A program made the translations under genes and the position numbers. The notes under the pieces are model-generated. The model searched no databases and had not been told where the DNA came from. It saw nothing but the letters and a program-made list of their open reading frames with translations. From Halobacteriales archaeon QH_7_66_36 (lineage in GTDB: Archaea > Halobacteriota > Halobacteria > Halobacteriales > Haloarculaceae): a stretch of DNA of 64,000 nt. The DNA lies in NCBI GenBank assembly GCA_003021175.1, contig PXQV01000010.1, forward strand, positions 1 to 64,000, read 5' to 3'. This document shows, one piece after another, positions 1 to 64,000 of this stretch; positions within the stretch are counted from its first letter, which is position 1; each line of letters starts with the position of its first letter.

Positions 1-98
1 CCGAGCCACCGTTTCGGGACGTAAACGTGAGCGCCGTTGCCGGTGGCTTTCACGTCGCGGTCTACGACTTCGTGGCCGGCGATTTCGAACTGGCCCAT
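1..98 (-). CDS. DUF2080-type transposase-associated protein, partial (runs off the left edge)
   Basis: The first 33 codons of a minus-strand gene starting at the ATG at 96-98. The protein begins MGQFEIAGHEVVDRDVK and continues through GNGAHVYVPKRWLG. This resembles the short haloarchaeal DUF2080 family found beside IS200/IS605-type tnpB genes; the role of the family is not known. A second in-frame ATG lies three codons upstream, at 107. The gene is cut by the window edge, so its length cannot be judged. Family assignment is from memory of the conserved start, so moderately sure. Confidence 0.6.
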   Translation of the reverse strand, partial: MGQFEIAGHEVVDRDVKATGNGAHVYVPKRWL

Positions 99-258
99 GT
101 ACCATGTATAGACTAAGTGGAGACATGAACGTTACGGAATGTGAGCTTGCGGTCCGAGCGTATCGCACGGATGAACAGGTGATGACGGCGCTGTATCCCC
201 TCCCTACTCGCTCCCTTCGATCGCTCCTTGAGGGAGGGGCCTTAGCGCCTGTGTTCAG
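1..258. mobile_element. End of a probable IS200/IS605-type element inserted in acr3
   Basis: The arsenite-pump reading frame stops making sense at 258, and the DNA to its left holds a DUF2080-type gene start and a subterminal hairpin. The hairpin arms are CCCCTCCCT (197-205) and AGGGAGGGG (231-239), followed by the end sequence GCGCCTGTGTTCAG. Subterminal hairpins without terminal inverted repeats are typical of IS200/IS605 elements, which HUH transposases mobilise as single strands. No tnpA or tnpB is visible; they would lie left of the window. Between 99 and 196 I see no other gene. The exact element boundary is inferred from where acr3 homology ends. Confidence 0.45.
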
Positions 259-879
259 GTAAAGCCGATGGCGGTCGTCGTCGAGTAGTCCGCGCCGACA
301 CCCTTGCACATTCCGAAGCTGACGAGGAACATCCCGATGAAGTAGATGGTCAGCGGGACAGCGATCAGGAGCACGTCTCCGGGCGCAGCGACGATGTTCT
401 CGCCCTGCGTGGCGAAATCACGACGACGATGAACAGCAGCGCAACGAGCGTGAGTGGGTCGATCTCCGGGACCAACGTCTCGTCGTACCACTTCTCACTC
501 TTGATTCGTGTACCGACGCTTCGGGTGAGAAACCCACCGACGAAGGGAATCCCGAGGAAGACGACGATTACTCGGAGCACTTGCGTCGGCGTTACGTCGA
601 ACGTCTGGATGCCGGCGACGAGCGTCTCCATGCCGAGCAGCGGCGGGAGGAACAGCCCGAAGAACCAGACGTACACGCCGTAGGTGACGATCTGAAAGAG
701 GCTGTTGAACGCGACCAATCCGGTGACGTACTCGGTCGAGCCGTCCGCGAGTTCGTTCCGGACGAGCACCATCACGATACGTCGCAGACGGTGAGGTACT
801 TATCGAGGAAGTCCATCGACCGCGGGTCACCACAGCTCTCGCAGTCGCAGTTCGGCCCGTGAGCGTCGACGTTACTCAT
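258..879 (-). pseudogene. acr3: Broken ACR3-type arsenite efflux permease
   Basis: Starts in frame at the ATG at 877-879, overlapping the end of arsM by 8 nt, with the cysteine-rich start GPNCDCESCGDPRS and then DFLDKYLTV. About 100 codons of the first membrane half are then missing (junction near 784): the frame jumps to the RxIxMVLVxNEL segment. Within that segment usual Cys and Trp residues read Arg. The remaining helices run through VAFNSLFQIVTYGVYVWFF and FIVVV, then a single-base deletion near 420 shifts the frame before [10 protein letters not shown]. The C-terminus stops at STTTAIGFT, where insertion-sequence DNA begins. Intact ACR3 is a ten-helix As(III) exporter; three independent lesions make this copy non-functional. 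Confidence 0.85.
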
Positions 880-1726
880 CGACAGCCTCCGGCTTTCGAG
901 CGGTGATACTCGCGGAGACGAGGAACTCGCTCACGTCGTACTCGTCGTCCCAGTCGCGGATGAACGCCTCGCTGTCGTCTTTCGGTGAGATATCCACCGC
1001 TTCGAAGCCCGCGTCGGTGAGCATCGCTTCGAGTCGGTCGATCGTCGACGCGCCGGCGACACAGGAGACCACGGAGTCCGGGTCAGCGCGGAGTTCGTGT
1101 GGAACCGCGGCAGTCAGTACGACGTCCGAAATCGCGAGTCGTCCGCTCGGACGGAGAACGCGAAACGCCTCGTCGAACACCTGTGGTTTGTCCGGCGAGA
1201 GGTTCACGACACAGTTCGAGATGATCACGTCGATAGCTTCGTCGGCGACCGGGAGATGTTCGATCTCGCCGAGGCGGAACTCGACGTTCTCGGCGTCGTT
1301 CTGACCGGCGTTTGCACGTGCTTTCTCGACCATCTCGGGTGTCATGTCGACACCGATCACGCGGCCCGTCTCACCGACTTCCCGAGCCGCGAGAAAGCAG
1401 TCGAACCCCGCACCCGACCCGAGATCGAGCACCGATTCACCGGCGCTCAGCGACGCGATCGCTCGGGGATTCCCGCATCCCAAGCCCAAGTTTGCGTTCT
1501 CGCCGACGCTCTCCAGCTCGGCCTCGGAGTACCCGAGTTGGCGAGCCGTCTCGTCGGCGGAAGCCGCCGTTTCCGCAGAGCTGCAACGGGAATCGTCGTT
1601 CGAACAGCAGCCACCCTTCCCTCCGCTGTTTTCTGTTGCAATGCGTGCGTACCGCTCTCGGACGATCTTCCGTTGCGTCTGTGCGTCGAGACCAGACTCC
1701 GTCCGGGCGTCGTTCGTGTCAGACAC
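872..1726 (-). CDS. arsM: Arsenite S-adenosylmethionine methyltransferase
   Basis: A 284-residue class I methyltransferase that transfers methyl groups from SAM to trivalent arsenic. The SAM-binding motif LDLGSGAGFD is at about 100-110, with the acidic VIGVDMTPEM strand after it. Cysteines placed as in ArsM As(III)-binding sites are visible: Cys40/41 and Cys48 in the N-terminal tail, Cys172 in SNCVVNLS and Cys222 in SCVAGAS. It overlaps arsC upstream by 8 nt and the acr3 remnant downstream by 8 nt, so it belongs to the arsRCM operon. With the pump gene dead, methylation may be the main detoxification route left at this locus (inference). Confidence 0.93.
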   Translation of the reverse strand: MSDTNDARTESGLDAQTQRKIVRERYARIATENSGGKGGCCSNDDSRCSSAETAASADETARQLGYSEAELESVGENANLGLGCGNPRAIASLSAGESVLDLGSGAGFDCFLAAREVGETGRVIGVDMTPEMVEKARANAGQNDAENVEFRLGEIEHLPVADEAIDVIISNCVVNLSPDKPQVFDEAFRVLRPSGRLAISDVVLTAAVPHELRADPDSVVSCVAGASTIDRLEAMLTDAGFEAVDISPKDDSEAFIRDWDDEYDVSEFLVSASITARKPEAVDE

Positions 1727-2162
1727 TCGCGGTCACCTCCTGTTCGATTTCGTCGGAGAGCGACTCCACGCGGTCGCGGACCTCGTCGCGGACCGCTCGA
1801 ACCCGGTCTGGGGCTTCCCCATCGGGATCGTCGAGCGCCCAGTCGCGGATGTCGACGTTGGAGTCGTCGGCATCGAGTTCGAGCGTCGAGCAGCCCATCG
1901 TGGCGACATAGTCACACGACTCGAGTCCGTCCGTCGAAATTCTCCGTGGCGTGCGGCCCGAGAGATCGAATCCCTCCTCCCGCATCGCCTCGATGACGGC
2001 GTCGTGAACGTACTCAGCGGGACGGGTTCCGTCGGCGAGGATCCCGACGATGTCGCCGAGATCGCGACGCTCACGCTCGCGTTCGGCAAAGGCGGTCGAC
2101 ATCTGTGACCGCCCGGCGTTCTGGACGCACACGAACGCCACGCGAACCTGTGTGTCGGTCAT
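1719..2162 (-). CDS. arsC: Arsenate reductase, low-molecular-weight phosphatase type
   Basis: A 147-residue protein of the LMW protein tyrosine phosphatase fold that reduces arsenate to arsenite. The P-loop is FVCVQNAGRSQ, with nucleophile Cys12 and Arg18. Cys83 and Cys91 in SCDYVATMGC are placed as the second and third redox cysteines of thioredoxin-coupled ArsC. The DPDGE segment carries the late Asp of the fold. The start at 2162 was chosen because its ATG overlaps the arsR stop as ATGA; the longer upstream frame has no homology. It sits second in the arsR-arsC-arsM operon. Confidence 0.92.
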   Translation of the reverse strand: MTDTQVRVAFVCVQNAGRSQMSTAFAERERERRDLGDIVGILADGTRPAEYVHDAVIEAMREEGFDLSGRTPRRISTDGLESCDYVATMGCSTLELDADDSNVDIRDWALDDPDGEAPDRVRAVRDEVRDRVESLSDEIEQEVTASV

Positions 2163-2557
2163 CGGTCGGTCCGCCGCGTCTCGTCGAGGGCCGTCAGAAT
2201 CGCCGCGGCCCGGTCGGTCGTCTCGTAGTACCGCCACGTCCCGTCTTTTCGTCGCGTGACGAGCCCGGCGTCGTGGAGATCAGAAAGAGCGTGACTGATC
2301 GCACTGTCGCTGACGTCGACGACCGGATTGATCTCGCAGACACACAGCTCCCGACCCGCGGCGGTCAGCAGTCGAACGATCGTGTATCGCGTATCGTTCC
2401 CAAGCGTCCTGAGCGCGGTCAGGTCGGCGTCGGGACCGGCAGGCGTCTCCGGTCGATACGAGCGCAGTGAATCGAGCCGTTCCGCGACGTCGGTTGCACA
2501 GCACTCCCCGCTCTCCTCGGTGATGAGGCGTTCGAGTCGTTCTGTCTGCGGACACAT
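2159..2557 (-). CDS. arsR: ArsR-family metal-responsive repressor
   Basis: A 132-residue winged-helix repressor. The core LRTLGNDTRYTIVRLL is followed by ELCVCEI, the Cys-x-Cys motif that binds As(III) or Sb(III) in ArsR and releases DNA. The recognition helix is in VSDSAISHALSDLHDAGLV, followed by a wing with TWRYYE. An N-terminal tail of about 35 residues carries a further CC pair (ECCATDV). It is the first gene of the operon and its start codon lies just downstream of a TATA-like box and palindrome, so it probably represses itself and arsCM. Confidence 0.93.
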   Translation of the reverse strand: MCPQTERLERLITEESGECCATDVAERLDSLRSYRPETPAGPDADLTALRTLGNDTRYTIVRLLTAAGRELCVCEINPVVDVSDSAISHALSDLHDAGLVTRRKDGTWRYYETTDRAAAILTALDETRRTDR

Positions 2558-2561
2558 AGAT

Positions 2562-2590
2562 GACTATTTGAACAGTCTTTCATATAGTGT
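2562..2590 (-). promoter_or_regulatory. ars promoter and probable ArsR operator
   Basis: GACTATTTGAACAGTC at 2562-2577 is an inverted repeat (GACT...AGTC) lying just upstream of the arsR ATG at 2557. On the minus strand a TATATGAAAG box sits at about 2580-2589, roughly 27 nt before the ATG, which fits a leaderless archaeal promoter. The palindrome would cover the transcription start, an obvious place for ArsR to block. The site is seen in sequence; its use by ArsR is inferred. The gap to 2775 contains no gene that I can support. Confidence 0.55.
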
Positions 2591-2775
2591 TGTCGGGAGA
2601 GAGACGACGGGTCGCTGTGCGCGCCGCACGCACCCGAAACAACCATCGGGCAGTGCGACACCTCGTCGGGGGCGGCCACAGCGTGCGCCGCCGCTGGCCG
2701 CCCTCGCGGCCGGGAAGGCGGGCCAACGGAGCGCGGGCGAACGGCTTTTAGTCGCCGACGGCAACGTGTTCAAGA

Positions 2776-3648
2776 ATGCCGTACGACTACACCGGGTCGG
2801 TACACGACGCGCTCGTCGCGGCGTATCGCGCCGACGAGTCGCCGTTCCCGACGGACGATTCACGCACGTATCCGCGGCGCGACCACCTGCGCGACGAACC
2901 GGCGCTGCTCAAGCAACTCTTGTTTCCGCACTGCTGGAACGCGACCGACCTGTTGGACGACCCCGAGGCCGTCCGCACCCGACTGACCGACCTCGGGACC
3001 GCAGTTCAGAAGGGAGTGGGCGCGTACGCAGACCGCGATCCCGAGGCAGTGTCCGGCGTCGTTGACGACCTGCTCGACCGACTGCCGGCGATTCGCGAGA
3101 CGCTCCGGAAGGACGTGGAGGCCGCCTACAAGGGTGACCCCGCGGCGAAGAGCTACTGTGAGATCATCCGGTCGTACCCCGGCTTTCACGCCACCCTGAT
3201 CCACCGGGTGGCGAACCACCTCTACACCGCCGACCACCCCGAGTACGCTCGCGAACTCGCCGAGTACGCGAAGGTCGAGACGGGTATTGACATCCACCCC
3301 GGCGCTGACATCGGCGACTACTTCTTTATCGACCACGGCACGGGCGTCGTCATCGGCGAGACGGCGACGGTCGGCGACTGGGCGCGGATCTACCAGAACG
3401 TCACCTTGGGCGCGCTCCACTTCGAGGAGGCTGAAGACGACGACCACGCGCTGGCGAAAGGCTACAAGCGTCACCCGGACTTGGGCGATCACGTCGTCGT
3501 GGGGACCGGCAGCAACGTCCTCGGCCCCATCGAGATCGGCGACCACGTGAGCATCGGCGCGAACGCGTGGGTGACGGACGACGTGTCGGACCACACCAGC
3601 GTCTTCGTCTCCGAGCATCCCGAACAGGCGCGGAAGCCGACGGACTGA
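2776..3648 (+). CDS. cysE: Serine O-acetyltransferase (long, EpsC-like form)
   Basis: A 290-residue enzyme that acetylates L-serine with acetyl-CoA, the first step of cysteine synthesis. The C-terminal half is a left-handed beta helix with hexapeptide turns: IDIHPGADIGDYFFIDHGTG, then VVIGETATVGD and SNVLGPIEIGDHVSIGANAW. The catalytic His-Asp region lies in the FIDHGTG segment. The N-terminal helical half is longer than in compact CysE, as in the EpsC/SrpH type. The ATG at 2776 follows a short AT-richer stretch. It is transcribed divergently from arsR and stands alone. Confidence 0.88.
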   Translation: MPYDYTGSVHDALVAAYRADESPFPTDDSRTYPRRDHLRDEPALLKQLLFPHCWNATDLLDDPEAVRTRLTDLGTAVQKGVGAYADRDPEAVSGVVDDLLDRLPAIRETLRKDVEAAYKGDPAAKSYCEIIRSYPGFHATLIHRVANHLYTADHPEYARELAEYAKVETGIDIHPGADIGDYFFIDHGTGVVIGETATVGDWARIYQNVTLGALHFEEAEDDDHALAKGYKRHPDLGDHVVVGTGSNVLGPIEIGDHVSIGANAWVTDDVSDHTSVFVSEHPEQARKPTD

Positions 3649-3669
3649 CGCCGCAGACGCCCCAGCCGT

Positions 3670-4026
3670 TCACAGTCCCCGCACGAGCACCCACGCGAGG
3701 CCGACGGCAAGGAGGCCGCCCGCCGTGTTCGCCGCGGCGTACCCCAGCGCCGCCCGATGTCTGTTCGCCTCCCAGAGTCGGACCACGTCGACCGAGAACG
3801 ACGAGAACGTGGTGAAGGCACCACAGACGCCGGTGCCGACGAGCAGGAGCAGCTCGGAGCCGACGGAGAGGAACGTCACTCCGCCGAGGGCGAAGCTCCC
3901 GACGACGTTGACCGTCAGCGTGCTCACCGGGAGTCGGTCGTCCGCGACCAGCAGGCCGACCAGATGCCGCAACACGGCCCCGACGGCACCGCCGATGCCG
4001 ACCAGATACGCCGGCGGAAGATTCAC
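3670..4026 (-). CDS. crcB: Fluc-type fluoride channel subunit 2
   Basis: A 118-residue, four-helix membrane protein. The fluoride channel signatures are GGAVGAVLRH near the start, the NVVGSF segment at about 40-45, and GVCGAFTTFSSFSVD at about 67-80. Fluc proteins form dual-topology dimers that let fluoride leave the cell. The GTG at 4024-4026 overlaps the stop of the upstream crcB in a GTGA junction, so the two are translationally coupled. Two different short subunits side by side suggest a heterodimeric channel. Confidence 0.9.
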   Translation of the reverse strand: MNLPPAYLVGIGGAVGAVLRHLVGLLVADDRLPVSTLTVNVVGSFALGGVTFLSVGSELLLLVGTGVCGAFTTFSSFSVDVVRLWEANRHRAALGYAAANTAGGLLAVGLAWVLVRGL

Positions 4027-4457
4027 GGCTGGCCTCCGGGCGTCGCTCTCCGGGCAGCGACCTGCGATGCGACGATGCGACCGCCGGCGACGGCGAGAAA
4101 GCCGGCGGCGTAGCTGGCGAGGACGTACCCCGCGCCGACGAGCGGCGCGGCCAGCGCCGTCTGGAGCGCGAACGTGCTGTAGGTGGTGAACGACGAGAGG
4201 AAGCCGGCGGCGAACACCAGCCGCGACCGCTCCCCGAGCGAACCCGCGAACTGCCGTTCGTAGACGAGGAAGCCGAGCAGGAAACAGCCGACGACGTTGG
4301 CGAGAAACGTGCCCGGCAGCCCCGCGACGGCGCGGCCGACGAGATACCGCGCGTTCGCGCCGAGAAAGCCACCGGTGGCGACGAGTGCGAGCGATTCGAG
4401 CACGATCAGTGGCCGTCGGTGATTCATTCGGAACTCGCGGGGCGTCTGGCGAGCCAT
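4023..4457 (-). CDS. crcB: Fluc-type fluoride channel subunit 1
   Basis: A 144-residue partner of the downstream crcB gene, with four predicted membrane helices. Signatures are GGFLGANARYLVGR, NVVGCFLLGF and GFLSSFTTYSTFALQ; the usual glycine before the FTT motif reads Ser. The first ten residues (MARQTPREFR) may be extra, because a second ATG at 4427 (MNHRRP) would also give a full protein. The subunit differs clearly from its neighbour, consistent with the antiparallel heterodimers known for paired CrcB proteins. Confidence 0.9.
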   Translation of the reverse strand: MARQTPREFRMNHRRPLIVLESLALVATGGFLGANARYLVGRAVAGLPGTFLANVVGCFLLGFLVYERQFAGSLGERSRLVFAAGFLSSFTTYSTFALQTALAAPLVGAGYVLASYAAGFLAVAGGRIVASQVAARRATPGGQP

Positions 4458-4508
4458 TCGCCCGACCGTGGCTTAACGACATCGATGGGTGGAGGAGGAG
4501 GAGGGAGA

Positions 4509-5312
4509 TTACGCGTCGTCAACCCGAACCGGATCGTCGACGGCAACCGCGTCACCGTAACTCGTTGACGGCACGCGCGTGATGAGCATGACGGTGAAGT
4601 AGTGGTCGAAGGCGTCGGTCGGGGCCCACGCCGGCAGGGTCGCCTCGCGCCGCTCCGCGAACCGCTGGCGGAACCGCTCGATCGGCTCACCGGTCTCTGG
4701 ATCGCGGGAGGGCACGACACAGCGGGCACAGGCTTGGGCACCCTCGAAACGGGTGCCGTCAACGGTGAAGCCGCCGGGGTCGTCACCGAGGAAGCGGTCC
4801 TCCCAGAACGGCGGGACGCCGCCGATTTCGACGTTCGGGCGGAGGCGGCGACGCGCCCCGGCGACGGTCATCTCGTCGAACCACGAGGCCACCTCCTCCA
4901 GCGTGCCGGTGCTGATGACCGACGGCCCGAGGTCCGCGCGGTCGACGAATCCCGGCGGCTCGCGGTGACGGAGGGCGACCTGCTCGCCGGCGAAGTCGCT
5001 GAACCACGCGCTCGCCGCGTCGCGCTCGGTCGTCAGGTCGAAGGTGTGTGTCGCGTCGTCCGTCCGGAGCGTGAGTTCGTCGGTCGCGGGGTCGAACGCC
5101 GACGCGACGGCGTGGGTGTCGTCGATCTCCTTCGCGTTGAACGTCTCGCCGACGGTGTCGAACTCGTCGCGCTCCGGGTCGGCGTCCGGATCGACCAGCG
5201 CGTACGCTCGGTCGTGCCGGAACGTCCCCGCGTCGGTGATGTCCACTTCATCGACCGCCGTCCGGTCGAAGCCCTTCACCGGATACACCCAGAGATTCTC
5301 CACGTGCGCCAT
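4509..5312 (-). CDS. MOSC-domain sulfurase-like protein
   Basis: A 267-residue protein with the N-terminal beta-barrel found before MOSC domains (VENLWVYPVKGFDRTAVDEV, about 4-23) and a C-terminal MOSC domain. The conserved cysteine region reads ACARCVVPSRDPETGEP, around residues 195-212, where MOSC proteins carry the Cys that takes part in sulfur transfer or molybdenum cofactor handling. The substrate is unknown. It stands alone between the crcB pair and a gene-free stretch. An aldehyde ferredoxin oxidoreductase that needs a related pterin cofactor is encoded at 36 kb, but no functional link is shown. Confidence 0.82.
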   Translation of the reverse strand: MAHVENLWVYPVKGFDRTAVDEVDITDAGTFRHDRAYALVDPDADPERDEFDTVGETFNAKEIDDTHAVASAFDPATDELTLRTDDATHTFDLTTERDAASAWFSDFAGEQVALRHREPPGFVDRADLGPSVISTGTLEEVASWFDEMTVAGARRRLRPNVEIGGVPPFWEDRFLGDDPGGFTVDGTRFEGAQACARCVVPSRDPETGEPIERFRQRFAERREATLPAWAPTDAFDHYFTVMLITRVPSTSYGDAVAVDDPVRVDDA

Positions 5313-5810
5313 CGACCGAAACTGGCGGGCCAGCCGATAAAGCCTTGTGCGGTTCTCGGGGTATAGACTCGATTACTTTGCGCCTCCGGCCTGCGGTTCG
5401 CTCGCTGTGTAGGTCGGGCCGCTGTCGGGCACTCAGTCGCTCGGCTGGTGGTGCGTCACGCCGCTTGCGCGTCGATTTATGTGAAAGGTGACCAGACTAA
5501 CAAGCATAGCGAGCAAAACATGAACAGCAGAGGAACATTACTACGATAGTATCGACTTGACGCTGGAATCCATTCCCTGTAAGTGAGTGAGGCAACCAGC
5601 GTACATGCTGCGATTACCCGGCTCAACGGTACACGGGGAGGAGGAACGCTCATAGCCTATATTTGCCTTCGGAGAATATTACTTGTTCATTCTAGTGTTG
5701 ATAGTACGGGTTCGGCACTGCAAGCTGGCAGTCGCCGCCGCGTTCGACGAGGCCAACAGAGTCGAGGGCGCTCAAAGAGACTTACTTGGACGACTCTGGG
5801 TCGAAACATC
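5313..5810. other. Gene-free, lower-GC stretch
   Basis: About 500 nt without a gene that I can support. The stretch from roughly 5480 to 5710 is clearly richer in A+T than the surrounding DNA, with several short stop-rich frames on both strands. An open frame reaches from 5583 into the next gene, but its upstream part has no protein-like composition and the downstream ATG at 5811 is the better start. It may be a worn-down insertion, but I see no terminal repeats or transposase fragment. Confidence 0.4.
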
Positions 5811-6242
5811 ATGTCTCGGAACACATCGGTTCGACACGTTCGCCTGTGGTTCGCAGGCGGACTCCTCGTGCTCCTGTACGGGGGGCTCATCTGGGACCAA
5901 GCCACCCCTGACCCGCCACACAGCGGCGGCCTCCCGATCTACTTCTACGTGAGCGTTCTCGTCGCCGCTGTCGCCGGGGGCTTCCTCGGGGCGACCCTGG
6001 CGCAACGGTCGACAATGGGCGCGGGGCGTGTGCGGACGGCAGTGGCGCAGCTCCTCGCCACCGTGGTGCTGTTCACGCTCGTGGTAGGTATCTACGCGGC
6101 GTTCGACCCGAGCTACCTCACGCCGAGTATCGCACGTGGCTGGTACGCCGCCGTATCCGTGGTCGGCGTGCTGGTGGCCGCGTCCCATCTACTCGATTAC
6201 GTGCTCAACGACGCGCTGGCGGTGCGGTCGGAGCCGGCGTGA
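5811..6242 (+). CDS. Small four-helix membrane protein, unknown function
   Basis: A 143-residue protein with four hydrophobic segments: about 9-27 (FAGGLLVLLYGGLIW), 41-63 (YFYVSVLVAAVAGGFLGATL), 75-97 (TAVAQLLATVVLFTLVVGIY) and 110-132 (GWYAAVSVVGVLVAASHLL). No catalytic or binding motif is visible and I do not recognise the family. The start at 5811 was preferred because the upstream in-frame extension is of poor composition. The gene stands alone. Confidence 0.7.
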   Translation: MSRNTSVRHVRLWFAGGLLVLLYGGLIWDQATPDPPHSGGLPIYFYVSVLVAAVAGGFLGATLAQRSTMGAGRVRTAVAQLLATVVLFTLVVGIYAAFDPSYLTPSIARGWYAAVSVVGVLVAASHLLDYVLNDALAVRSEPA

Positions 6243-6351
6243 ACGTACGCCCCCGGTGTCATCCGGGGGACGCCACGCGCGGAAGTTCCAGTCCGAATCG
6301 ACGTGACCACCGACCGAGATTTTATATCTCAGAGCGAGACACGAAACGAAC

Positions 6352-6870
6352 GTGGGACGGGACAGAGCTCAACTCGTGCTCGCGGTGGCGGCCGTGATAG
6401 CCGCGGCGCTCGCGCCGGCGCTGCTGGCGTATCTCCAGTTGGGGTATCACGCCGACGTGGACGCCGCCGGCGACTTCGAAGACCCGGCGGCGAACGCCCG
6501 AACCGTGCTCGACCGAGCGACGTTCGAGGCGGCCAGCGACATCGCCGGCGAGTACGCGTGGTCGGCCCGGACTGCCGCGGCCGACCAGAGTCGGGCGGTG
6601 CTCCGGCCCCGGATCGACCGACTCGAAGCCGAACGGGTCGCGGAGGGCACCGCGGTCTTGGTGACGTACAACGCGACGGCGGCGAGGGCGTGGGCGCAGA
6701 CGGCCTGTCCCGGCGGTCCCGCCCGGCAGTTCGGCTCGTGCGTGGCGGACGGCGGCCTCGTCCTACAGGAGCGGGCCGGCGAGGCGACGCTCGTCGCCGT
6801 CGCGTTCGACGTGCGGGTCGTCCGCGAGCGGGGCGAGACGGCATTCACCCTCGTCGCCCGGCCGACCTGA
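6352..6870 (+). CDS. Haloarchaeal exported or anchored protein (DUF7261-like)
   Basis: A 172-residue protein that begins MGRDRAQLVLAVAAVIAAAL (GTG start), a charged tip followed by one hydrophobic helix running to about residue 27 (LAYLQLGYHADVD). The rest is soluble and acidic with two cysteines (ACPGG, GSCVAD) that could form an external disulfide. This architecture resembles type IV pilin-like and DUF7261-type proteins of haloarchaea, but I cannot assign a function. TTTATATC at 6321-6328 places the TATA box about 26 nt before the GTG, so the message is probably leaderless. Confidence 0.7.
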   Translation: MGRDRAQLVLAVAAVIAAALAPALLAYLQLGYHADVDAAGDFEDPAANARTVLDRATFEAASDIAGEYAWSARTAAADQSRAVLRPRIDRLEAERVAEGTAVLVTYNATAARAWAQTACPGGPARQFGSCVADGGLVLQERAGEATLVAVAFDVRVVRERGETAFTLVARPT

Positions 6871-6921
6871 AGGAGCCTCACGCGCGAAAAATACTACCGC
6901 TCTGCCACGCAATGTGGTACC

Positions 6922-7464
6922 ATGGCTGAAGCCGAGGCGAGCGTGGATACGGAGACGGACAGTTCGCGGGCGGACGAGACGCCGATTCGCGAACTCGTAG
7001 AAGACGGGCTCGTGGGAGCGCTCGGCGGCCTCATCGGCGTTGGCCCGCTGACGATCATCTTCATGCTGCTCTCGCAGGCGGGCGCGTTCAGCCTGACCGA
7101 GTTCCGCACGCTCAGCGACGTGTTCCGGCTGGTGGTCGACTTCTCGCCTGCGACGGCGCAGGTGCTCGGCTACGTCGTCTTCGCGCTGGGCGCGATGGTG
7201 ACGTGGCCGCTGGTGTTGGCGTCCATCGGGACGTTCTTCCCCGGCGAGCGGTACGCGATCCGCGGGCTGTTCCTCGGGGCGGCCATCTGGACCGGCTTCT
7301 CGATGGCGTGGTACGACGGCTTCGCCGGCGCTCGCCTCCTGCTGTATCTCGTCGCCACGTTCGGCGGCCACCTGCTGTACGGCTATCTGCTGGGCGCGAC
7401 CTTCGACAAACTGTTCGAGGGCGACCGACCGCACCTCGCGCCCGGCGACGAACAGGTGGTGTGA
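6922..7464 (+). CDS. Four-helix membrane protein, unknown function
   Basis: A 180-residue protein with an acidic, Ser/Asp-rich N-terminus (about 1-25) and four hydrophobic segments: about 34-54, 75-97, 104-125 and 133-160. The sequence FPGERYAIRGLFLGAAIWTGF between helices is typical of haloarchaeal DUF6789-like membrane proteins often annotated only as hypothetical. No enzyme motif is visible. It lies between a pilin-like protein gene and a large sensor kinase, but the 43-nt gap with a new promoter before the kinase argues against one operon. Confidence 0.65.
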   Translation: MAEAEASVDTETDSSRADETPIRELVEDGLVGALGGLIGVGPLTIIFMLLSQAGAFSLTEFRTLSDVFRLVVDFSPATAQVLGYVVFALGAMVTWPLVLASIGTFFPGERYAIRGLFLGAAIWTGFSMAWYDGFAGARLLLYLVATFGGHLLYGYLLGATFDKLFEGDRPHLAPGDEQVV

Positions 7465-7507
7465 GGCTCGCCCGAACCACAAGTATAAGCCGTTGCCTCA
7501 CCCTACT

Positions 7508-10500
7508 ATGTTCGAATGGAGGAATAGTGTGGGAATGGACCGCCGGATAACTGTTCTACTGGTCGACGACGATCCGGAGGTAGCAGCGCTGACGGCGGAG
7601 TATCTCGAGCGGATCGACGACGAAATTCGACCGGTGACGGCAATCGGGACGGCCGAGGGAATGGAGACGCTGGCCTCGGAGTCGGTCGACTGTGTCGTCT
7701 CTGACTACGAGATGCCCGATGACGACGGCCTGAGCTTCCTGCGGCAGATACGCGAACAGACCCCGAAACTGCCGTTCATCCTGTTCACCAGCAGGGGAAG
7801 CGAAGAGGTGGCGAGCGAGGCCATCTCAGCGGGCATCACCGACTACATCCAGAAGGCGCGGAACCGCGACCAGTATGCGGTGTTGGCCAACCGCATCCGG
7901 AACGCGGTCGACCGTGCCAGCGCCGAGGAACGCGCCGCGAGTCTCGCTCGCATCAACGAACTCATCCGGGAGGTGCAGGACAAACTCGTCCGCGCCGAGA
8001 CGCGCGACGAGATCGCGGGTGCCGTCTGTGACACGCTCACGAACGCCGATCCGTACGCGCTCGCGTGGGTCGGCGTGCCGAACGAGGAGACGGGCGCTAT
8101 CGACCCGCTCGCGGCCGGCGGCGAGGCGCTACCGCTCATCGAGGAACTCACCGTCCGGCACGACGACACTCCCCGCGGCCGCGGTCCCAGCGGCCGGGCC
8201 GTGAACACCCGCGAACCGCAGGTCGTCGACAGAGCCGCGACCGACCTGACGGTCGAATCGTGGCGCGACTTGGTCGAACAGTACGGCATCGAGTCGCTGA
8301 TGGTACTGCCGTTGGTCGACGACGGCAAGCTCCACGGTATCCTGCCGCTGCACGCGGATCGCCCGGACGCGTTCGACGGGGAGGAACAGACGGTGTTGTT
8401 GGAGTTGGCGGACACGATCGCGGCCGCGTTCACCGCCGCCGAGACGCGCCGCCGTCTCGAACAGTACGAGACGATCGCCAGCGCCGCCGGCGACCCGATG
8501 TACGTCCTCGACGAGACCGGCGTCATCGAGTTCGCCAACGAGCCGCTGGCAACGCTGGCCGGTTACGACCGCGAGACGGTACTCGGCACCCACGTGTCGG
8601 AGTATCTCACCGACGAGGCTGTCGACAGGTCCGAGTCGTTGATCGCCGATCTCGTCTCGTCGACCGGCCCGAACAGCGCGACCATCGAGGTGGCGGTCGA
8701 ACGCGCCGACGGCACCACGATTCCCTGCGAGGACCACATCAGCGTGCTGCCGTTCGACGAGGGGTTCCGCGGGACGGCGGGCGTCGTCCGCGACATCTCC
8801 GAACGGAAGGCCGACGAGCGTGCTCGCCAGCGACTCCACGAAGTGGCGACCGACCCCGACCGGGACTTCGAGGCGACCGCACGCAAACTGCTCGACATCG
8901 GTCGCGAACGGCTCGGCCTCGCGGAAGGGCGACTGGTCACCGTCGACGAGGCGGCCGGCGACCACGAGATCGTCGCGGTCGCAGCCGATTCGTCACACGA
9001 GGAGACGCCGCTGGACCTCACCGAGGCGTGTTACGAGACGCTCGTCGGCGACGAGGGCGTCGCAACACACCGGCTACACGACGCCGAGCAGGCCGACCCG
9101 GACGCAGCGCCAGTCGAGGGCGAGTGTTACATCGGGCGCTCCGTCGTTGTCGACGGCGAACAGTACGGCGTCGTCGGCTTCCTCGACCCCGACCCACGAC
9201 CGGAGTTCTCCGACCGAGAGCGCTCGTTCGTGGAGTTGGTCGCGGGAACACTCGGCTACGAACGCGAACGGAGCGCCGCTCGCGAGCGCATCGAGGGACG
9301 CGAGACGACGCTCCGTCGTCTCCACCGCGAAGTCGCGGTCGACCGGCCCGTCGAGGACGCCATCGGCGCTATCCTCGAGTTGGGGAAGGAGACGCTCGGC
9401 CTGACCCACGCCGTGATGTCGACCGTCGACGGCGACCGCTACGAGATGGTCGTCACGGATTCACCACACGAAGCGGTCCAGTCGGGCGCGACGTTCGATG
9501 TCGACGAAACCGGCTGTGTGCTGACCATCCGCGAGGAGGAGACGAAACGCGTCACGGATATGAGCGAGGCAGAGCGGTGGGCCGACCTGCCGATCCACAC
9601 GGAGGTGGGGATGTGCTGTTACATCGGTACGCCGCTCGTCGTCGACGACGAACTGTACGGGACGCTCTGTTTCCAAGACACCCAGCCGCGCGAGAAGTCG
9701 TTCTCGGCGTGGGAGGAGACGCTGGTCGAACTGACGGGGCAACTGGTGGCGCGACTGCTCTCCGAGCGCGAGAGCCAGCGGATGATGGCCCGCGAGCGGG
9801 ACCGACTCGCCGAGTTCGCCAGCACGCTCTCACACGACCTCCGGACGCCGCTGTCTGTGGCCATCGGCTACACGGAGATCGCGAGAGACAGATGCACCGA
9901 CGAGGAAGCAATCGAGTCGCTCACTACCGCCAGCGACGCGCTCGTCCGGATGGAGCGGCTCATCGAGGACACGCTGACGCTGGCTCGCGACGGACAGACG
10001 GTCGGTGAGACGGAGCCGGTCGCGCTGGCGAACGTCGCCACGGAGGCGTGGGACGGGCTCGACACCGGCGACGCGACACTCACACTCGCCGACGACCTGC
10101 CGCACATCGACGCCGACCCGGAGCGGCTCCGGCGTCTGCTGGAGAATCTGTTCCGGAACAGCGTGGAACACGGTCCCCCGGGCAGCCAGTCGGCCACCGG
10201 AGGGAGCCTCACACGCGGCGCGGCGAGCGGGCAGTCGGAACAGAGCGAGGGTGGAGGCGACGACGCGGCCCTCGGACGAGGGGCACGCGGCACAGACGGC
10301 GGCTCCGGCGGCATCACTGTCACCGTGACGGCGACCGACGACGGGTTCCGCGTCGCCGACGACGGCACCGGCATCTCGCCCGAGTACCACGGGACGATCT
10401 TCGACTGGGGCCACTCGGCGAACGTCGACGGCACCGGCCTCGGGCTCAGCATCGTCGACCGAATCGCGGAGGCACACGGCTGGTCGGCGCGGGTCACGGC

Positions 10501-10552
10501 GGCCGAGAGCGGCGGCGCGGCCTTCGAGTTCACCGGCGTCACCCACGCGTAG
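7508..10552 (+). CDS. Large hybrid sensor histidine kinase (REC-GAF-PAS-GAF-GAF-HK)
   Basis: A 1,014-residue cytoplasmic signalling protein. It opens with a receiver domain (about 12-130; acidic DDD at 20-22, phospho-acceptor Asp66 in VSDYEMPD), then GAF (about 160-315), PAS (about 318-440), two more GAF domains (about 445-590 and 600-755) and a kinase core. The dimerisation box STLSHDLRTPLS carries His776. The N box LLENLFRNSVEH and G1 box ADDGTGISPE are intact, separated by a low-complexity Gly/Ser/Asp insert of about 50 residues. No membrane helix is present, so it senses a cytoplasmic or light/redox signal through its GAF/PAS domains. The start at 7508 lies about 25 nt after a TATA-like AAGTATAAG. 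Confidence 0.87.
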   Translation: MFEWRNSVGMDRRITVLLVDDDPEVAALTAEYLERIDDEIRPVTAIGTAEGMETLASESVDCVVSDYEMPDDDGLSFLRQIREQTPKLPFILFTSRGSEEVASEAISAGITDYIQKARNRDQYAVLANRIRNAVDRASAEERAASLARINELIREVQDKLVRAETRDEIAGAVCDTLTNADPYALAWVGVPNEETGAIDPLAAGGEALPLIEELTVRHDDTPRGRGPSGRAVNTREPQVVDRAATDLTVESWRDLVEQYGIESLMVLPLVDDGKLHGILPLHADRPDAFDGEEQTVLLELADTIAAAFTAAETRRRLEQYETIASAAGDPMYVLDETGVIEFANEPLATLAGYDRETVLGTHVSEYLTDEAVDRSESLIADLVSSTGPNSATIEVAVERADGTTIPCEDHISVLPFDEGFRGTAGVVRDISERKADERARQRLHEVATDPDRDFEATARKLLDIGRERLGLAEGRLVTVDEAAGDHEIVAVAADSSHEETPLDLTEACYETLVGDEGVATHRLHDAEQADPDAAPVEGECYIGRSVVVDGEQYGVVGFLDPDPRPEFSDRERSFVELVAGTLGYERERSAARERIEGRETTLRRLHREVAVDRPVEDAIGAILELGKETLGLTHAVMSTVDGDRYEMVVTDSPHEAVQSGATFDVDETGCVLTIREEETKRVTDMSEAERWADLPIHTEVGMCCYIGTPLVVDDELYGTLCFQDTQPREKSFSAWEETLVELTGQLVARLLSERESQRMMARERDRLAEFASTLSHDLRTPLSVAIGYTEIARDRCTDEEAIESLTTASDALVRMERLIEDTLTLARDGQTVGETEPVALANVATEAWDGLDTGDATLTLADDLPHIDADPERLRRLLENLFRNSVEHGPPGSQSATGGSLTRGAASGQSEQSEGGGDDAALGRGARGTDGGSGGITVTVTATDDGFRVADDGTGISPEYHGTIFDWGHSANVDGTGLGLSIVDRIAEAHGWSARVTAAESGGAAFEFTGVTHA

Positions 10553-10616
10553 CGCGCAGCCGAGCGTCGTGCCGCTGGAGACAGGTTCATACAGGCCACC
10601 GTCGGAGACACCGGCA

Positions 10617-11807
10617 GTGACCGACTCTCCACGGAGTCGCGCGAGCGTCGCCGCGCTCGTCGCGGGCGGCAGTCTCATCTCGGCAGGACTGGGTGCATAC
10701 GAGATCGTGCCGGCGAGCGTGACGCCGCTCGTCCGCGAGACGCTTGGCGTGACCGCGTCGGCGGCCGGCCTGATCGTGAGCGTCATGTTCGGGACGGCCG
10801 TCGTCGCGAGCCTCCCGGTCGGGGTCGTCCTCGACCGGGTCGACTCCCGGCGGGCAGTCGCCGTTGCCGTCGCGGGCGTCCTGCTCGCGGGCGTGTGGGG
10901 GTGGCTCGCCGGCCGAGCGAGCGCGTATCGGTCGCTGGTCGCCTCGCGCGTGCTCGGCGGCATCGCGTACGTCGTCGTCTGGAACGCCGGCATCGACATC
11001 GTGAGCGAGGCCGTCTCCGCGGACAGCCGGGCGACCGCGGTGGGGTGTTTCACCGCGAGCGGCCCGATCGGCTTTGCAATCGGACAGGCGACCGGACCAC
11101 AGGTCGCGGCGTGGTTCGGCTGGCCCGCCGTGCTCGTCGCCTACACCGGGCTCGCGGTGGTCGGGCTGGCGCTGTTCTGGCCGGCCAGCCGAGGGCTCGG
11201 CGGCGTGGGCGGCGGTGCCCCCTCGCTCGCGGCATTCGGCGGCGTGCTCCGGAACCGCCGCGTCTGGCTCGTCGGGAGTCTGGGCTTTCTGGCGTACGCG
11301 CTGTATCTGTTCGTCAACAGCTGGGGACCGACCTACCTCACGGAGTCCGTCGGTCTCTCGCTCGCGACGAGCGGGGCGCTCGTGGCGCTGTTCCCCGCCG
11401 TCGGCGTCGTCTCGCGGATCAGCGGCGGGGCGGTCTCCGACCGGCTGTTCGGCGGCCGTCGCCGCCCGGTCGTGTTCGGCTCCTTCGTCGCCGCCGTGCC
11501 GCTGACCGTCGCGCTGGCGCGGGCGGAGGGCATCGCCGTGCTCGTGGCGGCGCTCCTCCTGTCGGGACTCGCCATCCAGCTCACGCTGGGGCTGGCGTTC
11601 GCGTACGTCCGGGAACTGGTCGAGCCGGAGGTCGCCGCAACCGCAGTCGCCTTCCAGACCGCCGTCGGCCTCGCGGGGGCGTTCATCGCGCCCATCGCCG
11701 GCGGCGCACTCATCGAGACGGCGGGCTACCGGCCGGCGTTTCTCGCGGTCGCGGGCGTCGCCGCCTGTGGCGCGCTGCTCGCGTGGCGAGCGCCGGAACC
11801 GGCCTGA
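10617..11807 (+). CDS. MFS transporter
   Basis: A 396-residue major facilitator with about twelve hydrophobic helices. The inter-helix 2-3 signature GVVLDRVDSRRAV (about 77-90) and the matching second-half motif GGAVSDRLFGGRRRP (about 275-290) are clear. The substrate cannot be read from the sequence; it resembles the nitrate/hexose/drug-type general MFS set. The GTG at 10617 was chosen because a TATA-like TTCATACAG lies about 26 nt before it, suggesting leaderless transcription. The gene ends 67 nt before the flavoprotein gene on the same strand. Confidence 0.83.
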   Translation: MTDSPRSRASVAALVAGGSLISAGLGAYEIVPASVTPLVRETLGVTASAAGLIVSVMFGTAVVASLPVGVVLDRVDSRRAVAVAVAGVLLAGVWGWLAGRASAYRSLVASRVLGGIAYVVVWNAGIDIVSEAVSADSRATAVGCFTASGPIGFAIGQATGPQVAAWFGWPAVLVAYTGLAVVGLALFWPASRGLGGVGGGAPSLAAFGGVLRNRRVWLVGSLGFLAYALYLFVNSWGPTYLTESVGLSLATSGALVALFPAVGVVSRISGGAVSDRLFGGRRRPVVFGSFVAAVPLTVALARAEGIAVLVAALLLSGLAIQLTLGLAFAYVRELVEPEVAATAVAFQTAVGLAGAFIAPIAGGALIETAGYRPAFLAVAGVAACGALLAWRAPEPA

Positions 11808-11874
11808 ACCGCCACTGTGCGGCCGGCGGGTCAGGCGACCGCACGCTTTTCCGCGTGCTCGCCGATCCTCGGCC

Positions 11875-13281
11875 GTGAAGCCATTCGTCGTCGCCGGCGG
11901 TGACGCCGCCGGGCTGAGTGCCGCGAGCAAGTGCAAGCGAGCGGACCCCGACCGCGAGGTCATCGTCTTCGAGAAGGGCGAGTGGGTGAGCTACGCCCAC
12001 TGCGGAAGCCCGTACTACGTGAAGGGCGAGGTGGACGGGCTGACGGATCTGGTGTCGCTGTCGCCGGCCGATGTCGCGAACCGAGGTATCGACCTCCGGC
12101 GCGGCCACGAGGTGACCGGCGTGACCGAGGAGTCCGTCACCGTCGTCGGCCCGGACGGCGAGTTCGAACAGCCGTACGGCGACCTCCTGCTCGCCACCGG
12201 TGCCCACGCCGTACAGGGGCCGTTCGACGGTCTCGACCAGCGGGGCGCGTTCACCCTCCACGGGTTGCCGGACGCCGCCGCGATGCGCGCGTTCGTCGAT
12301 CCCGAGTTCGACCCAGAGACGGCCGACATCGGGCCGATAGACGCCGCGCGACTCCGCCCGCTGGCAGACCTCCCGACGCCCGAGACGGCAGCCATCGTCG
12401 GCGGCGGCTACGTCGGCGTCGAGTTGGCGGAGGCACTCTCGGCGCGGGGCATCGAAGTCCATCTGTTCCAGCGGGACGAGCATCTGCTCCCGCCGTTCGG
12501 AGCGGCCGTCGGCGAGGCCGTCCGCGCGGAACTGGCGTCGGAGGGCGTCGTCGTCCATACGGACACCGCCGTCGACAGCATCGCCGGAGGCGACCGGGTC
12601 GACCGGGTCGAACACGCGGACGGCATCCTCGACGCCGAGATGGCAGTCGTGGGCGTCGGCATCCGGCCGAACACCGGACTCGCCGAGGACGCCGGAGCGA
12701 CGCTCGGCGACTCGGGGGCGGTCGCGGTCGATCGGTACGGGCGAACGGATATCGACGACGTGTACGCGGCCGGCGACTGCGCCGAGGCACGCCACACCGT
12801 GACCGGCGAACCGACGTGGGTACCGCTCGGTCTCACCGCGAACCGGGCCGGCCGAGCTATCGGCGCGACCGTCGGGGGCGAACCGACGCCGGTGGGCGAT
12901 GTCGCCGGCACCGCGGTGGTGAAGGCGTTCGAGGTGGGCGCGGGACGGGCCGGGTTCGTCGGCGACGCGTCGGCCCGCGCGGCCGGCTTCGAACCCGTCA
13001 CGGAGACGATCACCGCCGGCTCGCGGTCGGGCTACTATCCGGGGGCCGCAGAGACGACCGTCACCCTCACCGCCGACCGCGGAACGGGTCGCGTCCTCGG
13101 CGGGAGCGTCGTGGGCACTGACCGCGCTGCAAAGCGCATCGACACCCTCGCCACGGCGCTAGATGCCGGCCACACCGTCGCGGAGCTCGAACGGCTGGAT
13201 CTGGCGTACGCGCCGCCGTTCTCGCCCGTCTGGGACCCCATCCTCGTCGCCGCGAAGGTGCTGGCGGGCCGGCTGGAGTGA
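11875..13281 (+). CDS. FAD/NAD-dependent CoA-disulfide-reductase-like flavoprotein
   Basis: A 468-residue two-dinucleotide-binding-domain oxidoreductase. The FAD site is VVAGGDAAGLSAASKC near the start. Cys43 in YAHCGSPYYV sits exactly where CoA-disulfide reductases and NADH oxidases of this family have their single redox-active Cys. The NAD site is AIVGGGYVGVELAEAL (about 170-185) and the second FAD motif is VYAAGDCAEARH. A dimerisation domain follows (about 340-460). The family reduces CoA disulfides or polysulfide, or oxidises NADH; which applies here is not visible. The GTG at 11875 gives the standard N-terminus. Confidence 0.85.
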   Translation: MKPFVVAGGDAAGLSAASKCKRADPDREVIVFEKGEWVSYAHCGSPYYVKGEVDGLTDLVSLSPADVANRGIDLRRGHEVTGVTEESVTVVGPDGEFEQPYGDLLLATGAHAVQGPFDGLDQRGAFTLHGLPDAAAMRAFVDPEFDPETADIGPIDAARLRPLADLPTPETAAIVGGGYVGVELAEALSARGIEVHLFQRDEHLLPPFGAAVGEAVRAELASEGVVVHTDTAVDSIAGGDRVDRVEHADGILDAEMAVVGVGIRPNTGLAEDAGATLGDSGAVAVDRYGRTDIDDVYAAGDCAEARHTVTGEPTWVPLGLTANRAGRAIGATVGGEPTPVGDVAGTAVVKAFEVGAGRAGFVGDASARAAGFEPVTETITAGSRSGYYPGAAETTVTLTADRGTGRVLGGSVVGTDRAAKRIDTLATALDAGHTVAELERLDLAYAPPFSPVWDPILVAAKVLAGRLE

Positions 13282-13323
13282 CCGTCCACAAGCGATTTAT
13301 CCCGACGTCGAGTGGCAGGCCGT

Positions 13324-13527
13324 ATGGTCTTCACTCCACTACAGGGTGGCCCGCTCGGCCCGCTGCTGTTCGGCCTGCTCAGTCTCCTCGTCCTCGTCGC
13401 CGCCGTCTACTGGACGTACACGGACGCCAAGACGAACAGCGACCAGCCGGCGTGGCTGTGGGCGCTCGTCGTGTTCCTCGCGCCGCTGCTCGGCATCCTC
13501 CTGTACGTCCTGCTCGGGCGGGAGTGA
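13324..13527 (+). CDS. Small two-helix membrane protein (phospholipase-D-nuclease N-terminal type)
   Basis: A 67-residue protein with two helices, about 11-31 (LLFGLLSLLVLVAAVYWTY) and 42-63 (AWLWALVVFLAPLLGILLYVLL), joined by a YTDAKTNSDQPA loop. This matches the short PLDc_N domain that occurs alone in many prokaryotes, function unknown. GATTTATCC at about 13293-13301 lies about 26 nt before the ATG, so it is probably leaderless. Its last seven codons and stop are duplicated at 15.16 kb by the insertion that follows. Confidence 0.75.
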   Translation: MVFTPLQGGPLGPLLFGLLSLLVLVAAVYWTYTDAKTNSDQPAWLWALVVFLAPLLGILLYVLLGRE

Positions 13528-13536
13528 TTCGGCGCT
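13503..13536. repeat. 34-nt direct repeat, left copy
   Basis: Identical over 34 nt to 15155-15188. It covers the last codons (YVLLGRE), the stop of the small membrane protein gene and ten bases beyond it. The sequences outside the repeat differ at once on both sides. The left copy is the one attached to the intact gene. Confidence 0.95.
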
Positions 13537-13681
13537 CCATAACCGCGGAACGCTCGCTTGAACGTTGCCCTCTACGGCCAGCGCAGTTGGAGCGGGGCGG
13601 TCGACTCTCACCGAAACCGAGTACGACCCGCTCGTGCCGTTTGCCTCGCCGATGGGCAGCCTCTCCGTGCAGACGTGGGGG

Positions 13682-13878
13682 CTACCAAACGCCGAGGTAG
13701 CTGGCGGCCCCTCGGGCGATTTTTTCGGTCGTCGTGTCGACGAGGCGAGCTTCTTTCGTCTGGATACCCGCGTGACGGATCGAGACCATCGTCCAAGGGT
13801 TCACGTAGGGGTGGTAGTCGTGGTCCGCAAGAGGTCGGAGCCTTTCACGACCGTGCCGCGCTCGTAGCCCGCGCTCAT
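13682..13878 (-). pseudogene. Remnant of a PemK/MazF-like toxin
   Basis: The ATG at 13876-13878 overlaps the stop of the HTH gene as ATGA, the usual coupling of haloarchaeal antitoxin-toxin pairs. The start YERGTVVKGSDL is the typical strand of PemK-like RNases. A frameshift follows (continuing as ADHDYHPYV in another frame), then about 45 codons of the core are absent and the protein resumes with NPWTMVSIRHAG, ending EKIARGAASYLGVW before TAG. Toxin activity must be lost. The assignment rests on the conserved start, the NPWT segment and the gene order. Confidence 0.65.
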
Positions 13879-14195
13879 TCCTCGTCGCCGTAGTCGTCGT
13901 CCGTCGTCAAGGCGGAGCCCGCGTTCACCTGCGCCGCGTACGAGGCCAGACGGTCGTCCTCGGCGACGGTCCAATACCGCCCGCGGTGGCGAACGAGGCT
14001 GCGTTCCTCCAACCGCGACAGCACAGCGCCAACGCTCCCACGCTCGATATCCATCGCTTCGTGAATCTCCGTCTGCGTGAACGCCTGCTCGCTGTTCTCC
14101 GCGAGGAACTGGAGAATTCGATACGGCTGTGTCCCCTGTTGTAGGTCGAGAACGTCAGCGGTTTCGTCGTCGAAACGGTCGATACTGATGGGCAC
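13875..14195 (-). CDS. Winged-helix regulator, probable antitoxin of a PemK-type pair
   Basis: A 106-residue protein starting at GTG (14193-14195, PISIDRFDDE). The central part, YRILQFLAENSEQAFTQTEI followed by RGSVGAVLSRLEERSLVRH, is a winged helix-turn-helix, and the acidic tail ends DDDYGDEE. Such proteins precede PemK-like toxins in haloarchaea, and a ruined toxin gene follows here with a 4-nt overlap. With the toxin dead it may be an orphan repressor. The longer upstream frame was rejected because the GTG lies about 20 nt after a TTATCGCAG box. Confidence 0.7.
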   Translation of the reverse strand: MPISIDRFDDETADVLDLQQGTQPYRILQFLAENSEQAFTQTEIHEAMDIERGSVGAVLSRLEERSLVRHRGRYWTVAEDDRLASYAAQVNAGSALTTDDDYGDEE

Positions 14196-14349
14196 GCGTA
14201 ATAGACTGCGATAAGCCTGTGGGGAAGCTACGCGAATGACATCCTTCGTGCTGTTTACCGCGTGGCATCCTCCGGCACGGCGTGGCCTCGCTGTGACTTG
14301 GGAGAAAGTATCACACAACAGTTACGACTCGCTACCAGAGACGATAGAC

Positions 14350-15096
14350 ATGGATAGCGACCGATTGCAGGCAGAATTCATGAACACCGTTTATAAATCC
14401 GCCTCCCGCGATGACGTGGCCTATTATGTTGACCGCGCTACGACGGTTGAGGGGCCGGTCCTTGAGTTGGGTTGTGGTGCCGGGCGAATCTATCTTGAAC
14501 TGCTCGAAGCGGGTGTCGATGCTGACGGCATCGATCTTTCGTCGGACTCGCTGGCCGTTCTCCGAGAGGAAGCTGAACGAGAGGGACTCGACCCGAACGT
14601 CTGGCAGGCGGATATGACTGAGTTTAGTGCCGACAGGAAGTATGCACTCGTCACGTGTCCTTTCAACGCCATTCAAGAGCTAACGACGATCGAACAGCAG
14701 CAGGCGCTCCTCGAATCAGTATACGACGTGCTGGCTCCCGGCGGAATCTTTGTTTTTGACACGTTTGTCCCGGACTTCGAATACATCGGCGAAAAGTGGG
14801 GTGAGTGGCAACAGCGGACAGTCGAGTTTCGTGGCGAACCCATCGAATTCCACACCTGCTCGCGCATTGTCGATGAGGTAGCCCAAAACTACGTCTCCGA
14901 AAAGGAAGCTGTCACACAAGACGGCGATCAGTTGTTCGCCTTTCAGGGCCAAGCGACGCTACTACCGTACCGCGAACTTGAGTTACTCGCGCGCCTGTCG
15001 CCGTTCGAGTCTTGGGAAGTGACCGGCAACTACACCGACGAGCGTCTAACGGACGACCACTCGGCACAAGTATGGACACTCGAAAAGGCGGGGTGA
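14350..15096 (+). CDS. SAM-dependent methyltransferase, class I
   Basis: A 248-residue soluble enzyme. Motif I is VLELGCGAGRIYLELL (about 37-52), followed by GIDLSSDSL with the ribose-binding acidic residue, and the CPFNAIQELTT segment after strand 4. The C-terminal beta part (TFVPDFEYIGEKWGEW and onwards) resembles small-molecule or tRNA-type methyltransferases, but the substrate cannot be named. Codon use is less GC-biased than in flanking genes, consistent with arrival within the repeat-bounded insertion. The ATG at 14350 begins the clean domain; the open frame extends upstream without good composition. Confidence 0.78.
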   Translation: MDSDRLQAEFMNTVYKSASRDDVAYYVDRATTVEGPVLELGCGAGRIYLELLEAGVDADGIDLSSDSLAVLREEAEREGLDPNVWQADMTEFSADRKYALVTCPFNAIQELTTIEQQQALLESVYDVLAPGGIFVFDTFVPDFEYIGEKWGEWQQRTVEFRGEPIEFHTCSRIVDEVAQNYVSEKEAVTQDGDQLFAFQGQATLLPYRELELLARLSPFESWEVTGNYTDERLTDDHSAQVWTLEKAG

Positions 15097-15154
15097 GACC
15101 GACACTCATATGTGATGTATTTACTCGGATATTCGGAGGCCGTAGTCTCATGTC

Positions 15155-15188
15155 GTACGTCCTGCTCGGGCGGGAGTGATTCGGCGCT
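15155..15188. repeat. 34-nt direct repeat, right copy
   Basis: Perfect copy of 13503-13536. Here it is not attached to a gene body: the bases before it are unrelated to the membrane protein gene. The DNA that follows (from 15189) leads into the glycine-rich protein gene and is presumably the original downstream neighbour of the 67-residue gene. Confidence 0.95.
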
Positions 15189-15222
15189 AAGCACTTCCGT
15201 TCGGCACGCCAACCGTAGTCTG

Positions 15223-15507
15223 ATGGGTTGCAAGCTGCTCAACGTCGAGAAGGGCGCCGCCTCCGTCGGCGCGAGCATCGGTGCACGACTCGGAGCGAAG
15301 ACCGGCCCCGTCGGGGCCGGAATCGGCGCTGGCCTCGGTGCCGCCGGCGGCTACATCGCCGACGAACTGACCCCCTCGTGTCCCTGTTCGGGAGGGACGC
15401 TCATGCCGGACGGCGGCCGCGTCGAGCCGACGGACACACGGGATGCCGACGCGACCGCGAACGAGGACAGGCCGCGACGCGTCGAGATTCCGGTAACTGA
15501 GGCGTAG
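15223..15507 (+). CDS. Small glycine-zipper protein
   Basis: A 94-residue protein with a glycine-rich, weakly hydrophobic first half (ASVGASIGARLGAKTGPVGA through GLGAAGGYI) resembling glycine-zipper membrane segments, then CPCSGG and an acidic tail. The function is unknown. The ATG at 15223 begins the conserved-looking part; upstream in-frame sequence crosses the 34-nt repeat and was rejected. It probably followed the 67-residue membrane protein gene before the insertion arrived. Confidence 0.55.
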   Translation: MGCKLLNVEKGAASVGASIGARLGAKTGPVGAGIGAGLGAAGGYIADELTPSCPCSGGTLMPDGGRVEPTDTRDADATANEDRPRRVEIPVTEA

Positions 15508-15531
15508 TCACCCTCTTTTCGAGCCGACCGT

Positions 15532-17030
15532 TCACAGCCCCAGCGGGTCGAGGTCGACGTGCTCGCCGACGAGCGCCGCGGCCGCATCGTACGAGTCGCG
15601 GTCGGAGTCGGTCGGTTCGGAGCGGTCGACGCCGGCGCGGTCGAACACTCGCTGGACAAAAGCGTCACGCACGCCGCCGTTCTCGAAGAGCCCGTGGAGG
15701 TAGGTGCCGAGCGTGTCGCCCACGGCGGCGCTGTCCGGGCCGAGCGGCCGGGCCACGTCCGCCAGCGCCCGCGTCTCGCCCAAATGTATCTCGTAGCCGG
15801 TCGCCTCGCCGGTCGCACCCGCGAGCGGGCCGACTCCGTCGACGGGGACGGTCGTCTCGGCGACCCGCTTCTCCGGCGAGAATCGCGTTTCGACGGGGAG
15901 CCGTCCGAATCCGTCGAGCCGTTCGACCTCGCCGGTGGCCTCGACGGCCGCGTTCAGCAGGCGCTCGCCGAGCAGTTGGTAGCCGCCACAGATGCCGACG
16001 ACCGGTCCGTCGAAGTCGGCGAGTCGGTCGCCGAAGCCGGCCTCGCGGAGCGCGAGCAGGTCGTCGACGGTGTTCTTCGTCCCGGGGAGCACGAGCGCGT
16101 CACAGTCGAGCGGAGCGTCGGGCGGGAGATACGCGACCTCGACGCCCGGTTCGGCGGCCAGCGGCTCTCAGTGTCGGGAAGCGCGACGCTGTCCTCCTCG
16201 GGCAAGCCGGGGTCGTCGTACGGGAGGACGCCGAGCACCGGCACGCCGGTTCGTGATTCGAGGTCTTCGATGCCGGGTTCGAGTACGTCCCGCGACCCCC
16301 GGAACTTCGTGATGACGACGCCGGCCACGCGCTCGCGGCAGGCCTCGGGCATCAACCGGAGCGTGCCGACGACGTGTGCGAAGACGCCGCCCCGCTCGAT
16401 GTCGGCGACGAGGAGGATGTCGCAGTCGCGGTCGGCGGCCGTTTCGGCCCCGTCTTCGTCGGCGTTCTCGGCGACATCGTCCGCTTGCTCAGGTTGAACA
16501 TCGTCGGCGACATCGTCCGCTTGAGCAGGGCGGACGCCGTCGGCGAACCGCGCCGTCTCGACGTTCGCGAGGTCGCGGTGGAGCAGGTTCGGCTCCGCGA
16601 TCGAGCCGGCCCCCTCCGCGACGATCACGTCGTGGTCACGGGCGAGTCGGTCGTGAGCGTCCGCGGCCGCCGCCACCGCGTCGTGCCAGTAATCGTCGTA
16701 GTAGCCGTCGGAGGTGACGTTGGCGAGGCCACGACCGTTCACGACGAGTTGGCTCTCGCCGTCGCCGCGCGGCTTGAGCAGGACGGGATTGTGGTCGGTC
16801 GTCGGGGTGACGCGGGCGGCCCGCGCCTGCACGTACTGCGAGACGCCGATTTCACCCCACGGCTCCGACCCGACCGGCGCGGCAACGGCGCGGGCGTTGT
16901 TCGACATGTTCTGGCCCTTGAACGGCGCGATATCGTAGCCGCGGTCGGCCAGCAGGCGACAGAGCCCGGCGGCGACCGTGCTCTTCCCGACGTGGCTCGC
17001 GGTGCCGGCGACGAGCAGCGTCCGCGTCAT
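15532..17030 (-). pseudogene. cobQ: Cobyric acid synthase, frameshifted
   Basis: CobQ amidates four side chains of adenosylcobyric acid a,c-diamide using glutamine. The N-terminal synthetase begins [20 protein letters not shown] (P-loop) with [10 protein letters not shown]; the C-terminal glutaminase has [11 protein letters not shown] and GYEIHLGETRAL. A -1/+2 frameshift near 16165 separates VALPDTES from [15 protein letters not shown], so the two halves are in different frames. The catalytic residues are otherwise intact, so either the gene died recently, the frame is recoded, or the base is a sequencing error. Residues around 155-190 hold an acidic in-frame insert with a 36-nt tandem duplication. 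If intact it would be about 498 residues. Confidence 0.85.
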
Positions 17031-17200
17031 CGCCCGGACGCTCGGCACGCGGGGGCTTCGGCCTTCCGCTCCCGGCCGTCCCGGAGGTCCGGCTCAACCG
17101 CCCCCGCGAGCCGGTCGCTGGCGGCCGCTCACCGTTGCTGCTGGACGCCAGCGTGCCAGTGTCGGTTACGGGCCGGGCGGAGCGAGCCGGACGCGGGGCC

Positions 17201-17761
17201 TCACTCTTCGGGTCCCGGGCCGTCGAGCATGGCCCGGAACAGGTCGGGGTCGTCGAGCAGTCCGTCCGGCGGGGCGTCGGTGTCCTCGAGCGAGTCACGG
17301 AGCGCGGCGTACTCCTCGTTGTCTGCGAGCTCGGCGGTTCCCAGCTCCGATTCGAGGGTCGCGACCTTGCTGGCACGGGCGTACGTATCCCGCACCGTCT
17401 CGTCGTACTCGGACAGCGCCGCCAGCCGCTCGACGACCCCTCGGAGGTCGGGGCCATCGACCGGTTTCGTCAGGTACTCGTCGAACGGCATGTCGATGAT
17501 GTCGACATCCGGCTCCGCGGCCGTCACCATCGCCACCCGCACCTCGTATCCCGTCTCGCGGACGCGCGCGAGCACCTCGTCGCCCGACAGGTTCGGCATC
17601 ATGCGGTCGAGCAACACCACGTCGATGTCGTCGTCTATCGCGTCGAGTGCCGCCTCCCCGCCGTACGCCACCCGCACGTCGTACTCGTCGAGCCACATCT
17701 TGTACGAGTCCGCGACGTTCTCCTCGTCGTCGACGGCCAAGACGGTCGGTTCGTCGTTCAT
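17201..17761 (-). CDS. Response regulator with HalX domain
   Basis: A 186-residue protein. The receiver domain (about 5-120) has the acidic pair DDEE at 11-14, phospho-acceptor Asp52 in VLLDRMMPNLSG and Lys in YLTKPVDG. The C-terminal half (ALSEYDETVRDTYARASKVA onwards) is the helical HalX domain peculiar to haloarchaeal regulators; it lacks a classic DNA-binding motif. It lies 79 nt downstream of the kinase at 17.8-19.7 kb on the same strand, so the two probably form a two-component pair. Confidence 0.9.
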   Translation of the reverse strand: MNDEPTVLAVDDEENVADSYKMWLDEYDVRVAYGGEAALDAIDDDIDVVLLDRMMPNLSGDEVLARVRETGYEVRVAMVTAAEPDVDIIDMPFDEYLTKPVDGPDLRGVVERLAALSEYDETVRDTYARASKVATLESELGTAELADNEEYAALRDSLEDTDAPPDGLLDDPDLFRAMLDGPGPEE

Positions 17762-17840
17762 GTCGGTCCCATCGTTCCGTCTATTTTCATCTCTACCGCT
17801 CGGGTATATACGTGTGGGCTAGCGTAATCGTCCGGGCACG

Positions 17841-19703
17841 TCACGCGGTCATCACCTCCTCGGGCCCGGTGACCTCGATGCGGAGGCCGCCGTCGTCGCT
17901 CTCCGTCGCCCGCACCGTCCAGCCGTGGAGGGCTGTCACCTCTCGGACGATGCTGAGGCCGAGGCCAGTGCCGTCCACGTCGCCGCTCGCGCCCGACTCG
18001 AAGATTGCCTCGCGCTCGTCCTCGGGGATACCGGGACCGTCGTCGGCTACGTAGAACCCCTCCTCGCACGTGTCGACCGTGACCGACACGTCCGGCCCGG
18101 CGTGTTCGACGGCGTTCCCGAACAGGTTCGCCAACAGCCGCTCCAACTGCCCGCGGTCCGCGCGGACGGTCGCGTCAGCCGCGACGGTCAGCGTCGCTTC
18201 TTCCGCTGACGCACCGGCCGTCTCCCACACGTCGCGGGCGACCGCTTCCAGCCCGACCGGGTCGGGCGCCTCGATCTCTTCGGTCCGTGTCAGTTCCAGC
18301 ACGTCGTCGACGATGCGCGCCATTCGGTCGTGCAGCGACTCCAGCTCTGAGACGTACTCGCTGTCGACCTCCGAACCGAGCAGCGCAAGCGTCGCCTTTG
18401 CCGTGTTCAACGGGTCACGCAGGTCGTGGGCCAGCGTGGAACGGAACCGTTCGAGCCGCTCGTTCTGGCGTTCGAGCTCGCGCTCGCGGGCAAGCAGGTC
18501 GAGGGCCGTCTCGGCGTGGCTGGCGAGGAGTTCGAGCTGAGACCGCTCCGTCTCCGGGAACGTCACCACCTCGTGCCGTGCGACGTGGAACACGCCGTGC
18601 TCGCCGACGGGCAACATCAACACCGTACCGAGGGGCGCGTCGCTTGCCGCCCGCTCCGCGGCAACCGTCCCGTAATCCTCGATGAGCCGAGATTCGCCCG
18701 CCACAAACACGTCCATGGAGAGAGTCTCGGGGTCGAACGACGGCAGCTCGCCGGTCGTCCCTGCCGTGGGTTCCATCTCGTGGACGGCCGACGACGCGGC
18801 GACGGGGTCGAGCGAGTCGATGACATCGTCGTACTGCCAGAAGCAGACGAGCGCCTCGTCGAACACCGACTCCACGATGTCGACGAGCACCTCCGCGATA
18901 TCGTCGACCGATTCGGCGTACAGCAGATCGGTCGCCGCTTCATGGAGCTGACTGAGCCGCCGGCTCCGACGCTTCCGTTCCGAGATGTCGCGGAGGGACG
19001 CCAGCACGCGCTGGTTGCCGTCGCGCTCGAACGTCGTCAGCGTCACCTCCACGGGGACGACACTGCCGTCCTCGTCTCGGTCGGCCCACTCGAAGGTGTA
19101 ACTCCCCCGCTCGACGGCGCGGCGGAGGTTCGCTTCCGGGTCGGCGTCGACGTGGGCCTCGGCGGTCAGCTCGGCGATGGAGCGGCCGAGCAGCTCCGTC
19201 CGTTCGTAGCCGAGGAGCTCACAGAACCGCTTGTTGACGTCGAGTATCGTGTCGTCGTCGACGCCGTGGACGATGAGCGGGTCGCCGACCGCCTCGAACA
19301 GTTCCGTGGGGAGCGGCCGCTCGTATCCCGTCTCACGAGCCGCGGCGCGGATCCGATCGACGAGCGCGGCACCTGGCTCGTCCTCGGCGGGCGCGGCGAC
19401 GTACTCGTCCGCGCCGGCGGCGACCACCTCGGTCGCGACGCGGGGGTCCTCGCTACTGGCGTACGCGACCAGCGGCAACGAGGGGTGTTCGGCGGCGAGC
19501 CGGCCGGTCGCCTCGGTCGCGTCCAGCGAGTCTGTGCAGACGACCAGACACTGGACTGGCAGCTCGGCGACGGCCGCCACCACCTCGTCCGGCGACTCGC
19601 AACGGTGAACCCCGGTGTCGAGCCGTCCGGCGATCGGCTCCGGATCCGGCGTGGTGCCGACGACCACGACGGTCGTCTCGTCGGCCGGCAGCGGCGAAGG
19701 CAT
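17841..19703 (-). CDS. PAS/GAF sensor histidine kinase with degenerate receiver
   Basis: A 620-residue cytoplasmic kinase. Residues about 10-125 form a receiver-like fold (VVVVGTTPDPEP, VAYASSEDPRVATEVVAAGA) without the normal phospho-Asp. A PAS domain (about 130-240, ending LRDISERKRR) and a GAF domain (about 250-400) follow. The kinase core has STLAHDLRDPLN with His426, N box LLANLFGNAVEH and G1 box VADDGPGIPEDERE, so it should be active. The downstream HalX response regulator is its likely partner. Confidence 0.88.
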   Translation of the reverse strand: MPSPLPADETTVVVVGTTPDPEPIAGRLDTGVHRCESPDEVVAAVAELPVQCLVVCTDSLDATEATGRLAAEHPSLPLVAYASSEDPRVATEVVAAGADEYVAAPAEDEPGAALVDRIRAAARETGYERPLPTELFEAVGDPLIVHGVDDDTILDVNKRFCELLGYERTELLGRSIAELTAEAHVDADPEANLRRAVERGSYTFEWADRDEDGSVVPVEVTLTTFERDGNQRVLASLRDISERKRRSRRLSQLHEAATDLLYAESVDDIAEVLVDIVESVFDEALVCFWQYDDVIDSLDPVAASSAVHEMEPTAGTTGELPSFDPETLSMDVFVAGESRLIEDYGTVAAERAASDAPLGTVLMLPVGEHGVFHVARHEVVTFPETERSQLELLASHAETALDLLARERELERQNERLERFRSTLAHDLRDPLNTAKATLALLGSEVDSEYVSELESLHDRMARIVDDVLELTRTEEIEAPDPVGLEAVARDVWETAGASAEEATLTVAADATVRADRGQLERLLANLFGNAVEHAGPDVSVTVDTCEEGFYVADDGPGIPEDEREAIFESGASGDVDGTGLGLSIVREVTALHGWTVRATESDDGGLRIEVTGPEEVMTA

Positions 19704-19826
19704 TGTCTCGAACTACGAGCGGATTCGTAAATAGTAGTCGGTGCCGAGGGGTGAGCAGTCGCGGTCGGCTCGGCCGCCCGGCCGCCGACAGGAGGCGGGC
19801 GCGGACGGGAGCTGGGCGGCGTCGGG

Positions 19827-21254
19827 TCAACACTTCCTGCTTGCGACCGTCCGCCGTTGCGTGCGGTCGGGCGCGTCCAGCCGCACCTTCTGGGTGACCA
19901 GGACCACGGTCACGCTATCGAGTCGGCGCTCGTGGGTTCGCTCCCACCGGGCACAGAGATACGCGGCGAAGCCCTCGCGGAGCCGGTCGCCGCGACGCAG
20001 TTCCGTCAGGTAGACGTACCACCGGTGGCTGGGGTACGTGTCCCCCGAATCCGCGGGCCGGAACACGGGGTCGCCACCCCGGAGCGCGTCCACCCGGTCG
20101 CCGTCGGCCGTCGTCCCGACGGGGACGTACCAGCCGTCCGTCGACAGCGGCTCGGGCGCGAACATGTCCCAGCGGCGCTCCGTCGGGTCGAGCGTCCCCG
20201 CCGCCGGGGTGGCGACCACGCCCACGCCAGCGGCGTTCCACACCAGTACGAACGCAAGCAGGACGGCGGCGACGGCTCGCGCGGCCGGTCGGACGCGGTC
20301 GGCCGGAAGCGAGGACGGCCGCGGGAGTCGCCCCCTCACGGTCCGGGCCCGAGCTGCGACCCCGGTAGTCCCGGCCTCGAGTCGGTCCCAGACGGCCGGC
20401 GGGAGGAAGGGGAGCAGGCCGGCGACGGAGACGAGCGGGAAGACGCCGAGCCGGAGCGTCGCCAGCATGAACAGGTGGCCGCCGGCGAAGGCCGCGACCA
20501 GCGCCGTCCGAGCCCGGCCGGTTGCGAGGAGGAGCAGCGGCGAGGCGACCAGCAGCGCCAGCCACGCGTGGGCACCGAGCCGCAGGAGGGCCGGCGCGCC
20601 GGCGAGCAGGTCCCCCAGCCCGACGGTCAGCGCGTCCACCCCGAAGACGAGCCGGACGGCCTCGCCGGAGCGCCACGCCGACCCGCGCAGCTTCAGGACC
20701 GCGTTCACGAGGTAGACGACCAGCACCTGCACGAGCAGTCCCGCGGTAGCGACGGAGACGACACGCTCCTCGGCCGTCGCGTCGGGGGCCGCGTCGAGGC
20801 CCCAGCGGGTGCCGAGCGGGAGCAGTACGCCCCACAGCAGGAGTCGCCGCAGCAGCGAGTCGCCGGCGTTCAACACCGCGAGGTTCCGGGTGTGGAGCGA
20901 GACGAGCAGGAGGAACAGCGCGAGCGCGGCGGCGCGGCTCCGGTAGCCGACGGCGAGCGCGAGCGCGACGAGCCCCGTCAGGGCGAACAGGCCCGCCGCC
21001 CACGCGACCGAGCCCGACAGCGCGTAGACGGAGAGCCGGCCGACGGTCGGGTAGCGGTCGAACAGCAGTTCGCGGGGGAGGACGCCCGCATCGGTGTAGA
21101 AGGCGACGAGGTCGGGCGCGCGCAACGCGAGGTCCGCGAGCACGAGCAGGCCGAGCGCGACCCGGAGCGCTGCCAGCGCGCGCGGGTCGACGCCGAGGCG
21201 GGGACGCAGGGCGGCCACGATACGGGGGTGCCGGTCGGCGAGCGAGCGGGACAC
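19827..21254 (-). CDS. HTTM-domain membrane protein (vitamin K-dependent carboxylase-like)
   Basis: A 475-residue membrane protein. The start RPRLGVDPRALAALRVALGL through ADLALRAPDLVAFYTDAG and GVLPRE is the signature of HTTM proteins, the horizontally transferred relatives of vitamin K-dependent gamma-carboxylase. Around six to eight hydrophobic helices follow to about residue 300, then a helix near 345-360 and a soluble C-terminal part with WDMFAPEPLSTDGWYVP. The reaction in archaea is unknown. The GTG at 21254 was chosen because a GGGCTATGCC box lies about 30-40 nt upstream. Confidence 0.75.
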   Translation of the reverse strand: MSRSLADRHPRIVAALRPRLGVDPRALAALRVALGLLVLADLALRAPDLVAFYTDAGVLPRELLFDRYPTVGRLSVYALSGSVAWAAGLFALTGLVALALAVGYRSRAAALALFLLLVSLHTRNLAVLNAGDSLLRRLLLWGVLLPLGTRWGLDAAPDATAEERVVSVATAGLLVQVLVVYLVNAVLKLRGSAWRSGEAVRLVFGVDALTVGLGDLLAGAPALLRLGAHAWLALLVASPLLLLATGRARTALVAAFAGGHLFMLATLRLGVFPLVSVAGLLPFLPPAVWDRLEAGTTGVAARARTVRGRLPRPSSLPADRVRPAARAVAAVLLAFVLVWNAAGVGVVATPAAGTLDPTERRWDMFAPEPLSTDGWYVPVGTTADGDRVDALRGGDPVFRPADSGDTYPSHRWYVYLTELRRGDRLREGFAAYLCARWERTHERRLDSVTVVLVTQKVRLDAPDRTQRRTVASRKC

Positions 21255-21330
21255 GGGTTCTCGTTCGCGTGAACCGGGACCGGGGGCATAGCCCTTGTGC
21301 GACCGTGGCGGGTGCGCTCGCCGCCCGGGC

Positions 21331-23256
21331 TCAGTCGTCGGCCCGGACGACCGTCGTCCCGACCCGTCGGTCGAGGAAGTCGTCGAGGATACGGAACAGC
21401 CTGATCTTCTGGTCGATGTCGGAGGAAGCGTGACCCTCCTCGCCGAGTTCGACGTACTCGAACTCCTCCCCCTCACCACCTTCGTAGCCCAGCTCCTCCA
21501 GCCGGTCGCGGTAGAGCCGCGCCTGCTCGACCGGGACGCGGCGGTCGTTGACGCCGTGGACCAGCAACAGCGGACAGTCGAGGTTCGCCGCGTGCTCGAC
21601 GGGCGACCGCTCGCGGTACAGTTCGGGGTGCTCCTCGGGCGTGCCGAGGTTCTTCTCCATCAGTTCGGTGCGGAAGTGGGGCATCGTCGTCTCGAACATG
21701 CGTTCGAGTTCGGTGAGGCCGATCCACGCGATGCCGGCGTCGTAGAGGTCGGGATACTGGACCGTCTGCCAGTAGGCGGAGTAGCCGCCGTACGAGCCGC
21801 CGAAGACGACGACGCGGTCGGAGTCGAGGTAGTCGTGCTCCGCGAGGACGTGCTCGGCGGCGACGGCCACGTCGCCCTGTTCTGCGCCGCCCCAGTCGTC
21901 GTACAGCTCGCGGACGAACTCGCGGCCTCGCCCCGTCGAGCCGCGGTAGTTCACCTGCAACACGGAGTAGCCCCGCGAGACGAGGAACTGCGTGTACAGA
22001 TCGAAGTTCCGGTGGTCGGCCGCGCGCGGGCCGCCGTGCGGGTTGACGATGAGCGGCGACGGCCGCTCGCCGGAGTCGTACAGCAGGCCTTCAATTTCGA
22101 GCGTGTCGTAGGCGTCGTGCTCGACGGCGGCCTGCCGCGTCTCGGGGACGCCGTCCGACTCGAAGGTGAAGAACGCCGCGTCGGCGAAGTTGTCGGGGTC
22201 GAACGGGCCATAGTCGGCCGCCAGCAGCGTCTCGGTCGTGTCGTCGGTCAGGTCGTACGCGAGCAGGTCCGGCCGCGTGCTGGGCGTGGTGTGCGACACG
22301 AGGAGGCGGTCGTCGTCGATCTGGGTGCGGCCGGTTCCGGAGAGGGTGGCCACTCCCTCGGGCAGGTCGAGCTCGCGCGCGTCGCCGTCGAGGTCGTAGA
22401 CGACCGGCGCGACCGCCGCCTCGCGCGTCCGGTGGACGAGGAACCGCTCGCCGTCGTCGAGGAAGGCGACCGGCGACTCCTCGCTTTCGCCCCCGTACCA
22501 CGTCACCTCGCCCGACTCGAACTCGTAGACGCCCGCCCGCGAGACATCCTCGGAGTTGTCGGAGACGAGCAGGCGGTCGCCGTCCGGCGAGAAGTCGACG
22601 GGCGAGGCCTCGGCTCCCGTCTCACCGATGTCGAGGTTTCGGGGGGTCGAGCCATCGGCGTCGTCGCCGGCCGGCGGCCGGCCGCCCGTGGCGCGTGGCG
22701 CCACGCTGGCGACGTACACGTCCTGATTCTCGAAGTCGTCGGCCTCGTTGGTGCTGAAGGCGATCCGTTCGCCGTCGGGCGAGAGCGTCGTGCTGCCGGC
22801 CGCCCGCTCGTAGTCGGTGAGCTTCGTCGTCTCGTCGGCGTCGCGGTCGTGCCGGTAGACGTTCATCTGACCGTCTCGCGAGGAGCCGAAGTAGAGGACG
22901 CGGCCGTCGTCGCTCACCGCTTGGAGGGCGTTCTGTCCCGCCTGTTCGACGACCGGCTCGGTGTTGCCCTCGCGGTCGACGACGTGGATGTCGTTCTGCT
23001 CGTTGCCCCCCTCGTCCATGTGGAAGAACACCTCGTCGTCGCCCCACTTCAGCCACCAGCGGGCGTTGCGCGGCACCTCGCCGTCGGTCACCCGCCGCGA
23101 CTCGCCGGTGTCGGTGTCGATCAGGTGGAGTTCGTTCCGGCCGGAGCCGTCGTAGTAGACGGCGACCGTCGAGCCGTCCGGCGACACCGTCGGATGGTGA
23201 AAGCTCGGCAGCCCCGCGAGCTCTTCGAGCACGTCGTCGACATCGTCGAAGCGCAT
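21331..23256 (-). CDS. Prolyl-oligopeptidase-family serine peptidase (S9)
   Basis: A 641-residue peptidase with an N-terminal beta-propeller (about 15-370; repeats such as TVSPDGSTVAVYY, TLSPDGERIAF and DFSPDGDRLLVS) and a C-terminal alpha/beta hydrolase. The nucleophile is Ser in FGGSYGGYSA, the acid is Asp in HGVNDRRVP, and the base is His in EEGHASS. It resembles acylaminoacyl peptidases. There is no signal peptide, so it acts in the cytoplasm on peptides that fit the propeller pore. Confidence 0.9.
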   Translation of the reverse strand: MRFDDVDDVLEELAGLPSFHHPTVSPDGSTVAVYYDGSGRNELHLIDTDTGESRRVTDGEVPRNARWWLKWGDDEVFFHMDEGGNEQNDIHVVDREGNTEPVVEQAGQNALQAVSDDGRVLYFGSSRDGQMNVYRHDRDADETTKLTDYERAAGSTTLSPDGERIAFSTNEADDFENQDVYVASVAPRATGGRPPAGDDADGSTPRNLDIGETGAEASPVDFSPDGDRLLVSDNSEDVSRAGVYEFESGEVTWYGGESEESPVAFLDDGERFLVHRTREAAVAPVVYDLDGDARELDLPEGVATLSGTGRTQIDDDRLLVSHTTPSTRPDLLAYDLTDDTTETLLAADYGPFDPDNFADAAFFTFESDGVPETRQAAVEHDAYDTLEIEGLLYDSGERPSPLIVNPHGGPRAADHRNFDLYTQFLVSRGYSVLQVNYRGSTGRGREFVRELYDDWGGAEQGDVAVAAEHVLAEHDYLDSDRVVVFGGSYGGYSAYWQTVQYPDLYDAGIAWIGLTELERMFETTMPHFRTELMEKNLGTPEEHPELYRERSPVEHAANLDCPLLLVHGVNDRRVPVEQARLYRDRLEELGYEGGEGEEFEYVELGEEGHASSDIDQKIRLFRILDDFLDRRVGTTVVRADD

Positions 23257-23307
23257 CGTCCGGCCGAAGTAGCCGAACTATCCTGAACGTTTGGAGACGT
23301 TGGCGAG

Positions 23308-24363
23308 TCAGGGTCGAAGCACCTCGACGCCCGCCGTGTCGTAGTCGGTCATGGCGGCGAGTCGGTCAGACACCTCGTCGAGCGACACCTCGCGGCCGAC
23401 GAGCGCACCGGGGTCGAGTCGGCCGCTCTCGACCATGCCGAGCAGTTCGGGGAACCGGGTCGGGGGCATCCCGCGGGAGCCGAGCCAGTCGACCTCCCAG
23501 CGGGTCATCCAGTCCGCCGGGAGCGGCACCTCTCCCTGCTCGGCGTCGGTGGTCAGCCCGACCTGCACGTGGGTGCCTCGCTCGCGGAGACAGCGCACGG
23601 AGTTGCGGGCCGTCTCCGCCCGGCCGAGCGCGTCCACGGAGACGTCGGCCCCGCCGTCGGTCGCATCGTCGATGGCCGCGACCGGGTCGCGCTCGCTCGC
23701 GTCGACGGTCACGGCCGCGCCGACCTCGTCGGCCAGCGACAGGGCGTCGGAGGATACGTCGACGGCGACCGGTCGCGCACCGAGAGCGTCGGCGATCTGG
23801 ACGGTCGAGAGGCCGACGCCGCCACAGCCGTGAACCGCCACCCAGTCGTCGCCGTCGACGGCCGCCCGGTCGGCCAACGCGTGGAAGGCGGTCATGTACC
23901 GACAGCCGACGGCCGCCACGTCGCGGAACGGGAGGCCGTCGGGGACGGGCTGGAGGTTGTAGTCGGCGCTCGGGACGGCCACCTGTTCGGCGAACGCGCC
24001 CGGCGCGGCGGACTCGAAGCCGAGGGCGGTGCCGTCGGTACAGGTGTTGCCGTGACCGGTGTGACAGCTCTGACACGCACCACAGCCGAGGTTGAACGGG
24101 ACGACGACGCGGTCACCCTTGCGGAACCGCTCGACGCGTGGGCCGACAGCGAGCACCCGACCGGCGGGTTCGTGACCGAGCACGTAATCGAGCGGAACCT
24201 GATCGTCGGCCCACTCGCCGTGGCCTTTCCACGCGTGCCAGTCGGAGCGACAGATGCCGCAGGCCTCGACCCCGACGACCGCACCGTCCGGGGCCGGGTC
24301 GGGGGCCGGGCGCTCCGTCACGTCGAGCGGTTCACCGTACTCGCGGAGGACAGCAGCGCGCAT
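23308..24363 (-). CDS. Zinc-dependent medium-chain alcohol dehydrogenase
   Basis: A 351-residue MDR enzyme. Catalytic zinc ligands are Cys in EACGICRSDWHAW, His/Glu in LGHEPAGRV and Cys in VGCRYMTA. The structural zinc site is CGACQSCHTGHGNTC. The NAD(P) motif is HGCGGVGLSTVQIADALGA, followed by VAVDVSSD. Substrate specificity cannot be read; the family includes alcohol and sugar or threonine dehydrogenases. The gene is monocistronic between the peptidase and a small winged-helix gene. Confidence 0.88.
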   Translation of the reverse strand: MRAAVLREYGEPLDVTERPAPDPAPDGAVVGVEACGICRSDWHAWKGHGEWADDQVPLDYVLGHEPAGRVLAVGPRVERFRKGDRVVVPFNLGCGACQSCHTGHGNTCTDGTALGFESAAPGAFAEQVAVPSADYNLQPVPDGLPFRDVAAVGCRYMTAFHALADRAAVDGDDWVAVHGCGGVGLSTVQIADALGARPVAVDVSSDALSLADEVGAAVTVDASERDPVAAIDDATDGGADVSVDALGRAETARNSVRCLRERGTHVQVGLTTDAEQGEVPLPADWMTRWEVDWLGSRGMPPTRFPELLGMVESGRLDPGALVGREVSLDEVSDRLAAMTDYDTAGVEVLRP

Positions 24364-24399
24364 ACCCCCGCCACGCGTCCGGGAGTGAAAAGTGCCTGC

Positions 24400-24594
24400 T
24401 CACGTGGGCGCGTACCGACCGTCCCGTTTCGCGACCAGCCCCTCCCGTTCCAGCGTGCGGAGCACCGGCAGCAGGGTCAACAGTCGTTCGTCCAGTGCGG
24501 TCGCCAGTTCGTCGGCCGTCGCTTCGCCGCGCTCGGTCAGGTACAGATACACGAGCTTCGCCGTCTCCGAGGACAGCGTCCTGAGCGAGGACAT
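24400..24594 (-). CDS. Small winged-helix DNA-binding protein
   Basis: A 64-residue protein consisting only of a winged helix-turn-helix: SETAKLVYLYLTERGEATAD as the first helices, then LLTLLPVLRTLEREGLVAKR with the recognition helix and wing. It is too short for a ligand-binding domain. A TTTAGTGCA stretch at about 24619-24628 is a plausible promoter about 30 nt before the ATG. Its target is unknown; it sits upstream of the alcohol dehydrogenase on the same strand, 36 nt away, so it may be co-transcribed with it. Confidence 0.7.
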   Translation of the reverse strand: MSSLRTLSSETAKLVYLYLTERGEATADELATALDERLLTLLPVLRTLEREGLVAKRDGRYAPT

Positions 24595-24990
24595 CACGCT
24601 CTCGGCTATTTCACGACATGCACTAAACTTTTCTACAACAGCTGTCGAACTTCGGGACACAGACGAATCCATCGGTGTCGTCGGGATACAGGAAGCGAGG
24701 GTCAGCCAGTCGGACGCGAGTCGTCCGAGCGGGTTCGCCCAGAGAGCGGCGGTAACATCGCTACCGCTCCGCCCGGCGGACAGGGGAGCGGAGCGGAGAG
24801 ACACCCTGACGTACATAAAAGCCGAACCGGTTCGGCGAAACTTACGGTTACTCGCGGGATGTACGAATAGATGGGTCGGTTGGACACGACCCGTCGCCAG
24901 CGCGTTCCCCCCGTGTGCCGCCACAGCGCGGACACACCCTGCACCCACCCCTGCTCCCTTTCCCGCCCCCTGTCCCCGTTTCTCCGACGG
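24595..24990. other. Gene-free stretch between two regulator genes
   Basis: About 400 nt with no gene that I can support. It contains the promoter region of the small winged-helix gene and a perfect 16-bp palindrome at 24821-24836 directly after ACATAAAA. The right third is a C-rich run downstream of the HTH_10 gene. Confidence 0.5.
24821..24836. promoter_or_regulatory. Perfect 16-bp palindrome, possible operator
   Basis: GCCGAACCGGTTCGGC reads the same on both strands. It follows a TATA-like TACATAAAA on the plus strand, yet no plus-strand gene starts nearby; on the minus strand it lies between the end of the HTH_10 gene and the small winged-helix gene. It could be a regulator binding site or the stem of a terminator, although no T-run follows the stem. 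Confidence 0.4.
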
Positions 24991-25641
24991 TCACTCGATA
25001 GGCTCAGACCGGGCGGCGCCAGCGAACTGCCTGACGATGGCCCCCTCTGCGCGGTGGAGCGTCTCGGAGGCCGTCGACTTCGCGACGCCCGCTGCCTCGG
25101 CGAGTTCCGTCAGCGTGCAGTCTCGCGGCGTGTCGTAGTACCCCTTCTTGACGGCGGTCAAGATCAGTTCGCGTTGCCGTGGCGTCAGGGTGCTCTCGAC
25201 GTTTATCTCCTGTCGGAGCGACTCGACTTCGAAGGTGACCCCGTACTGCTCGAAGTAGCCGGTCAACTCCGACAGCGCCGGGTCGGGCGCGGTCACCTGC
25301 AGCGACCCGCGGCCGTCGCGACAGGTGAACGGCGGCTCGAACGGGATGTTCGCCCGGTGGAGCGTGAACAGGACGAGCGGCGTCTCGGCGCGGAACCGGA
25401 CGACCGCCGCCGCCTCGCCCGACTGAACGACGGAAAACGAGCGGAAGCCGGGCGAGGACGCCATGAACTCGGTCGCGGTCGTGGGGTCCGAGGCCGTCAC
25501 CCGGACCAGCTGGAAACACTCCATCTCGCCGGGTTCGACGGCCAACAGTTCGAAGTCGGCGTCGGGATGGCGCGTCGAGACGTCGTGGGCCCATTCGCTG
25601 TCCGAGAGCCGGACGACGAGATTCGCGCGTGACACCCGCAT
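24991..25641 (-). CDS. Bat-type HTH_10 transcriptional regulator
   Basis: A 216-residue regulator. The N-terminal part (about 5-150) is the bacterio-opsin-activator-type sensory domain, and the C-terminal HTH_10 is clear: STLTPRQRELILTAVKKGYY, then LTELAEAAGVAKSTASETLH with the recognition helix and a final basic segment. Such proteins activate or repress single haloarchaeal operons; the ligand is unknown. The ATG at 25641 gives the standard start RVSRANLVVRL; the longer frame upstream overlaps the next gene and was rejected. Confidence 0.87.
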   Translation of the reverse strand: MRVSRANLVVRLSDSEWAHDVSTRHPDADFELLAVEPGEMECFQLVRVTASDPTTATEFMASSPGFRSFSVVQSGEAAAVVRFRAETPLVLFTLHRANIPFEPPFTCRDGRGSLQVTAPDPALSELTGYFEQYGVTFEVESLRQEINVESTLTPRQRELILTAVKKGYYDTPRDCTLTELAEAAGVAKSTASETLHRAEGAIVRQFAGAARSEPIE

Positions 25642-25750
25642 ATGTTCGGGTCGGCGAGACAAAAAGCCGTGGGTGGGGTCGTCGACCGCTCGCACACGAG
25701 GCAGCGCTCGACCCGTAGGATTTTGACGGTACGGGGCACAACAGCGGGAC

Positions 25751-26050
25751 GTGAGCGACCGGTACGAAGTCGAGGTGAAAGCCTCTGCCCGGAAGGTGTC
25801 GCCGGGGGCCGGCCAGTGGGTCCGCGAGCACGGCAACCGCCGGGCCTTCTCCAGCAAGGCGCTCGCCAAGCAGTGGGCGCGGACGATGTCACCCCCCGGT
25901 CGCACCGTCTGGGTACAGGACGCCGTGCCGTGGGACGACAGCGTCGACGGCTACGTCGTCGGCGGCCGACGCACCGCTCCTCGGCGCGACCCCGACCCCG
26001 GCGATCAGGAGCCGCTTCCCGTCGAGCAGCGCTCCTCGCCGGAGCCGTGA
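25751..26050 (+). CDS. Small conserved haloarchaeal protein, unknown function
   Basis: A 99-residue protein starting at GTG (SDRYEVEVKASARKVSPGAG). The middle reads RRAFSSKALAKQWARTMSPP followed by VWVQDAVPWDD, a pattern that recurs in small haloarchaeal proteins (similar to DUF8081). There is no known activity. The charged C-terminus is low complexity. It is transcribed away from the HTH_10 gene. Confidence 0.65.
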   Translation: MSDRYEVEVKASARKVSPGAGQWVREHGNRRAFSSKALAKQWARTMSPPGRTVWVQDAVPWDDSVDGYVVGGRRTAPRRDPDPGDQEPLPVEQRSSPEP

Positions 26051-26162
26051 ACGGTTCAGACCGTTCAACGCCGGTGTTTTCGACCGCCTCACCGGGTTCG
26101 ACCTGAACGCGACTGAACGCTCTCGACCCCTCAAATACCGTCGCCGCCGAGAGACAGATGCG

Positions 26163-26438
26163 ATGAAACGAATCCGAACGGCAGTCGCGGCAGTGACCGC
26201 CCTGCTGCTCGTCGCGGGCGCGGGGACGGTCGCCGCGGCTCCCGGTGCAGCAGGTAGCGACGCAGGACCAGACGCCGACGCCGGCCCGCCGAGCGATCTC
26301 CCGGGACCGGTCCCTGACTTCGTGGGCGACGTGCTGGGCACGGTGAACGAGTTCATCGGCGGCACCGTCGATTCGCTGGGTGAGGCCGTCTCCGGCGTGA
26401 CGCCGGGCGGAAGCGACAGCGCACCGAACGACGGATAA
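26163..26438 (+). CDS. Small secreted acidic protein
   Basis: A 91-residue protein with a clear Sec-type signal peptide: MKRIRTAVAAVTALLLVAGA followed by TVAAA, the likely cleavage site near residue 25. The mature part is short, acidic and Gly/Pro-rich (DAGPPSDLPGPVPDFVGDVL) with amphipathic FVGDVLGTVNEFIGGTVDSL. No lipobox cysteine is present. The function is unknown. Confidence 0.6.
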   Translation: MKRIRTAVAAVTALLLVAGAGTVAAAPGAAGSDAGPDADAGPPSDLPGPVPDFVGDVLGTVNEFIGGTVDSLGEAVSGVTPGGSDSAPNDG

Positions 26439-26452
26439 TCCCCGAGGATCGA

Positions 26453-26710
26453 CTACCCTGCCAACTGTCTCCGGACGGCGTTGACCGCCGCGACGGCGTC
26501 GACCCGGCGTTCGGGGTCGTTCGCACACCAGACTCGTTCGCCGTCGACCGAGACGCAGAACACGTCTTCTTCGGACGACGGCCGAAGCGTTACGTCCTCG
26601 TGATCGACGTCGGGCCGCTCGCGGAGCCACGACAACAGCGTGCGGCGCGTCGTGACCGCCTTCGAACCGATGCGACACGCTCCACAGTACTCGATTTCGA
26701 TACGCGACAC
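26453..26710 (-). CDS. Rdx/SelW-like thioredoxin-fold protein
   Basis: An 85-residue protein beginning (GTG) SRIEIEYCGACRIGSKA. The Cys-x-x-Cys pair in YCGAC occupies the redox site of the selenoprotein W/T/H (Rdx) family, and VTLRPSSEEDVFCVSVDGERVW matches the C-terminal strands. Substrates are unknown. The AT-rich box AATTATAAATT at 26730-26740 lies about 25 nt before the GTG, giving a leaderless transcript. Confidence 0.78.
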   Translation of the reverse strand: MSRIEIEYCGACRIGSKAVTTRRTLLSWLRERPDVDHEDVTLRPSSEEDVFCVSVDGERVWCANDPERRVDAVAAVNAVRRQLAG

Positions 26711-27094
26711 GTGTGTTCGTAGTGAACAATAATTATAAATTCACGGGTGTACGCGAATCTGGTCGGTATCTCGGACGGTGGACGGTACGGAAACGACCCG
26801 TCGGAACTGTCGATCGCCGAGGAGCCGCCCGGCTCAGTGTTCGAAAAGACCGTCGGGACCGGGGGCACAGCCCCGACGGCGAGGAGAGGTTGCGGCGGTC
26901 TCCGGGGACGGGCCGCCGGAACACGGGTCAGGGTCGGGCGCGGCCGGTTACGGGGGGCCCGCGCCGGGGGCAAAGGGACACGGGGTGGCCAACGCCCATA
27001 CCCTGCATAATGACACGGATTATATTAGGTCTTTTGGCACGAATTAAATCGTCGAGACACACGGCTTTTGCCTGCGGCCGTCGAAGCGTGGCGT
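26711..27094. other. Gene-free region with a strong AT-rich promoter box and GC-rich palindromes
   Basis: A nearly symmetric TATA-like AATTATAAATT at 26730-26740 could fire both ways. On the plus strand about 300 very GC-rich nt follow with hairpin-capable segments (GGGGCACAGCCCC near 26864-26876; GGCGCGG-type arms around 26936-26970) before an AT-rich block at 27007-27050 that serves the next gene. Open frames here have poor amino-acid composition. A structured RNA is possible but unproven; I did not find SRP or RNase P RNA motifs. Confidence 0.4.
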
Positions 27095-27322
27095 ATGAGC
27101 GCGGACCCCGAGGAGCACGAACTCAGCCGCAAGCGGGCGTTCTTCGCTGCCCTCCCCTTTCTCCTGTTGGGGTTGGCCGACGTCGTTCTCCTGCTGAAGT
27201 GGGGTCTCGACCCGCTGTGGGGGTTCATGATCCTCCCGCCGATCATCTTCGTGAGCGTGCTGGCGTGGCTGGCGTTCCGCGGGGGCTTCGTCCGCGACCG
27301 CACCGGCGAGCCGGGCGGATAA
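27095..27322 (+). CDS. Small two-helix membrane protein, unknown function
   Basis: A 75-residue protein with a charged start (MSADPEEHELSRKRAF) and two hydrophobic segments, about 16-35 (FAALPFLLLGLADVVLLLKW) and 40-60 (WGFMILPPIIFVSVLAWLAF). I do not recognise the family by number. It sits just before the tRNA-Ser region and reads towards it. Confidence 0.65.
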   Translation: MSADPEEHELSRKRAFFAALPFLLLGLADVVLLLKWGLDPLWGFMILPPIIFVSVLAWLAFRGGFVRDRTGEPGG

Positions 27323-27327
27323 GCCTA

Positions 27328-27436
27328 TCACTCGTCGGCGTCGTCCAGTCGCCGGCGGAGTTCTTCCACCTCTCGTTCGAGTTCCGCCACCTGTTGCTCG
27401 GAGGCGTCGTCTACACTCTCGACATTCCGCTCACGC
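27328..27436 (-). pseudogene. Tail of a small coiled-coil protein cut by the tRNA-end duplication
   Basis: On the minus strand a frame reads DDASEQQVAELEREVEEL and then RRRLDDADE before TGA at 27328-27330, a typical coiled-coil peptide ending. Upstream the frame runs into the duplicated tRNA-Ser 3' end without a start codon, while GTG AGC GGA ATG lies in another frame. It may be a tiny gene next to the tRNA that lost its start, or chance. Weak call. Confidence 0.3.
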
Positions 27437-27452
27437 GTGGGGTCGAGAGAAG

Positions 27453-27473
27453 CGCCGAGGGTGAGATTTGAAC
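27453..27473 (-). repeat. Copy of the tRNA-Ser 3' end (distal)
   Basis: Identical over 21 nt to the T-loop, T-stem and acceptor 3' strand of the tRNA-Ser at 27683-27703. Homology continues about 30 nt beyond the tRNA end with scattered changes, so a longer segment was duplicated. It looks like an attachment-site scar. Confidence 0.85.
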
Positions 27474-27586
27474 CACGTGGAGACGGTCGCTCACTCCGTT
27501 CGCGCTGCGACTCCCCTCGTTCAAATCTCCGGGCAATTCCACGTCGAGCGCTTCGTGGTCACTGGATAGCAGGTCGTCACAAGAAG

Positions 27587-27607
27587 CGCCGAGGGTGAGA
27601 TTTGAAC
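27587..27607 (-). repeat. Copy of the tRNA-Ser 3' end (middle)
   Basis: The same 21-nt tRNA-Ser 3' end as at 27453 and in the tRNA itself. It is followed on the plus strand by an inverted copy of the T-arm sequence (TTCAAATCTCAC near 27643-27654), so the intervening DNA could fold back on itself. No integrase gene is found between the copies. Confidence 0.85.
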
Positions 27608-27682
27608 CACGGTCGCTCCCTCCGGTCGCTCTCTGCTTCAAATCTCACGTGACGTTCCGCTCATAGGTGAGGTCGCGAGAAA

Positions 27683-27767
27683 CGCCGAGGGTGAGATTTG
27701 AACTCACGTGTCCGTGAGGACAGCAGATCTCGAATCTGCCGCCTTGGCCGGGCTAGGCTACCTCGGC
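27683..27767 (-). tRNA. tRNA-Ser (anticodon CGA)
   Basis: An 85-nt type II tRNA read on the minus strand. The acceptor is GCCGAGG/CCTCGGC with G as discriminator, the anticodon stem-loop GCAGATTCGAGATCTGC has CGA in the loop, the long variable arm TGTCCTCACGGACA is typical of serine, and the T arm is GTGAGTTCAAATCTCAC. There is no intron. The 3' end is duplicated twice downstream, marking it as an integration site. Confidence 0.96.
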
Positions 27768-27906
27768 TGCACCCGAGATTCCGCCGGTGGCGACTTTATG
27801 AGTTACGGTATCGGGGACCGGCTGGTGCGGCCGCGACGACGCCGATCCATCCGCGTCCGGTGATCCGCCCACCCAAACCGTCATAGTTGTAAAGTGGTAC
27901 ACTAGC

Positions 27907-29364
27907 ATGATGGCCCCGCAACGCTCCGATCGTGTCAGTACCGGGACTGATGGTCTCGACGGCGTTCTCAACGGCGGCTTCATCCGTGGGCAGACGGCCG
28001 TGGTGACCGGCGGCCCCGGAACCGGGAAGACGGTCCTCGCACTCCAGTTTCTCGCCGCGGGCGACAGCGGCCTCTACATCGGCTTCGAGGAGCGAGAGAC
28101 GGACATCCGCGCGAACGCGGCGGCGCTCGGCATCGACCTCTCGGACGTAACCATCCTCGACCTGAGCGCGTCGGGCGAGCGGTTCTTCGAGGGCGAGGAG
28201 TACACCATCTTCCCCCACGAAGAGGTGGAGGGCGAGGAGATGCTCGACGAGATCGCGGCGGCGATCGACGGCGAATCGCCGGAGCGGCTCGCTATCGATC
28301 CCCTCTCGGAGCTTCGGTCGCTCGTCCCCGACGACTACCGGTTCCGCCGCAACATCTCCTCGCTGTTCAACGAGCTGAAGGGCCGCGAGGTGACGACGCT
28401 GTGCACCACCCAGTCGACCGCCGGCTCCGACCGCGACCTCCAGTTCCTCGGCGACCTGACCGTCGATATCAACCGGGAGACGAACCACCGGACGCTGGAG
28501 GTGACGAAATCTCGCGGCACCGACGCCGCGAGCGGCCGTCACAGCTACCGCATCCGTGGCGACACCGGCGGTCGAGTGTATCCGAAACTCGTCCCCGGCG
28601 ACCACGAGCGCGAACGCGGACAGGAGCGCGAACAGCTGTCGGCCGGCGTCGACGAGGTGGACGCGCTGTTGAAGGGCGGCATCGAGACGGGCTCCGTGAC
28701 CGTCATCTCCGGGCCGTCCGGCGCGGGGAAGACGACGCTCGGCTCGCTGTTCCTCCAGACGGCCGCCGCGTCCGACCGGACGGCGGCCGGGTTCCTCTTC
28801 GAGGAGCTGCTCGACGACTATCTCTACCGGTCGGACGCGCTCGGTCTCGACGTGAACGACCACTACGACGCGGGGCGGCTCGAACTCACCGAAGTCGAGT
28901 CGCTGACGCGCAGCACGGACGAGTTCGCCCACGACATCCGGCAGGCCGTCGAGGCGGACGGCGTCGAAGTCGTCATGATCGACGGCATTCCGGGCTATCG
29001 GCTCTCGCTCCGGGGCGACGAGACGGAGGAGATGCTGACGCGCGAACTCCACGCGCTGTGTCGCTACTGCAAGCGGATGGGCGTCAGCCTCATCCTCATC
29101 GACGAGGTGCGCAACGTCACCGGCGACCTCACGCCGACGGACCAACGGATCAGCTATCTCGCCGACAATATCGTCTTCCTCCGGTACATGGAGCACGGCG
29201 GCAGCGTCGAGAAGGTGATGGGCGTGCTGAAGAAGCGGTTCGGCGACTTCGAGCAGTCGCTGCGACGGCTGGAGATCGACGAGGGCGGCGTCCACGTCGG
29301 TGAACGACTCTCCGGAATGCGAGGCGTACTGACCGGAGTGCCCGAACAGGTCGACGAGGGCTAA
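27907..29364 (+). CDS. KaiC-like double RecA-domain ATPase
   Basis: A 485-residue protein with two RecA/KaiC domains. Domain 1 has Walker A GGPGTGKTVL (about 35-44) and catalytic-type acidic residues in GFEERETDI; domain 2 has GPSGAGKTTL (about 265-274) and the Walker B-like VVMIDGIPG. Archaeal KaiC-like proteins are signalling or scaffold ATPases, some binding sensor kinases, and not true clock proteins. The stop overlaps the start of the LOV kinase (TAATG), so both are made together and probably work together. The ATG at 27907 or 27910 may be used. Confidence 0.87.
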   Translation: MMAPQRSDRVSTGTDGLDGVLNGGFIRGQTAVVTGGPGTGKTVLALQFLAAGDSGLYIGFEERETDIRANAAALGIDLSDVTILDLSASGERFFEGEEYTIFPHEEVEGEEMLDEIAAAIDGESPERLAIDPLSELRSLVPDDYRFRRNISSLFNELKGREVTTLCTTQSTAGSDRDLQFLGDLTVDINRETNHRTLEVTKSRGTDAASGRHSYRIRGDTGGRVYPKLVPGDHERERGQEREQLSAGVDEVDALLKGGIETGSVTVISGPSGAGKTTLGSLFLQTAAASDRTAAGFLFEELLDDYLYRSDALGLDVNDHYDAGRLELTEVESLTRSTDEFAHDIRQAVEADGVEVVMIDGIPGYRLSLRGDETEEMLTRELHALCRYCKRMGVSLILIDEVRNVTGDLTPTDQRISYLADNIVFLRYMEHGGSVEKVMGVLKKRFGDFEQSLRRLEIDEGGVHVGERLSGMRGVLTGVPEQVDEG

Positions 29365-31157
29365 TGGCGGACGCTCGCGACGAGTCGGTCGAGCGAGAGA
29401 CCGACGACGACGCTACGCTCTCCGTCGCACTCGGCTTCGAGAGCGCCCGCAACCGCGAACTGCTCGCCGGACTGCTGGACAGGTACGACGTGGTCACGGC
29501 CGAGCAGACGGTGCCGGACGGAACCGACATCTGTATCGTCGACGCGGGCGGGTTCGAGCGACTGCGCGAGCCGCTCGCGGCGTGGCGACGCGAGGAACGG
29601 CCGACCGCCGCACCGGCCCTGCTCGTGTCGAGCGGCGACGAGAACGAGCTGTGGAGCCGCTACGCCGACGCGATAGGCGAATCGATCGACGGGGTCCAGC
29701 CCGTTCCCGCGCCGAAACGCGCGATCCGGTCGCGGATCAGTGGGTTCGCCGCGCTCCGTCGCTACTCCGAGCGGGCGAGCGACCAGCGGGACCAGTTAGA
29801 GCTGTACGGCCGCGCGATGGACGACGCACACGTCGGCATCACCATCGCCGACGCCACCGCCGAGGAACTTCCGCTCGTCTACGTCAACGAGCAGTTCTGC
29901 CGGATGACCGGCTACGACCGCGAGGATGTGCTCGGCCGCAGCTGTCGGTTCCTCCAGGGCCCGGAGACGGACGAGGCGAAGCGCCAGCAGTTCCGCGACG
30001 CCTTCGCCGTCGAGGAGCCGGTGACGGTCGAACTCATCAACTACCGGAAGGACGGCGAACAGTTCTGGAACGAGGTGGAGGTCCTCCCCGTCTACGAAGA
30101 CGGGTCGGTCACCCACTATATCGGCTTCCAGCGAGACGTGACCGAGCGGCGCGAGCGGGCGACCCAGCTCGAAGCGTACGAACACATCATCCAGACGGTC
30201 ACCGACCCCATCCTCGTGCTCGACACGGAGGGACACGTGACGTACACCAACGGGACGGCACGGGAGACGTTCGGCCCCGTGCCGAACAGCACCACGTTCG
30301 CCGACCTGTTCGACGACGACGAGGCGGCCGCCGTCGAGGAGGCGCTGTCCGCGCTCCGCGAGTCGGGCGAGGAGCAGACCCGCGAACTGTCGCTGTTCGG
30401 GTCGACCGGCGGCACCGCCACGTATCAGGTCCGGTTTCAGCCGGCGTCCTTCGGTGGCGAGGAACAGGTCATCGTCGTCGCACGCGACATCACGGACATC
30501 CGTCGCCACCAGAACCGGCTGGCCGTGCTCGACCGAGTGTTGCGCCACAATCTCCGCAACAAGCTGAACATCGTCGCCGGACACGCACAGACGCTCACGG
30601 CCCAGAGCCCCGATAGCGAGCGGGTCAGCGACGCCGCCGAGTCGATCGAAACCGCGACCGGAAGCCTGCTCGATATCGTCGACGCCATCCGCGAGTTCGA
30701 CGTCAGACCCGACGAGGCGTCGGCCGTCGAGCGAGACCTGACGGCGTTCGTCCGCGAGTGTGAACTGGAGTTGCGAACGGAGTATCCGTCGGCCGAGTTG
30801 AGGACAGACCTCCCCGAGACGGCGCGAGCGCGGTGTCCCGCACAGCTTCGCTTCTGTCTGGACGAACTCGTCGGGAGCGCCGTCGAGCGGGCGAACGAAT
30901 CCCCGACCATCTGGCTCACCGTGACGGCAGGCGTCGAGACCGTGACGCTGCGCGTTCGCAGCGACGGCGAGCCGCTCCCCGACGTCGAGCGACGGGCGCT
31001 GGCGGCCGGCACGGAGACGCAGCTCGAACACACGCAGGGCGTCGGTATCTGGCTGACGCAGTGGGCCGTCGAGGCGGTCGGCGGCGGGCTCCGGGTCGAG
31101 CAGGGCGACGACGGAACGGCCGTCGCGCTCACGTTCCCGGCCCACAGTCGAAGCTGA
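29364..31157 (+). CDS. LOV/PAS sensor histidine kinase-like protein
   Basis: A 597-residue cytoplasmic protein: a receiver-like N-terminus (about 18-130), a LOV domain (about 150-262), a PAS domain (about 270-382) and a kinase region. The LOV signature GRSCRFLQGPETD contains Cys194 in the place of the flavin-adduct cysteine, with NYRKDGEQFWNE and the late glutamine of IGFQRDVTERR, so blue-light sensing through FMN is likely. The phospho-acceptor box RHNLRNKLNIVAG has His395. The ATP-binding part is odd: the N box reads DELVGSAVERA with Ser for the conserved Asn, and the G1 box reads SDGEPLPD. It overlaps the KaiC-like gene by one base. Confidence 0.85.
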   Translation: MADARDESVERETDDDATLSVALGFESARNRELLAGLLDRYDVVTAEQTVPDGTDICIVDAGGFERLREPLAAWRREERPTAAPALLVSSGDENELWSRYADAIGESIDGVQPVPAPKRAIRSRISGFAALRRYSERASDQRDQLELYGRAMDDAHVGITIADATAEELPLVYVNEQFCRMTGYDREDVLGRSCRFLQGPETDEAKRQQFRDAFAVEEPVTVELINYRKDGEQFWNEVEVLPVYEDGSVTHYIGFQRDVTERRERATQLEAYEHIIQTVTDPILVLDTEGHVTYTNGTARETFGPVPNSTTFADLFDDDEAAAVEEALSALRESGEEQTRELSLFGSTGGTATYQVRFQPASFGGEEQVIVVARDITDIRRHQNRLAVLDRVLRHNLRNKLNIVAGHAQTLTAQSPDSERVSDAAESIETATGSLLDIVDAIREFDVRPDEASAVERDLTAFVRECELELRTEYPSAELRTDLPETARARCPAQLRFCLDELVGSAVERANESPTIWLTVTAGVETVTLRVRSDGEPLPDVERRALAAGTETQLEHTQGVGIWLTQWAVEAVGGGLRVEQGDDGTAVALTFPAHSRS

Positions 31158-31204
31158 GACGGACGACGCACCGGAACACCGGGAGCGTCGACGGACGAGT
31201 CGAC

Positions 31205-31744
31205 TCAGCCGTCCTCTTCGGCGTACGCCTCTAGTCCCCGCACCGTCGGTCGGAGATACGAGTCGCGGTAGGCGTCGAGGTCGTTCTCCAGCAGGTCGAA
31301 CCGCTTGAACGTCATCGCGCTCACGATTTCGCGGAACTCGGCGAGCGAGAGACCACCGAGCGTGCCGCCGGTGCCCGGCGGACAGTCGCCCGGCCGGAGC
31401 GGCAACATCAGGAAGGTGTCGTCAGGCGCGTCCGTGTCGCCGGTGTAGAACAGTCGAGCCACGCTGCCGTCGTCGTTCGGCTCGTGGACGGAGACGAGGG
31501 TGGCCTCGTCGACGAGCGGCCCCTCGCCGACGTCGACCCCGAGGCCGAGGACGGCGATGACAAAGTCCGCGTCCGGGTCGACCGCTCGGAGCGTGTCGAG
31601 GGCGTCACCGAAGCGGGAAGCGAACGCCTCCTCGGAGAGATCTTGAATGTCGTTGTAGAGGGTGCCGACGGTGCGGAGATCGTCGGAGAGCGCGTCCGCG
31701 ATGTCCTCGGGGAGGTCGTGTGAGAGGGCGAGCCGTTCGGTCAC
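31205..31744 (-). CDS. Conserved haloarchaeal protein, unknown function
   Basis: A 179-residue acidic soluble protein starting at GTG (TERLALSHDLPEDIADALSD). It has no signal peptide or helix. The middle reads DFVIAVLGLGVDVGEGPLVD and a FLMLPLRPGDCPPG segment, and the C-terminus is helical and acidic. I do not recognise the family. It lies 42 nt downstream of the VOC gene on the same strand and may be co-transcribed with it. Confidence 0.6.
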   Translation of the reverse strand: MTERLALSHDLPEDIADALSDDLRTVGTLYNDIQDLSEEAFASRFGDALDTLRAVDPDADFVIAVLGLGVDVGEGPLVDEATLVSVHEPNDDGSVARLFYTGDTDAPDDTFLMLPLRPGDCPPGTGGTLGGLSLAEFREIVSAMTFKRFDLLENDLDAYRDSYLRPTVRGLEAYAEEDG

Positions 31745-31786
31745 GCGCGTGCTTCACGGGCGACAAGCAAAAGCCCTCGCGCCGCG

Positions 31787-32395
31787 TCAGGTGCCACGTC
31801 CGGCCGTCGTGTCGGGCAGGTCGTGCGGCTCGACCGGGAGGTCGAGAGCGTCGAGCGCGGCTTCGAGATGGTCGTCGGAGACGAACTCCGCGCCGGCCTC
31901 GACGCGGGCGGCCTGTGCGCGGGCGTACACCTCGCCGCGGCGTTCGTCCGGAATGTCGTACTTGTCGGCCGCCAGCTCGATGGTGAGACCGTTGTGGTCC
32001 TCGGTGTACAGCGAGTGGAACGCGCCGCGGTCGTACTCGTTGACCGCGTGGCCGGCGTCGGCCAGCCGGTCTCGAATCCCGCCCAACTCGTCGGGAGCGA
32101 TACGGAAGGCGAGGTGGTGAACCGCGCCGACGTCGGGGTCCTGCCCGTCGGCCGAGGCGCGCTCCTCGTCGACGAAGAACGTCACCATGCGGCCGTCGCC
32201 GGCGTCGAAAAACAGGTGTTCGACCTCGGGTCGGTCGAGGTTCGGCTGGCGAATCACCAGCGGCAACCCCAGCACGTCGCGGTAGAACTCGATCGTGTCC
32301 TCGGCGTTGCTTCCGATGAGGGTGACGTGGTCCCAGCCGGCCGTCTGGAGGACGCTGTCGGGGCGGGCCGCGCTCACCGCGTCGTCGTCCGTCAT
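31787..32395 (-). CDS. VOC-family (glyoxalase/dioxygenase-like) protein
   Basis: A 202-residue protein with one vicinal-oxygen-chelate domain made of two beta-alpha-beta-beta-beta units. Probable metal ligands are His in GWDHVTLIGS, His in VHHLAFRI and Glu in GLTIELAADKYD. FYRDVLGLPLV is the usual first helix. The last 50 residues are an acidic extension. The substrate is unknown; glyoxalase or ring-cleaving dioxygenase activity are the main options. The ATG at 32395 was chosen as the start of the conserved part. Confidence 0.82.
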   Translation of the reverse strand: MTDDDAVSAARPDSVLQTAGWDHVTLIGSNAEDTIEFYRDVLGLPLVIRQPNLDRPEVEHLFFDAGDGRMVTFFVDEERASADGQDPDVGAVHHLAFRIAPDELGGIRDRLADAGHAVNEYDRGAFHSLYTEDHNGLTIELAADKYDIPDERRGEVYARAQAARVEAGAEFVSDDHLEAALDALDLPVEPHDLPDTTAGRGT

Positions 32396-32449
32396 ATCGC
32401 TCCGTACGGGTTGCCGGGGCAAGTAGCCTCGGCAACTGCCGCGTCAGGC

Positions 32450-32475
32450 GGTGACACTCGTGTCACCGGTGACAC
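32450..32475. promoter_or_regulatory. Three GGTGACAC half-sites between divergent genes
   Basis: GGTGACAC occurs at 32450-32457, inverted at 32460-32467 and again at 32468-32475, so two overlapping perfect palindromes are formed (18 nt with a 2-nt spacer, and 16 nt with none). The block lies between the divergent VOC and iron alcohol dehydrogenase genes, 33 nt before the latter's ATG. It is a good candidate operator for a dimeric regulator acting on both genes. Confidence 0.5.
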
Positions 32476-32507
32476 GGGTTTTTTCGGTGGGCGGCCGAAC
32501 GCGGGGT

Positions 32508-33710
32508 ATGGATCTGCCGACACCGTTCCGGTTCGACTACCGACCCGGCGTCGTGCGCTTCGGCGACGGCTGTGTCGACGCGCTCGCCGAGGAGCTCGCG
32601 AATCAGGGGATCGACCGCGCGCTCGTCTGCTGTGGCGAGAGCGTCGGCGACTCGCCGGTCCGCGAGGCGGTCGAAGACGGCCTCGGCGACCGCCACGCGG
32701 CCACCTTCGCCGGGACGAGCGCTCAGAAGGCGCTCGTCGAAGCCGCCGGGGCCAGAGAGGCGTTTCACGGCCACGACGCGGAGGTCTTCCTCGCGGTCGG
32801 CGGCGGCTCCGCGCTCGATGTTGCGAAGGCCGCTGCCGTCCTGACCGCGAGCGACCAACCGGTCGCCGGGGCGGCCGCCGACGTCGCCGCGACGGGCACG
32901 CCCGACATCCCGGCGGGCGACCTGCCGCCCATCGCGGCCGTGCCGACGACGCTGGCGGGCGCAGACCTGTCACAGGTCGCCGGCCTCACCGCCACCCCCG
33001 ACTCGGACGGCGTCGAGGAGACCGTCGGCGGCGGTATCTCCGACCCGCGGCTCATGCCGACGGGACTCTTCTACGACCCCGCGCTGTTCGAGCACACGCC
33101 CGCCGGCGTGCTCGCCGCGTCGGCGATGAACGGCTTCGACAAGGCCGTCGAGACGCTGTACGCCGCGAACGCGACGGCTATCTCGGACGCGACCGCCATC
33201 CACGCGCTCCGACTGTGCCGCGACGCGCTCCCGGAACTCGGCGGCGGCACGAGCGACCGTGAGACACTACGCGATGCCGTTGCCGGGATCATGCTCGCGC
33301 AGTACGGGGCCTCACGGCCGGACGGGTCGACGCTCTCGCTCGTCCACGCCTTCGGACACGGCCTGACCGCCGTGAGCGACATCCAGCAGGGGGCGGCCCA
33401 CGGCGCGATTGCGCCGCACGCGCTCGAGTATCTGTTCGAGCAGACGGACGGCAGGCGCGACCTGCTCGCGGAAGGGTTCGGCATCGAGGCGGACACGCCC
33501 GACGAGGCGGCCGCGGGCGTGGTCGACGCGGTGGCGGCGGTCCGCGACGGTCTCGGTCTCCCGACGCAGCTGCGCGACACCGTCGTCCCGGAGGACGGCC
33601 TCGACCGCGCGGCCGAAATCACCCACGAGGACGCGTTCATGGCGAACGCGCCCGAGGGGCTGGAGGCGACCGAGGCGGAACTCCGCGGGGTGCTCGACCG
33701 CGCGTGGTGA
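32508..33710 (+). CDS. Iron-containing alcohol dehydrogenase
   Basis: A 400-residue group III dehydrogenase. The nucleotide-binding GGGSALDVAKA (about 103-113) and PTTLAGADLSQVAGL are typical. The metal ligands are in the C-terminal domain: AMNGFDKAVE, SLVHAFGHGL (two His) and GAAHGAIAPHALEY. The physiological substrate could be butanol-type alcohols, lactaldehyde or maleylacetate. It is transcribed away from the VOC gene with a palindromic operator candidate between. Confidence 0.87.
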   Translation: MDLPTPFRFDYRPGVVRFGDGCVDALAEELANQGIDRALVCCGESVGDSPVREAVEDGLGDRHAATFAGTSAQKALVEAAGAREAFHGHDAEVFLAVGGGSALDVAKAAAVLTASDQPVAGAAADVAATGTPDIPAGDLPPIAAVPTTLAGADLSQVAGLTATPDSDGVEETVGGGISDPRLMPTGLFYDPALFEHTPAGVLAASAMNGFDKAVETLYAANATAISDATAIHALRLCRDALPELGGGTSDRETLRDAVAGIMLAQYGASRPDGSTLSLVHAFGHGLTAVSDIQQGAAHGAIAPHALEYLFEQTDGRRDLLAEGFGIEADTPDEAAAGVVDAVAAVRDGLGLPTQLRDTVVPEDGLDRAAEITHEDAFMANAPEGLEATEAELRGVLDRAW

Positions 33711-33803
33711 CGCGAGCGTAGCGCCGAAACGCCGAGAGAGAACCCCGATCGGACGCGACCGGCCACCCAGAACGGTCATGTTCTCGGCCGCGCAACCCGG
33801 ACC

Positions 33804-34733
33804 GTGAGCGAAGAGGACCTGCGGGACGCGGCCGCCGCACTCCGTGGCTCTGTCGTCGTCGCGGGCTGTGGGGAAGTGGGGCGGGAAGCCGCCGCGCAGG
33901 TGGCCGTCGACGGCGTCGTGGCGCGGGCCGACGACGCGATTCCCGACGACGCGCAGGCGGCGTTCGTCGGCGTCGACCTCGCGGACCCGTCGCCGGCGGT
34001 GGCGCTGGCCCGCAGATGTGCGGCCGCGGACACGCTCGCGGTGCTGGTCGCGGCAGTCGACCCGCGACCGACGGCGGAGACGCGCACGGCGCTCGCCACG
34101 CTTCGCGAGGCCGCGGACGCGGTGGTGCTCTCGGCCGGCGATGAACCCGTCGCGGGCACGGCCGCCGGCCTCCGGACGCTCGTGCGGTTGATCGCCGGCT
34201 CCGACGACGTGAACGTGGATCTCGCGGACGCGGAGACGGTGGTGGCGACGGGTGGCTTCGCGGCGGTCGGCGCGGCGACCAATCTCGACCCGGCGGCGGC
34301 GATGACGGCCGCGGTCGACGCCTGCGGGCCGGTGTCGCTCACGCGAGCGAGCGGCGCGCTCGTCCACCTCGAAGGCGACCGGGAACTCTCCGTGCAGGCG
34401 GCCGGCGACGCGGTCGCCGCCGTCCGCGACCGACTCGTCGACGGGAGTCACGTCATCTGGGGCGCGGACACGGACGCCGGCGAATACCGCGAGGGCGGGG
34501 CACACGACGACGAGGTGACGGCCCGGGTCGTGCTCGCGGGGGTCGTTCCGGTCCGGCCGCCCGCGGAGGCCGGCGACCCCTGCCCCCGGTGTGGCGCGTC
34601 GCTCGTCGGCTACCGGATGGGTGACCGCGAGACGGTCGCCTGTGACGGGTGTGGCTTCGCGGACGTGACGACGCCGCTGGGCGGCGACCCACTCGTTCCG
34701 GGCGAGGACTACGGGTCCGGTTCCGGGTCGTAA
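33804..34733 (+). CDS. Divergent FtsZ/tubulin-like protein with C-terminal zinc ribbon
   Basis: A 309-residue protein (GTG start). Residues about 115-245 follow the second half of FtsZ: AGLRTLVRLIAGSDDVNVDL then ADAETVVATGGFAAVGAATN, next SGALVHLEGDRELSVQAAGD, then VIWGADTDAGEY and VTARVVLAG. The order matches the FtsZ stretch from the linking helix through the C-terminal activation domain. The N-terminal part has VVVAGCGEVGREAA but lacks the GGGTGTG tubulin loop, so GTP binding is doubtful. A zinc ribbon closes the protein (CPRCGASLVGY ... CDGCGFADV). The FtsZ link is my inference from pattern; role unknown. Confidence 0.6.
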   Translation: MSEEDLRDAAAALRGSVVVAGCGEVGREAAAQVAVDGVVARADDAIPDDAQAAFVGVDLADPSPAVALARRCAAADTLAVLVAAVDPRPTAETRTALATLREAADAVVLSAGDEPVAGTAAGLRTLVRLIAGSDDVNVDLADAETVVATGGFAAVGAATNLDPAAAMTAAVDACGPVSLTRASGALVHLEGDRELSVQAAGDAVAAVRDRLVDGSHVIWGADTDAGEYREGGAHDDEVTARVVLAGVVPVRPPAEAGDPCPRCGASLVGYRMGDRETVACDGCGFADVTTPLGGDPLVPGEDYGSGSGS

Positions 34734-35611
34734 TCCGGGCCAACGCGCAGGGAGAGCGTCCGCGGCCGACACCGCAGGCGGAGCGACTCGTGAGTGGCGA
34801 GTTCGCCGTCGCGCGAGAAGGTGATCGGTTCGGGACCCGAGACGGTGAGTTCGCTCGCCCGGAGGTGGGTGACGCCATCCGTCTCCTGTCCGAGCAGGCG
34901 GTGGCCGATGGCCTCCGCGACGAGCGAGCCGGTCGGCATGTGTTCGACGACCGCCACGTCGAAGTAGCCGTCCTCCATGTTCGCCTGTCCGCCCGCCTCG
35001 ATGAACTTCCGGGCGTTGCCGACGAGCACGCAGGTGGCCTCGCCGTGCCACGTCTCGGTGCCGTCCGCGACGGTCGCGTCGAGTTCGATCTCGATCCCCT
35101 CGAAGCCGACCGCCTCCTGTGCGCCGGTGATGACGAACGCGAACGTGCCGTACTGCTCCTTCAGGTCGCCGGAGGCCGCGAGGCTGGCGTCGGCGGGGAA
35201 TCCGGCGATACAGGAGACGGCGAACGGTTCGCCGTCGGCAACGCCCACGTCGACCTCACGCACGTCGCCGCTGTCGGCCATCTCCGCGCCGTGACGGACA
35301 TCCTCGATGCCGAGGTTCTCCGCGAGGATGTTCGCCGTCCCGCAGGGGACGACGCCGACGGTCGTGTCGGCGAGGCTGTCGGCGGCTGCCAACCCGCGCA
35401 ACACCTCGTTGACCGTGCCGTCGCCGCCACACACCGCGAGTTCGGAGACGCCGCGCTCGCCGGCCTCGCGGCCGAGACGGAGGGCGTCGCCCGCGTCCTC
35501 TGTCCGGTCGACGGCGAAGCCGCGCGCCTCCAGCAGTCGCGTGACGTAGTCGGCGTGGTCGCCGGTCCCGCTGGCCGGATTGAGGATCGCGCGGCGCGAA
35601 CCGATCTGCAT
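34709..35611 (-). CDS. Diacylglycerol/sphingosine kinase-family lipid kinase (YegS/DagK-like)
   Basis: A 300-residue enzyme. The ATP site ILNPASGTG near residue 9 and the catalytic loop VCGGDGTVNEVLRGL (about 60-75) define the DAGK catalytic domain, followed by GVVPCGTANILAENL. The C-terminal beta sandwich includes GGQANMEDGYFDVAVVEH. The likely substrate is an archaeal isoprenoid lipid alcohol or diacylglycerol-like lipid. Its 3' end overlaps the convergent FtsZ-like gene by 25 nt. Confidence 0.88.
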   Translation of the reverse strand: MQIGSRRAILNPASGTGDHADYVTRLLEARGFAVDRTEDAGDALRLGREAGERGVSELAVCGGDGTVNEVLRGLAAADSLADTTVGVVPCGTANILAENLGIEDVRHGAEMADSGDVREVDVGVADGEPFAVSCIAGFPADASLAASGDLKEQYGTFAFVITGAQEAVGFEGIEIELDATVADGTETWHGEATCVLVGNARKFIEAGGQANMEDGYFDVAVVEHMPTGSLVAEAIGHRLLGQETDGVTHLRASELTVSGPEPITFSRDGELATHESLRLRCRPRTLSLRVGPDYDPEPDP

Positions 35612-35749
35612 GGTCGAGAGAAGGAAACGGGGGAACTTAATTCACGCCGGCACCCGCGCGACAGTCACGCCGCGAACTCCCGCCGGCTGAACGGAAAGTT
35701 TGAACGAGGATATCGGCCTCGGCGCGGACGGCCACAGGTTGCTGTCAGG

Positions 35750-35961
35750 CTAAGGTGTTCAGATACGGGGGTCGTCGCTCGACTGCGCAACTGTGGTGGG
35801 TGGGACTGAAAGGGGCCGGTCGCTCGCCGAAGCACGCCGACGCAAGGACCGCAGGCCGACGGCCGAGGACCGCAGCGAGGCGCGCGAGGCGAGCGGGCGG
35901 GGGCTTTCTCCACCCTGTTACTGGCTCATCCAACTGAATCCCCGTTATCCGAACACTACTG
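35750..35961 (+). repeat. MITE-like dispersed repeat, copy A
   Basis: About 212 nt ending in inverted TAAGGTGTTCAG / CCGAACACTACTG termini. The interior has GTGGGACTGAAAGGGGCC at 35800-35817, a GGACCGCAGG...GGCCGAGGACCGCAGCGAGG block and GGGGGCTTTCTCC. It is collinear with copy B at 62.7 kb. No gene is inside. It fills the gap before the aldehyde ferredoxin oxidoreductase gene. Confidence 0.7.
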
Positions 35962-36007
35962 ACGGCCTCGTACCACCATTTATTTTCGCTGAGCCGGATT
36001 CACGGGT

Positions 36008-37684
36008 ATGCGTCACATGGAAGGTCCGCTGCTGTCGGTCGATGTCGGCGCTCGGGAGGCGACGACCGAGGCCATCGACGACACGCTCGCCGAGTTCATC
36101 GGCGGCCGCGGCGTCGCCACGAAGCTCGCCCACGACCGCGTCCCGTTCGACGCCGACCCGTTCGGCCCGGAGAACCGCCTCTATCTCACGACTGGGCCGA
36201 TGCAGGCCTCACAGATGTCGTTCACCGGGCGGATGTCGCTCACCGGCGTCTCGCCGCTCACCGACGGCCTGCTCTCGTCGAACGCCGGCGGCTTCATGTC
36301 GCGCAACTTCACTGGCACCGGCAACGCGGCCGTCGAACTCGTCGGCGCGAGCGACGAACTGCTCGCGGTCCACGTCCGCGACGACGGCGTCACCTTCGAG
36401 GAGGTGCCGAACCTCGCGGGTGCCGACGTGCCCGAAGTGTGCGACTACATGGCCGAGGAACACGGTCTCGACGACGAACACGTCGCCTGTATCGGTCCCG
36501 CCGGGGAGAATCAAGTCCGGTTCGCCTGCGTGATGACGAGTCGGTCGCGCGCCTTCGGCCGCGGCGGCCTCGGTGCCGTCATGGGCGCGAAGAACGTGAA
36601 GGCGATCACCTTCGAGGGCGACGACGCGCTGGAGGTAGACCTCCCGGGACTCGGGGGCGATATCCACCGCGAGGCCGCCACCTCCGACAACATCATGAAG
36701 CGACAGGGGACGGCCTCGGTCACCGATCTCGGCAACGAGATGGAGGCGTTCCCGACCCGCTACTTCTCGGAGCGCTCCTTCGAGGGCGCGGAGCGCATCA
36801 ACGGCGACGCCGTCGAGTCGAAAAAGTACAAGAAGGGGACCTGCTCGCAGTGTGCGTTCGCGTGCAAGCTCCCCACCCGCGACGAGGAGCGGGGCGTCGA
36901 GACCGAGGGGCCGGAGTACGAGACGATCATGGCCTTCGGCGGCAACTGCGCGGTCGACGACGTGGTCGACGTGATGAAGTCGAACGAGTTGTGCGACCGC
37001 CTCGGGATGGACGTCATCTCCTGTGGCGACACCGTCGCCGCGTATCTCGAAACACAGGACGCCTTCGGCGACGCGGAGCTGGTCCACGAGACCGTCGAGC
37101 ACATCGCCCACCGCGAGGGCATCGGGGACGTGCTCGCGGAGGGCGTCGACCGCGCCCACGACGAGCTGGGCGTCGAGAACTGGTCGGTGAAGGGGATGGA
37201 GTTCCCCGCGCACGACGGCCGCGCGCTCCACGGGCAGGGCCTCTCCTTCGCCGTCTCCAACCGCGGCGCGGACCACATGTACGCCACCTTCTACGCCTAC
37301 GAGTATCCGCTCGTCGCCCGCGAGGAGGCGTTCGACCCGGATGGGATCGGCGACGAGAAAGCCGAGAAGCTGGTCGAGCTGGAGAACACCCGCGCGCTGG
37401 AGGACTGCGGCGTCGTCTGTCGCTTCTCGCGCGGGATGATGACGCCCGAGCGGTTCGCGACGCTGTTCGACGCCGACTTCGAGGACCTCCTGTCGGTCGG
37501 CGGCCGCGTCGTCGAGCTGGAGCGGCACTTCAACAACGAGCGCGGCTTCGACCGCGCCGACGACCAGCTCCCGTACGACATCGACGGCCTCGACACCGCC
37601 CTGTCGCGCTACTACGAGGCGCGCGGCTGGACCGACGACGGCATCGTGACCGACCCCGGTCGGTCCCCGACGGCAGCCGACTGA
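36008..37684 (+). CDS. Aldehyde ferredoxin oxidoreductase-family tungsten/molybdenum enzyme
   Basis: A 558-residue member of the AOR family, which oxidises aldehydes to acids with a bis-pterin tungsten cofactor and one 4Fe-4S cluster. The N-terminal pterin-binding domain has FIGGRGVATKLAHD and LYLTTGPMQASQM. Cluster ligands are Cys279, Cys282 and Cys286 (CSQCAFACK) with Cys467 or Cys471 (EDCGVVC) as the fourth. GRGGLGAVMGAKNVKA matches the second pterin loop. It is slightly shorter than hyperthermophile AOR. The electron acceptor is presumably ferredoxin. No maturation genes are adjacent. Confidence 0.92.
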   Translation: MRHMEGPLLSVDVGAREATTEAIDDTLAEFIGGRGVATKLAHDRVPFDADPFGPENRLYLTTGPMQASQMSFTGRMSLTGVSPLTDGLLSSNAGGFMSRNFTGTGNAAVELVGASDELLAVHVRDDGVTFEEVPNLAGADVPEVCDYMAEEHGLDDEHVACIGPAGENQVRFACVMTSRSRAFGRGGLGAVMGAKNVKAITFEGDDALEVDLPGLGGDIHREAATSDNIMKRQGTASVTDLGNEMEAFPTRYFSERSFEGAERINGDAVESKKYKKGTCSQCAFACKLPTRDEERGVETEGPEYETIMAFGGNCAVDDVVDVMKSNELCDRLGMDVISCGDTVAAYLETQDAFGDAELVHETVEHIAHREGIGDVLAEGVDRAHDELGVENWSVKGMEFPAHDGRALHGQGLSFAVSNRGADHMYATFYAYEYPLVAREEAFDPDGIGDEKAEKLVELENTRALEDCGVVCRFSRGMMTPERFATLFDADFEDLLSVGGRVVELERHFNNERGFDRADDQLPYDIDGLDTALSRYYEARGWTDDGIVTDPGRSPTAAD

Positions 37685-37790
37685 GTCGACGATAGCCCCG
37701 ATTGACGCTGGCGACGCGCGGCGACGGTCGTCACGGCGGCCCGCGGGGTCGTCTTTAGTCACGCGATTGCTAGCGACGGAACCGCTCTGG

Positions 37791-37808
37791 GTGGGACTGG
37801 AAGGGGCT
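37791..37808 (+). repeat. MITE-like dispersed repeat, fragment E
   Basis: The core GTGGGACTGGAAGGGGCT, one base off the consensus at two places, lies in the gap between the AOR gene and the next gene. The terminal inverted repeats and the GGGGGCTTTCTAC part are not recognisable, so this is a fragment. The rest of the 37685-37959 gap shows no gene. Confidence 0.5.
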
Positions 37809-37959
37809 GTACGTGCGCGGCGGCCGTGCCACCGCGACCAGTCGAGGCCGGCGGAGCCGGGCTCGCGCTCGCCGCTCCGTTCACCACAACGCCACGGCGT
37901 CACCAAACAGCACCATCGACGGGCACGGAACTTTTGTTCGCGGCGACGAAGCCGGAGGC

Positions 37960-38904
37960 GTGCGCGAGTTCGGCTTCGAAATGGCCGTCTGTGCGGGGTT
38001 AGAGAGCGACGGCCGCCTCGTCGCGCGCCAGCTCGCGGGCGGCGTCCGCGGCTCGCGCGTGATGGACTGTGTCGTCGTCGAACCCGGCCCCGCGTTCGAC
38101 GAACGGGCGCGGATCACGGACGCGACGATTCCGCCACGACTCGTCGAGGCCGATATCGGACCCGGCACGGCACGGCGGCCCCGAGCGGTCGTCGGCGACT
38201 CCGAGTTCGCACAGGAAGCCGTCGAGGCGGGCATCGAGTGCGGCTATCTGACTAGCGAGCGACACGACGGCCAGCGGTACGTGCGTGCGACGACGCGGTA
38301 TCCGGACGGGTGGTTCGACGGGCTGGTCGGCGTCGAGAACAAGCCGGACCTCGGGCGGCCGGGCGAGTTGGAACTCCAGTTGCGCAAGGACGTCTCGCTC
38401 GCGCTGTTCGACCGCGTCTGGCTCGCAACCGCGAGTCACGTGACCGGCGCACACCTGAACCGCATTCCTGACGAGGTCGGGGTGTGGCGCGTCGACCCCG
38501 AGACGGGCGCGCGGACGGTCGTGCGAGAGCCGACGCCGCTCGCGACCGACGAGCCGGGAATCGAAGTGCTGGACAGCCAACCCGCACGGGCCGACGTGCG
38601 ACCGGTCGCCGCGGCGACGAAGGCGCGCTACCGGCGACGAGTCGGCGAGCGCGCCTACGGTAAGGGATGGCGCGTGCCGTTCCCGGACTGTCCACACGTG
38701 GAGGAACGGTCGGTCGCCGGCGTCGGTGGCCTCGCGTACTGCACGCGACAGGAGCGGTACGTGCGCCCGGCCGAGGCCTGTGACGCGGACGGGACTGGGC
38801 CGGACGTGGACATCGACGCGCGGCGGGCAGAACAGTCGCCGTGGGTGCGCGACCCGGCTGGTGCAGCGCGGCGACAGGCCGGCTTGGACGCCTACAGTTC
38901 GTAG
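37960..38904 (+). CDS. DUF5787-type haloarchaeal protein with a possible PD-(D/E)xK nuclease core
   Basis: A 314-residue soluble protein starting at GTG (REFGFEMAVCAGLE). It resembles the haloarchaeal DUF5787 family. In the middle, GWFDGLVGVENKPD followed by LELQLRKDVSLALFDRVWLA looks like the strand-strand-helix of PD-(D/E)xK enzymes, with E-N-K as the catalytic pair and GDSEF upstream as a possible acidic ligand. The C-terminus has cysteines (FPDCPHVEER, AYCTRQERYV, EACDAD) that could bind zinc. The activity is inferred only from these patterns. Confidence 0.65.
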   Translation: MREFGFEMAVCAGLESDGRLVARQLAGGVRGSRVMDCVVVEPGPAFDERARITDATIPPRLVEADIGPGTARRPRAVVGDSEFAQEAVEAGIECGYLTSERHDGQRYVRATTRYPDGWFDGLVGVENKPDLGRPGELELQLRKDVSLALFDRVWLATASHVTGAHLNRIPDEVGVWRVDPETGARTVVREPTPLATDEPGIEVLDSQPARADVRPVAAATKARYRRRVGERAYGKGWRVPFPDCPHVEERSVAGVGGLAYCTRQERYVRPAEACDADGTGPDVDIDARRAEQSPWVRDPAGAARRQAGLDAYSS

Positions 38905-39710
38905 CGTTCCCCGTCGACCGCGAGCGGGTCGCCGAAGGCGTCCTCGGGGTCGGCGAAGTGCGAGACGTGGACGACGCGCAGGCGGTCGACGCTCAGTTCG
39001 GCGGCCAGCGACTCGGCTCCCTCGGTCGTCATGTGCTTCGTGCCGAAGGTGCGAGGCGTCCCGTCGGGAGCGTGGTGGTCGCCGCCGAGCGGGTGGTACT
39101 CGCACAGCGACGCGGGGACGATCCCGTCCGCGAGCAGTAGGTCCGCGCCGCGGAACGCCTCGCGGGTGACGTCGGGGATGTCGTAGCTCGTGTCACCCGT
39201 GATCGCGAGCGTCGCGCCGTCGGACTCGATGACCACGCCGTAACAGACGAGCGGGGGGTGGGTGACGGGGACCAATCGCACGTCGAAACCACAGGCCTCG
39301 AAGGGGTCGCCCGGGTCGTGTGCGACGACGGAGACCGGGTCGAGATAGTCGTACTTGCGCGCGACCGTCTCGGCGACCGACTCCTCGGTCGCGGGGTCCG
39401 TCTCGCTCGCCGCGTGAACGGGCGTCTCGTCGAGCAGTCGGTAGGCGTTGCCCAGCCCGTCGAGGTGGTCGAAATGAATGTGGGTGACGAGTATCTCGTC
39501 GGGGAGCGGCGCGTCCTCGCGGAGGAACTGGTGGCGGAAGTCCGGCGAGGCGTCGACCAGTAGTGAGTCGTCGGTCGCCTCGTTGCGGACGTGGACCGAA
39601 AACCGAGTGCGCTCGACGCCGCGCTCGCGGGCCGTCGCGCAGGTGTCACAGTCACACCCGGGGGTGGGTGTCCCCGTCGTGTCGCCCGTGCCGAGCAGCG
39701 TGACTTCCAT
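38892..39710 (-). CDS. PhnP-like metallo-beta-lactamase-fold hydrolase
   Basis: A 272-residue MBL-fold phosphodiesterase-like enzyme. The start EVTLLGTGDTTGTPTPGCDC with CDTCATA gives the N-terminal cysteine motif seen in PhnP-type proteins. Metal ligands are THIHFDHLDG (HxHxDH), GDTSYDIPD and a C-terminal VHVSHFAD. PhnP acts on cyclic phosphodiesters; the haloarchaeal substrate is unknown. The ATG at 39710 was chosen as the start of the fold. Its 3' end overlaps the convergent DUF5787-type gene by 13 nt. Confidence 0.85.
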   Translation of the reverse strand: MEVTLLGTGDTTGTPTPGCDCDTCATARERGVERTRFSVHVRNEATDDSLLVDASPDFRHQFLREDAPLPDEILVTHIHFDHLDGLGNAYRLLDETPVHAASETDPATEESVAETVARKYDYLDPVSVVAHDPGDPFEACGFDVRLVPVTHPPLVCYGVVIESDGATLAITGDTSYDIPDVTREAFRGADLLLADGIVPASLCEYHPLGGDHHAPDGTPRTFGTKHMTTEGAESLAAELSVDRLRVVHVSHFADPEDAFGDPLAVDGERYEL

Positions 39711-39819
39711 CGGTTCTCTCTCGAACGGCGCAGGTGTAAACTCCGCGGTCGGCCGGTTGCGGTAAAGTACACGATTGTTCACAACAGTTATGTGGGTGAC
39801 ACCTGTTAGAACGACTGTG

Positions 39820-39969
39820 ATGCGAGGGACAGACCCCGCGCCGCTGGTGCCAGAGATGCCGACAAACGACGACGAAACCCGAACCCGCGAGACGGAGCTC
39901 CGCGCGGACGGGGGCGACGACCCCCGGCACGAACCCTTCGGCGCGCCGCTCGTACCCGACGCCTCCTGA
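39820..39969 (+). CDS. Possible small acidic protein
   Basis: A 49-residue frame beginning MRGTDPAPLVPEMPTNDDET and ending FGAPLVPDAS. The composition is acidic and haloarchaeal, and an AACAGTTATGTG stretch lies about 26-35 nt before the ATG, so a leaderless transcript is conceivable. There is no recognisable domain. The rest of the 39711-40071 gap shows nothing else. Confidence 0.35.
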   Translation: MRGTDPAPLVPEMPTNDDETRTRETELRADGGDDPRHEPFGAPLVPDAS

Positions 39970-40071
39970 TTCGGCCCTCGCGTACCGCCCGCTCACCGAC
40001 GGTTGGACCATTTCTCACCCGTTCACGTCGCCGAGCAGCCCCGTCCCGACTCCGAGTGACGACGGACCGAC

Positions 40072-41376
40072 TCAGTGATCGTGGTCGTGTCCGCCGTCGC
40101 CCGCCACGGGCGCGCTCTCGTCGGACATCATGTCCATGTTCTTCAGGTTGTCGCGCTCCTCGAACCCTTCGACGGCCTGTTCGAGGTCTTCCTGCGTGAG
40201 CGTGGTCCGCTCCTCGGTGAGCGCGTCGAGGACGGCCTCGCGCATCACCAGCCGGAGGTCGCTGCCGGTGAGTCCCTCGGTTATCTCCGCGATGGCCCGG
40301 GGGTCGAACTCGTCGATGTCCATGCTCCGCGTGACGAGCTGGAGGATGTCCGAGCGCATCGACCGGTCGGGCTTCGGGAAGTTGACGATCTCGTCGAAGC
40401 GCCGCCACGCCGCGGAGTCGAGCTGGTCGGGGTGGTTCGTCGCGCCGATGAGCAACACGTCGTCCTGAATGAGACTGATCTCGTCGATGCTCTTCAGCAG
40501 GGTGTTGACCGCGCGTTTGATCGCGGCGTGTTCGTCAGAGGAGCGGGTCTTGGCGACGAAGTCGAACTCGTCCATGAAGAGGATACACGGCGAGAGCCGC
40601 TTTGCCACCTCGAACGTCTTGTCCACGTTCTTCGCCGTCTCACCCAGATACTGGGAGGTGATCATCGACAGCTTCACCTCGACGAACGGGAGGTCGAGTT
40701 GGTGGGCGAGCGCGCGAGCGACGCTCGTCTTGCCCGTCCCCGGCGGGCCGACGAACAGCAGTTTCCCGATCTCGCGGAGGCCGATCCGCGCGAGATAATC
40801 GCGGTGTTCGATTGCCTTCACCACCTTCTGGATCTCGTTTTCCTGATCCTCGGTCAACACGAGGTCGTCGAGCTGCATCTCGATCTCCTCGGGGGCGCGC
40901 ACGTCCACGAGGTCGAGCATCTCCTCTTCCTCCTCGTCGAACATCTCGTCGAGCAGCGAGTCGATCCAGACGCGGTCGGCGTGGATCGGCCGGTTCGCCT
41001 CGCGGGCCCGCTCGTACGCCACGTCGAACTGCTCGCCGAACACGTGTGCGAGCGTGGGGTTCTCGGCCACGCCGTCGGCGTCGAGCCGGTCGAGCAGCCA
41101 CGTCTCGGCCATCCCCTCGTCGGTGAAGGAGATCGTACCCGAGAAGTCGTCCCGGTCCGTGAACATCAGTCCCTTCACCGCGTCCCACGGGCGGTCGATC
41201 CCGGTGGCCGCGGAGGCGTTATCGTTCGTCGCGTTCAGCGGTCGCTCGACTTCTCCCTCCGACCAGAAGACGCGGCGATACGCCGGCGGGAGGTCGCGTT
41301 CGTCCAGCGTCTCGTGTTCGTTGTAGAGGCGGACAGTGAGGAGAAATTCGACGACATCGACCTCGTGGCTCGTCAT
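40072..41376 (-). CDS. AAA-family ATPase
   Basis: A 434-residue protein with an acidic helical N-terminal part (about 1-165) and one AAA domain. Walker A is VGPPGTGKTSVA (about 208-219), Walker B is CILFMDEFDFV, sensor 1 is LLIGATNHPD and the arginine finger region is SAAWRRFDEIVNF. The C-terminal helical lid has GLTGSDLRLVMREAV. The tail is His/Asp-rich (GGHDHDH). The AAA core is of the SpoVK/CDC48-like unfoldase type with a single ring; substrates are unknown. Confidence 0.88.
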   Translation of the reverse strand: MTSHEVDVVEFLLTVRLYNEHETLDERDLPPAYRRVFWSEGEVERPLNATNDNASAATGIDRPWDAVKGLMFTDRDDFSGTISFTDEGMAETWLLDRLDADGVAENPTLAHVFGEQFDVAYERAREANRPIHADRVWIDSLLDEMFDEEEEEMLDLVDVRAPEEIEMQLDDLVLTEDQENEIQKVVKAIEHRDYLARIGLREIGKLLFVGPPGTGKTSVARALAHQLDLPFVEVKLSMITSQYLGETAKNVDKTFEVAKRLSPCILFMDEFDFVAKTRSSDEHAAIKRAVNTLLKSIDEISLIQDDVLLIGATNHPDQLDSAAWRRFDEIVNFPKPDRSMRSDILQLVTRSMDIDEFDPRAIAEITEGLTGSDLRLVMREAVLDALTEERTTLTQEDLEQAVEGFEERDNLKNMDMMSDESAPVAGDGGHDHDH

Positions 41377-41427
41377 CTCCCAACACTAAGATGCGGCTGC
41401 GGTATAAGAGCGTCGTCCCCGACGACG

Positions 41428-41566
41428 GTAGTGTTTAACTGAGGATGAGTTCGGTAGATAGCCGGTCAGCGAGGTGTAGAAAGCCCCCGGGCGTTGCGAG
41501 AAGCCCGGCCCCTTCCAGTCCGCCCGCCCGCACTTGCTCGGTCGGCCATCGCCTATCTGAACCCCC
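41428..41566 (-). repeat. MITE-like dispersed repeat, copy D (short)
   Basis: About 139 nt, reading on the minus strand, between the AAA ATPase gene and the thiolase gene. GTAGTGTTTAACTG marks the left end and CTATCTGAACCCC the right. GGTGTAGAAAGCCCCC and GGCCCCTTCCAGTCC are the complement of the consensus ends. The central GGACCGCAG block of copies A and B is missing, so it is an internal deletion derivative. Confidence 0.6.
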
Positions 41567-41673
41567 CGACGACAATGTGGTTAGCGTTGGAAGCGACTGT
41601 CGCCACGAGGGTTACAGGTGTTGCCGCGTAGACGGGACACGTTTACCATGCAGGAACAGAAAGGGGGGACCGT

Positions 41674-42813
41674 ATGAGTGACACCGATCCGGTGGTCGTG
41701 CAGGCAGTCCGGACGCCCTTCGGGAAGGAAGACGGCGTCTTCGCCGACGTGCGCGCGGAGGATCTCTCCGCCGCGCTCGTCGACGAGATGCTCGCCGAGA
41801 CGGGCCTCGACGGCGAGGACGTGGACGACCTGATGTGGGGCTGTGCCCAGCAGCGCTCCGAACAGGGGAACAACGTCGCCCGCGTCGTCTCGCTGCTCTC
41901 CGAACTCGGCGAGAGCGTGCCAGCGACGACCATCAACCGCTGGTGTGCCTCCTCGGCACAGAGCATCATCTCCGCGTCCGACGCGATTCGCGCCGGCCAG
42001 CGCGACTGCATCATCGCCGGCGGCGTCGAGTCGATGTCGCGGGTGAAGATGGGCGGAAACGACGCGTACCACCCGCGGATGAACGAGGAGTACAACCTCG
42101 CGGCGCTCTCGATGGGGATGACCGCCGAGGAGGTCGCCGAGCGGTACGACGTCTCCCGCGAGACGCAGGACGACTTCGGCTACCGGAGCCACGTGCGCGC
42201 CAGCGAGGCGACGGCGTCGGGCCGGTTCGACGACGAGATCGTCCCGGTGTCGACCGAGGGCGGGATCGTCGACGAGGACGAGGGCATCCGCCACGGCATC
42301 GACCGCGAGAAGATGCGAGAACTCCCGACCGTCTTCAAGGCCGACGGGACGGTGACGCCCGGCAACGCCTCGCAGATCACGGACGGCGCGGCCGCGACGC
42401 TGATCACCTCTCGCGCGTTCGCCGACGAACACGACCTCGAAATCCTCGCCGAGATCGGCAACAACGCCGTCGCCGGCGTCGAACCCGAGGTCATGGGGAT
42501 CGGTCCGGTCCCCGCCTGCCGCGAGCTGTTCGAGCGCTCCGGGACGACGGCCGACGACTACGACCTCGTCGAGCTGAACGAGGCGTTCGCCTCGCAGTGT
42601 GAGTACTGCCGGCGGGAACTCGGCTTCGACGAGGAGATCTACAACGTGAACGGCGGCGCTATCGCGCTGGGCCATCCGCTCGGCGCCTCGGGCGCGCGGC
42701 TCCCCGTCACGCTCATCCACGAGATGCGGAAGCGCGGCGCCGAGCGCGGCCTCGCCACCGAGTGTGTCGGCTTCGGACAGGGCGCGGCCATCGAGTTTAC
42801 GCTTCCGAACTGA
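41674..42813 (+). CDS. Acetyl-CoA C-acyltransferase (thiolase)
   Basis: A 379-residue thiolase. The nucleophile is Cys91 in INRWCASSAQ, the second active-site region is ALGHPLGASGARLPV with His, and the third is ATECVGFGQGAAIEF with the proton-accepting Cys. It could condense or cleave acyl-CoA in beta-oxidation or in acetoacetyl-CoA formation. AAGGGGGG at about 41660-41667 is a Shine-Dalgarno-like site 7-8 nt before the ATG, unusual in a window of mostly leaderless genes. The following thioesterase-like gene may be functionally linked. Confidence 0.92.
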   Translation: MSDTDPVVVQAVRTPFGKEDGVFADVRAEDLSAALVDEMLAETGLDGEDVDDLMWGCAQQRSEQGNNVARVVSLLSELGESVPATTINRWCASSAQSIISASDAIRAGQRDCIIAGGVESMSRVKMGGNDAYHPRMNEEYNLAALSMGMTAEEVAERYDVSRETQDDFGYRSHVRASEATASGRFDDEIVPVSTEGGIVDEDEGIRHGIDREKMRELPTVFKADGTVTPGNASQITDGAAATLITSRAFADEHDLEILAEIGNNAVAGVEPEVMGIGPVPACRELFERSGTTADDYDLVELNEAFASQCEYCRRELGFDEEIYNVNGGAIALGHPLGASGARLPVTLIHEMRKRGAERGLATECVGFGQGAAIEFTLPN

Positions 42814-42869
42814 CGGGACGCTCGCCGCCGAACCGTAACCCTGAGGCGACGGCTGACCGACCTGTGAGT

Positions 42870-43301
42870 ATGGAACCCACAGAGATTTTCGACGCGATGC
42901 CGTTCGCGCGCCACGTCGGCGTCGAGTTGACGGCGGCGAGCGACGGCGAGGCGACGGGCCACATCGACATCGAAGCCCACCACTCCTCGACACCGGCGAC
43001 GGTCGTCGCCCACGGCGGCGTCTCGTACACGCTGGCCGACACCGTCGGCGGCGCCGCGGTCATCTCGCTGGCCGAGACGCCGACGCCGACGGTCGACATG
43101 CGGATCGACTATCTCGCGCCGGCGACGGGCGACCGTCTCGACGCGAGCGCGCGCGTCGTCCGGTTCGGTGACAGCGTGGCCGTCGTGGACGTGTCAGTCA
43201 CTGACGAGACGGACGACCGCATCGCCGAGGCGCGCGGCGTCTACAAGACGGGGGGCGGCGACGGCGACAGCGCGTGGGACGGCGGCGACCTGCTGGAGTA
43301 G
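42870..43301 (+). CDS. Hotdog-fold thioesterase, PaaI type
   Basis: A 143-residue protein with one hotdog domain. PFARHVGVELTAASDGEATG starts the fold, VVAHGGVSYTLADTVGGAAV carries the His-Gly-Gly motif and central helix with Asp, and PTPTVDMRIDYLAPATGDRL completes the sheet. PaaI-type enzymes hydrolyse acyl-CoA thioesters as tetramers. It lies 56 nt after the thiolase gene on the same strand, consistent with a role in acyl-CoA metabolism. Confidence 0.87.
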   Translation: MEPTEIFDAMPFARHVGVELTAASDGEATGHIDIEAHHSSTPATVVAHGGVSYTLADTVGGAAVISLAETPTPTVDMRIDYLAPATGDRLDASARVVRFGDSVAVVDVSVTDETDDRIAEARGVYKTGGGDGDSAWDGGDLLE

Positions 43302-43328
43302 CGCGGCAGGTCGGTCGCGCGACGCCCG

Positions 43329-44690
43329 CTACAACAGGCTTCGGAGTTTGCCGAGCAGGCCGTCGCGGCCGCTCACGTCCTCGCCTGCGAGGTGCGCGAG
43401 GATGTCGTCGGTATCGTTGGGGACGCCCTCGGGGTCCGCCCCCGCTTCGGCGGCCGCGGCGGGGTCCTTCAGCAGGTGGCCGGTCGTGAGACAGACGACG
43501 TCCTCGCCGGTGTCCACGTCGCCCCGGTCGACGAGTTTGCGCAGGCCGGCAATCGACGCCGCGCTCGCGGGTTCGACGCCGACGCCCTCGCTCGCGAGTG
43601 CGCGCTGTGCGGCGGTGATCTGCTCGTCGGTGACGGCGACGGCGGTGCCGCCCGTCTCGCGGATACCCGGCAGCGCCTTCGGCGCGTTCACCGGGTTGCC
43701 GATGCGGATTGCCGTCGCGATGGTCTCCACGTCCGACCAGCGGCGCGTCTCCGCGTTCCCCGCCTCGATTGCCTCGACCATCGGCGCGGCTCCCTCGGCC
43801 TGCACGCCGGTGAGCTTGGGCACGTCGCCCGGCGCGAGTGCCCCCGACTGGACGAGTTCGCGGAAACACTTGTACAGCGCGGCGGTGTTGCCCGCGTTGC
43901 CCACCGGAAGGACGATCCGGTCCGGGAAGCGACCCTCCTCGGCGTAGAACCGCTCCAAGATTTCGAGACCGATGGTCTTCTGTCCCTCCAGCCGGAACGG
44001 ATTGAGGCTGTTGAGCAGATACGCCTCGCCGCGCTCCGCGAGATCCTGCACGCGGTCGAGACAGTCGTCGAAGTTGCCGTCGACTTCGAGAATGCGTGCG
44101 CCGTGGAGGCTCGCCTGTGCGATCTTGCCGGCGGCGACCTTCCCGGCGGGAAGCAAAACGAGCGTCTCTAAGCCCGCGCGAGCGCCGTAGGCGGCGAGGG
44201 CCGCGCTCGTGTTCCCCGTCGAGGCGCAGGCGAGACGGTCGACGCCGAGTTCCTGTGCGACCCGGACCCCGACGGTCATCCCGCGGTCCTTGAACGACCC
44301 GGTCGGGTTCATTCCCTCGTGTTTCACCCGGAGGTTGCGGACGCCGATCTCCGCTTCCAGTCGGGGAACGTGGTGGAGCTGCGTTCCGCCCTCGGGAAGC
44401 GAGTACGGTCCGGCAGGGCCGTCGTCGGCCTCGCCACCGGAAACGCGCCGCGACTCGCTCTCGTCGAACGGGAGCGCGGCGGCGTACCGCCAGACGCTCT
44501 CGTCGCCCTCGAAGTCGGCAAAGGTCGGATACTCCGCGTACCGGACCTCAAGGAGGCCGTCGCACTCCGGACAGGTGAAGACGACCGACTCGAACGGCGG
44601 TAGGGTGTGCTCGCAGTCGATACAGTGGAGCCACACGTCCTCCGTCTCGACGGGTGGTTCGGGACGGTCCGGAAGCGTCAGATCAGTCAT
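43329..44690 (-). CDS. thrC: Threonine synthase
   Basis: A 453-residue PLP enzyme that converts O-phosphohomoserine to threonine. The N-terminal zinc-ribbon-like part has CIDCEHTLP and CPECDGLLEV (about 22-48). The PLP lysine is in GMNPTGSFKDRGM, the phosphate-binding loop is ACASTGNTSAAL, and the glycine loop is PVGNAGNTAAL. The start at 44690 (MTDLTLPDRPEPP) is preferred over the longer frame. It stands alone. Confidence 0.92.
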   Translation of the reverse strand: MTDLTLPDRPEPPVETEDVWLHCIDCEHTLPPFESVVFTCPECDGLLEVRYAEYPTFADFEGDESVWRYAAALPFDESESRRVSGGEADDGPAGPYSLPEGGTQLHHVPRLEAEIGVRNLRVKHEGMNPTGSFKDRGMTVGVRVAQELGVDRLACASTGNTSAALAAYGARAGLETLVLLPAGKVAAGKIAQASLHGARILEVDGNFDDCLDRVQDLAERGEAYLLNSLNPFRLEGQKTIGLEILERFYAEEGRFPDRIVLPVGNAGNTAALYKCFRELVQSGALAPGDVPKLTGVQAEGAAPMVEAIEAGNAETRRWSDVETIATAIRIGNPVNAPKALPGIRETGGTAVAVTDEQITAAQRALASEGVGVEPASAASIAGLRKLVDRGDVDTGEDVVCLTTGHLLKDPAAAAEAGADPEGVPNDTDDILAHLAGEDVSGRDGLLGKLRSLL

Positions 44691-44738
44691 TACACGCTGT
44701 CTGCTCCCCGAGCGCAAAAAGCGGCCGGTCCCGTCCAA

Positions 44739-44975
44739 TCATGCGTCCGACTCGGCGTACCCCTGCCTTTCGATGCAGGTGCGCATCTCGGCCTCGTCGT
44801 CGTGTTTGTGGAGTCGCGTCGGCGTGTCACAGTAGAACGTCTCCCCGTCGAAGCGGAGCGTCACCTCGCGGGTGTCGCCGAGAAACTCGGTACGCACGAC
44901 GACGCGTTCGCCCTCGCGCAGTCGGGCGATGAGTTCGTCCGCGTCGAACTCACCGGCGTCGATAGTGATCGTCAT
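44739..44975 (-). CDS. Small conserved protein, unknown function
   Basis: A 78-residue acidic protein beginning MTITIDAGEFDADELIARLR, then VVVRTEFLGDTREVTLRFDG and ETFYCDTPTRLHKH. Two cysteines (YCDTP, RTCIERQ) are present but not in a standard metal motif. The fold looks like a small beta sheet plus helix. It lies upstream of thrC on the same strand, 48 nt away. Family not recognised. Confidence 0.6.
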   Translation of the reverse strand: MTITIDAGEFDADELIARLREGERVVVRTEFLGDTREVTLRFDGETFYCDTPTRLHKHDDEAEMRTCIERQGYAESDA

Positions 44976-45019
44976 ACCTGGAGCCACGCCGGGCGACGAC
45001 AAGAACGCGACGGAAGGAA

Positions 45020-45237
45020 TCGTAGTGTTCAGCTAAGGGTGATTCTATCGAGTAGGGAGACGACGAGGTGTAGACAGCCCCCGGTCGCTCGATTCGGCCC
45101 CGGCGACGCAAGCACCGCAGTGGGCCGTAGGCCCGCGAGGCGGGCACCGAGCCGCGGACGGTCGAGCGACGGGCCCCTTTCAGTCCCACTCAGCACGGTT
45201 TCTTGTCCGGGAGACGGCCCGTGTGTCTGAACACCGC
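45020..45237 (-). repeat. MITE-like dispersed repeat, copy C
   Basis: About 216 nt in the reverse orientation. The left end is CGTAGTGTTCAGC (about 45021-45033) and the right end CTGAACACCG (45227-45236). GGTGTAGACAGCCCCC near 45069 and GGGCCCCTTTCAGTCCCAC near 45171-45189 are the complement of the consensus ends. The interior is diverged but keeps the length of copies A and B. Confidence 0.65.
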
Positions 45238-45311
45238 CGAATCGTGGTAAATTTTAACACAGAGAGGTGAGAGAATCCGACATGACGCGGCAGCCAGCCG
45301 CGATCTAACCC

Positions 45312-45473
45312 ATGAGGCTGCCGGATACACCCTCCGAGCCGGGACTGCCCGCCGTCGACCGCTCGGTCGCCGACACCAGCCTCGCGGACGGTGGACTGCT
45401 CGTGTACGACCCCGACGAGCCGACCGCGTGGCTGCGCACCGACACACCCGCGACGCCCGAGGAGCGCCGTTAG
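45312..45473 (+). CDS. Tiny haloarchaeal protein (DUF7331-like)
   Basis: A 53-residue frame: a Pro/Asp-rich start (MRLPDTPSEPGLPAVDRS) and the stretch LADGGLLVYDPDEPTAWLRT. The LLVYD-x-x-x-PTAW pattern is shared by short haloarchaeal proteins of the DUF7331 kind (from memory). Function unknown. Its stop overlaps the convergent TauE gene by 4 nt. Confidence 0.55.
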   Translation: MRLPDTPSEPGLPAVDRSVADTSLADGGLLVYDPDEPTAWLRTDTPATPEERR

Positions 45474-46243
45474 AGGCCCTTCGCCGTCAGTCGGACGCCG
45501 ATGACACCGAGCAACAGCAGCGTCCCGGCCGTTCGGGCGCGTTCGGGCACCGACGGGCGCACGCGCTGGCCCGCCGCGACTCCGACCAACCCGGGGACGA
45601 TACCGAGTAACGACAGCGACAGCGCGCCGGGCGCGTCGTAGAGGCCGAGCAGCCACGCCGCCGCGACGCGCACGATCGAGATGCCGACCAACACCATCGC
45701 CAACACGCCGACGAACGTGGATCGGCCCAACTCCAGCGAGTCGAGATACGCGACGGTCTGAACGGCGACGTTCGACGCTCCGAAGACGACACCGGAGGCG
45801 AAGCCGAGGGCGGCCTTCGCGGGTCCCGTCGGGCGGAAGCAGTAGTCGGTCGCGGCCGCCCGGCCCGGCACGGTGACGTACGGTTGCGTCAGGCCGACGT
45901 ATCCAAGCGTGAGGACGCCGAGGGCGAGCGCGAGCACGTCGCTCGGAATCCGGTCGAGCAGCACCATCCCGAGCAGCGTCCCGGCGATTGCCGCGGCGAG
46001 ATACGGGCGAAACCGGGCGAAACACGTCGACAGCGACCCGCGGTCGAGTTCGGTCAGGAGTTGGACGTTCGTCGCCAGCATCGGGAGGATCATCACGACG
46101 ACGGCCGTCGCGGGGTCGAGCAGCGCCGCTAGCGTGGCGGTGCCGACGAGCGCGTAGCCGAATCCCGCGATACCCATCACGACGCCGCCGACGAACAGCA
46201 CGGCGAGCACCGTCGCAACAGTGGTCGCCCCGACGCCGAACAC
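45470..46243 (-). CDS. TauE/SafE-family permease
   Basis: A 257-residue membrane protein with seven to eight hydrophobic helices and the two internal repeats of the TauE/SafE family: GGVVMGIAGFGYALVGTATL with the early glycine motif, and the second-half ALGFASGVVFGASNVAVQ. These proteins are thought to export sulfite, sulfonates or other organic anions. The gene starts 1 nt after the stop of the HxlR regulator on the same strand, so the regulator probably controls it. Confidence 0.85.
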   Translation of the reverse strand: MFGVGATTVATVLAVLFVGGVVMGIAGFGYALVGTATLAALLDPATAVVVMILPMLATNVQLLTELDRGSLSTCFARFRPYLAAAIAGTLLGMVLLDRIPSDVLALALGVLTLGYVGLTQPYVTVPGRAAATDYCFRPTGPAKAALGFASGVVFGASNVAVQTVAYLDSLELGRSTFVGVLAMVLVGISIVRVAAAWLLGLYDAPGALSLSLLGIVPGLVGVAAGQRVRPSVPERARTAGTLLLLGVIGVRLTAKGL

Positions 46244-46244
46244 G

Positions 46245-46592
46245 TCAGGCCGGCGCGAGGTGCGTCTGGCCCCACTCGCGCATCGACTCGATGACGGGTT
46301 GCAGCGAGCGACCCCGCTCCGTCAGCGAGTAGCGCACCCGGAACGGCTTCTCCGAGACCACCTCGCGCTCGACGAGGCCGTACTCCTCTAACTCCTCCAG
46401 CGAGTCGGAGAGCACCTTCGAGGAGATGCCGTCGACGGAGCGCTTCAGGTCGTTGAACCCCTGTGGCTCGTCGAACAGCCGGTGGACGATCACCGGATGC
46501 CACTTCTTCCCGATGACGGTCGCGGTCGCCGTTATCGCACACCACTCCTCCCCGGAACACCACACCGCGAGTTGGTCGTCGGCTTCGCTCAC
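46245..46592 (-). CDS. HxlR-family regulator
   Basis: A 115-residue winged-helix regulator. The HxlR pattern starts with CAITATATVIGKKWHPVIV and continues as FNDLKRSVDGISSKVLSDSL with the recognition helix, then the wing FRVRYSLTERGRSL. Cysteines near the start (WCSGEEWC) may sense redox or electrophiles, as in HypR/YodB-type members. It precedes and is probably co-transcribed with the TauE/SafE permease gene. Confidence 0.88.
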   Translation of the reverse strand: MSEADDQLAVWCSGEEWCAITATATVIGKKWHPVIVHRLFDEPQGFNDLKRSVDGISSKVLSDSLEELEEYGLVEREVVSEKPFRVRYSLTERGRSLQPVIESMREWGQTHLAPA

Positions 46593-46643
46593 ACGGGTAT
46601 CTGGTGACCCACGGTAATAAGATTCCCTTTGGATATCGGATTA

Positions 46644-46660
46644 CTATCGTTTACTGATAG
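46644..46660. promoter_or_regulatory. Inverted repeat upstream of the HxlR gene
   Basis: CTATCGTTTACTGATAG has 5-bp inverted arms with a 7-nt centre, and contains TTACT-type half-sites like those bound by HxlR proteins. It lies about 52-68 nt before the HxlR ATG, just upstream of the AT-rich CTTATTACC box at about 46613-46621. It may be an autoregulatory operator (inference). Confidence 0.4.
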
Positions 46661-46740
46661 ACAGGCACTACACGGACTCGGAGCCGTGGATGGCGAGGTG
46701 TGCGGCGGTCGATACGGACGGCGACAGAAAGGAAGAGCCG

Positions 46741-46944
46741 TTAGCCGGGGACTTCGTAGCCGGCGTCGTGGATCGCCGCTTCCACGTCGTCGCGGTTCTC
46801 CTCGTCGGCGGTCACCGACACCGATCCGGATTCGTGGTCGGCCTCGACGCGCCGGACGCCGTCGACGCCGGAGACGGCGTTCGTCACGTTCTCCTCGCAC
46901 CCGGTGCAGGCCATGCCCTCGACCGCAATCTCGTACCGATCCAT
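46741..46944 (-). CDS. Copper-chaperone-like heavy-metal-associated protein
   Basis: A 67-residue HMA domain. The metal motif GMACTGCEENV (Met-x-Cys-x-x-Cys) near residue 10 and the ferredoxin-like strands VSGVDGVRRVEADHESGSVS complete the CopZ/Atx1 fold, which hands Cu(I) to a P-type ATPase. No ATPase gene is in the window. A winged-helix gene follows 111 nt upstream on the same strand. Confidence 0.9.
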   Translation of the reverse strand: MDRYEIAVEGMACTGCEENVTNAVSGVDGVRRVEADHESGSVSVTADEENRDDVEAAIHDAGYEVPG

Positions 46945-47055
46945 GACACGTCAGGCTACGCGGTCGCGGCGATTAATCCTTGCGTGTCCGTTCACGGCGG
47001 CACAGTCCACACAGTCCGTGCCTGTAGTAACGTCCGCCCGGAGGCTCCGTGTCGG

Positions 47056-47442
47056 TCAGATGTCGTCCTTGCCGAACTCGTCGATGCGGTCGTGGACGTA
47101 GGCGGTCCACTCGTCGAGCGTCTCGTGCATGAGTTCGCGCGCCTCGTCGACCGGGGTCGCCGTGTACTGGTACACGTGGCCGCCGGAGTCGAGCAGCCGT
47201 CGTTCGCGCTCGGCGAGTTCCTTCTCGCGGAGCGTCGACAGCGACCGGTTCACGTTTGAGCGGTCGCGGTCGAGCGACCCGGCCAGTTCCTCGACGGTAC
47301 TGCCCGGCTCCTCCAGCAGCGTCAGGTAGGTGCGCACCTCGTGACGCTGGATGCCGAACACGCACGCGAGCACGTCCTCGAACCCCGGCTCCTCGTCGAG
47401 CATCAGCTCCCGGAACCGTTCCGGGCTCGGGTCACTTCGCAT
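47056..47442 (-). CDS. TrmB-like winged-helix regulator
   Basis: A 128-residue protein whose core IQRHEVRTYLTLLEEPGSTV runs into EELAGSLDRDRSNVNRSLST as a winged helix of the TrmB/MarR kind. The following EKELAERERRLLDSGGHVYQ is the wing and start of a C-terminal dimerisation helix (EARELMHETLDEWTAYVHDR). There is no ligand domain. The ATG at 47442 was chosen; the upstream frame is non-coding in composition. It is divergent from the small membrane protein gene at 47570. Confidence 0.8.
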   Translation of the reverse strand: MRSDPSPERFRELMLDEEPGFEDVLACVFGIQRHEVRTYLTLLEEPGSTVEELAGSLDRDRSNVNRSLSTLREKELAERERRLLDSGGHVYQYTATPVDEARELMHETLDEWTAYVHDRIDEFGKDDI

Positions 47443-47569
47443 ACGTCTCGTTGCGCCGGCGCACACATCAATCCAGCCGTTCGGTTCGGTCGTGCGACCG
47501 TGTGTCCGGGCCGCATTCGCGCTAATTCGTCCCGGAACTATTCGGTGGCCTCCCGAGTCGACAGTCGTC

Positions 47570-48028
47570 ATGGCAACACAAACCGACACGGTCACGACCG
47601 ACGTGTCGTGGCACAGCGGCGTACTCTCCGGGCTCGCCAGCACCACGGCGATGACTGCACTGATGCTCGCGATGGGTGCGACGCCCGTCATCGCCGGGGC
47701 CGTCCCCGGGCTCTACGGTCTCGCACCGCCAGCGAACCCGCTGGCCGGTATCGCCGTCCACCTCTCGCACGGGGCCATCCTCGGTGTCGGCCTCGCGGCC
47801 ATCGCGGGCGCGACCGGCCTCACGGAGCCGAAACAGCTCGTCGGCGCGGGGGTCGTCTACGGCGTCGCGACGTGGGTGGTGCTCGCGGCGCTGCTGATGC
47901 CGGTGTGGCTGCGCATCCTCGGGTTCCCGAACGCGCCGCCGTTCCCCAACTTCGCGCCGCCGAGCCTGCTGTGGCACGTCACCTACGGCGTGGTCGCGGG
48001 AGTCAGCCTCGGGAGCGTCGACCTATAA
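47570..48028 (+). CDS. Small four-helix membrane protein, unknown function
   Basis: A 152-residue protein with hydrophobic segments at about 18-36, 42-52 with 60-80, 88-112 and 133-150. The loop VPGLYGLAPPANPLAGIAVH and the LLWHVTYGVVAGVSLG ending are reminiscent of small haloarchaeal DUF6789-like proteins. No binding motif is visible. Its last bases overlap the convergent argF gene by 6 nt. Confidence 0.65.
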   Translation: MATQTDTVTTDVSWHSGVLSGLASTTAMTALMLAMGATPVIAGAVPGLYGLAPPANPLAGIAVHLSHGAILGVGLAAIAGATGLTEPKQLVGAGVVYGVATWVVLAALLMPVWLRILGFPNAPPFPNFAPPSLLWHVTYGVVAGVSLGSVDL

Positions 48029-48913
48029 CAGCGAGGTCAACAGCCCCTTCTGGGCGTGGAGCCTGTTCTCGGCCTGCTGCCACACCGCGGCCCGGTCGCT
48101 CTCCAGCACCGCGTTCGTCACTTCCTCGCCGCGGTGGGCCGGGAGACAGTGGAGCAGCGTCCGGTCGCCGAGCAGGTCGGCGTCCACCTGAAAGCCGTCG
48201 AACGCCGACAGCTTCTCCGCCCGTTCGTCCTCCTGTCCCATCGACACCCAGACGTCGGTGTAGACGATGTCGGCGTCGGCGACGGCCGCTTCCGGGTCGT
48301 CGGTCAGCGTCGGCGCCCCCCCGAGGTCGGCCGCGCTGTCGAGCACGTCCGGGTCGGGTTCGTAGCCGGCGGGCGTCGCCACCGTCAGGTCCATCCCGGT
48401 CATGGCCGCGCCCTTGATGAACGACTGACAGACGTTGTTGCCGTCGCCGACCCACGCGACCCGCGCGTCGAAGCCGCCGGTCCGCTCGCGAATCGTGAGC
48501 AGGTCGGCGAGCGTCTGACACGGGTGAGCGTCGTCGGTGAGACCGTTCACGACGGGGACCGTCGCGTACTCGGCCAGCTCGGTCACGTCCGAGTGGTCGA
48601 ACATCCGGCCCATCACCGCGTCGACGTACCGCGAGAGCACGCGAGCGGTGTCCTTCACCGGCTCGCCGTGACCGAGTTGGATGTCGTTCGGCCCGAGGAA
48701 CAGCGCGTGACCGCCGAGTTGCGTCATCCCCGTCTCGAAGGAGATGCGCGTCCGCGTCGACGGCTTCTCGAATATCATCGCCAGCGACGCCCCGACGAGT
48801 TCGGGGTGAGCCTTCCCGCGGCGGGTCCGCTCCTTCAGGTCCTCGGCCCGGGTGAGCACGTCCGCCAGTTGGTCGCGCGTCAGGTCGTCGATGTCTGTGA
48901 CGTGACGGGTCAT
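48023..48913 (-). CDS. argF: Ornithine carbamoyltransferase
   Basis: A 296-residue enzyme that makes citrulline from ornithine and carbamoyl phosphate. The phosphate-binding motif is FEKPSTRTRISFE (about 48-60), the carbamoyl site has AHPCQTLADLLT, and the ornithine site is HCLPAHRGEEVTNAVL. The ATG overlaps the upstream hydrolase stop (ATGA). It is the last gene of the seven-gene arg operon. Confidence 0.95.
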   Translation of the reverse strand: MTRHVTDIDDLTRDQLADVLTRAEDLKERTRRGKAHPELVGASLAMIFEKPSTRTRISFETGMTQLGGHALFLGPNDIQLGHGEPVKDTARVLSRYVDAVMGRMFDHSDVTELAEYATVPVVNGLTDDAHPCQTLADLLTIRERTGGFDARVAWVGDGNNVCQSFIKGAAMTGMDLTVATPAGYEPDPDVLDSAADLGGAPTLTDDPEAAVADADIVYTDVWVSMGQEDERAEKLSAFDGFQVDADLLGDRTLLHCLPAHRGEEVTNAVLESDRAAVWQQAENRLHAQKGLLTSLL

Positions 48914-50016
48914 AGCCGCTCGACCACCTCCTCGACGACCGCCGTCGCACGGTCGAGTTCCGGCAGGGGGAGTCGCTCGTCCGGCGCGTGATCCAGATCC
49001 GAGTCTCCCGGCCCGTACGTCGCCATCGGTACGTCCCACGTCGCGTACAGGTTCATGTCGCTGGTGCCGGTCTTCCGGAGCAAGCGCGGCTCGCCGCCGG
49101 CCGACCGGATGGCGGCGCGGAAGGCGCGAGCGACCGGGCCGCGCGGCGAGGTCATCACCGGCGGCACGCGGTCGTGCCAGTTCACGTGACCGGCGGCCGC
49201 TTCCGCGTCGGCCAGCTCGCGCACCTCGTCGACGGTCATCGACGGCGGCACCCGCAACTGCACGTCGAGCGTCGCCTCGACGCTCAGGCCGTCCTCGCTG
49301 GTGCCGCCCTCGACGTGTACCGGCTTGGCGGTCACCTGCTCGAACGTCGGCTCGTAGGGGTCGTGTTCGAACCGCTCCTCGACCCGCGACCACCAGCCGA
49401 GCGCGTCCTGTATCGCGTTCGGCTCCGGCCGCGAGGTGTGGCCGGACTCGCTGGTCGCCACGTACGTCCCCGAGAGGATGCCCCGGTAGCCGAGCGTCAC
49501 GCCGTCCCAGCCGGAGGGTTCGCCGTTGATCACCGCGTCGGGAGCCTCACGGTCCGCGACGAGGTGGCGCGCGCCCCGCGAATCGACCTCCTCGCCGACG
49601 ACGCCGGCGAAGGAGACGCCCGTCCGGACGGCCGCGACGGCCAGCGCCGTCAGCGGCCCCGTCGCGTCGACGCTGCCCCGACCCCACAGCACGGGTCCCT
49701 CCTCGTGCTCGTCGGGCTCGTTTCCTCCGGCGGTTTCACCGCCTCCCTCCGAGACGCTTCCCGTCTCGCTCTCGACCCGCACCGGGATGTCCCCCGGCAC
49801 GGTGTCGACGTGCGAGGTGAGCAGTACGGCATCGTCGGCTGGCGCGCGGACGTTGCCCACCTCGTCCAGCCACGCCTCGCGGCCGTGGGCCTCGAAGAAG
49901 TCGACGAGCCGTTCGGCCGCCGCTTCCTCCTCGCCCGTCGGCGACGGGATAGAGACGAGGTCGTGGAGCAGTTCGCGCGCCTCGCGGTCCCCGTCCGGGT
50001 CGTCGAGCGCGCTCAT
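48910..50016 (-). CDS. lysK: ArgW/LysW-ornithine (lysine) hydrolase
   Basis: A 368-residue M20-type zinc peptidase that frees ornithine (or lysine) from the amino-group carrier protein. Metal ligands and acidic catalytic residues are visible: SHVDTVPG, WGRGSVDATGPL, FAGVVGEEVDSRG, INGEPSGWDG and the late DHAPDERLPL. An acidic Gly-rich insert lies near residues 80-105. Both neighbours overlap by 4 nt. In an operon that ends with argF, ornithine is the expected product. Confidence 0.92.
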   Translation of the reverse strand: MSALDDPDGDREARELLHDLVSIPSPTGEEEAAAERLVDFFEAHGREAWLDEVGNVRAPADDAVLLTSHVDTVPGDIPVRVESETGSVSEGGGETAGGNEPDEHEEGPVLWGRGSVDATGPLTALAVAAVRTGVSFAGVVGEEVDSRGARHLVADREAPDAVINGEPSGWDGVTLGYRGILSGTYVATSESGHTSRPEPNAIQDALGWWSRVEERFEHDPYEPTFEQVTAKPVHVEGGTSEDGLSVEATLDVQLRVPPSMTVDEVRELADAEAAAGHVNWHDRVPPVMTSPRGPVARAFRAAIRSAGGEPRLLRKTGTSDMNLYATWDVPMATYGPGDSDLDHAPDERLPLPELDRATAVVEEVVERL

Positions 50017-51140
50017 CCGACGACCTCCGCCAGCGCGTCGACGACGGTATCACAGTGCTCCTCCTCGGCGACGAGCGGCGGGAGCAGGCGGAGCACCGTC
50101 CGGCCGGCCGGGAGCGCGAGCAGTTGGTGGTTCAACGCGAGCTCGCGCAACAGCCGGTTGGCCCCCCGCTTCACCTCGACGCCGACCATCAGCCCCTCGC
50201 CGCGCACGTCGCGCACGTCGTCGCCGAGCCGGCGTTCCAGCTCCGTGCGGAGATACTGGCCGGTCTCGGCGGCGTGTGCCGCCAGCGACTCGGATTCGAT
50301 GACGTCCAGCGTCGCGCCGGCGGCCGCACAGACGATCGGATTGCCGGAGAACGTGGAGCCGTGGCTCGCCGCGCCCTCGGCCACCCAGTCGCGTACGAGC
50401 GTCGCACCGAGCGGGAGTCCGGACGCGATACCCTTCGCCGACGTGAGCACGTCCGGCACCACGTCGTGGGTCTCGGTGGCCCACATCGAGCCGGTGCGGC
50501 CGAGTCCGGTCTGTATCTCGTCCATCACGAGCGCCGCGCCGTGCTGGGCGGTGTGGACGCGGGCCGTCCGCAGGAACTCCGTCGACGGTGGATTGATACC
50601 GCCCTCCCCTTGGAGCGGTTCGAGGATGACCGCGGCCGTCTCGTCGTCGATGGCGTCGGCCATCGCCTCGCTGTCGCCGTAGGGGACGAACTCCACGCCG
50701 TCGATGAGCGGCTCGTACGGCTTCTTGTACTTGTCCTTCCATGTCGTCGCGAGCGCGCCCATCGTGCGGCCGTGGAAGCCCCGCGTCGTCGCGATGATCT
50801 TCGAGCGACCGGTGGCCGAGCGGGCGAACTTCAGCGCCGCCTCGTTGGCCTCCGTGCCGGAGTTACACAGCCAGACGTTGTCCACGTCGCCCGGCGCGAG
50901 GTCGGCGAGCTGCTCGTACAGCGCCGTCCGCGCCGCGTGCGGGTACGACGCCTGCACGTAGGTCAGGTCCTGCGCCTGCGAGGCCACGGCGTCGACGACG
51001 GCCGGATGCGAGTGGCCGACCGGCACGCAGGCGTAGGAGGCTCCGAAGTCGAGATAGTCGGTGCCGTCGCTCGCGGTGAGATACATCCCGTCGCCGGAAA
51101 CCATCTCGATGGGCTTCTCGGAGAAGACGAACGAGCTCAT
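50013..51140 (-). CDS. argD: ArgW/LysW-glutamate-semialdehyde aminotransferase
   Basis: A 375-residue class III PLP aminotransferase. NSGTEANEAALKFAR (about 102-116) binds PLP phosphate, MDEIQTGLGRTG carries the catalytic Asp and the PLP Lys is in LTSAKGIASGLPLG. It converts the carrier-bound semialdehyde to carrier-bound ornithine (or the lysine analogue). It overlaps both neighbours by 4 nt in the arg operon. Confidence 0.93.
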   Translation of the reverse strand: MSSFVFSEKPIEMVSGDGMYLTASDGTDYLDFGASYACVPVGHSHPAVVDAVASQAQDLTYVQASYPHAARTALYEQLADLAPGDVDNVWLCNSGTEANEAALKFARSATGRSKIIATTRGFHGRTMGALATTWKDKYKKPYEPLIDGVEFVPYGDSEAMADAIDDETAAVILEPLQGEGGINPPSTEFLRTARVHTAQHGAALVMDEIQTGLGRTGSMWATETHDVVPDVLTSAKGIASGLPLGATLVRDWVAEGAASHGSTFSGNPIVCAAAGATLDVIESESLAAHAAETGQYLRTELERRLGDDVRDVRGEGLMVGVEVKRGANRLLRELALNHQLLALPAGRTVLRLLPPLVAEEEHCDTVVDALAEVVG

Positions 51141-51949
51141 GCTATCGCCTCCGGGTGGATGTGGGTGCCGTCGCCGTCGAGCGCGCCGCGGATGGGCCGG
51201 TCGGCGTTCGCGCTCGCGACGACGACACTGTCTGCGCCCGCCTCCAGCGCCTCGGTCGCGGCCATCACCTTGCGGGTCATGAATCCCTCCGCGGCGGCTT
51301 CGAGGTCGTCGTACTCGTCGGGCGTCGCGACCTCGTCGATGCGCGTCTCGGGGTCCTCGGGGTCGGCGTAGACGCCCGCGACGTCCGTCAACACGACGAG
51401 CGTCGCGCCGAGCGCGCCCGCGACGGCCGCGGCCGCGCGGTCGGCGTCCGTGTTGACCGCGACGCCGTCGTCCGCGAGCATCGGCGGGGAGACGACCGGC
51501 GTGTAGCCGTCGGCCAGCAGCGTCGCCAGCAGACTCGCGTCCACGTCGTCGATACTGCCGGAGTGGTCGCCCCGGCGTATCTTCTTCTTCCCGTCCTCGA
51601 CGACCCGGACGGCGGACTTGCGCGCGCCGGTGAGCAGGCCGCCGTCCACGCCCGACAGGCCGACGGCGTCGACGCCGGTGTTCTGTAGACCGGTCACGAG
51701 ATCCGTATTCACGAGGCCCGGAAGCGCCATCTTGAACACGTCCATCGTCGCCTCGTCGGTGAACCGGCCGACGACGCCCGACGGAGTTTCGACGTACTCC
51801 GGTTCCTCCCCCATCGCGTCCAGCGTGTCGTCGACCGCCGTGGAGCCGCCGTGGACGACGACGCAGTCCTCGTCCAGTTCGGCGATGTCTCCCAGCGCCC
51901 CCGCCGGATCGACGGCGCGCGCGCCGCCGATCTTCACGACGACGGTCAC
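51137..51949 (-). CDS. argB: ArgW/LysW-glutamate kinase (acetylglutamate kinase family)
   Basis: A 270-residue amino-acid kinase. VVVKIGGARAVDPAG is the start (GTG), VHGGST is the substrate loop, and VNTDADRAAAAVAGALGATL with VLTDVAGVY binds ATP. It phosphorylates the glutamate attached to the carrier. The GTG start is one nt after the argC stop codon region; the 3' end overlaps argD by 4 nt. Confidence 0.93.
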   Translation of the reverse strand: MTVVVKIGGARAVDPAGALGDIAELDEDCVVVHGGSTAVDDTLDAMGEEPEYVETPSGVVGRFTDEATMDVFKMALPGLVNTDLVTGLQNTGVDAVGLSGVDGGLLTGARKSAVRVVEDGKKKIRRGDHSGSIDDVDASLLATLLADGYTPVVSPPMLADDGVAVNTDADRAAAAVAGALGATLVVLTDVAGVYADPEDPETRIDEVATPDEYDDLEAAAEGFMTRKVMAATEALEAGADSVVVASANADRPIRGALDGDGTHIHPEAIA

Positions 51950-51950
51950 G

Positions 51951-52982
51951 CTAGGGTGCCCCCACCGGATGGAGTCCGGTCGCTTGGAGTCCTGCGGTCT
52001 CTTCGAGACCGAGTGCGATGTTCGCGGCGTGGACCGCCTGCCCGGCCGAGCCTTTCATCATGTTGTCGATGGCCGAGAAGACGACGAGCCGGCGGTTCGC
52101 GGGGTCGAGTTCGAAGCCGACCTCCGCGACGTTGGAGCCGGCGACGGCCTTCGGCTCGGGGTAGCGGTAGACTCCACTGCCACCCGAGGCGAGTCGGACG
52201 AACGGCTCGTCCTCGTAACTCCCGCGGTAGGCCCCCCAGAGGTCGCCCTTCGAGACCGGCTCCTCGGGGAAGACGTGACAGGTCGCGCTCGCGCCGCGGA
52301 TCATATCGACCGCGTGGACGGTGAAGGACACGTCGAGCCCGAGGAACTCAGCTATCTCGGCCTCGTGGCGGTGGCCGGTCGGCGCGTACGGCCGGACGAC
52401 GCCCGACCGCTCGGCGTGCGAGGACGCCTCGCCGCCGCCGGCACCGCCCTCGGAGGAGCCGACCTTCACGTCGATGACCACCTGCTCGTCGCCCGAGAGG
52501 AGGTCAGCCTCGAACAGCGGCAGCAGCCCGAGGATGCTCGCGGTGGCGTTACAGCCACCTGCGGCGATGAGGTCCGCGCCCGGCAGGTTCTCGCGGTTCA
52601 GTTCCGGCAGGGCGTACTCGGCGTCGGCGAGCAGTTCCGGCCGCTCGTGACCGTCGTACCACTCGTCGTAGGCCGCATCGTCGGAGAGCCGGAAGTCCGC
52701 CGAGAGGTCGACGACGGTGTCCGCGGCGTCTCGGAACGTATCGATGTGGCTCATCGTGACGCCGTGTGGCGTCGCGGCGAACAGCACGTCGACCGATTCG
52801 AGGTCGTCCGGCTCCGAGAAGCGAACGTCGAGATGCCGGAGGTTCGGGTGGACGTGCCCGACGGTCTTGTTCGCGTACTCGCGGGAGGTCGCCTGCGCGA
52901 GGTCGAACTCGGGGTGGCCGTCGATCAGCCGGCAGAGTTCACCCCCGGTGAAGCCGGAGGCACCGACGACGCCCGCCTTCAT
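51951..52982 (-). CDS. argC: ArgW/LysW-glutamyl-phosphate reductase
   Basis: A 343-residue NADPH-dependent semialdehyde dehydrogenase. The nucleotide site is VVGASGFTGGELCRLI, the catalytic Cys is in AAGGCNATASILGLLP, and GGAGGGEASSHAERSG and GHRHEAEI are conserved active-site segments. Product: the carrier-bound semialdehyde used by ArgD. The ATG overlaps the argX stop by 4 nt. Confidence 0.94.
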   Translation of the reverse strand: MKAGVVGASGFTGGELCRLIDGHPEFDLAQATSREYANKTVGHVHPNLRHLDVRFSEPDDLESVDVLFAATPHGVTMSHIDTFRDAADTVVDLSADFRLSDDAAYDEWYDGHERPELLADAEYALPELNRENLPGADLIAAGGCNATASILGLLPLFEADLLSGDEQVVIDVKVGSSEGGAGGGEASSHAERSGVVRPYAPTGHRHEAEIAEFLGLDVSFTVHAVDMIRGASATCHVFPEEPVSKGDLWGAYRGSYEDEPFVRLASGGSGVYRYPEPKAVAGSNVAEVGFELDPANRRLVVFSAIDNMMKGSAGQAVHAANIALGLEETAGLQATGLHPVGAP

Positions 52983-53848
52983 ACGGTCGCCTCCTCCACG
53001 CCTGCGCGGGCCCGCTCCTCCAGCCAGTCGACGACGGCGCTCGGCACGTCGACCTCGGCCACCTCGTCGAGCGCCTTGAACTCGACCGTGTGGTTCACCT
53101 CGTGAACGGTGTAGGCATCGCCGGTTTCCATCAGGTCGACCCCGAGGAGGCCGCCGCCGACGGCATCGGAGGCGCGCGCCACGAGGTCACGCATCTCGTC
53201 GTCGAGGTCGATGCGCTCCGTCTCGGCACCCTGCGCGGCGTTCGTGAGCCAGTGGTCCGACGAGCGGGCCATCGCGCCGACGGGTTCACCGTCGACGGCC
53301 ACGACGCGGATGTCGCGGCCGGGCTTCTCGACGAACTCCTGCACGTAGAACACCTTGTGCTCGTAGTGGCCGAGCGTCTCCTTGTGTTCGAGGATGGCCT
53401 CGGCGGCGTTCCGGGAGTCCACCTTCGCCATCAGCCGCCCCCACGAGCCGACGATGGGTTTCAGGACGCACGGGTAGCCGAACGACTCGATGGCCTCCAA
53501 GGCGGCTTCCTTGGTGAACGCCACCTCCGTCGCGGGCGTGGGGATGCCCGCGTCCGCGAGGACGAGACTGTTGTGCGCCTTGTCGGCGCAGACCTCCGCA
53601 GTCTCCGGATGGTTCACCACCGGCACGCCGTACTGGTCGACGAACCGGGTGACGTACCGCGACCGCGAGGTCGCCAGACACCGGTCGAGCACGAGATCAC
53701 ACTCGCCGATACCGCCCGGCGGATCCGCCAGTCCGAACCGCTGTTTTCGGACGTCGATCTTGACGACATCGTGGCCGCGCTCGCGCAGCTCCGAGAGCAG
53801 GAGCTTCTCGTCCCGGCGGATGCGCGAGTACAGCATTCCGATCTGCAT
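52979..53848 (-). CDS. argX: Glutamate-ArgW (LysX-type) ligase
   Basis: A 289-residue ATP-grasp ligase of the RimK/LysX family. It joins glutamate (or aminoadipate) through its amino group to the C-terminal Glu of ArgW/LysW. GVPVVNHPETAEVCADKAHN, PCVLKPIVGSWGRLMAKVDS and HEVNHTVEFKA are ATP-grasp signatures. In Thermococcus/Sulfolobus terms the motif GS-x-G-R favours one substrate, but I cannot separate glutamate from aminoadipate by eye; the operon context favours arginine synthesis. Confidence 0.92.
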   Translation of the reverse strand: MQIGMLYSRIRRDEKLLLSELRERGHDVVKIDVRKQRFGLADPPGGIGECDLVLDRCLATSRSRYVTRFVDQYGVPVVNHPETAEVCADKAHNSLVLADAGIPTPATEVAFTKEAALEAIESFGYPCVLKPIVGSWGRLMAKVDSRNAAEAILEHKETLGHYEHKVFYVQEFVEKPGRDIRVVAVDGEPVGAMARSSDHWLTNAAQGAETERIDLDDEMRDLVARASDAVGGGLLGVDLMETGDAYTVHEVNHTVEFKALDEVAEVDVPSAVVDWLEERARAGVEEATV

Positions 53849-53867
53849 CGGTCTACGCCTCGGGGGC

Positions 53868-54032
53868 TTACTCGCCCCAGTCCTCCTCTAGTTCGGGCGC
53901 GGAGTCCAGTTCGACGGGGTCGGTCCCGAGGACTTCCAGCTCCGCACCGCAGGTCGCACAGTCGACGATCTCTCCCACTTCAAGATTGTCGTGCAGGGTC
54001 ACGTCCGCCCCGCACTCGATGCACTCTGTCAT
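53868..54032 (-). CDS. lysW: Amino-group carrier protein ArgW/LysW
   Basis: A 54-residue carrier. Two Cys-x-x-Cys pairs, CIECGADV and CATCGAEL, bind zinc, and the acidic tail ends EEDWGE, whose last Glu accepts the substrate amino group. It protects and carries glutamate-to-ornithine intermediates. It is the first gene of the operon. CTTAAGGG at about 54055-54062 lies about 26 nt before the ATG, suggesting a nearly leaderless operon transcript. Confidence 0.95.
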   Translation of the reverse strand: MTECIECGADVTLHDNLEVGEIVDCATCGAELEVLGTDPVELDSAPELEEDWGE

Positions 54033-54129
54033 CAGTACACTCTCTACGCTTCACACCCTTAAGCGCATCGAACCTATCAAACGAATTTAATACTCTATAG
54101 CCGTTGCTGACGACGAAAGCAGACTTCCG

Positions 54130-54540
54130 AGGTCGTTTCCCAATTCTGGTATCAGGATTGTGTTATGTGTCCCCGGAGAGGGACGGCGGTCGTGGCCACG
54201 GCGACCGCGGAGCCGCCGACTCAGCAAAATGCAAGGTGGAGCCCTCGGCCTCAAGGAGCGAGCAAAGCGAGCGAGTAGGCCGGGGAGGAAACCGACATGG
54301 CGGGAGACAACAATTAAATTGGACCCGTCCGTGCTGCCGGATAGTGCTGCGCTGGCACAAGCCCGGTGCAGTACGGGCCGCAGTAGCCCGGCCCCCGATG
54401 GTGGGTCCGTCGATCCCGAAGGGCGTCCGATAGGCGGGGCGCACAAGACGTCCCGTCGCGCCAACTGACGGTGAGGACCACATCAAAGCCCCACCCTCAA
54501 CGAGCGAGGTCGGCAGACCGAGCGAAGTAGGATTGGGTCG
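54130..54540. mobile_element. Possible remnant of an IS200/IS605-type (tnpB) right end
   Basis: A 500-nt gap (54033-54541) between argW and argH. From about 54155 it has a GC-rich, hairpin-prone character, a block reading CCTCGGCCTCAAGGAGCGAG with an AGCGAAGCG-like spacer, and an ending GCCCCACCCTCAACGAGCG...GAGCGAAGTAGGATTGGG. Sequences of this kind occur at the right ends of haloarchaeal tnpB elements, as I remember them. No tnpB domain can be translated (no RuvC DED motif), so it is at best a worn-out end. An alternative is a structured RNA downstream of the AATTAAAT box at 54312-54319. Confidence 0.3.
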
Positions 54541-54541
54541 G

Positions 54542-55999
54542 TTACACATAGCCGTCCACCTCCGTCGCGAGTCTGACCTCGGCGTCGGCCAGCGCCTGCC
54601 GACGCGCGTCCAGCGCCGTCTCCGCCTCGGCGGCGTCACCGGCCGCACGGTCGAGGGCCGCCTCGACCGCTTCGGGCGCTGGCCCGCCGTGTGAGTCACG
54701 CGACGCGACGCTCTCGGCGGGGTCGAGGGCCGCCGCCAGCGCGTCCCTCTCGACGTGGGTGTCGAGCGACTCGTCCAGCGTCTCGGCGGCGGCCGCCTCG
54801 ATGGCCGCGAGCAGGTCCGCTGTCTCACTCTCTTCGGCCGCGCGGGCCACTATCTCGTGGGCCGTCCGGAACGGGAGGCCGCCGGCCGCGAGCAGGTCCG
54901 CGACGCCCGTCGCCGTCGAGAACCCCTCGCCGGCGGCCGCGGCCAGCGCGTCGGCGTTCCAGTCGGCCGTCGCCACCGCGCCTGCAGCCACCTCGGTCGC
55001 GTCCGTCACCGCGTCCACGGCGTCGAAGGCGTGGTCGTGCGCGCGCTGGAGGTCGCGGTTGTACGCGCGGGGGAGCCCCTTCAGCGTCGTCAGAAGCCCG
55101 TTCAGCCCCGCGGCCGTGTCGCCGGCGCTCGCGCGCACCAGCTCCAGCGTGTCCGGGTTCTTCTTCTGGGGCATGATCGACGAGGTGGAGGCGTAGTCGT
55201 CGTCGAGGTCGACGTATCCCTTATTCGCGAACAGTATCAGGTCCTCGGCGAGGCCGGACAGTGTCGTCGCCAGCGTCGCCGTCGCGGCGGTCGTCTCCGT
55301 CAGGAAGTCCCGCGCCGAGGCCGCGTCCATCGCGTTCTCGATCACGCTCTCGAAGCCGAGCAGCGCCGCGGTCCGCTCCCGGTCGACGTCGAAGGTCGTT
55401 CCCGCGAACGCGGCCGCGCCGAGCGGCGAGCGGTTCGTCCGGTCGAACGCCGCGAACAGCCGCTCCGTGTCGCGGGCCAGCGCCGACTCGTACGACAGCA
55501 GATAGTGGGCGACCGTCGTCGGCTGTGCCGGCTGGAGATGGGTGAAGCCGGGCATCACCGTGTCGACGTGTGTCTCGGCCACCTCGGCCAGCACCTCGCG
55601 AAACGCCAGCACCGCCTCGGCGAGTTCGACGATGTCCGCGCGCAGTCGGTGACGCAGACAGGTCGCCACCTCGTCGTTGCGCGAGCGGGCCGTGTGCATC
55701 TTCCCACCCACGTCGCCGATGCGGTCGATGACCGCCGTCTCGATGGCGGCGTGGACGTCCTCGCCGTCCGGCAGCGCCGCGTGACCGGCTTCCTCGACAC
55801 CTTTCAGCGCGGCGAGTATCTCACCGGCTTCCGACTCGTTGATGATCCCCTGTTCGGCGAGCATCACGACGTGCGCGCGGTCCACCTGTATGTCGGCACG
55901 GAAGATGCGCTCGTCCGCGGCCAGCGACGAGAGGAACCCGCGGGCGGGGCCGCCGCTGAACCGCTCGCGACGCACCACGTCGTCGGGTTCCTCGCTCAT
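54542..55999 (-). CDS. argH: Argininosuccinate lyase
   Basis: A 485-residue member of the fumarase/aspartase superfamily. It splits argininosuccinate into arginine and fumarate. The signature SSIMPQKKNPD (about 272-282), the catalytic HTARSRNDEVAT and TFTHLQPAQPTT-type (here GFTHLQPAQPTTVAH) segments are intact. It follows argG with one base between stop and start, so the two form an operon, separate from the argW operon by about 500 nt. Confidence 0.95.
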   Translation of the reverse strand: MSEEPDDVVRRERFSGGPARGFLSSLAADERIFRADIQVDRAHVVMLAEQGIINESEAGEILAALKGVEEAGHAALPDGEDVHAAIETAVIDRIGDVGGKMHTARSRNDEVATCLRHRLRADIVELAEAVLAFREVLAEVAETHVDTVMPGFTHLQPAQPTTVAHYLLSYESALARDTERLFAAFDRTNRSPLGAAAFAGTTFDVDRERTAALLGFESVIENAMDAASARDFLTETTAATATLATTLSGLAEDLILFANKGYVDLDDDYASTSSIMPQKKNPDTLELVRASAGDTAAGLNGLLTTLKGLPRAYNRDLQRAHDHAFDAVDAVTDATEVAAGAVATADWNADALAAAAGEGFSTATGVADLLAAGGLPFRTAHEIVARAAEESETADLLAAIEAAAAETLDESLDTHVERDALAAALDPAESVASRDSHGGPAPEAVEAALDRAAGDAAEAETALDARRQALADAEVRLATEVDGYV

Positions 56000-56000
56000 C

Positions 56001-57323
56001 TCAGTGCTCCTCCCACTCGTCGGCGGTTTCGTCGATGTCTGTCCCGGAGAGCGGTGACTCCTCGCCCAGCGTCGGCCGCTCGGAGGCGTCGTCCGCGGCG
56101 GCCCCGCCGTCGGTCGCCGTCACGCCCTCGGACTGCTTCGCGGCCTCGATGGTGCGGTTCGCGAGCCGCTCCTGGAAGCCGTGGTACTTCGCGACGCCGG
56201 TGGCGTCCGCCTGCTCGATGCCGCCGGACACGTCCTCCGTATTGAACGAGGCGGCCGCCGCCGAGTAGACGGCGTACGGCGACTCGCGGCCGACGACGCG
56301 CGCCTGTCCACCCTCGAAGCGGACGGTGACGGTGCCCGTCACGCGCTCGTTCGTCTCCGCGATGAACGCGTCGAGTGCCCCCATCAGCGGCCCGTCGACG
56401 AGCCCCTGATACCCCTTCTCCGCCCACTCGTCGTCGACCGTCGTCTTGAACGACCGCTCCTCCTTCGTCAGGACGAGGTCCTCCAGCCCGGCGTGGGCAT
56501 CGAGCAGCGTCGTCGCGGCCGGATGCTCGTAGTTCTCGCGCACCTTCAGGCCGAGCATGCGGTCTTCCATCGCGTCCGTGCGACCGACGCCGTACGAGCC
56601 GGCGAGGTCGTTCAGCGTCTCGATGAGTTCGACCGGCTCCAGTGCCTCGCCGTTCAGCGCGACGGGATACCCCTGTTCGAACTCGATGGTGATCTCCTCC
56701 GTCTCGGCGCCGGGCGCGTCGGTCCACTCGTAGATTTCCTCGCCGGGGACGTGGCTCGGCTCCTCCAGTTCCTTCCCCTCGACGGAGCGCGACCAGAGAT
56801 TCGTGTCGATGGAGTAGTCGCCGCCGCTCCCGCCCTCGACCGGGAGGTCACGCTCGGCGGCGTACTCCTTCTCCCACTCGCGGGTGAGCCCGAGTTCGCG
56901 GACCGGCGCGATGACCTCCAGATCGGAGTCGCGCCACACCGCCTCGAAGCGGAGCTGGTCGTTCCCCTTCCCGGTACAGCCGTGGGCGATGCCCGTACAG
57001 CCCTCCTCCTCAGCGACGCTCAGGATGGCCGAGGCGATGACCGGGCGGGCGAGCGCAGTGCCGAGCGGATACCCCTGATAGGTGGCGTTCGCGCGGACGG
57101 CGTCCAGCGCCAGCGACGCGAACTCCGCCTTCGCGTCGACGACGTGGATGTCCAGCCCGAGCGCGTCGGCCGTCTCCTGTGCCTCGGTGAACTCGTCGGC
57201 CGGCTGGCCGACGTCGACCGTCACCGCGACCACCTCGTCGTAGCCGTACTCCTCTTTCAGCAGCGGTACGCAAACCGTCGTATCGAGCCCGCCAGAGAAG
57301 GCGAGCGCGACCTTGTCCGTCAT
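56001..57323 (-). CDS. argG: Argininosuccinate synthase
   Basis: A 440-residue enzyme that joins citrulline and aspartate with ATP. The P-loop-like ALAFSGGLDTTVCVPLL starts the N-type ATP pyrophosphatase domain, followed by GCTGKGNDQLRFE and YSIDTNLWSRS. The last 45 residues are an acidic, Ala/Asp-rich haloarchaeal tail. The nearest good promoter is about 200 nt upstream, so unlike most genes here it should have a long leader, which contains a small upstream ORF. Confidence 0.95.
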   Translation of the reverse strand: MTDKVALAFSGGLDTTVCVPLLKEEYGYDEVVAVTVDVGQPADEFTEAQETADALGLDIHVVDAKAEFASLALDAVRANATYQGYPLGTALARPVIASAILSVAEEEGCTGIAHGCTGKGNDQLRFEAVWRDSDLEVIAPVRELGLTREWEKEYAAERDLPVEGGSGGDYSIDTNLWSRSVEGKELEEPSHVPGEEIYEWTDAPGAETEEITIEFEQGYPVALNGEALEPVELIETLNDLAGSYGVGRTDAMEDRMLGLKVRENYEHPAATTLLDAHAGLEDLVLTKEERSFKTTVDDEWAEKGYQGLVDGPLMGALDAFIAETNERVTGTVTVRFEGGQARVVGRESPYAVYSAAAASFNTEDVSGGIEQADATGVAKYHGFQERLANRTIEAAKQSEGVTATDGGAAADDASERPTLGEESPLSGTDIDETADEWEEH

Positions 57324-57412
57324 GTGTTGTGTGTGGTGTCGTCACCGCCGAACCGGGCGGTGTGTCGTTCGAAGCGTCGCGACCGTCGTGAAGGAGAATT
57401 GTGATTACGGGC

Positions 57413-57496
57413 TCAAAGGCCCGGTCGCGGTCGCGGGGAGACGGCGAGGGCACCGCTGTGCGCCGGCGAACGGCGGACCCTGACGGTGCTCATCAT
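57413..57496 (-). CDS. Possible leaderless upstream ORF of argG (27 codons)
   Basis: On the minus strand ATGATGAGC starts at 57496, about 28 nt after GGTTTTAATA (57521-57530), where leaderless translation would begin. It encodes MMSTVRVRRSPAHSGALAV followed by SPRPRPGL, with five Arg codons, and stops at 57413-57415. The stop sits in the loop of a CGGGC-CTTTGA-GCCCG hairpin. The argG ATG is 90 nt further. It could regulate argG by arginine-dependent translation, but Arg codons are common in all frames of such GC-rich DNA. Confidence 0.35.
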   Translation of the reverse strand: MMSTVRVRRSPAHSGALAVSPRPRPGL

Positions 57497-57518
57497 GTAC
57501 CTGTACGGTTCGAAGCCA

Positions 57519-57530
57519 CGTATTAAAACC
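57519..57530 (-). promoter_or_regulatory. argGH promoter TATA box
   Basis: GGTTTTAATACG on the minus strand is the only strong AT-rich box upstream of argG, placing the transcription start near 57498. The mRNA leader would be about 175 nt. No better box lies within 40 nt of the argG ATG. Confidence 0.5.
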
Positions 57531-57587
57531 TTCCGAGACGCCGGGAACGGCCACATCAGTTAACAGGGGGCCGACCCACGCCCGGAC

Positions 57588-57755
57588 ATGGTAGACGCCG
57601 ACAGCGTACTGAAGATCGTCCTCCTGCTCGTGCTCGTCTGGATCGGACTGGAACTCCTGGACTTCGCGGTCGATCTCCTGCTTGCGCCCATCGACTCGGT
57701 GATCGGGCTGTTGGTGGTCGTGCTCATCGTGCTGTTCCTCCTCGACAGGATTTAA
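57588..57755 (+). CDS. Small two-helix membrane protein, unknown function
   Basis: A 55-residue, strongly hydrophobic protein: MVDADSVLKIVLLLVLVWIG followed by LELLDFAVDLLLAPIDSVIG and a final LLVVVLIVLFLLDRI. Two helices are likely. Short haloarchaeal proteins of this type (similar to DUF7554) are common but uncharacterised. CAGTTAACAG lies about 26 nt before the ATG, fitting a leaderless start. Confidence 0.65.
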   Translation: MVDADSVLKIVLLLVLVWIGLELLDFAVDLLLAPIDSVIGLLVVVLIVLFLLDRI

Positions 57756-57778
57756 CCGCGCGCGACCGACCCTCGACC

Positions 57779-58264
57779 GTGTACAGCGTCAACGTGCCAG
57801 TGCCGGGCGAGGCGGTCCGGCTGGCGCGGGGACTCGCCGCGGAGTGTCTCACCGCGACGCCCAGACGCGGCCACAGCCTCGTCGCCAAGCGCCTGCCGGA
57901 CGAGCGGTTCGCGGCGATGGCCCGACAGACCCGGGCGACGCTGACGGGGACGGAGCCGTTCGACGCTCGCATCACCGGCGTCGACCTGTTCCGCGACCCG
58001 CCGACCGGCACCGCTCCGGTCGCGTATCTCGTCGTCGAGTCACCGGAACTCGTTCGGATCCACCGCCGGCTGTGCGAGACGTTCGACCCCGTGCCGGGCT
58101 TCGAGGGCGACGAGTACGACCCCCACGTCACGATTGCTCGCGGCGGCGACGCCGCCGACCTGCTGGGTCGGGACATCGAGTCCTACGAGTGGACGGTCGA
58201 ACGACTGGCGCTGTGGCACCCCGGCGACGAGCAGACGGTCGAGTCGATTTCGCTGCCCGCCTGA
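57779..58264 (+). CDS. 2'-5' RNA ligase/cyclic phosphodiesterase-fold protein
   Basis: A 161-residue 2H phosphoesterase-superfamily protein (GTG start, YSVNVPVPGEAVRLARGL). The second catalytic motif DPHVTIARGG is intact (His-x-Thr). The first reads RGHSLVAKRL, with the His but not the usual Thr two residues on, so activity is uncertain. Members act on 2',3'-cyclic or 2'-5' linked RNA ends. It lies 24 nt after the small membrane protein gene. Confidence 0.75.
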   Translation: MYSVNVPVPGEAVRLARGLAAECLTATPRRGHSLVAKRLPDERFAAMARQTRATLTGTEPFDARITGVDLFRDPPTGTAPVAYLVVESPELVRIHRRLCETFDPVPGFEGDEYDPHVTIARGGDAADLLGRDIESYEWTVERLALWHPGDEQTVESISLPA

Positions 58265-58267
58265 GCG

Positions 58268-58951
58268 TTAAAACTCCTCGACGTGCGGGCGCAAATCGAG
58301 TTCGAGCGTCCACGCCGACCGGTCCTGCTCGACGAGTCGCCAGTAGCTATCGGCGATGGCGTCGGGGTCGAGATACTCCTCCGAATTCTCGACCGCTCCC
58401 TCGGGCGGCCGGATGCCGCCGTCGATGACGACGTGGGCGACGTGGATCCCCTCCGGCCCGAGTTCGCGCGCCATCGACTCGGCCATGCCGCGCGCGCCGA
58501 ACTTGGCCGCCGAGAAGCCGATGGCTCCCTCGCGCCCGCGGACGGACGTGGTCGCGCCGGTGAAGATCACCGTCCCGCCGTCGCTGTCGAGCATGTCCGG
58601 GACGGCCGCCTGCACGCAGTGGAGCGCGCCGCGGACGTTCGTGTCGAGCGCCCGGTCGAACGCGTCGGGGTCGATGTCGAGCGTCCCGTCCCACGCCGCC
58701 GCGCTCGCGTTGAACACGAGCACGTCGACCGGGCCGAGCGTCTCGCGGACGGTCTCGAAGCCGCGTGCGACGGCCTCGCTGTCGCCGACATCGACGGCCG
58801 CCGCGACCGCGTCGTCCAGTTCCTCGGCCAGCGAGTCGACGTACGTCGACCGGGCGAACAGTCCGACCGAACACCCTTCGGCGTCGAAGCGACGCGCGAG
58901 CGACGCGCCCAAGCCGGGACCGACGCCTGCGATGACAGCCGTTCGTGACAC
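58268..58951 (-). CDS. Atypical short-chain dehydrogenase/reductase
   Basis: A 227-residue SDR. The NAD(P) site AVIAGVGPGLGASLARRF and NASAAAW are typical, and the catalytic Ser is in FTGATTSVRGREG. Where classical SDRs have Tyr-x-x-x-Lys this one reads FSAAKFGARGMAESMAREL, with Phe in place of Tyr and Lys kept. HVAHVVIDGGIRPPEG identifies a known SDR subgroup with this change. Either another residue acts as acid, or it is not a standard dehydrogenase. The GTG at 58951 was preferred over one at 58963. Confidence 0.8.
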   Translation of the reverse strand: MSRTAVIAGVGPGLGASLARRFDAEGCSVGLFARSTYVDSLAEELDDAVAAAVDVGDSEAVARGFETVRETLGPVDVLVFNASAAAWDGTLDIDPDAFDRALDTNVRGALHCVQAAVPDMLDSDGGTVIFTGATTSVRGREGAIGFSAAKFGARGMAESMARELGPEGIHVAHVVIDGGIRPPEGAVENSEEYLDPDAIADSYWRLVEQDRSAWTLELDLRPHVEEF

Positions 58952-59093
58952 GTTCGGGACCACTCACCGCAGATACAAAGCCGTGTTTCCGTCCGGGGCC
59001 GAGCGCGCTTTTCCGCCCTAAACCGGTGATCTATGCCGGTGTGACACTAACCACCACAGTATCATTATTATGAGTGATGACCTTAACACGGCT

Positions 59094-59252
59094 ATGCCGG
59101 AATGCCAGAACTGCGGGTCGTTCGTGACTGCGGCGTACGCGCGTGTTTTCACCCCTAACGGCATCGACGAACCTCGTGTCTGTCCCCAGTGTGAGGACAA
59201 GATTCGCGACGGCGCAGACGTGCGAGAGGCGCGGTCGACACGACGCACTTAG
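59094..59252 (+). CDS. Small zinc-ribbon protein (DUF7563-like)
   Basis: A 52-residue protein with two Cys-x-x-Cys pairs: MPECQNCGSFVTAAYARVF and RVCPQCEDKIRDG. This is a very common haloarchaeal zinc-ribbon peptide of unknown role. ATTATTATG at about 59064-59072 is a TATA-like box about 26 nt upstream, so the ATG at 59094 is preferred over that at 59070. It overlaps the convergent phosphohexomutase gene by 4 nt. Confidence 0.78.
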   Translation: MPECQNCGSFVTAAYARVFTPNGIDEPRVCPQCEDKIRDGADVREARSTRRT

Positions 59253-60586
59253 TTCACGGCGTTCTCGACGGTTTCGCGTGCACTCTCGAACAGCTCGACA
59301 GCACGTTGCTCGTCGCGCGCCTCGGCGGTCACGCGCACGAGCGGCTGGGTTCCGCTCGCGCGCAGCAGGAACCAGCCCGCGTCGGTCGTGACGCGGACGC
59401 CGTCCAGCGTCGCGACGTCGTCGTACCCGTCGAGCACGCGCTCGCGAATCCGTTCCATGACGGCCGTCTTGTCGGCCACCTCGACCGCGTCACGACGGAT
59501 CGGATACGACGGTAGCTCGGCGACCCGCGCGGCGAGCGACCGCTCCGCGGCGAGCGCGGCCAGCCGACAGGCCGCGTACAAGCCGTCCGGACACAGCGTC
59601 TCGTCGGGCCAGATCCACGCCCCGGACGGTTCGCCGCCGAAGACGACACCTTCCTCGCGTGCCGCCGCGGCGACGTGTACGTCGCCCACGGGCGTCCGTT
59701 CGACTCCGACGCCGCGCTCGGCGAGATAATCCTCGACCGCGAGACTCGTGTCGACGGGAACGGCGACGCGCGGCTGGCCGTCACTCGTCCACGTCTCCGC
59801 CGCCTCGGCCGCGAACAGCGCCAGCGTCGCGTCTCCCGAGAGGAACGTGCCGTCGGCCGCCACCGCCCGGAGTCGGTCGGCGTCGCCATCGTGTGCGATA
59901 CCGAGATCTGCGCCCGACTCGCGGACGAGCGCCGACAGCGATGCGCAGTTGTCGGCCGTCGGCTCCGAGGGGCGACCGGGGAACGAGCCATCCGGCTGGG
60001 CGTTCAGCGTCTCGACGCGACAGCCGAGGGCCGCCAGCGCGTCGACGGTGACGCCGCCCGCGCCGTTGCCGAGGTCGACGACGACATCCAGATCGAGGTT
60101 CGCGCCGTCTCCGACGAGACGGTCGACGTGCCGGGCCGCCGCGTCTGCCTCGACTCGCTCGCCCAGTCCGTCCCACGGTTCAAGCGCGAAGTCGCTCGCC
60201 TCGACCCGGCGTTCCACCGCCGCGCGTCGGTCGGCGTCGAACGCGCGGCCCGACGGCTGCCACAGCTTGATACCGTTGTCGGGCGCGGGATTGTGGCTCG
60301 CGGTGACGGACGCGCCGGCCCCGGCGTCCTCCCAGCCGACCGCGCGGGCGACGGTCGGCGTGCTCGCCACGCCCAGATCGACCACGTCCGCGCCCGTCTC
60401 GCGCAGGCCGGCCGCCAGCGCGTCGATCAAGAGTTCACCCGACGCCCGGGTGTCGCGACCGACGACGACGCGCCGCGGGGCATCCCGCGCCGCCAGTTCC
60501 GTCCCGACCGCCCGCCCGATATCGAGCGCGAGCGCCGCGGTCATGTCCTCGCCGACCGGCCCGCGAACGCCGCTCGTTCCGAACAT
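59249..60586 (-). CDS. Phosphohexomutase (GlmM/PGM/PMM family)
   Basis: A 445-residue alpha-D-phosphohexomutase. MFGTSGVRGPVGEDMT begins domain 1, TASHNPAPDNGIKLW holds the phosphoserine, AHDGDADRLRAV is the metal loop, GGEPSGAWIWPDE is the sugar-binding loop and RASGTQPLVRVTAE is the phosphate-binding loop. It probably interconverts phosphoglucosamine or phosphomannose/phosphoglucose; sugar-loop sequence alone does not settle which. A second family member lies 730 nt away. Confidence 0.9.
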   Translation of the reverse strand: MFGTSGVRGPVGEDMTAALALDIGRAVGTELAARDAPRRVVVGRDTRASGELLIDALAAGLRETGADVVDLGVASTPTVARAVGWEDAGAGASVTASHNPAPDNGIKLWQPSGRAFDADRRAAVERRVEASDFALEPWDGLGERVEADAAARHVDRLVGDGANLDLDVVVDLGNGAGGVTVDALAALGCRVETLNAQPDGSFPGRPSEPTADNCASLSALVRESGADLGIAHDGDADRLRAVAADGTFLSGDATLALFAAEAAETWTSDGQPRVAVPVDTSLAVEDYLAERGVGVERTPVGDVHVAAAAREEGVVFGGEPSGAWIWPDETLCPDGLYAACRLAALAAERSLAARVAELPSYPIRRDAVEVADKTAVMERIRERVLDGYDDVATLDGVRVTTDAGWFLLRASGTQPLVRVTAEARDEQRAVELFESARETVENAVN

Positions 60587-60677
60587 GCCCGTAGGTTTCG
60601 GCGCGGGGAGAAAACTCCTGCGAGGCGTCCGAGCCGCTGTCGACACGCTGAAACGGGCGAAAGGCGGAGTGGCGAGC

Positions 60678-60878
60678 GTGAAGGTCACGTGCGAGGTCGT
60701 CGGCGAGGGCATCGAGGAGTGTGAACTCTCGGCCGACGCGGCGTACGGCGACCTGCTCTCGGAACTCGGCCTCTCGCGCCACGAGGCCACGGTGCTCGTC
60801 GACGGGTCGCCCGTGCCGGCGGACGCGACTGTCGCCGCCGACACGGTGCGCGTCCTCCGACTGATCAGGGGCGGCTGA
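60678..60878 (+). CDS. SAMP2-like ubiquitin-like modifier / sulfur carrier
   Basis: A 66-residue beta-grasp protein (GTG start, KVTCEVVGEGIEECEL), ending LRLIRGG. Length, the HEATVLVDGSPVPAD segment and the C-terminal di-glycine match SAMP2 of Haloferax, which is activated by an E1-like enzyme (UbaA), attached to protein lysines, and also supplies sulfur for tRNA thiolation. No E1 gene is in the window. A longer in-frame start upstream was rejected on length. Confidence 0.88.
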   Translation: MKVTCEVVGEGIEECELSADAAYGDLLSELGLSRHEATVLVDGSPVPADATVAADTVRVLRLIRGG

Positions 60879-60945
60879 CACCCGGACACGGCAAGCCAGC
60901 GCGGCGAGCGCGGGGGTTATCAACTCCCCCGGCCGAAGTTCTCGT

Positions 60946-61323
60946 ATGGATCTTCGTGAGGCACGGCCCGACGAACACCTCACGGTGCGGTCTATCTTCG
61001 ACGTCGCGATGCTGGACGTTCCCGACTTCCCCGCGAAGAAACTGGTCGTCGCGGCGGAGGACGACCGCGTCCTCGGCGGGATGGCAGTCGAGACGGACGG
61101 CTTCGGCGAGCGCGGCGAGATACACGCCATCGCCGTTCGGCCCCGCCGTCGCGGACAGGGCGTCGGGAGCCGACTCGTCGGGGAGGCGGAGCGACGCTGG
61201 GACCCCGTCGTCGCCGAGTTCGACGAGCGCGTCCGGCCGTTCTACGAGGCACTCGACTTCGACGTCGAGTCGGTCGGCGGATCGCGGTTCCGTGGCCGGA
61301 AGCCGGGCGACCCGGTCAGATGA
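60946..61323 (+). CDS. GNAT-family N-acetyltransferase
   Basis: A 125-residue GNAT protein. The acetyl-CoA loop is IHAIAVRPRRRGQGVGSRLV (Arg-x-x-Gly-x-Gly) and the C-terminal FYEALDFDVESVGG is the usual last helix-strand. The substrate is unknown. It overlaps the 3' end of the convergent phosphohexomutase gene by 8 nt. Confidence 0.85.
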   Translation: MDLREARPDEHLTVRSIFDVAMLDVPDFPAKKLVVAAEDDRVLGGMAVETDGFGERGEIHAIAVRPRRRGQGVGSRLVGEAERRWDPVVAEFDERVRPFYEALDFDVESVGGSRFRGRKPGDPVR

Positions 61324-62683
61324 GCGGCTTCACCAGCGACTCCCCTTCCGCGAGCAGCGCCTTCACTCGCTTCTCGGAAGCGGCCTCCGCGTAGACGCGG
61401 AGCTTCGGCTCCGTCCCGCTCGGGCGGACGAGCAGCCACGACCAGTCCGCGAGCAGGAGTTTGAACCCGTCGACGGTCGCCACGCGCTCGACGTCCACGC
61501 CCGCAACGGAATCAGGTATCTCGTCGTCGAGCGCCGCGAGCACCGGCTCCTTGCGGGCGTCCGGACAGTCGACGCTCACGCGGTCTTGCACCACGTCGCC
61601 GTGGGCGTCGAGAACGCGGTCCACGCGGTCGTCGAACGGCTCGGTCGCCTCGGCGGCGGCCGTCAGGAGCGCGAACGCCACGCCGTCCTTGTTCGGGAGG
61701 TGGCCGCGCAGGCCGAAGCCGCCCGACTCCTCGCCGCCGACGAGCGCGTCGTGGCGCACCATCGCGTCGGCGACCCACTTGAACCCGACCGCAGTCTCGT
61801 GGGCGGCATGGCCGCTCGCGTCCGCCACGCGGTCGATCAGAAACGTCGTGCTCGCGGTGCGAACCGCGTCGCCGGTCGCGTCGTCGAGCAGGTAGTCGTA
61901 GATAGCGGCGAAGTAGCGGTTCGGGTCGAGATAGCCGCGGTCGGGCGTGACAACCCCGATCCGGTCCGCGTCGCCGTCGTTCGCAACCCCGATGTCGGCA
62001 TCGCCGGTTTCGACCGCTCGCACGAGCGCACCGAGTCGCTCGCCCGTCGGCTCGGGGGGTGTCCCGCCGAACGTGGGGTCGCGGTCGGTGCGGAGTCGGA
62101 CCACGTCCGCGCCCGCGGCGGCGAGCAGGCGGTCGGTGACGCCGCGCCCGGAGCCGTGCATCGCGTCGTAGGCGACGGTCACGCCCGACAGGTCCGCGTC
62201 GACGAGATCGAGTGCGTGGTCGAGATACGCGTCCGTGAGATTCGTCTCCGTCGTCGTGCCGGACGCTTCGGCCGACACCGGGTCGCGGAGGTTCGCCTCT
62301 ACGCGCCGTGTCGTCTCGGGGAGCGCCGGTGCGCCGGTGTCGGGAATGAACTTGACGCCGTTGTACGACGGCGGATTGTGGCTGGCCGTCACCATCAGCG
62401 CCCCCGCCAGTTCGCGGTCCCGCACAGTCCACGCGACGACGGGCGTCGGCACGTCACGCTCGGGGAGCAGACAGTCGAAGCCGTTGTCGGTCAGCACGTC
62501 ACACAGCGACTCGGCGAAGCCGCGCGAGGTTTCGCGGGCGTCGTAGCCGACCGCGACGGCACCGTCGTGGCCCGCCTCGCGCAGATAGTCGGCGACCCCC
62601 TGTCCGACGATTCGCACGCGCTTGTCGGTGAACGTGTCGAGCGTCGCGCGCCACCCGTCGGTCCCGAACGTAATCTCGTCCAT
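61316..62683 (-). CDS. Phosphohexomutase (phosphoglucomutase-like)
   Basis: A 455-residue phosphohexomutase distinct from its neighbour. ITFGTDGWRATLDTFTDKRV starts it; TASHNPPSYNGVKF carries the phosphoserine, VANDGDADRIGVVTPD is the metal loop, GGEESGGFGLRGHLPNKDG the sugar loop and RPSGTEPKLRVYAEA the phosphate loop. The GEESGG sugar loop is typical of phosphoglucomutase-type members. The start at 62683 is the beginning of the conserved fold. The two paralogues are convergent to a SAMP2-like and a GNAT gene between them. Confidence 0.9.
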   Translation of the reverse strand: MDEITFGTDGWRATLDTFTDKRVRIVGQGVADYLREAGHDGAVAVGYDARETSRGFAESLCDVLTDNGFDCLLPERDVPTPVVAWTVRDRELAGALMVTASHNPPSYNGVKFIPDTGAPALPETTRRVEANLRDPVSAEASGTTTETNLTDAYLDHALDLVDADLSGVTVAYDAMHGSGRGVTDRLLAAAGADVVRLRTDRDPTFGGTPPEPTGERLGALVRAVETGDADIGVANDGDADRIGVVTPDRGYLDPNRYFAAIYDYLLDDATGDAVRTASTTFLIDRVADASGHAAHETAVGFKWVADAMVRHDALVGGEESGGFGLRGHLPNKDGVAFALLTAAAEATEPFDDRVDRVLDAHGDVVQDRVSVDCPDARKEPVLAALDDEIPDSVAGVDVERVATVDGFKLLLADWSWLLVRPSGTEPKLRVYAEAASEKRVKALLAEGESLVKPLI

Positions 62684-62730
62684 GCCCGTGGGTCGCCGGC
62701 GCGGCGTGAAAAAGGCTCGTAGCGTTGCGC

Positions 62731-62942
62731 CAGTGGTGTTCAGACAACTGGGGCGTCGCTTGACCGAGTAACCGCGCCGGGTGGGACTGAAAGGGGCCGG
62801 CGGCTCGACGAACCCGGCCGACGTAAGGACCGCAGGCCAACGGCCGAGGACCGCAGCGAGGCCCGGGAGTCGAGCCGCCGGGGGCTTTCTACATCTTGTT
62901 GTCCTCTTCATCTCTAGAATCACTCTCAACTGAACACTACTG
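62731..62942 (+). repeat. MITE-like dispersed repeat, copy B (best preserved ends)
   Basis: 212 nt bounded by CAGTGGTGTTCAG (62731-62743) and CTGAACACTACTG (62930-62942), inverted repeats that match at 12 of 13 positions. The interior has GTGGGACTGAAAGGGGCC (62781-62798), GGACCGCAGGCC, GGCCGAGGACCGCAGCGAGG and GGGGGCTTTCTAC. It encodes no protein. Copies A, C and D and fragment E elsewhere in the window share these parts. Confidence 0.75.
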
Positions 62943-62999
62943 TCAGCAGTAAGAGCGGCCAGTCGGCACACATATGCCCGACGACGACGACCCGCCAGT

Positions 63000-63086
63000 A
63001 TGGATCGCCAGCAGGTGTTCGCGCTGTTCATGGTACTGCTGATGGTGTTCTCCTCGATAGCCTACGCCGCCTCGCTCGTCTTCTAA
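63000..63086 (+). CDS. Tiny single-helix membrane peptide
   Basis: A 28-residue frame: MDRQQVFALFMVLLMVFSSI then AYAASLVF, a single hydrophobic helix with a short charged tip. Peptides of this form recur in haloarchaeal genomes next to other genes, of unknown role. ACATATG lies about 26-32 nt before the ATG, fitting a leaderless transcript. Its stop overlaps the convergent helicase gene by 4 nt. Confidence 0.5.
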   Translation: MDRQQVFALFMVLLMVFSSIAYAASLVF

Positions 63087-64000
63087 TCCGTCTCCCACAC
63101 GTCGCCGAGCGGGTGGTCGTCGAGCGAGGGAGCGCCGCTGTCGTCGGTTCTGTCGCCGACCCGCCCTCGCGATACCCCGGCTCCGCTCCCGCTCGCACCT
63201 GCGTTCGCCGCACTGGCGTCGAAGGCCGGCAGGTCGGGCGTCGTCATCGCGTCCACCTGTTCGGCGAACCAGTCGGGCATGTCGCCGCGAGCGCGCTCGA
63301 AGAGGTCCAACAGCGACGAGTCGGTGAGATACGTCGCGCCGTAGTCGTCCGGCGCGCGGACGACGCGACCGGCCGCCTGAATGACGGTGCGGAGCGCCGT
63401 CCGGTAGTACCAGCCCCACTGGCTCTCTTCCAGTCGGCGCGCGACCCGCGAGTCGCGGGTGTTCGGGTACGGTGCCTTGCAGATCACCTGCCAGCGGCAG
63501 AGGTCGTCGTGGAGGTCGAGCGCTTCCTCCATCTTCACCGAGACGAACACCGCGTTCGACTCCTCGCGCTTCCAACTCGCGAGCGCCGCGTCGCGGTTCT
63601 CGCTGTCGTGCGTTCGAACTCGGTCGCCGACGCCCATCTCCGCGAGTCGACTCGCGAGTCGGTCGGCGATGGCGTAGCTGTGGGCGTGGACGAGTCCCTT
63701 CTCGTCGGGGTGGTGGGCCATCAGCCGGACGAGCGTTCGGGCGACGGCCGGGAGCGTCTCGTCGCGCTGCTCGTAGGTCATCTTCCCACAGGTCACGTCG
63801 CAGAGCGGGCGGTGTTCAAGGGGAAACGTGTGGGGCACGTCGACCAGCGCCACGTCGTCGGGGGCGAGCCCCGTGCCGGCACAGAACGCCCGCTTGTCGA
63901 GGATTGTCGCCGACAGGAGCGCGAACTTGTTTCCCCGGTCCCACACGGTGTGGTGGAGATACCGCGCCGGGTCCATCGGCTTCACCGTCAGGGTCGTCCC
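63083..64000 (-). CDS. DEAH/XPD-like helicase, C-terminal part (runs off the right edge)
   Basis: About 305 residues of the C-terminal half of a superfamily 2 helicase in the DinG/XPD/Rad3 group. KFALLSATILDKRAF is motif III-like, KGLVHAHSYAIADRLASRLA is motif IV, NAVFVSVKMEEALDLHDDLC is motif V with Asp, and IQAAGRVVRAPDDYGATYLT is motif VI with the arginine fingers. The Walker A half lies beyond the window. The last 60 residues are a Ser/Gly/Asp-rich tail. Role in DNA repair or RNA processing cannot be decided. Confidence 0.85.
   Translation of the reverse strand, partial: GTTLTVKPMDPARYLHHTVWDRGNKFALLSATILDKRAFCAGTGLAPDDVALVDVPHTFPLEHRPLCDVTCGKMTYEQRDETLPAVARTLVRLMAHHPDEKGLVHAHSYAIADRLASRLAEMGVGDRVRTHDSENRDAALASWKREESNAVFVSVKMEEALDLHDDLCRWQVICKAPYPNTRDSRVARRLEESQWGWYYRTALRTVIQAAGRVVRAPDDYGATYLTDSSLLDLFERARGDMPDWFAEQVDAMTTPDLPAFDASAANAGASGSGAGVSRGRVGDRTDDSGAPSLDDHPLGDVWETD

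Follow-up and report, generated by a model that had tools for sequence, protein, structure and literature searches.

A haloarchaeal FtsZ-like family without the GTP loop, with a retained T7 face and a C-terminal CxxC ribbon

Introduction

In FtsZ filaments, the nucleotide face of each subunit meets the T7 face (T7, H8, S9, and H10) of the next; GTP is held by loops T1-T6, and the elements that the nucleotide face contributes to the contacts are the H6-H7 loop, T5, T3, and H1/H2. To our knowledge, few regulators of archaeal FtsZ are known. The filament interface comprises four contacts, which pair H10 with the H6-H7 loop, S9 with T5, H8 with T3, and T7 with H1 and H2 (PMC8936486). The T7/H10 (plus) face is also the binding site of the bacterial cappers and sequesterers MciZ, SulA, and MinC (PMC11938149), which control FtsZ assembly from a single polymerisation face, as is proposed below for the protein described here, although these three are unrelated to FtsZ. 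Chloroplast ARC3 is derived from FtsZ as a chimera that has an extra domain at its C-terminus; it acts as a regulator, binding both FtsZ1 and FtsZ2 and inhibiting assembly (PMC5855766).

Among the non-canonical families of the FtsZ superfamily, FtsZl-1 and FtsZl-2, some of whose members are archaeal, were recognised by the GTP loop GGGTG(S/T)G (PMC2875224, Makarova and Koonin 2010). The family described here, termed pseudo-FtsZ, lacks that loop and would therefore be missed by a search based on it; its architecture is set apart from those of FtsZl-1 and FtsZl-2 by their description only. The haloarchaeal CetZ proteins, which belong to the same superfamily and occur in the same genome, likewise keep a GTP loop (GGGTGSG), unlike pseudo-FtsZ. 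Here, we compare with these systems a gene found in the window, i.e. the 64,000-nucleotide stretch of Halobacteriales archaeon QH_7_66_36 that was analysed.

The pseudo-FtsZ gene and its relationship to FtsZ

The gene and the parts of its product were annotated as follows.

33804-34733, + strand: pseudo-FtsZ gene, with GTG start, 309 aa, and TAA stop
33804-34148, + strand: reduced FtsZ nucleotide-binding domain, residues 1-115, delimited by hhalign of the N-half and the per-element table
33864-33881, + strand: remnant of loop T1, GCGEVG, residues 21-26 (GCGGAG in FtsZ2; variable across the family)
33975-33998, + strand: DLADPSPA, residues 58-65, aligned to where FtsZ has loop T4 (GLGGGTGTGSAP)
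34212-34238, + strand: T7 synergy loop NVDLADAET, residues 137-145, with N137, D139, D142, and T145 in 34/34 members
34239-34544, + strand: FtsZ C-terminal (activation) domain H8-S10, residues 146-247, from Pfam and profile matches
34452-34466, + strand: strand S9 VIWGA, residues 217-221 (IIWGA in FtsZ2), with W219 and G220 invariant
34572-34667, + strand: CPRC(x16)CDGC ribbon of haloarchaeal C(P)XCG type, residues 257-288, where FtsZ has its C-terminal peptide

The start codon is backed by the alignment of the MTTDEEL/VSEEDL N-termini with MTDEEL of FtsZ2. Taken alone, the window protein matches M. jannaschii FtsZ in a phmmer search of the PDB (1fsz, 2.3e-11, residues 123-225), the NCBIfam ftsZ model at 3e-7 (30 bits against a curated cut-off of 295), and Pfam FtsZ_C at 9.5e-5 (23.1 bits, below the cut-off of 27). 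The family gives far stronger values: in an alignment of 27 relatives (A1), which formed the basis of the family profile, all 27 match FtsZ_C (PF12327) at E <= 0.1, the best at 5.9e-15, and all 27 match TIGR00065, the best at 7.7e-21. The profile built from them reaches 2.6e-39 to 1w58 and 2.8e-39 to 1fsz, with 249 of 296 positions aligned to M. jannaschii FtsZ (profile positions 6-254). By these comparisons, the window protein is an FtsZ paralogue that has degenerated and carries a ribbon at its C-terminus, and its homology to FtsZ spans the whole core, from the N-terminal helix to S10, as expected of a member of the superfamily by descent.

The sequence-only reading of this open reading frame had likewise found it FtsZ-like, a call borne out by phmmer, NCBIfam, and the family profile, and had placed the likeness from about residue 115 onwards. 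In hhalign against haloarchaeal FtsZ1/FtsZ2, where the whole protein scores 99.9%, the C-half indeed reaches 99.7%, but the likeness is not limited to it, as the N-half alone reaches 95.2% (E 2.5e-8); the ribbon alone matches no FtsZ1/FtsZ2 profile. Since the N-half aligns with FtsZ by itself, it is no unrelated Rossmann domain but, on profile evidence, a shortened FtsZ GTPase domain. A plain Rossmann (TrkA-N) fold, named earlier as the contrary outcome, was ruled out, as Pfam finds no such domain and the N-half aligns with the FtsZ N-domain. The suggested link to CetZ did not survive: both CetZ-like proteins encoded in this genome score only 0.2-0.3% in hhalign against the family, which is no significant profile similarity, and membership of CetZ was ruled out. 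The parent is instead FtsZ, and haloarchaeal FtsZ2 appears to be the closest by score only, among the matches listed (137-150 bits with the family profile, against 98-113 for FtsZ1). An AlphaFold2 model built from two sequences only (the window protein and a 95% identical relative, L056) had a pLDDT of 40.6 and a pTM of 0.31; the order of its helices and strands agrees with FtsZ and was given no weight.

Directional loss along one polymerisation face

Pseudo-FtsZ shares with haloarchaeal FtsZ2/FtsZ1 and canonical FtsZ (TIGR00065, PF12327) the core to S10, the NxDxxD motif, and IWGA, whereas GGGTGTG, T2, T3, T5, T6, and the C-terminal peptide are features of canonical FtsZ that it does not have. 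For each structural element, retention was scored as the share of FtsZ1/2-invariant residues still present in the family. On the GTP face, retention is 0.06 for S2-T2-H2, 0.18 for T3, 0.11 for T4, 0.13 for T5, and 0.01 for T6-H6-H6/H7, the column placement of T3 and T4 being uncertain because too few residues remain for alignment; with occupancies of 0.21 and 0.16, S2-T2-H2 and T6-H6-H6/H7 are mostly deleted. Within residues 1-115 of the window protein, H2/T2, T4, and T5 show deletion or decay, and T3 cannot be made out. The GGGTGTG (T4) loop is missing from every family member, as had been noted for this one protein; of the other nucleotide loops, T1 is retained in part and variable, T2 and T6 are deleted, T5 is decayed, and T3 cannot be recognised. 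On the T7 face, retention is 0.76 for T7 and 0.96 for S9, and H8 and H10 are present in diverged form, with about 0.3 of the FtsZ-invariant residues kept. The T7 motif N-x-D-x-x-D and T145 are kept in all 34 members, and the residues invariant outside the ribbon in the 27 relatives are N137, D139, D142, and T145 (T7/H8), V187 (S8), and W219 and G220 (S9). The alignments thus show a directional loss, confined to one polymerisation face.

Residues N137, D139, and D142 are equivalent to N208, D210, and D213 of Staphylococcus aureus FtsZ, in which the substitutions N208L, D210N, and D213N abolish assembly and D210 and D213 act on the GTP of the neighbouring subunit (PMC8936486). A crystal structure could still be obtained for the D210N protein (PMC8936486), which argues that the T7 residues serve more than folding. 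Their retention in a protein without a GTP site of its own suggests a contact with the GTP face of another subunit. It is very unlikely that pseudo-FtsZ is itself a subunit of a GTP-driven polymer, in line with the earlier suggestion that it could bind filaments instead of polymerising with GTP.

The C-terminal ribbon

The FtsZ C-terminal peptide, the site of SepF-type anchors, is absent from pseudo-FtsZ, and the ribbon stands in its place; the archaeal anchor SepF of Haloferax binds FtsZ2 and not FtsZ1 (PMC8187382). The four cysteines, C260-x2-C263...C280-x2-C283, form two CxxC knuckles and are invariant in all 27 relatives, so that the appended CxxC...CxxC ribbon, first seen in the window protein, proves to be a feature of the family. 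It resembles the TFIIB-type, eS31, and Fpg ribbons, as well as stand-alone small haloarchaeal proteins at 35-54% identity. Examples of stand-alone CPRCG...CxxCGF/Y ribbon proteins of about 60 aa were seen at L108:269-454 and at about 409-585 of L107; among the matches listed, none of the stand-alone proteins scored above the cut-off of any named NCBIfam family. The small zinc-finger proteins of the haloarchaeal C(P)XCG type have two CxxC(G) motifs as the ribbon does, but stand alone, without an FtsZ part. As such stand-alone proteins match the ribbon, it probably originated from the haloarchaeal C(P)XCG pool. Zinc binding by the ribbon is a prediction from its cysteine motifs and no firmer than that, since some Haloferax C(P)XCG proteins bind zinc and others, 5 of the 14 purified, contain none (PMC11241148).

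Distribution, origin, and selection

A class-wide search with the A1 profile recovered members in 29 of 391 haloarchaeal genomes at E-values of 1e-69 to 1e-105, and an empty score gap separates them from FtsZ proteins, which begin at about 1e-43, so that the family has a clear boundary. Over all searches, 34 members were gathered from seven genera (g1, g3, g6, g10, g24, g57, and g101), which fall into three families (f1, f4, and f12); a 95% identical relative of the window protein occurs in the metagenome-assembled genome of Halobacteriales archaeon QS_9_67_17. No members were found outside haloarchaea in a phylum-wide sample of 393 genomes, no virus-borne copies in IMG/VR with the family alignment as query, and no plasmid copies in PLSDB with the window protein as query. 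Each of the 29 genomes in which the class-wide search placed a member has two additional FtsZ matches, the number expected from FtsZ1 plus FtsZ2; pseudo-FtsZ co-occurs with both. Its patchy distribution indicates that it is dispensable for division. In the literature searched, which was largely open-access, we found no description of a protein of this architecture, in agreement with the initial impression that none had been characterised, and the conserved haloarchaeal family of one-faced FtsZ proteins is apparently undescribed there.

In a first tree, which included CetZ and one very divergent member (L005), the family formed a single clade in 12% of bootstraps; in a tree without these, it is one clade with 99/99 branch support. 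A single origin of the family also fits the ribbon and the deletions that its members share. In the tree, the branch point may lie either within FtsZ2 or before the FtsZ1/2 split. Pseudo-FtsZ is under purifying selection, and across 13 pairs its whole-gene pN/pS is 0.15-0.61. Genus g24 has a fast-evolving N-half (0.58-1.14) and a C-domain at 0.19-0.41.

Genomic context

Two neighbours flank the gene in the window.

32508-33710, + strand: iron-containing alcohol dehydrogenase, upstream neighbour, its position shared within the genus only
34709-35611, - strand: diacylglycerol-kinase/YegS-type lipid kinase, convergent neighbour, sharing 25 bases with the 3' end of pseudo-FtsZ

The same flanking arrangement holds within the window's genus. 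In two gene-less genomes of this genus, G005 (L124) and G002 (L125), the alcohol dehydrogenase and lipid kinase genes converge at distances of ~17 and ~66 bases, respectively, apparently a precise empty site and a clean case of presence and absence. In other genera, the neighbours are a MatE transporter, a T2SS-type ATPase with an FAD oxidase, and genes that are invertase-type and phytoene synthase-type as judged from sequence. As neighbours differ between genera, the context names no pathway; an assignment of function from an operon was ruled out, the neighbours being conserved only inside a genus, and no division genes lie beside pseudo-FtsZ in the neighbourhoods compared across genera.

Several further genes were recorded. 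In genus g6 (L072-L076, e.g. L072:9351-10454), a gene for salactin, an actin-type cytoskeleton protein (Pfam Salactin 3e-186 in L072), lies within a few kb of pseudo-FtsZ; this proximity is absent from the other genera and is perhaps mere shared synteny. In the window, at 27907-31157 (+ strand), a gene for a double ATPase of the KaiC type ends right at the start of one for a PAS/histidine kinase, and the two likely form a signalling pair. A member of the aldehyde ferredoxin oxidoreductase family is encoded at 36008-37684 (+ strand; AFOR_N 1.7e-62, AFOR_C 1.5e-84).

Proposed mode of action and alternatives

We infer a mode of action that extends to docking on FtsZ, hydrolysis in trans, the sign of the effect, and the role and metal content of the ribbon. 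To judge from which elements were kept and which were lost, pseudo-FtsZ probably regulates FtsZ filaments rather than building them. In the reading that we prefer, to which we assign a probability of about 0.5, it is a one-faced FtsZ2 that would bind genuine FtsZ at the GTP face, preventing further contact at that site and perhaps prompting GTP hydrolysis in trans. T7 and S9 would engage the GTP face of a true FtsZ, whether free or at a filament end, hiding that face on the free protein and occupying the exposed GTP end of the filament. Having lost most of its nucleotide face, the docked protein would accept no further subunit, by which monomers would be sequestered or filaments terminated. 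Through the ribbon, which replaces the C-terminal anchor peptide, it would contact another partner, and the place or timing would be set in this way. The sequence-only reading had offered a binder or cap in general terms; the limitation of the loss to one face makes this idea specific and testable. The face that would be hidden on free FtsZ is the one used by incoming monomers at the growing end (PMC8936486). ARC3 is an earlier example of a relative of FtsZ that became a regulator; the analogy concerns the possible mode of action and not membership, since ARC3 is plant-specific and carries a MORN domain; no MORN repeats were matched by Pfam in the window protein. Against the preferred reading, the known cappers and sequesterers MciZ, SulA, and MinC all bind the opposite face, whereas pseudo-FtsZ carries the T7/H10 face and would bind the nucleotide face. 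Moreover, the divergence of H8 and H10 means that the contact with FtsZ may be weaker, or may target another partner. The lack of adjacent division genes, the change of neighbours from genus to genus, and the patchy distribution weigh against this reading as well.

The direction of the effect is where the readings closest to one another part. Binders of the nucleotide face of FtsZ should nucleate or stabilise filaments unless they sequester monomers (PMC11938149), an argument by which pseudo-FtsZ may either inhibit or promote assembly. The intact catalytic residues of T7 favour termination over stabilisation, and in a tentative, more elaborate version, a nucleotide-free pseudo-FtsZ would act as a GTPase-activating terminator, supplying T7 in trans to FtsZ2, converting it to the GDP state, and blocking further addition, with the ribbon as a targeting module. 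Such a regulator would act at the nucleotide face by means of FtsZ's own catalytic loop, and we know of no other. It is unlikely, in our estimate, that pseudo-FtsZ instead has a positive effect, binding through T7 to the filament end at which GTP is exposed (the kinetic minus end) and nucleating, stabilising, or, by means of the ribbon, anchoring it, much as gamma-tubulin and Arp2/3 caps do: the directional loss is equally expected there, and binding at the N-terminal polymerisation face would promote nucleation and stabilisation (PMC11938149), but a purely stabilising cap needs no intact T7 catalytic residues.

Other explanations shift the weight to the ribbon or away from FtsZ altogether. 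The invariance and strong constraint of the ribbon, together with its likeness to TFIIB-type, eS31, and Fpg ribbons, would suit a DNA-linked division regulator, comparable to nucleoid-occlusion factors, whose ribbon would sit on DNA (or RNA polymerase) and whose FtsZ part would sit on FtsZ, coupling the chromosome to Z-ring placement; yet ribbons of this type bind proteins too, and the zinc-free Haloferax C(P)XCG proteins mentioned above (5/14; PMC11241148) also speak against such a role, which we hold to be distinctly unlikely. Quite improbable, too, is an FtsZ fold repurposed for a different pathway without FtsZ contact, a view that can draw on the unconserved gene neighbourhood across genera, the diverged H8 and H10 surface, and the patchy distribution but has to account for the exposed T7 triad, which serves inter-subunit contact and catalysis and is the most conserved part besides the ribbon. 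An ftsZ copy in decay (pseudogene) or an open reading frame that arose by chance, to which the eroded nucleotide-binding half and the faster change of the N-half might point, retains next to no probability and is already refuted by purifying selection and the common architecture: seven genera hold 34 members with open frames, these form one clade, the T7 and ribbon residues are invariant, and pN/pS lies below 1.

Significance

Pseudo-FtsZ would represent an ancient cytoskeletal subunit made a probable regulator by the loss of one interface, and it illustrates that searches based on the GTP loop overlook members of the FtsZ superfamily. A paralogue that presents the T7 face only may furthermore provide a natural tool for the study of archaeal FtsZ polarity, GTP hydrolysis in trans, and end-capping.
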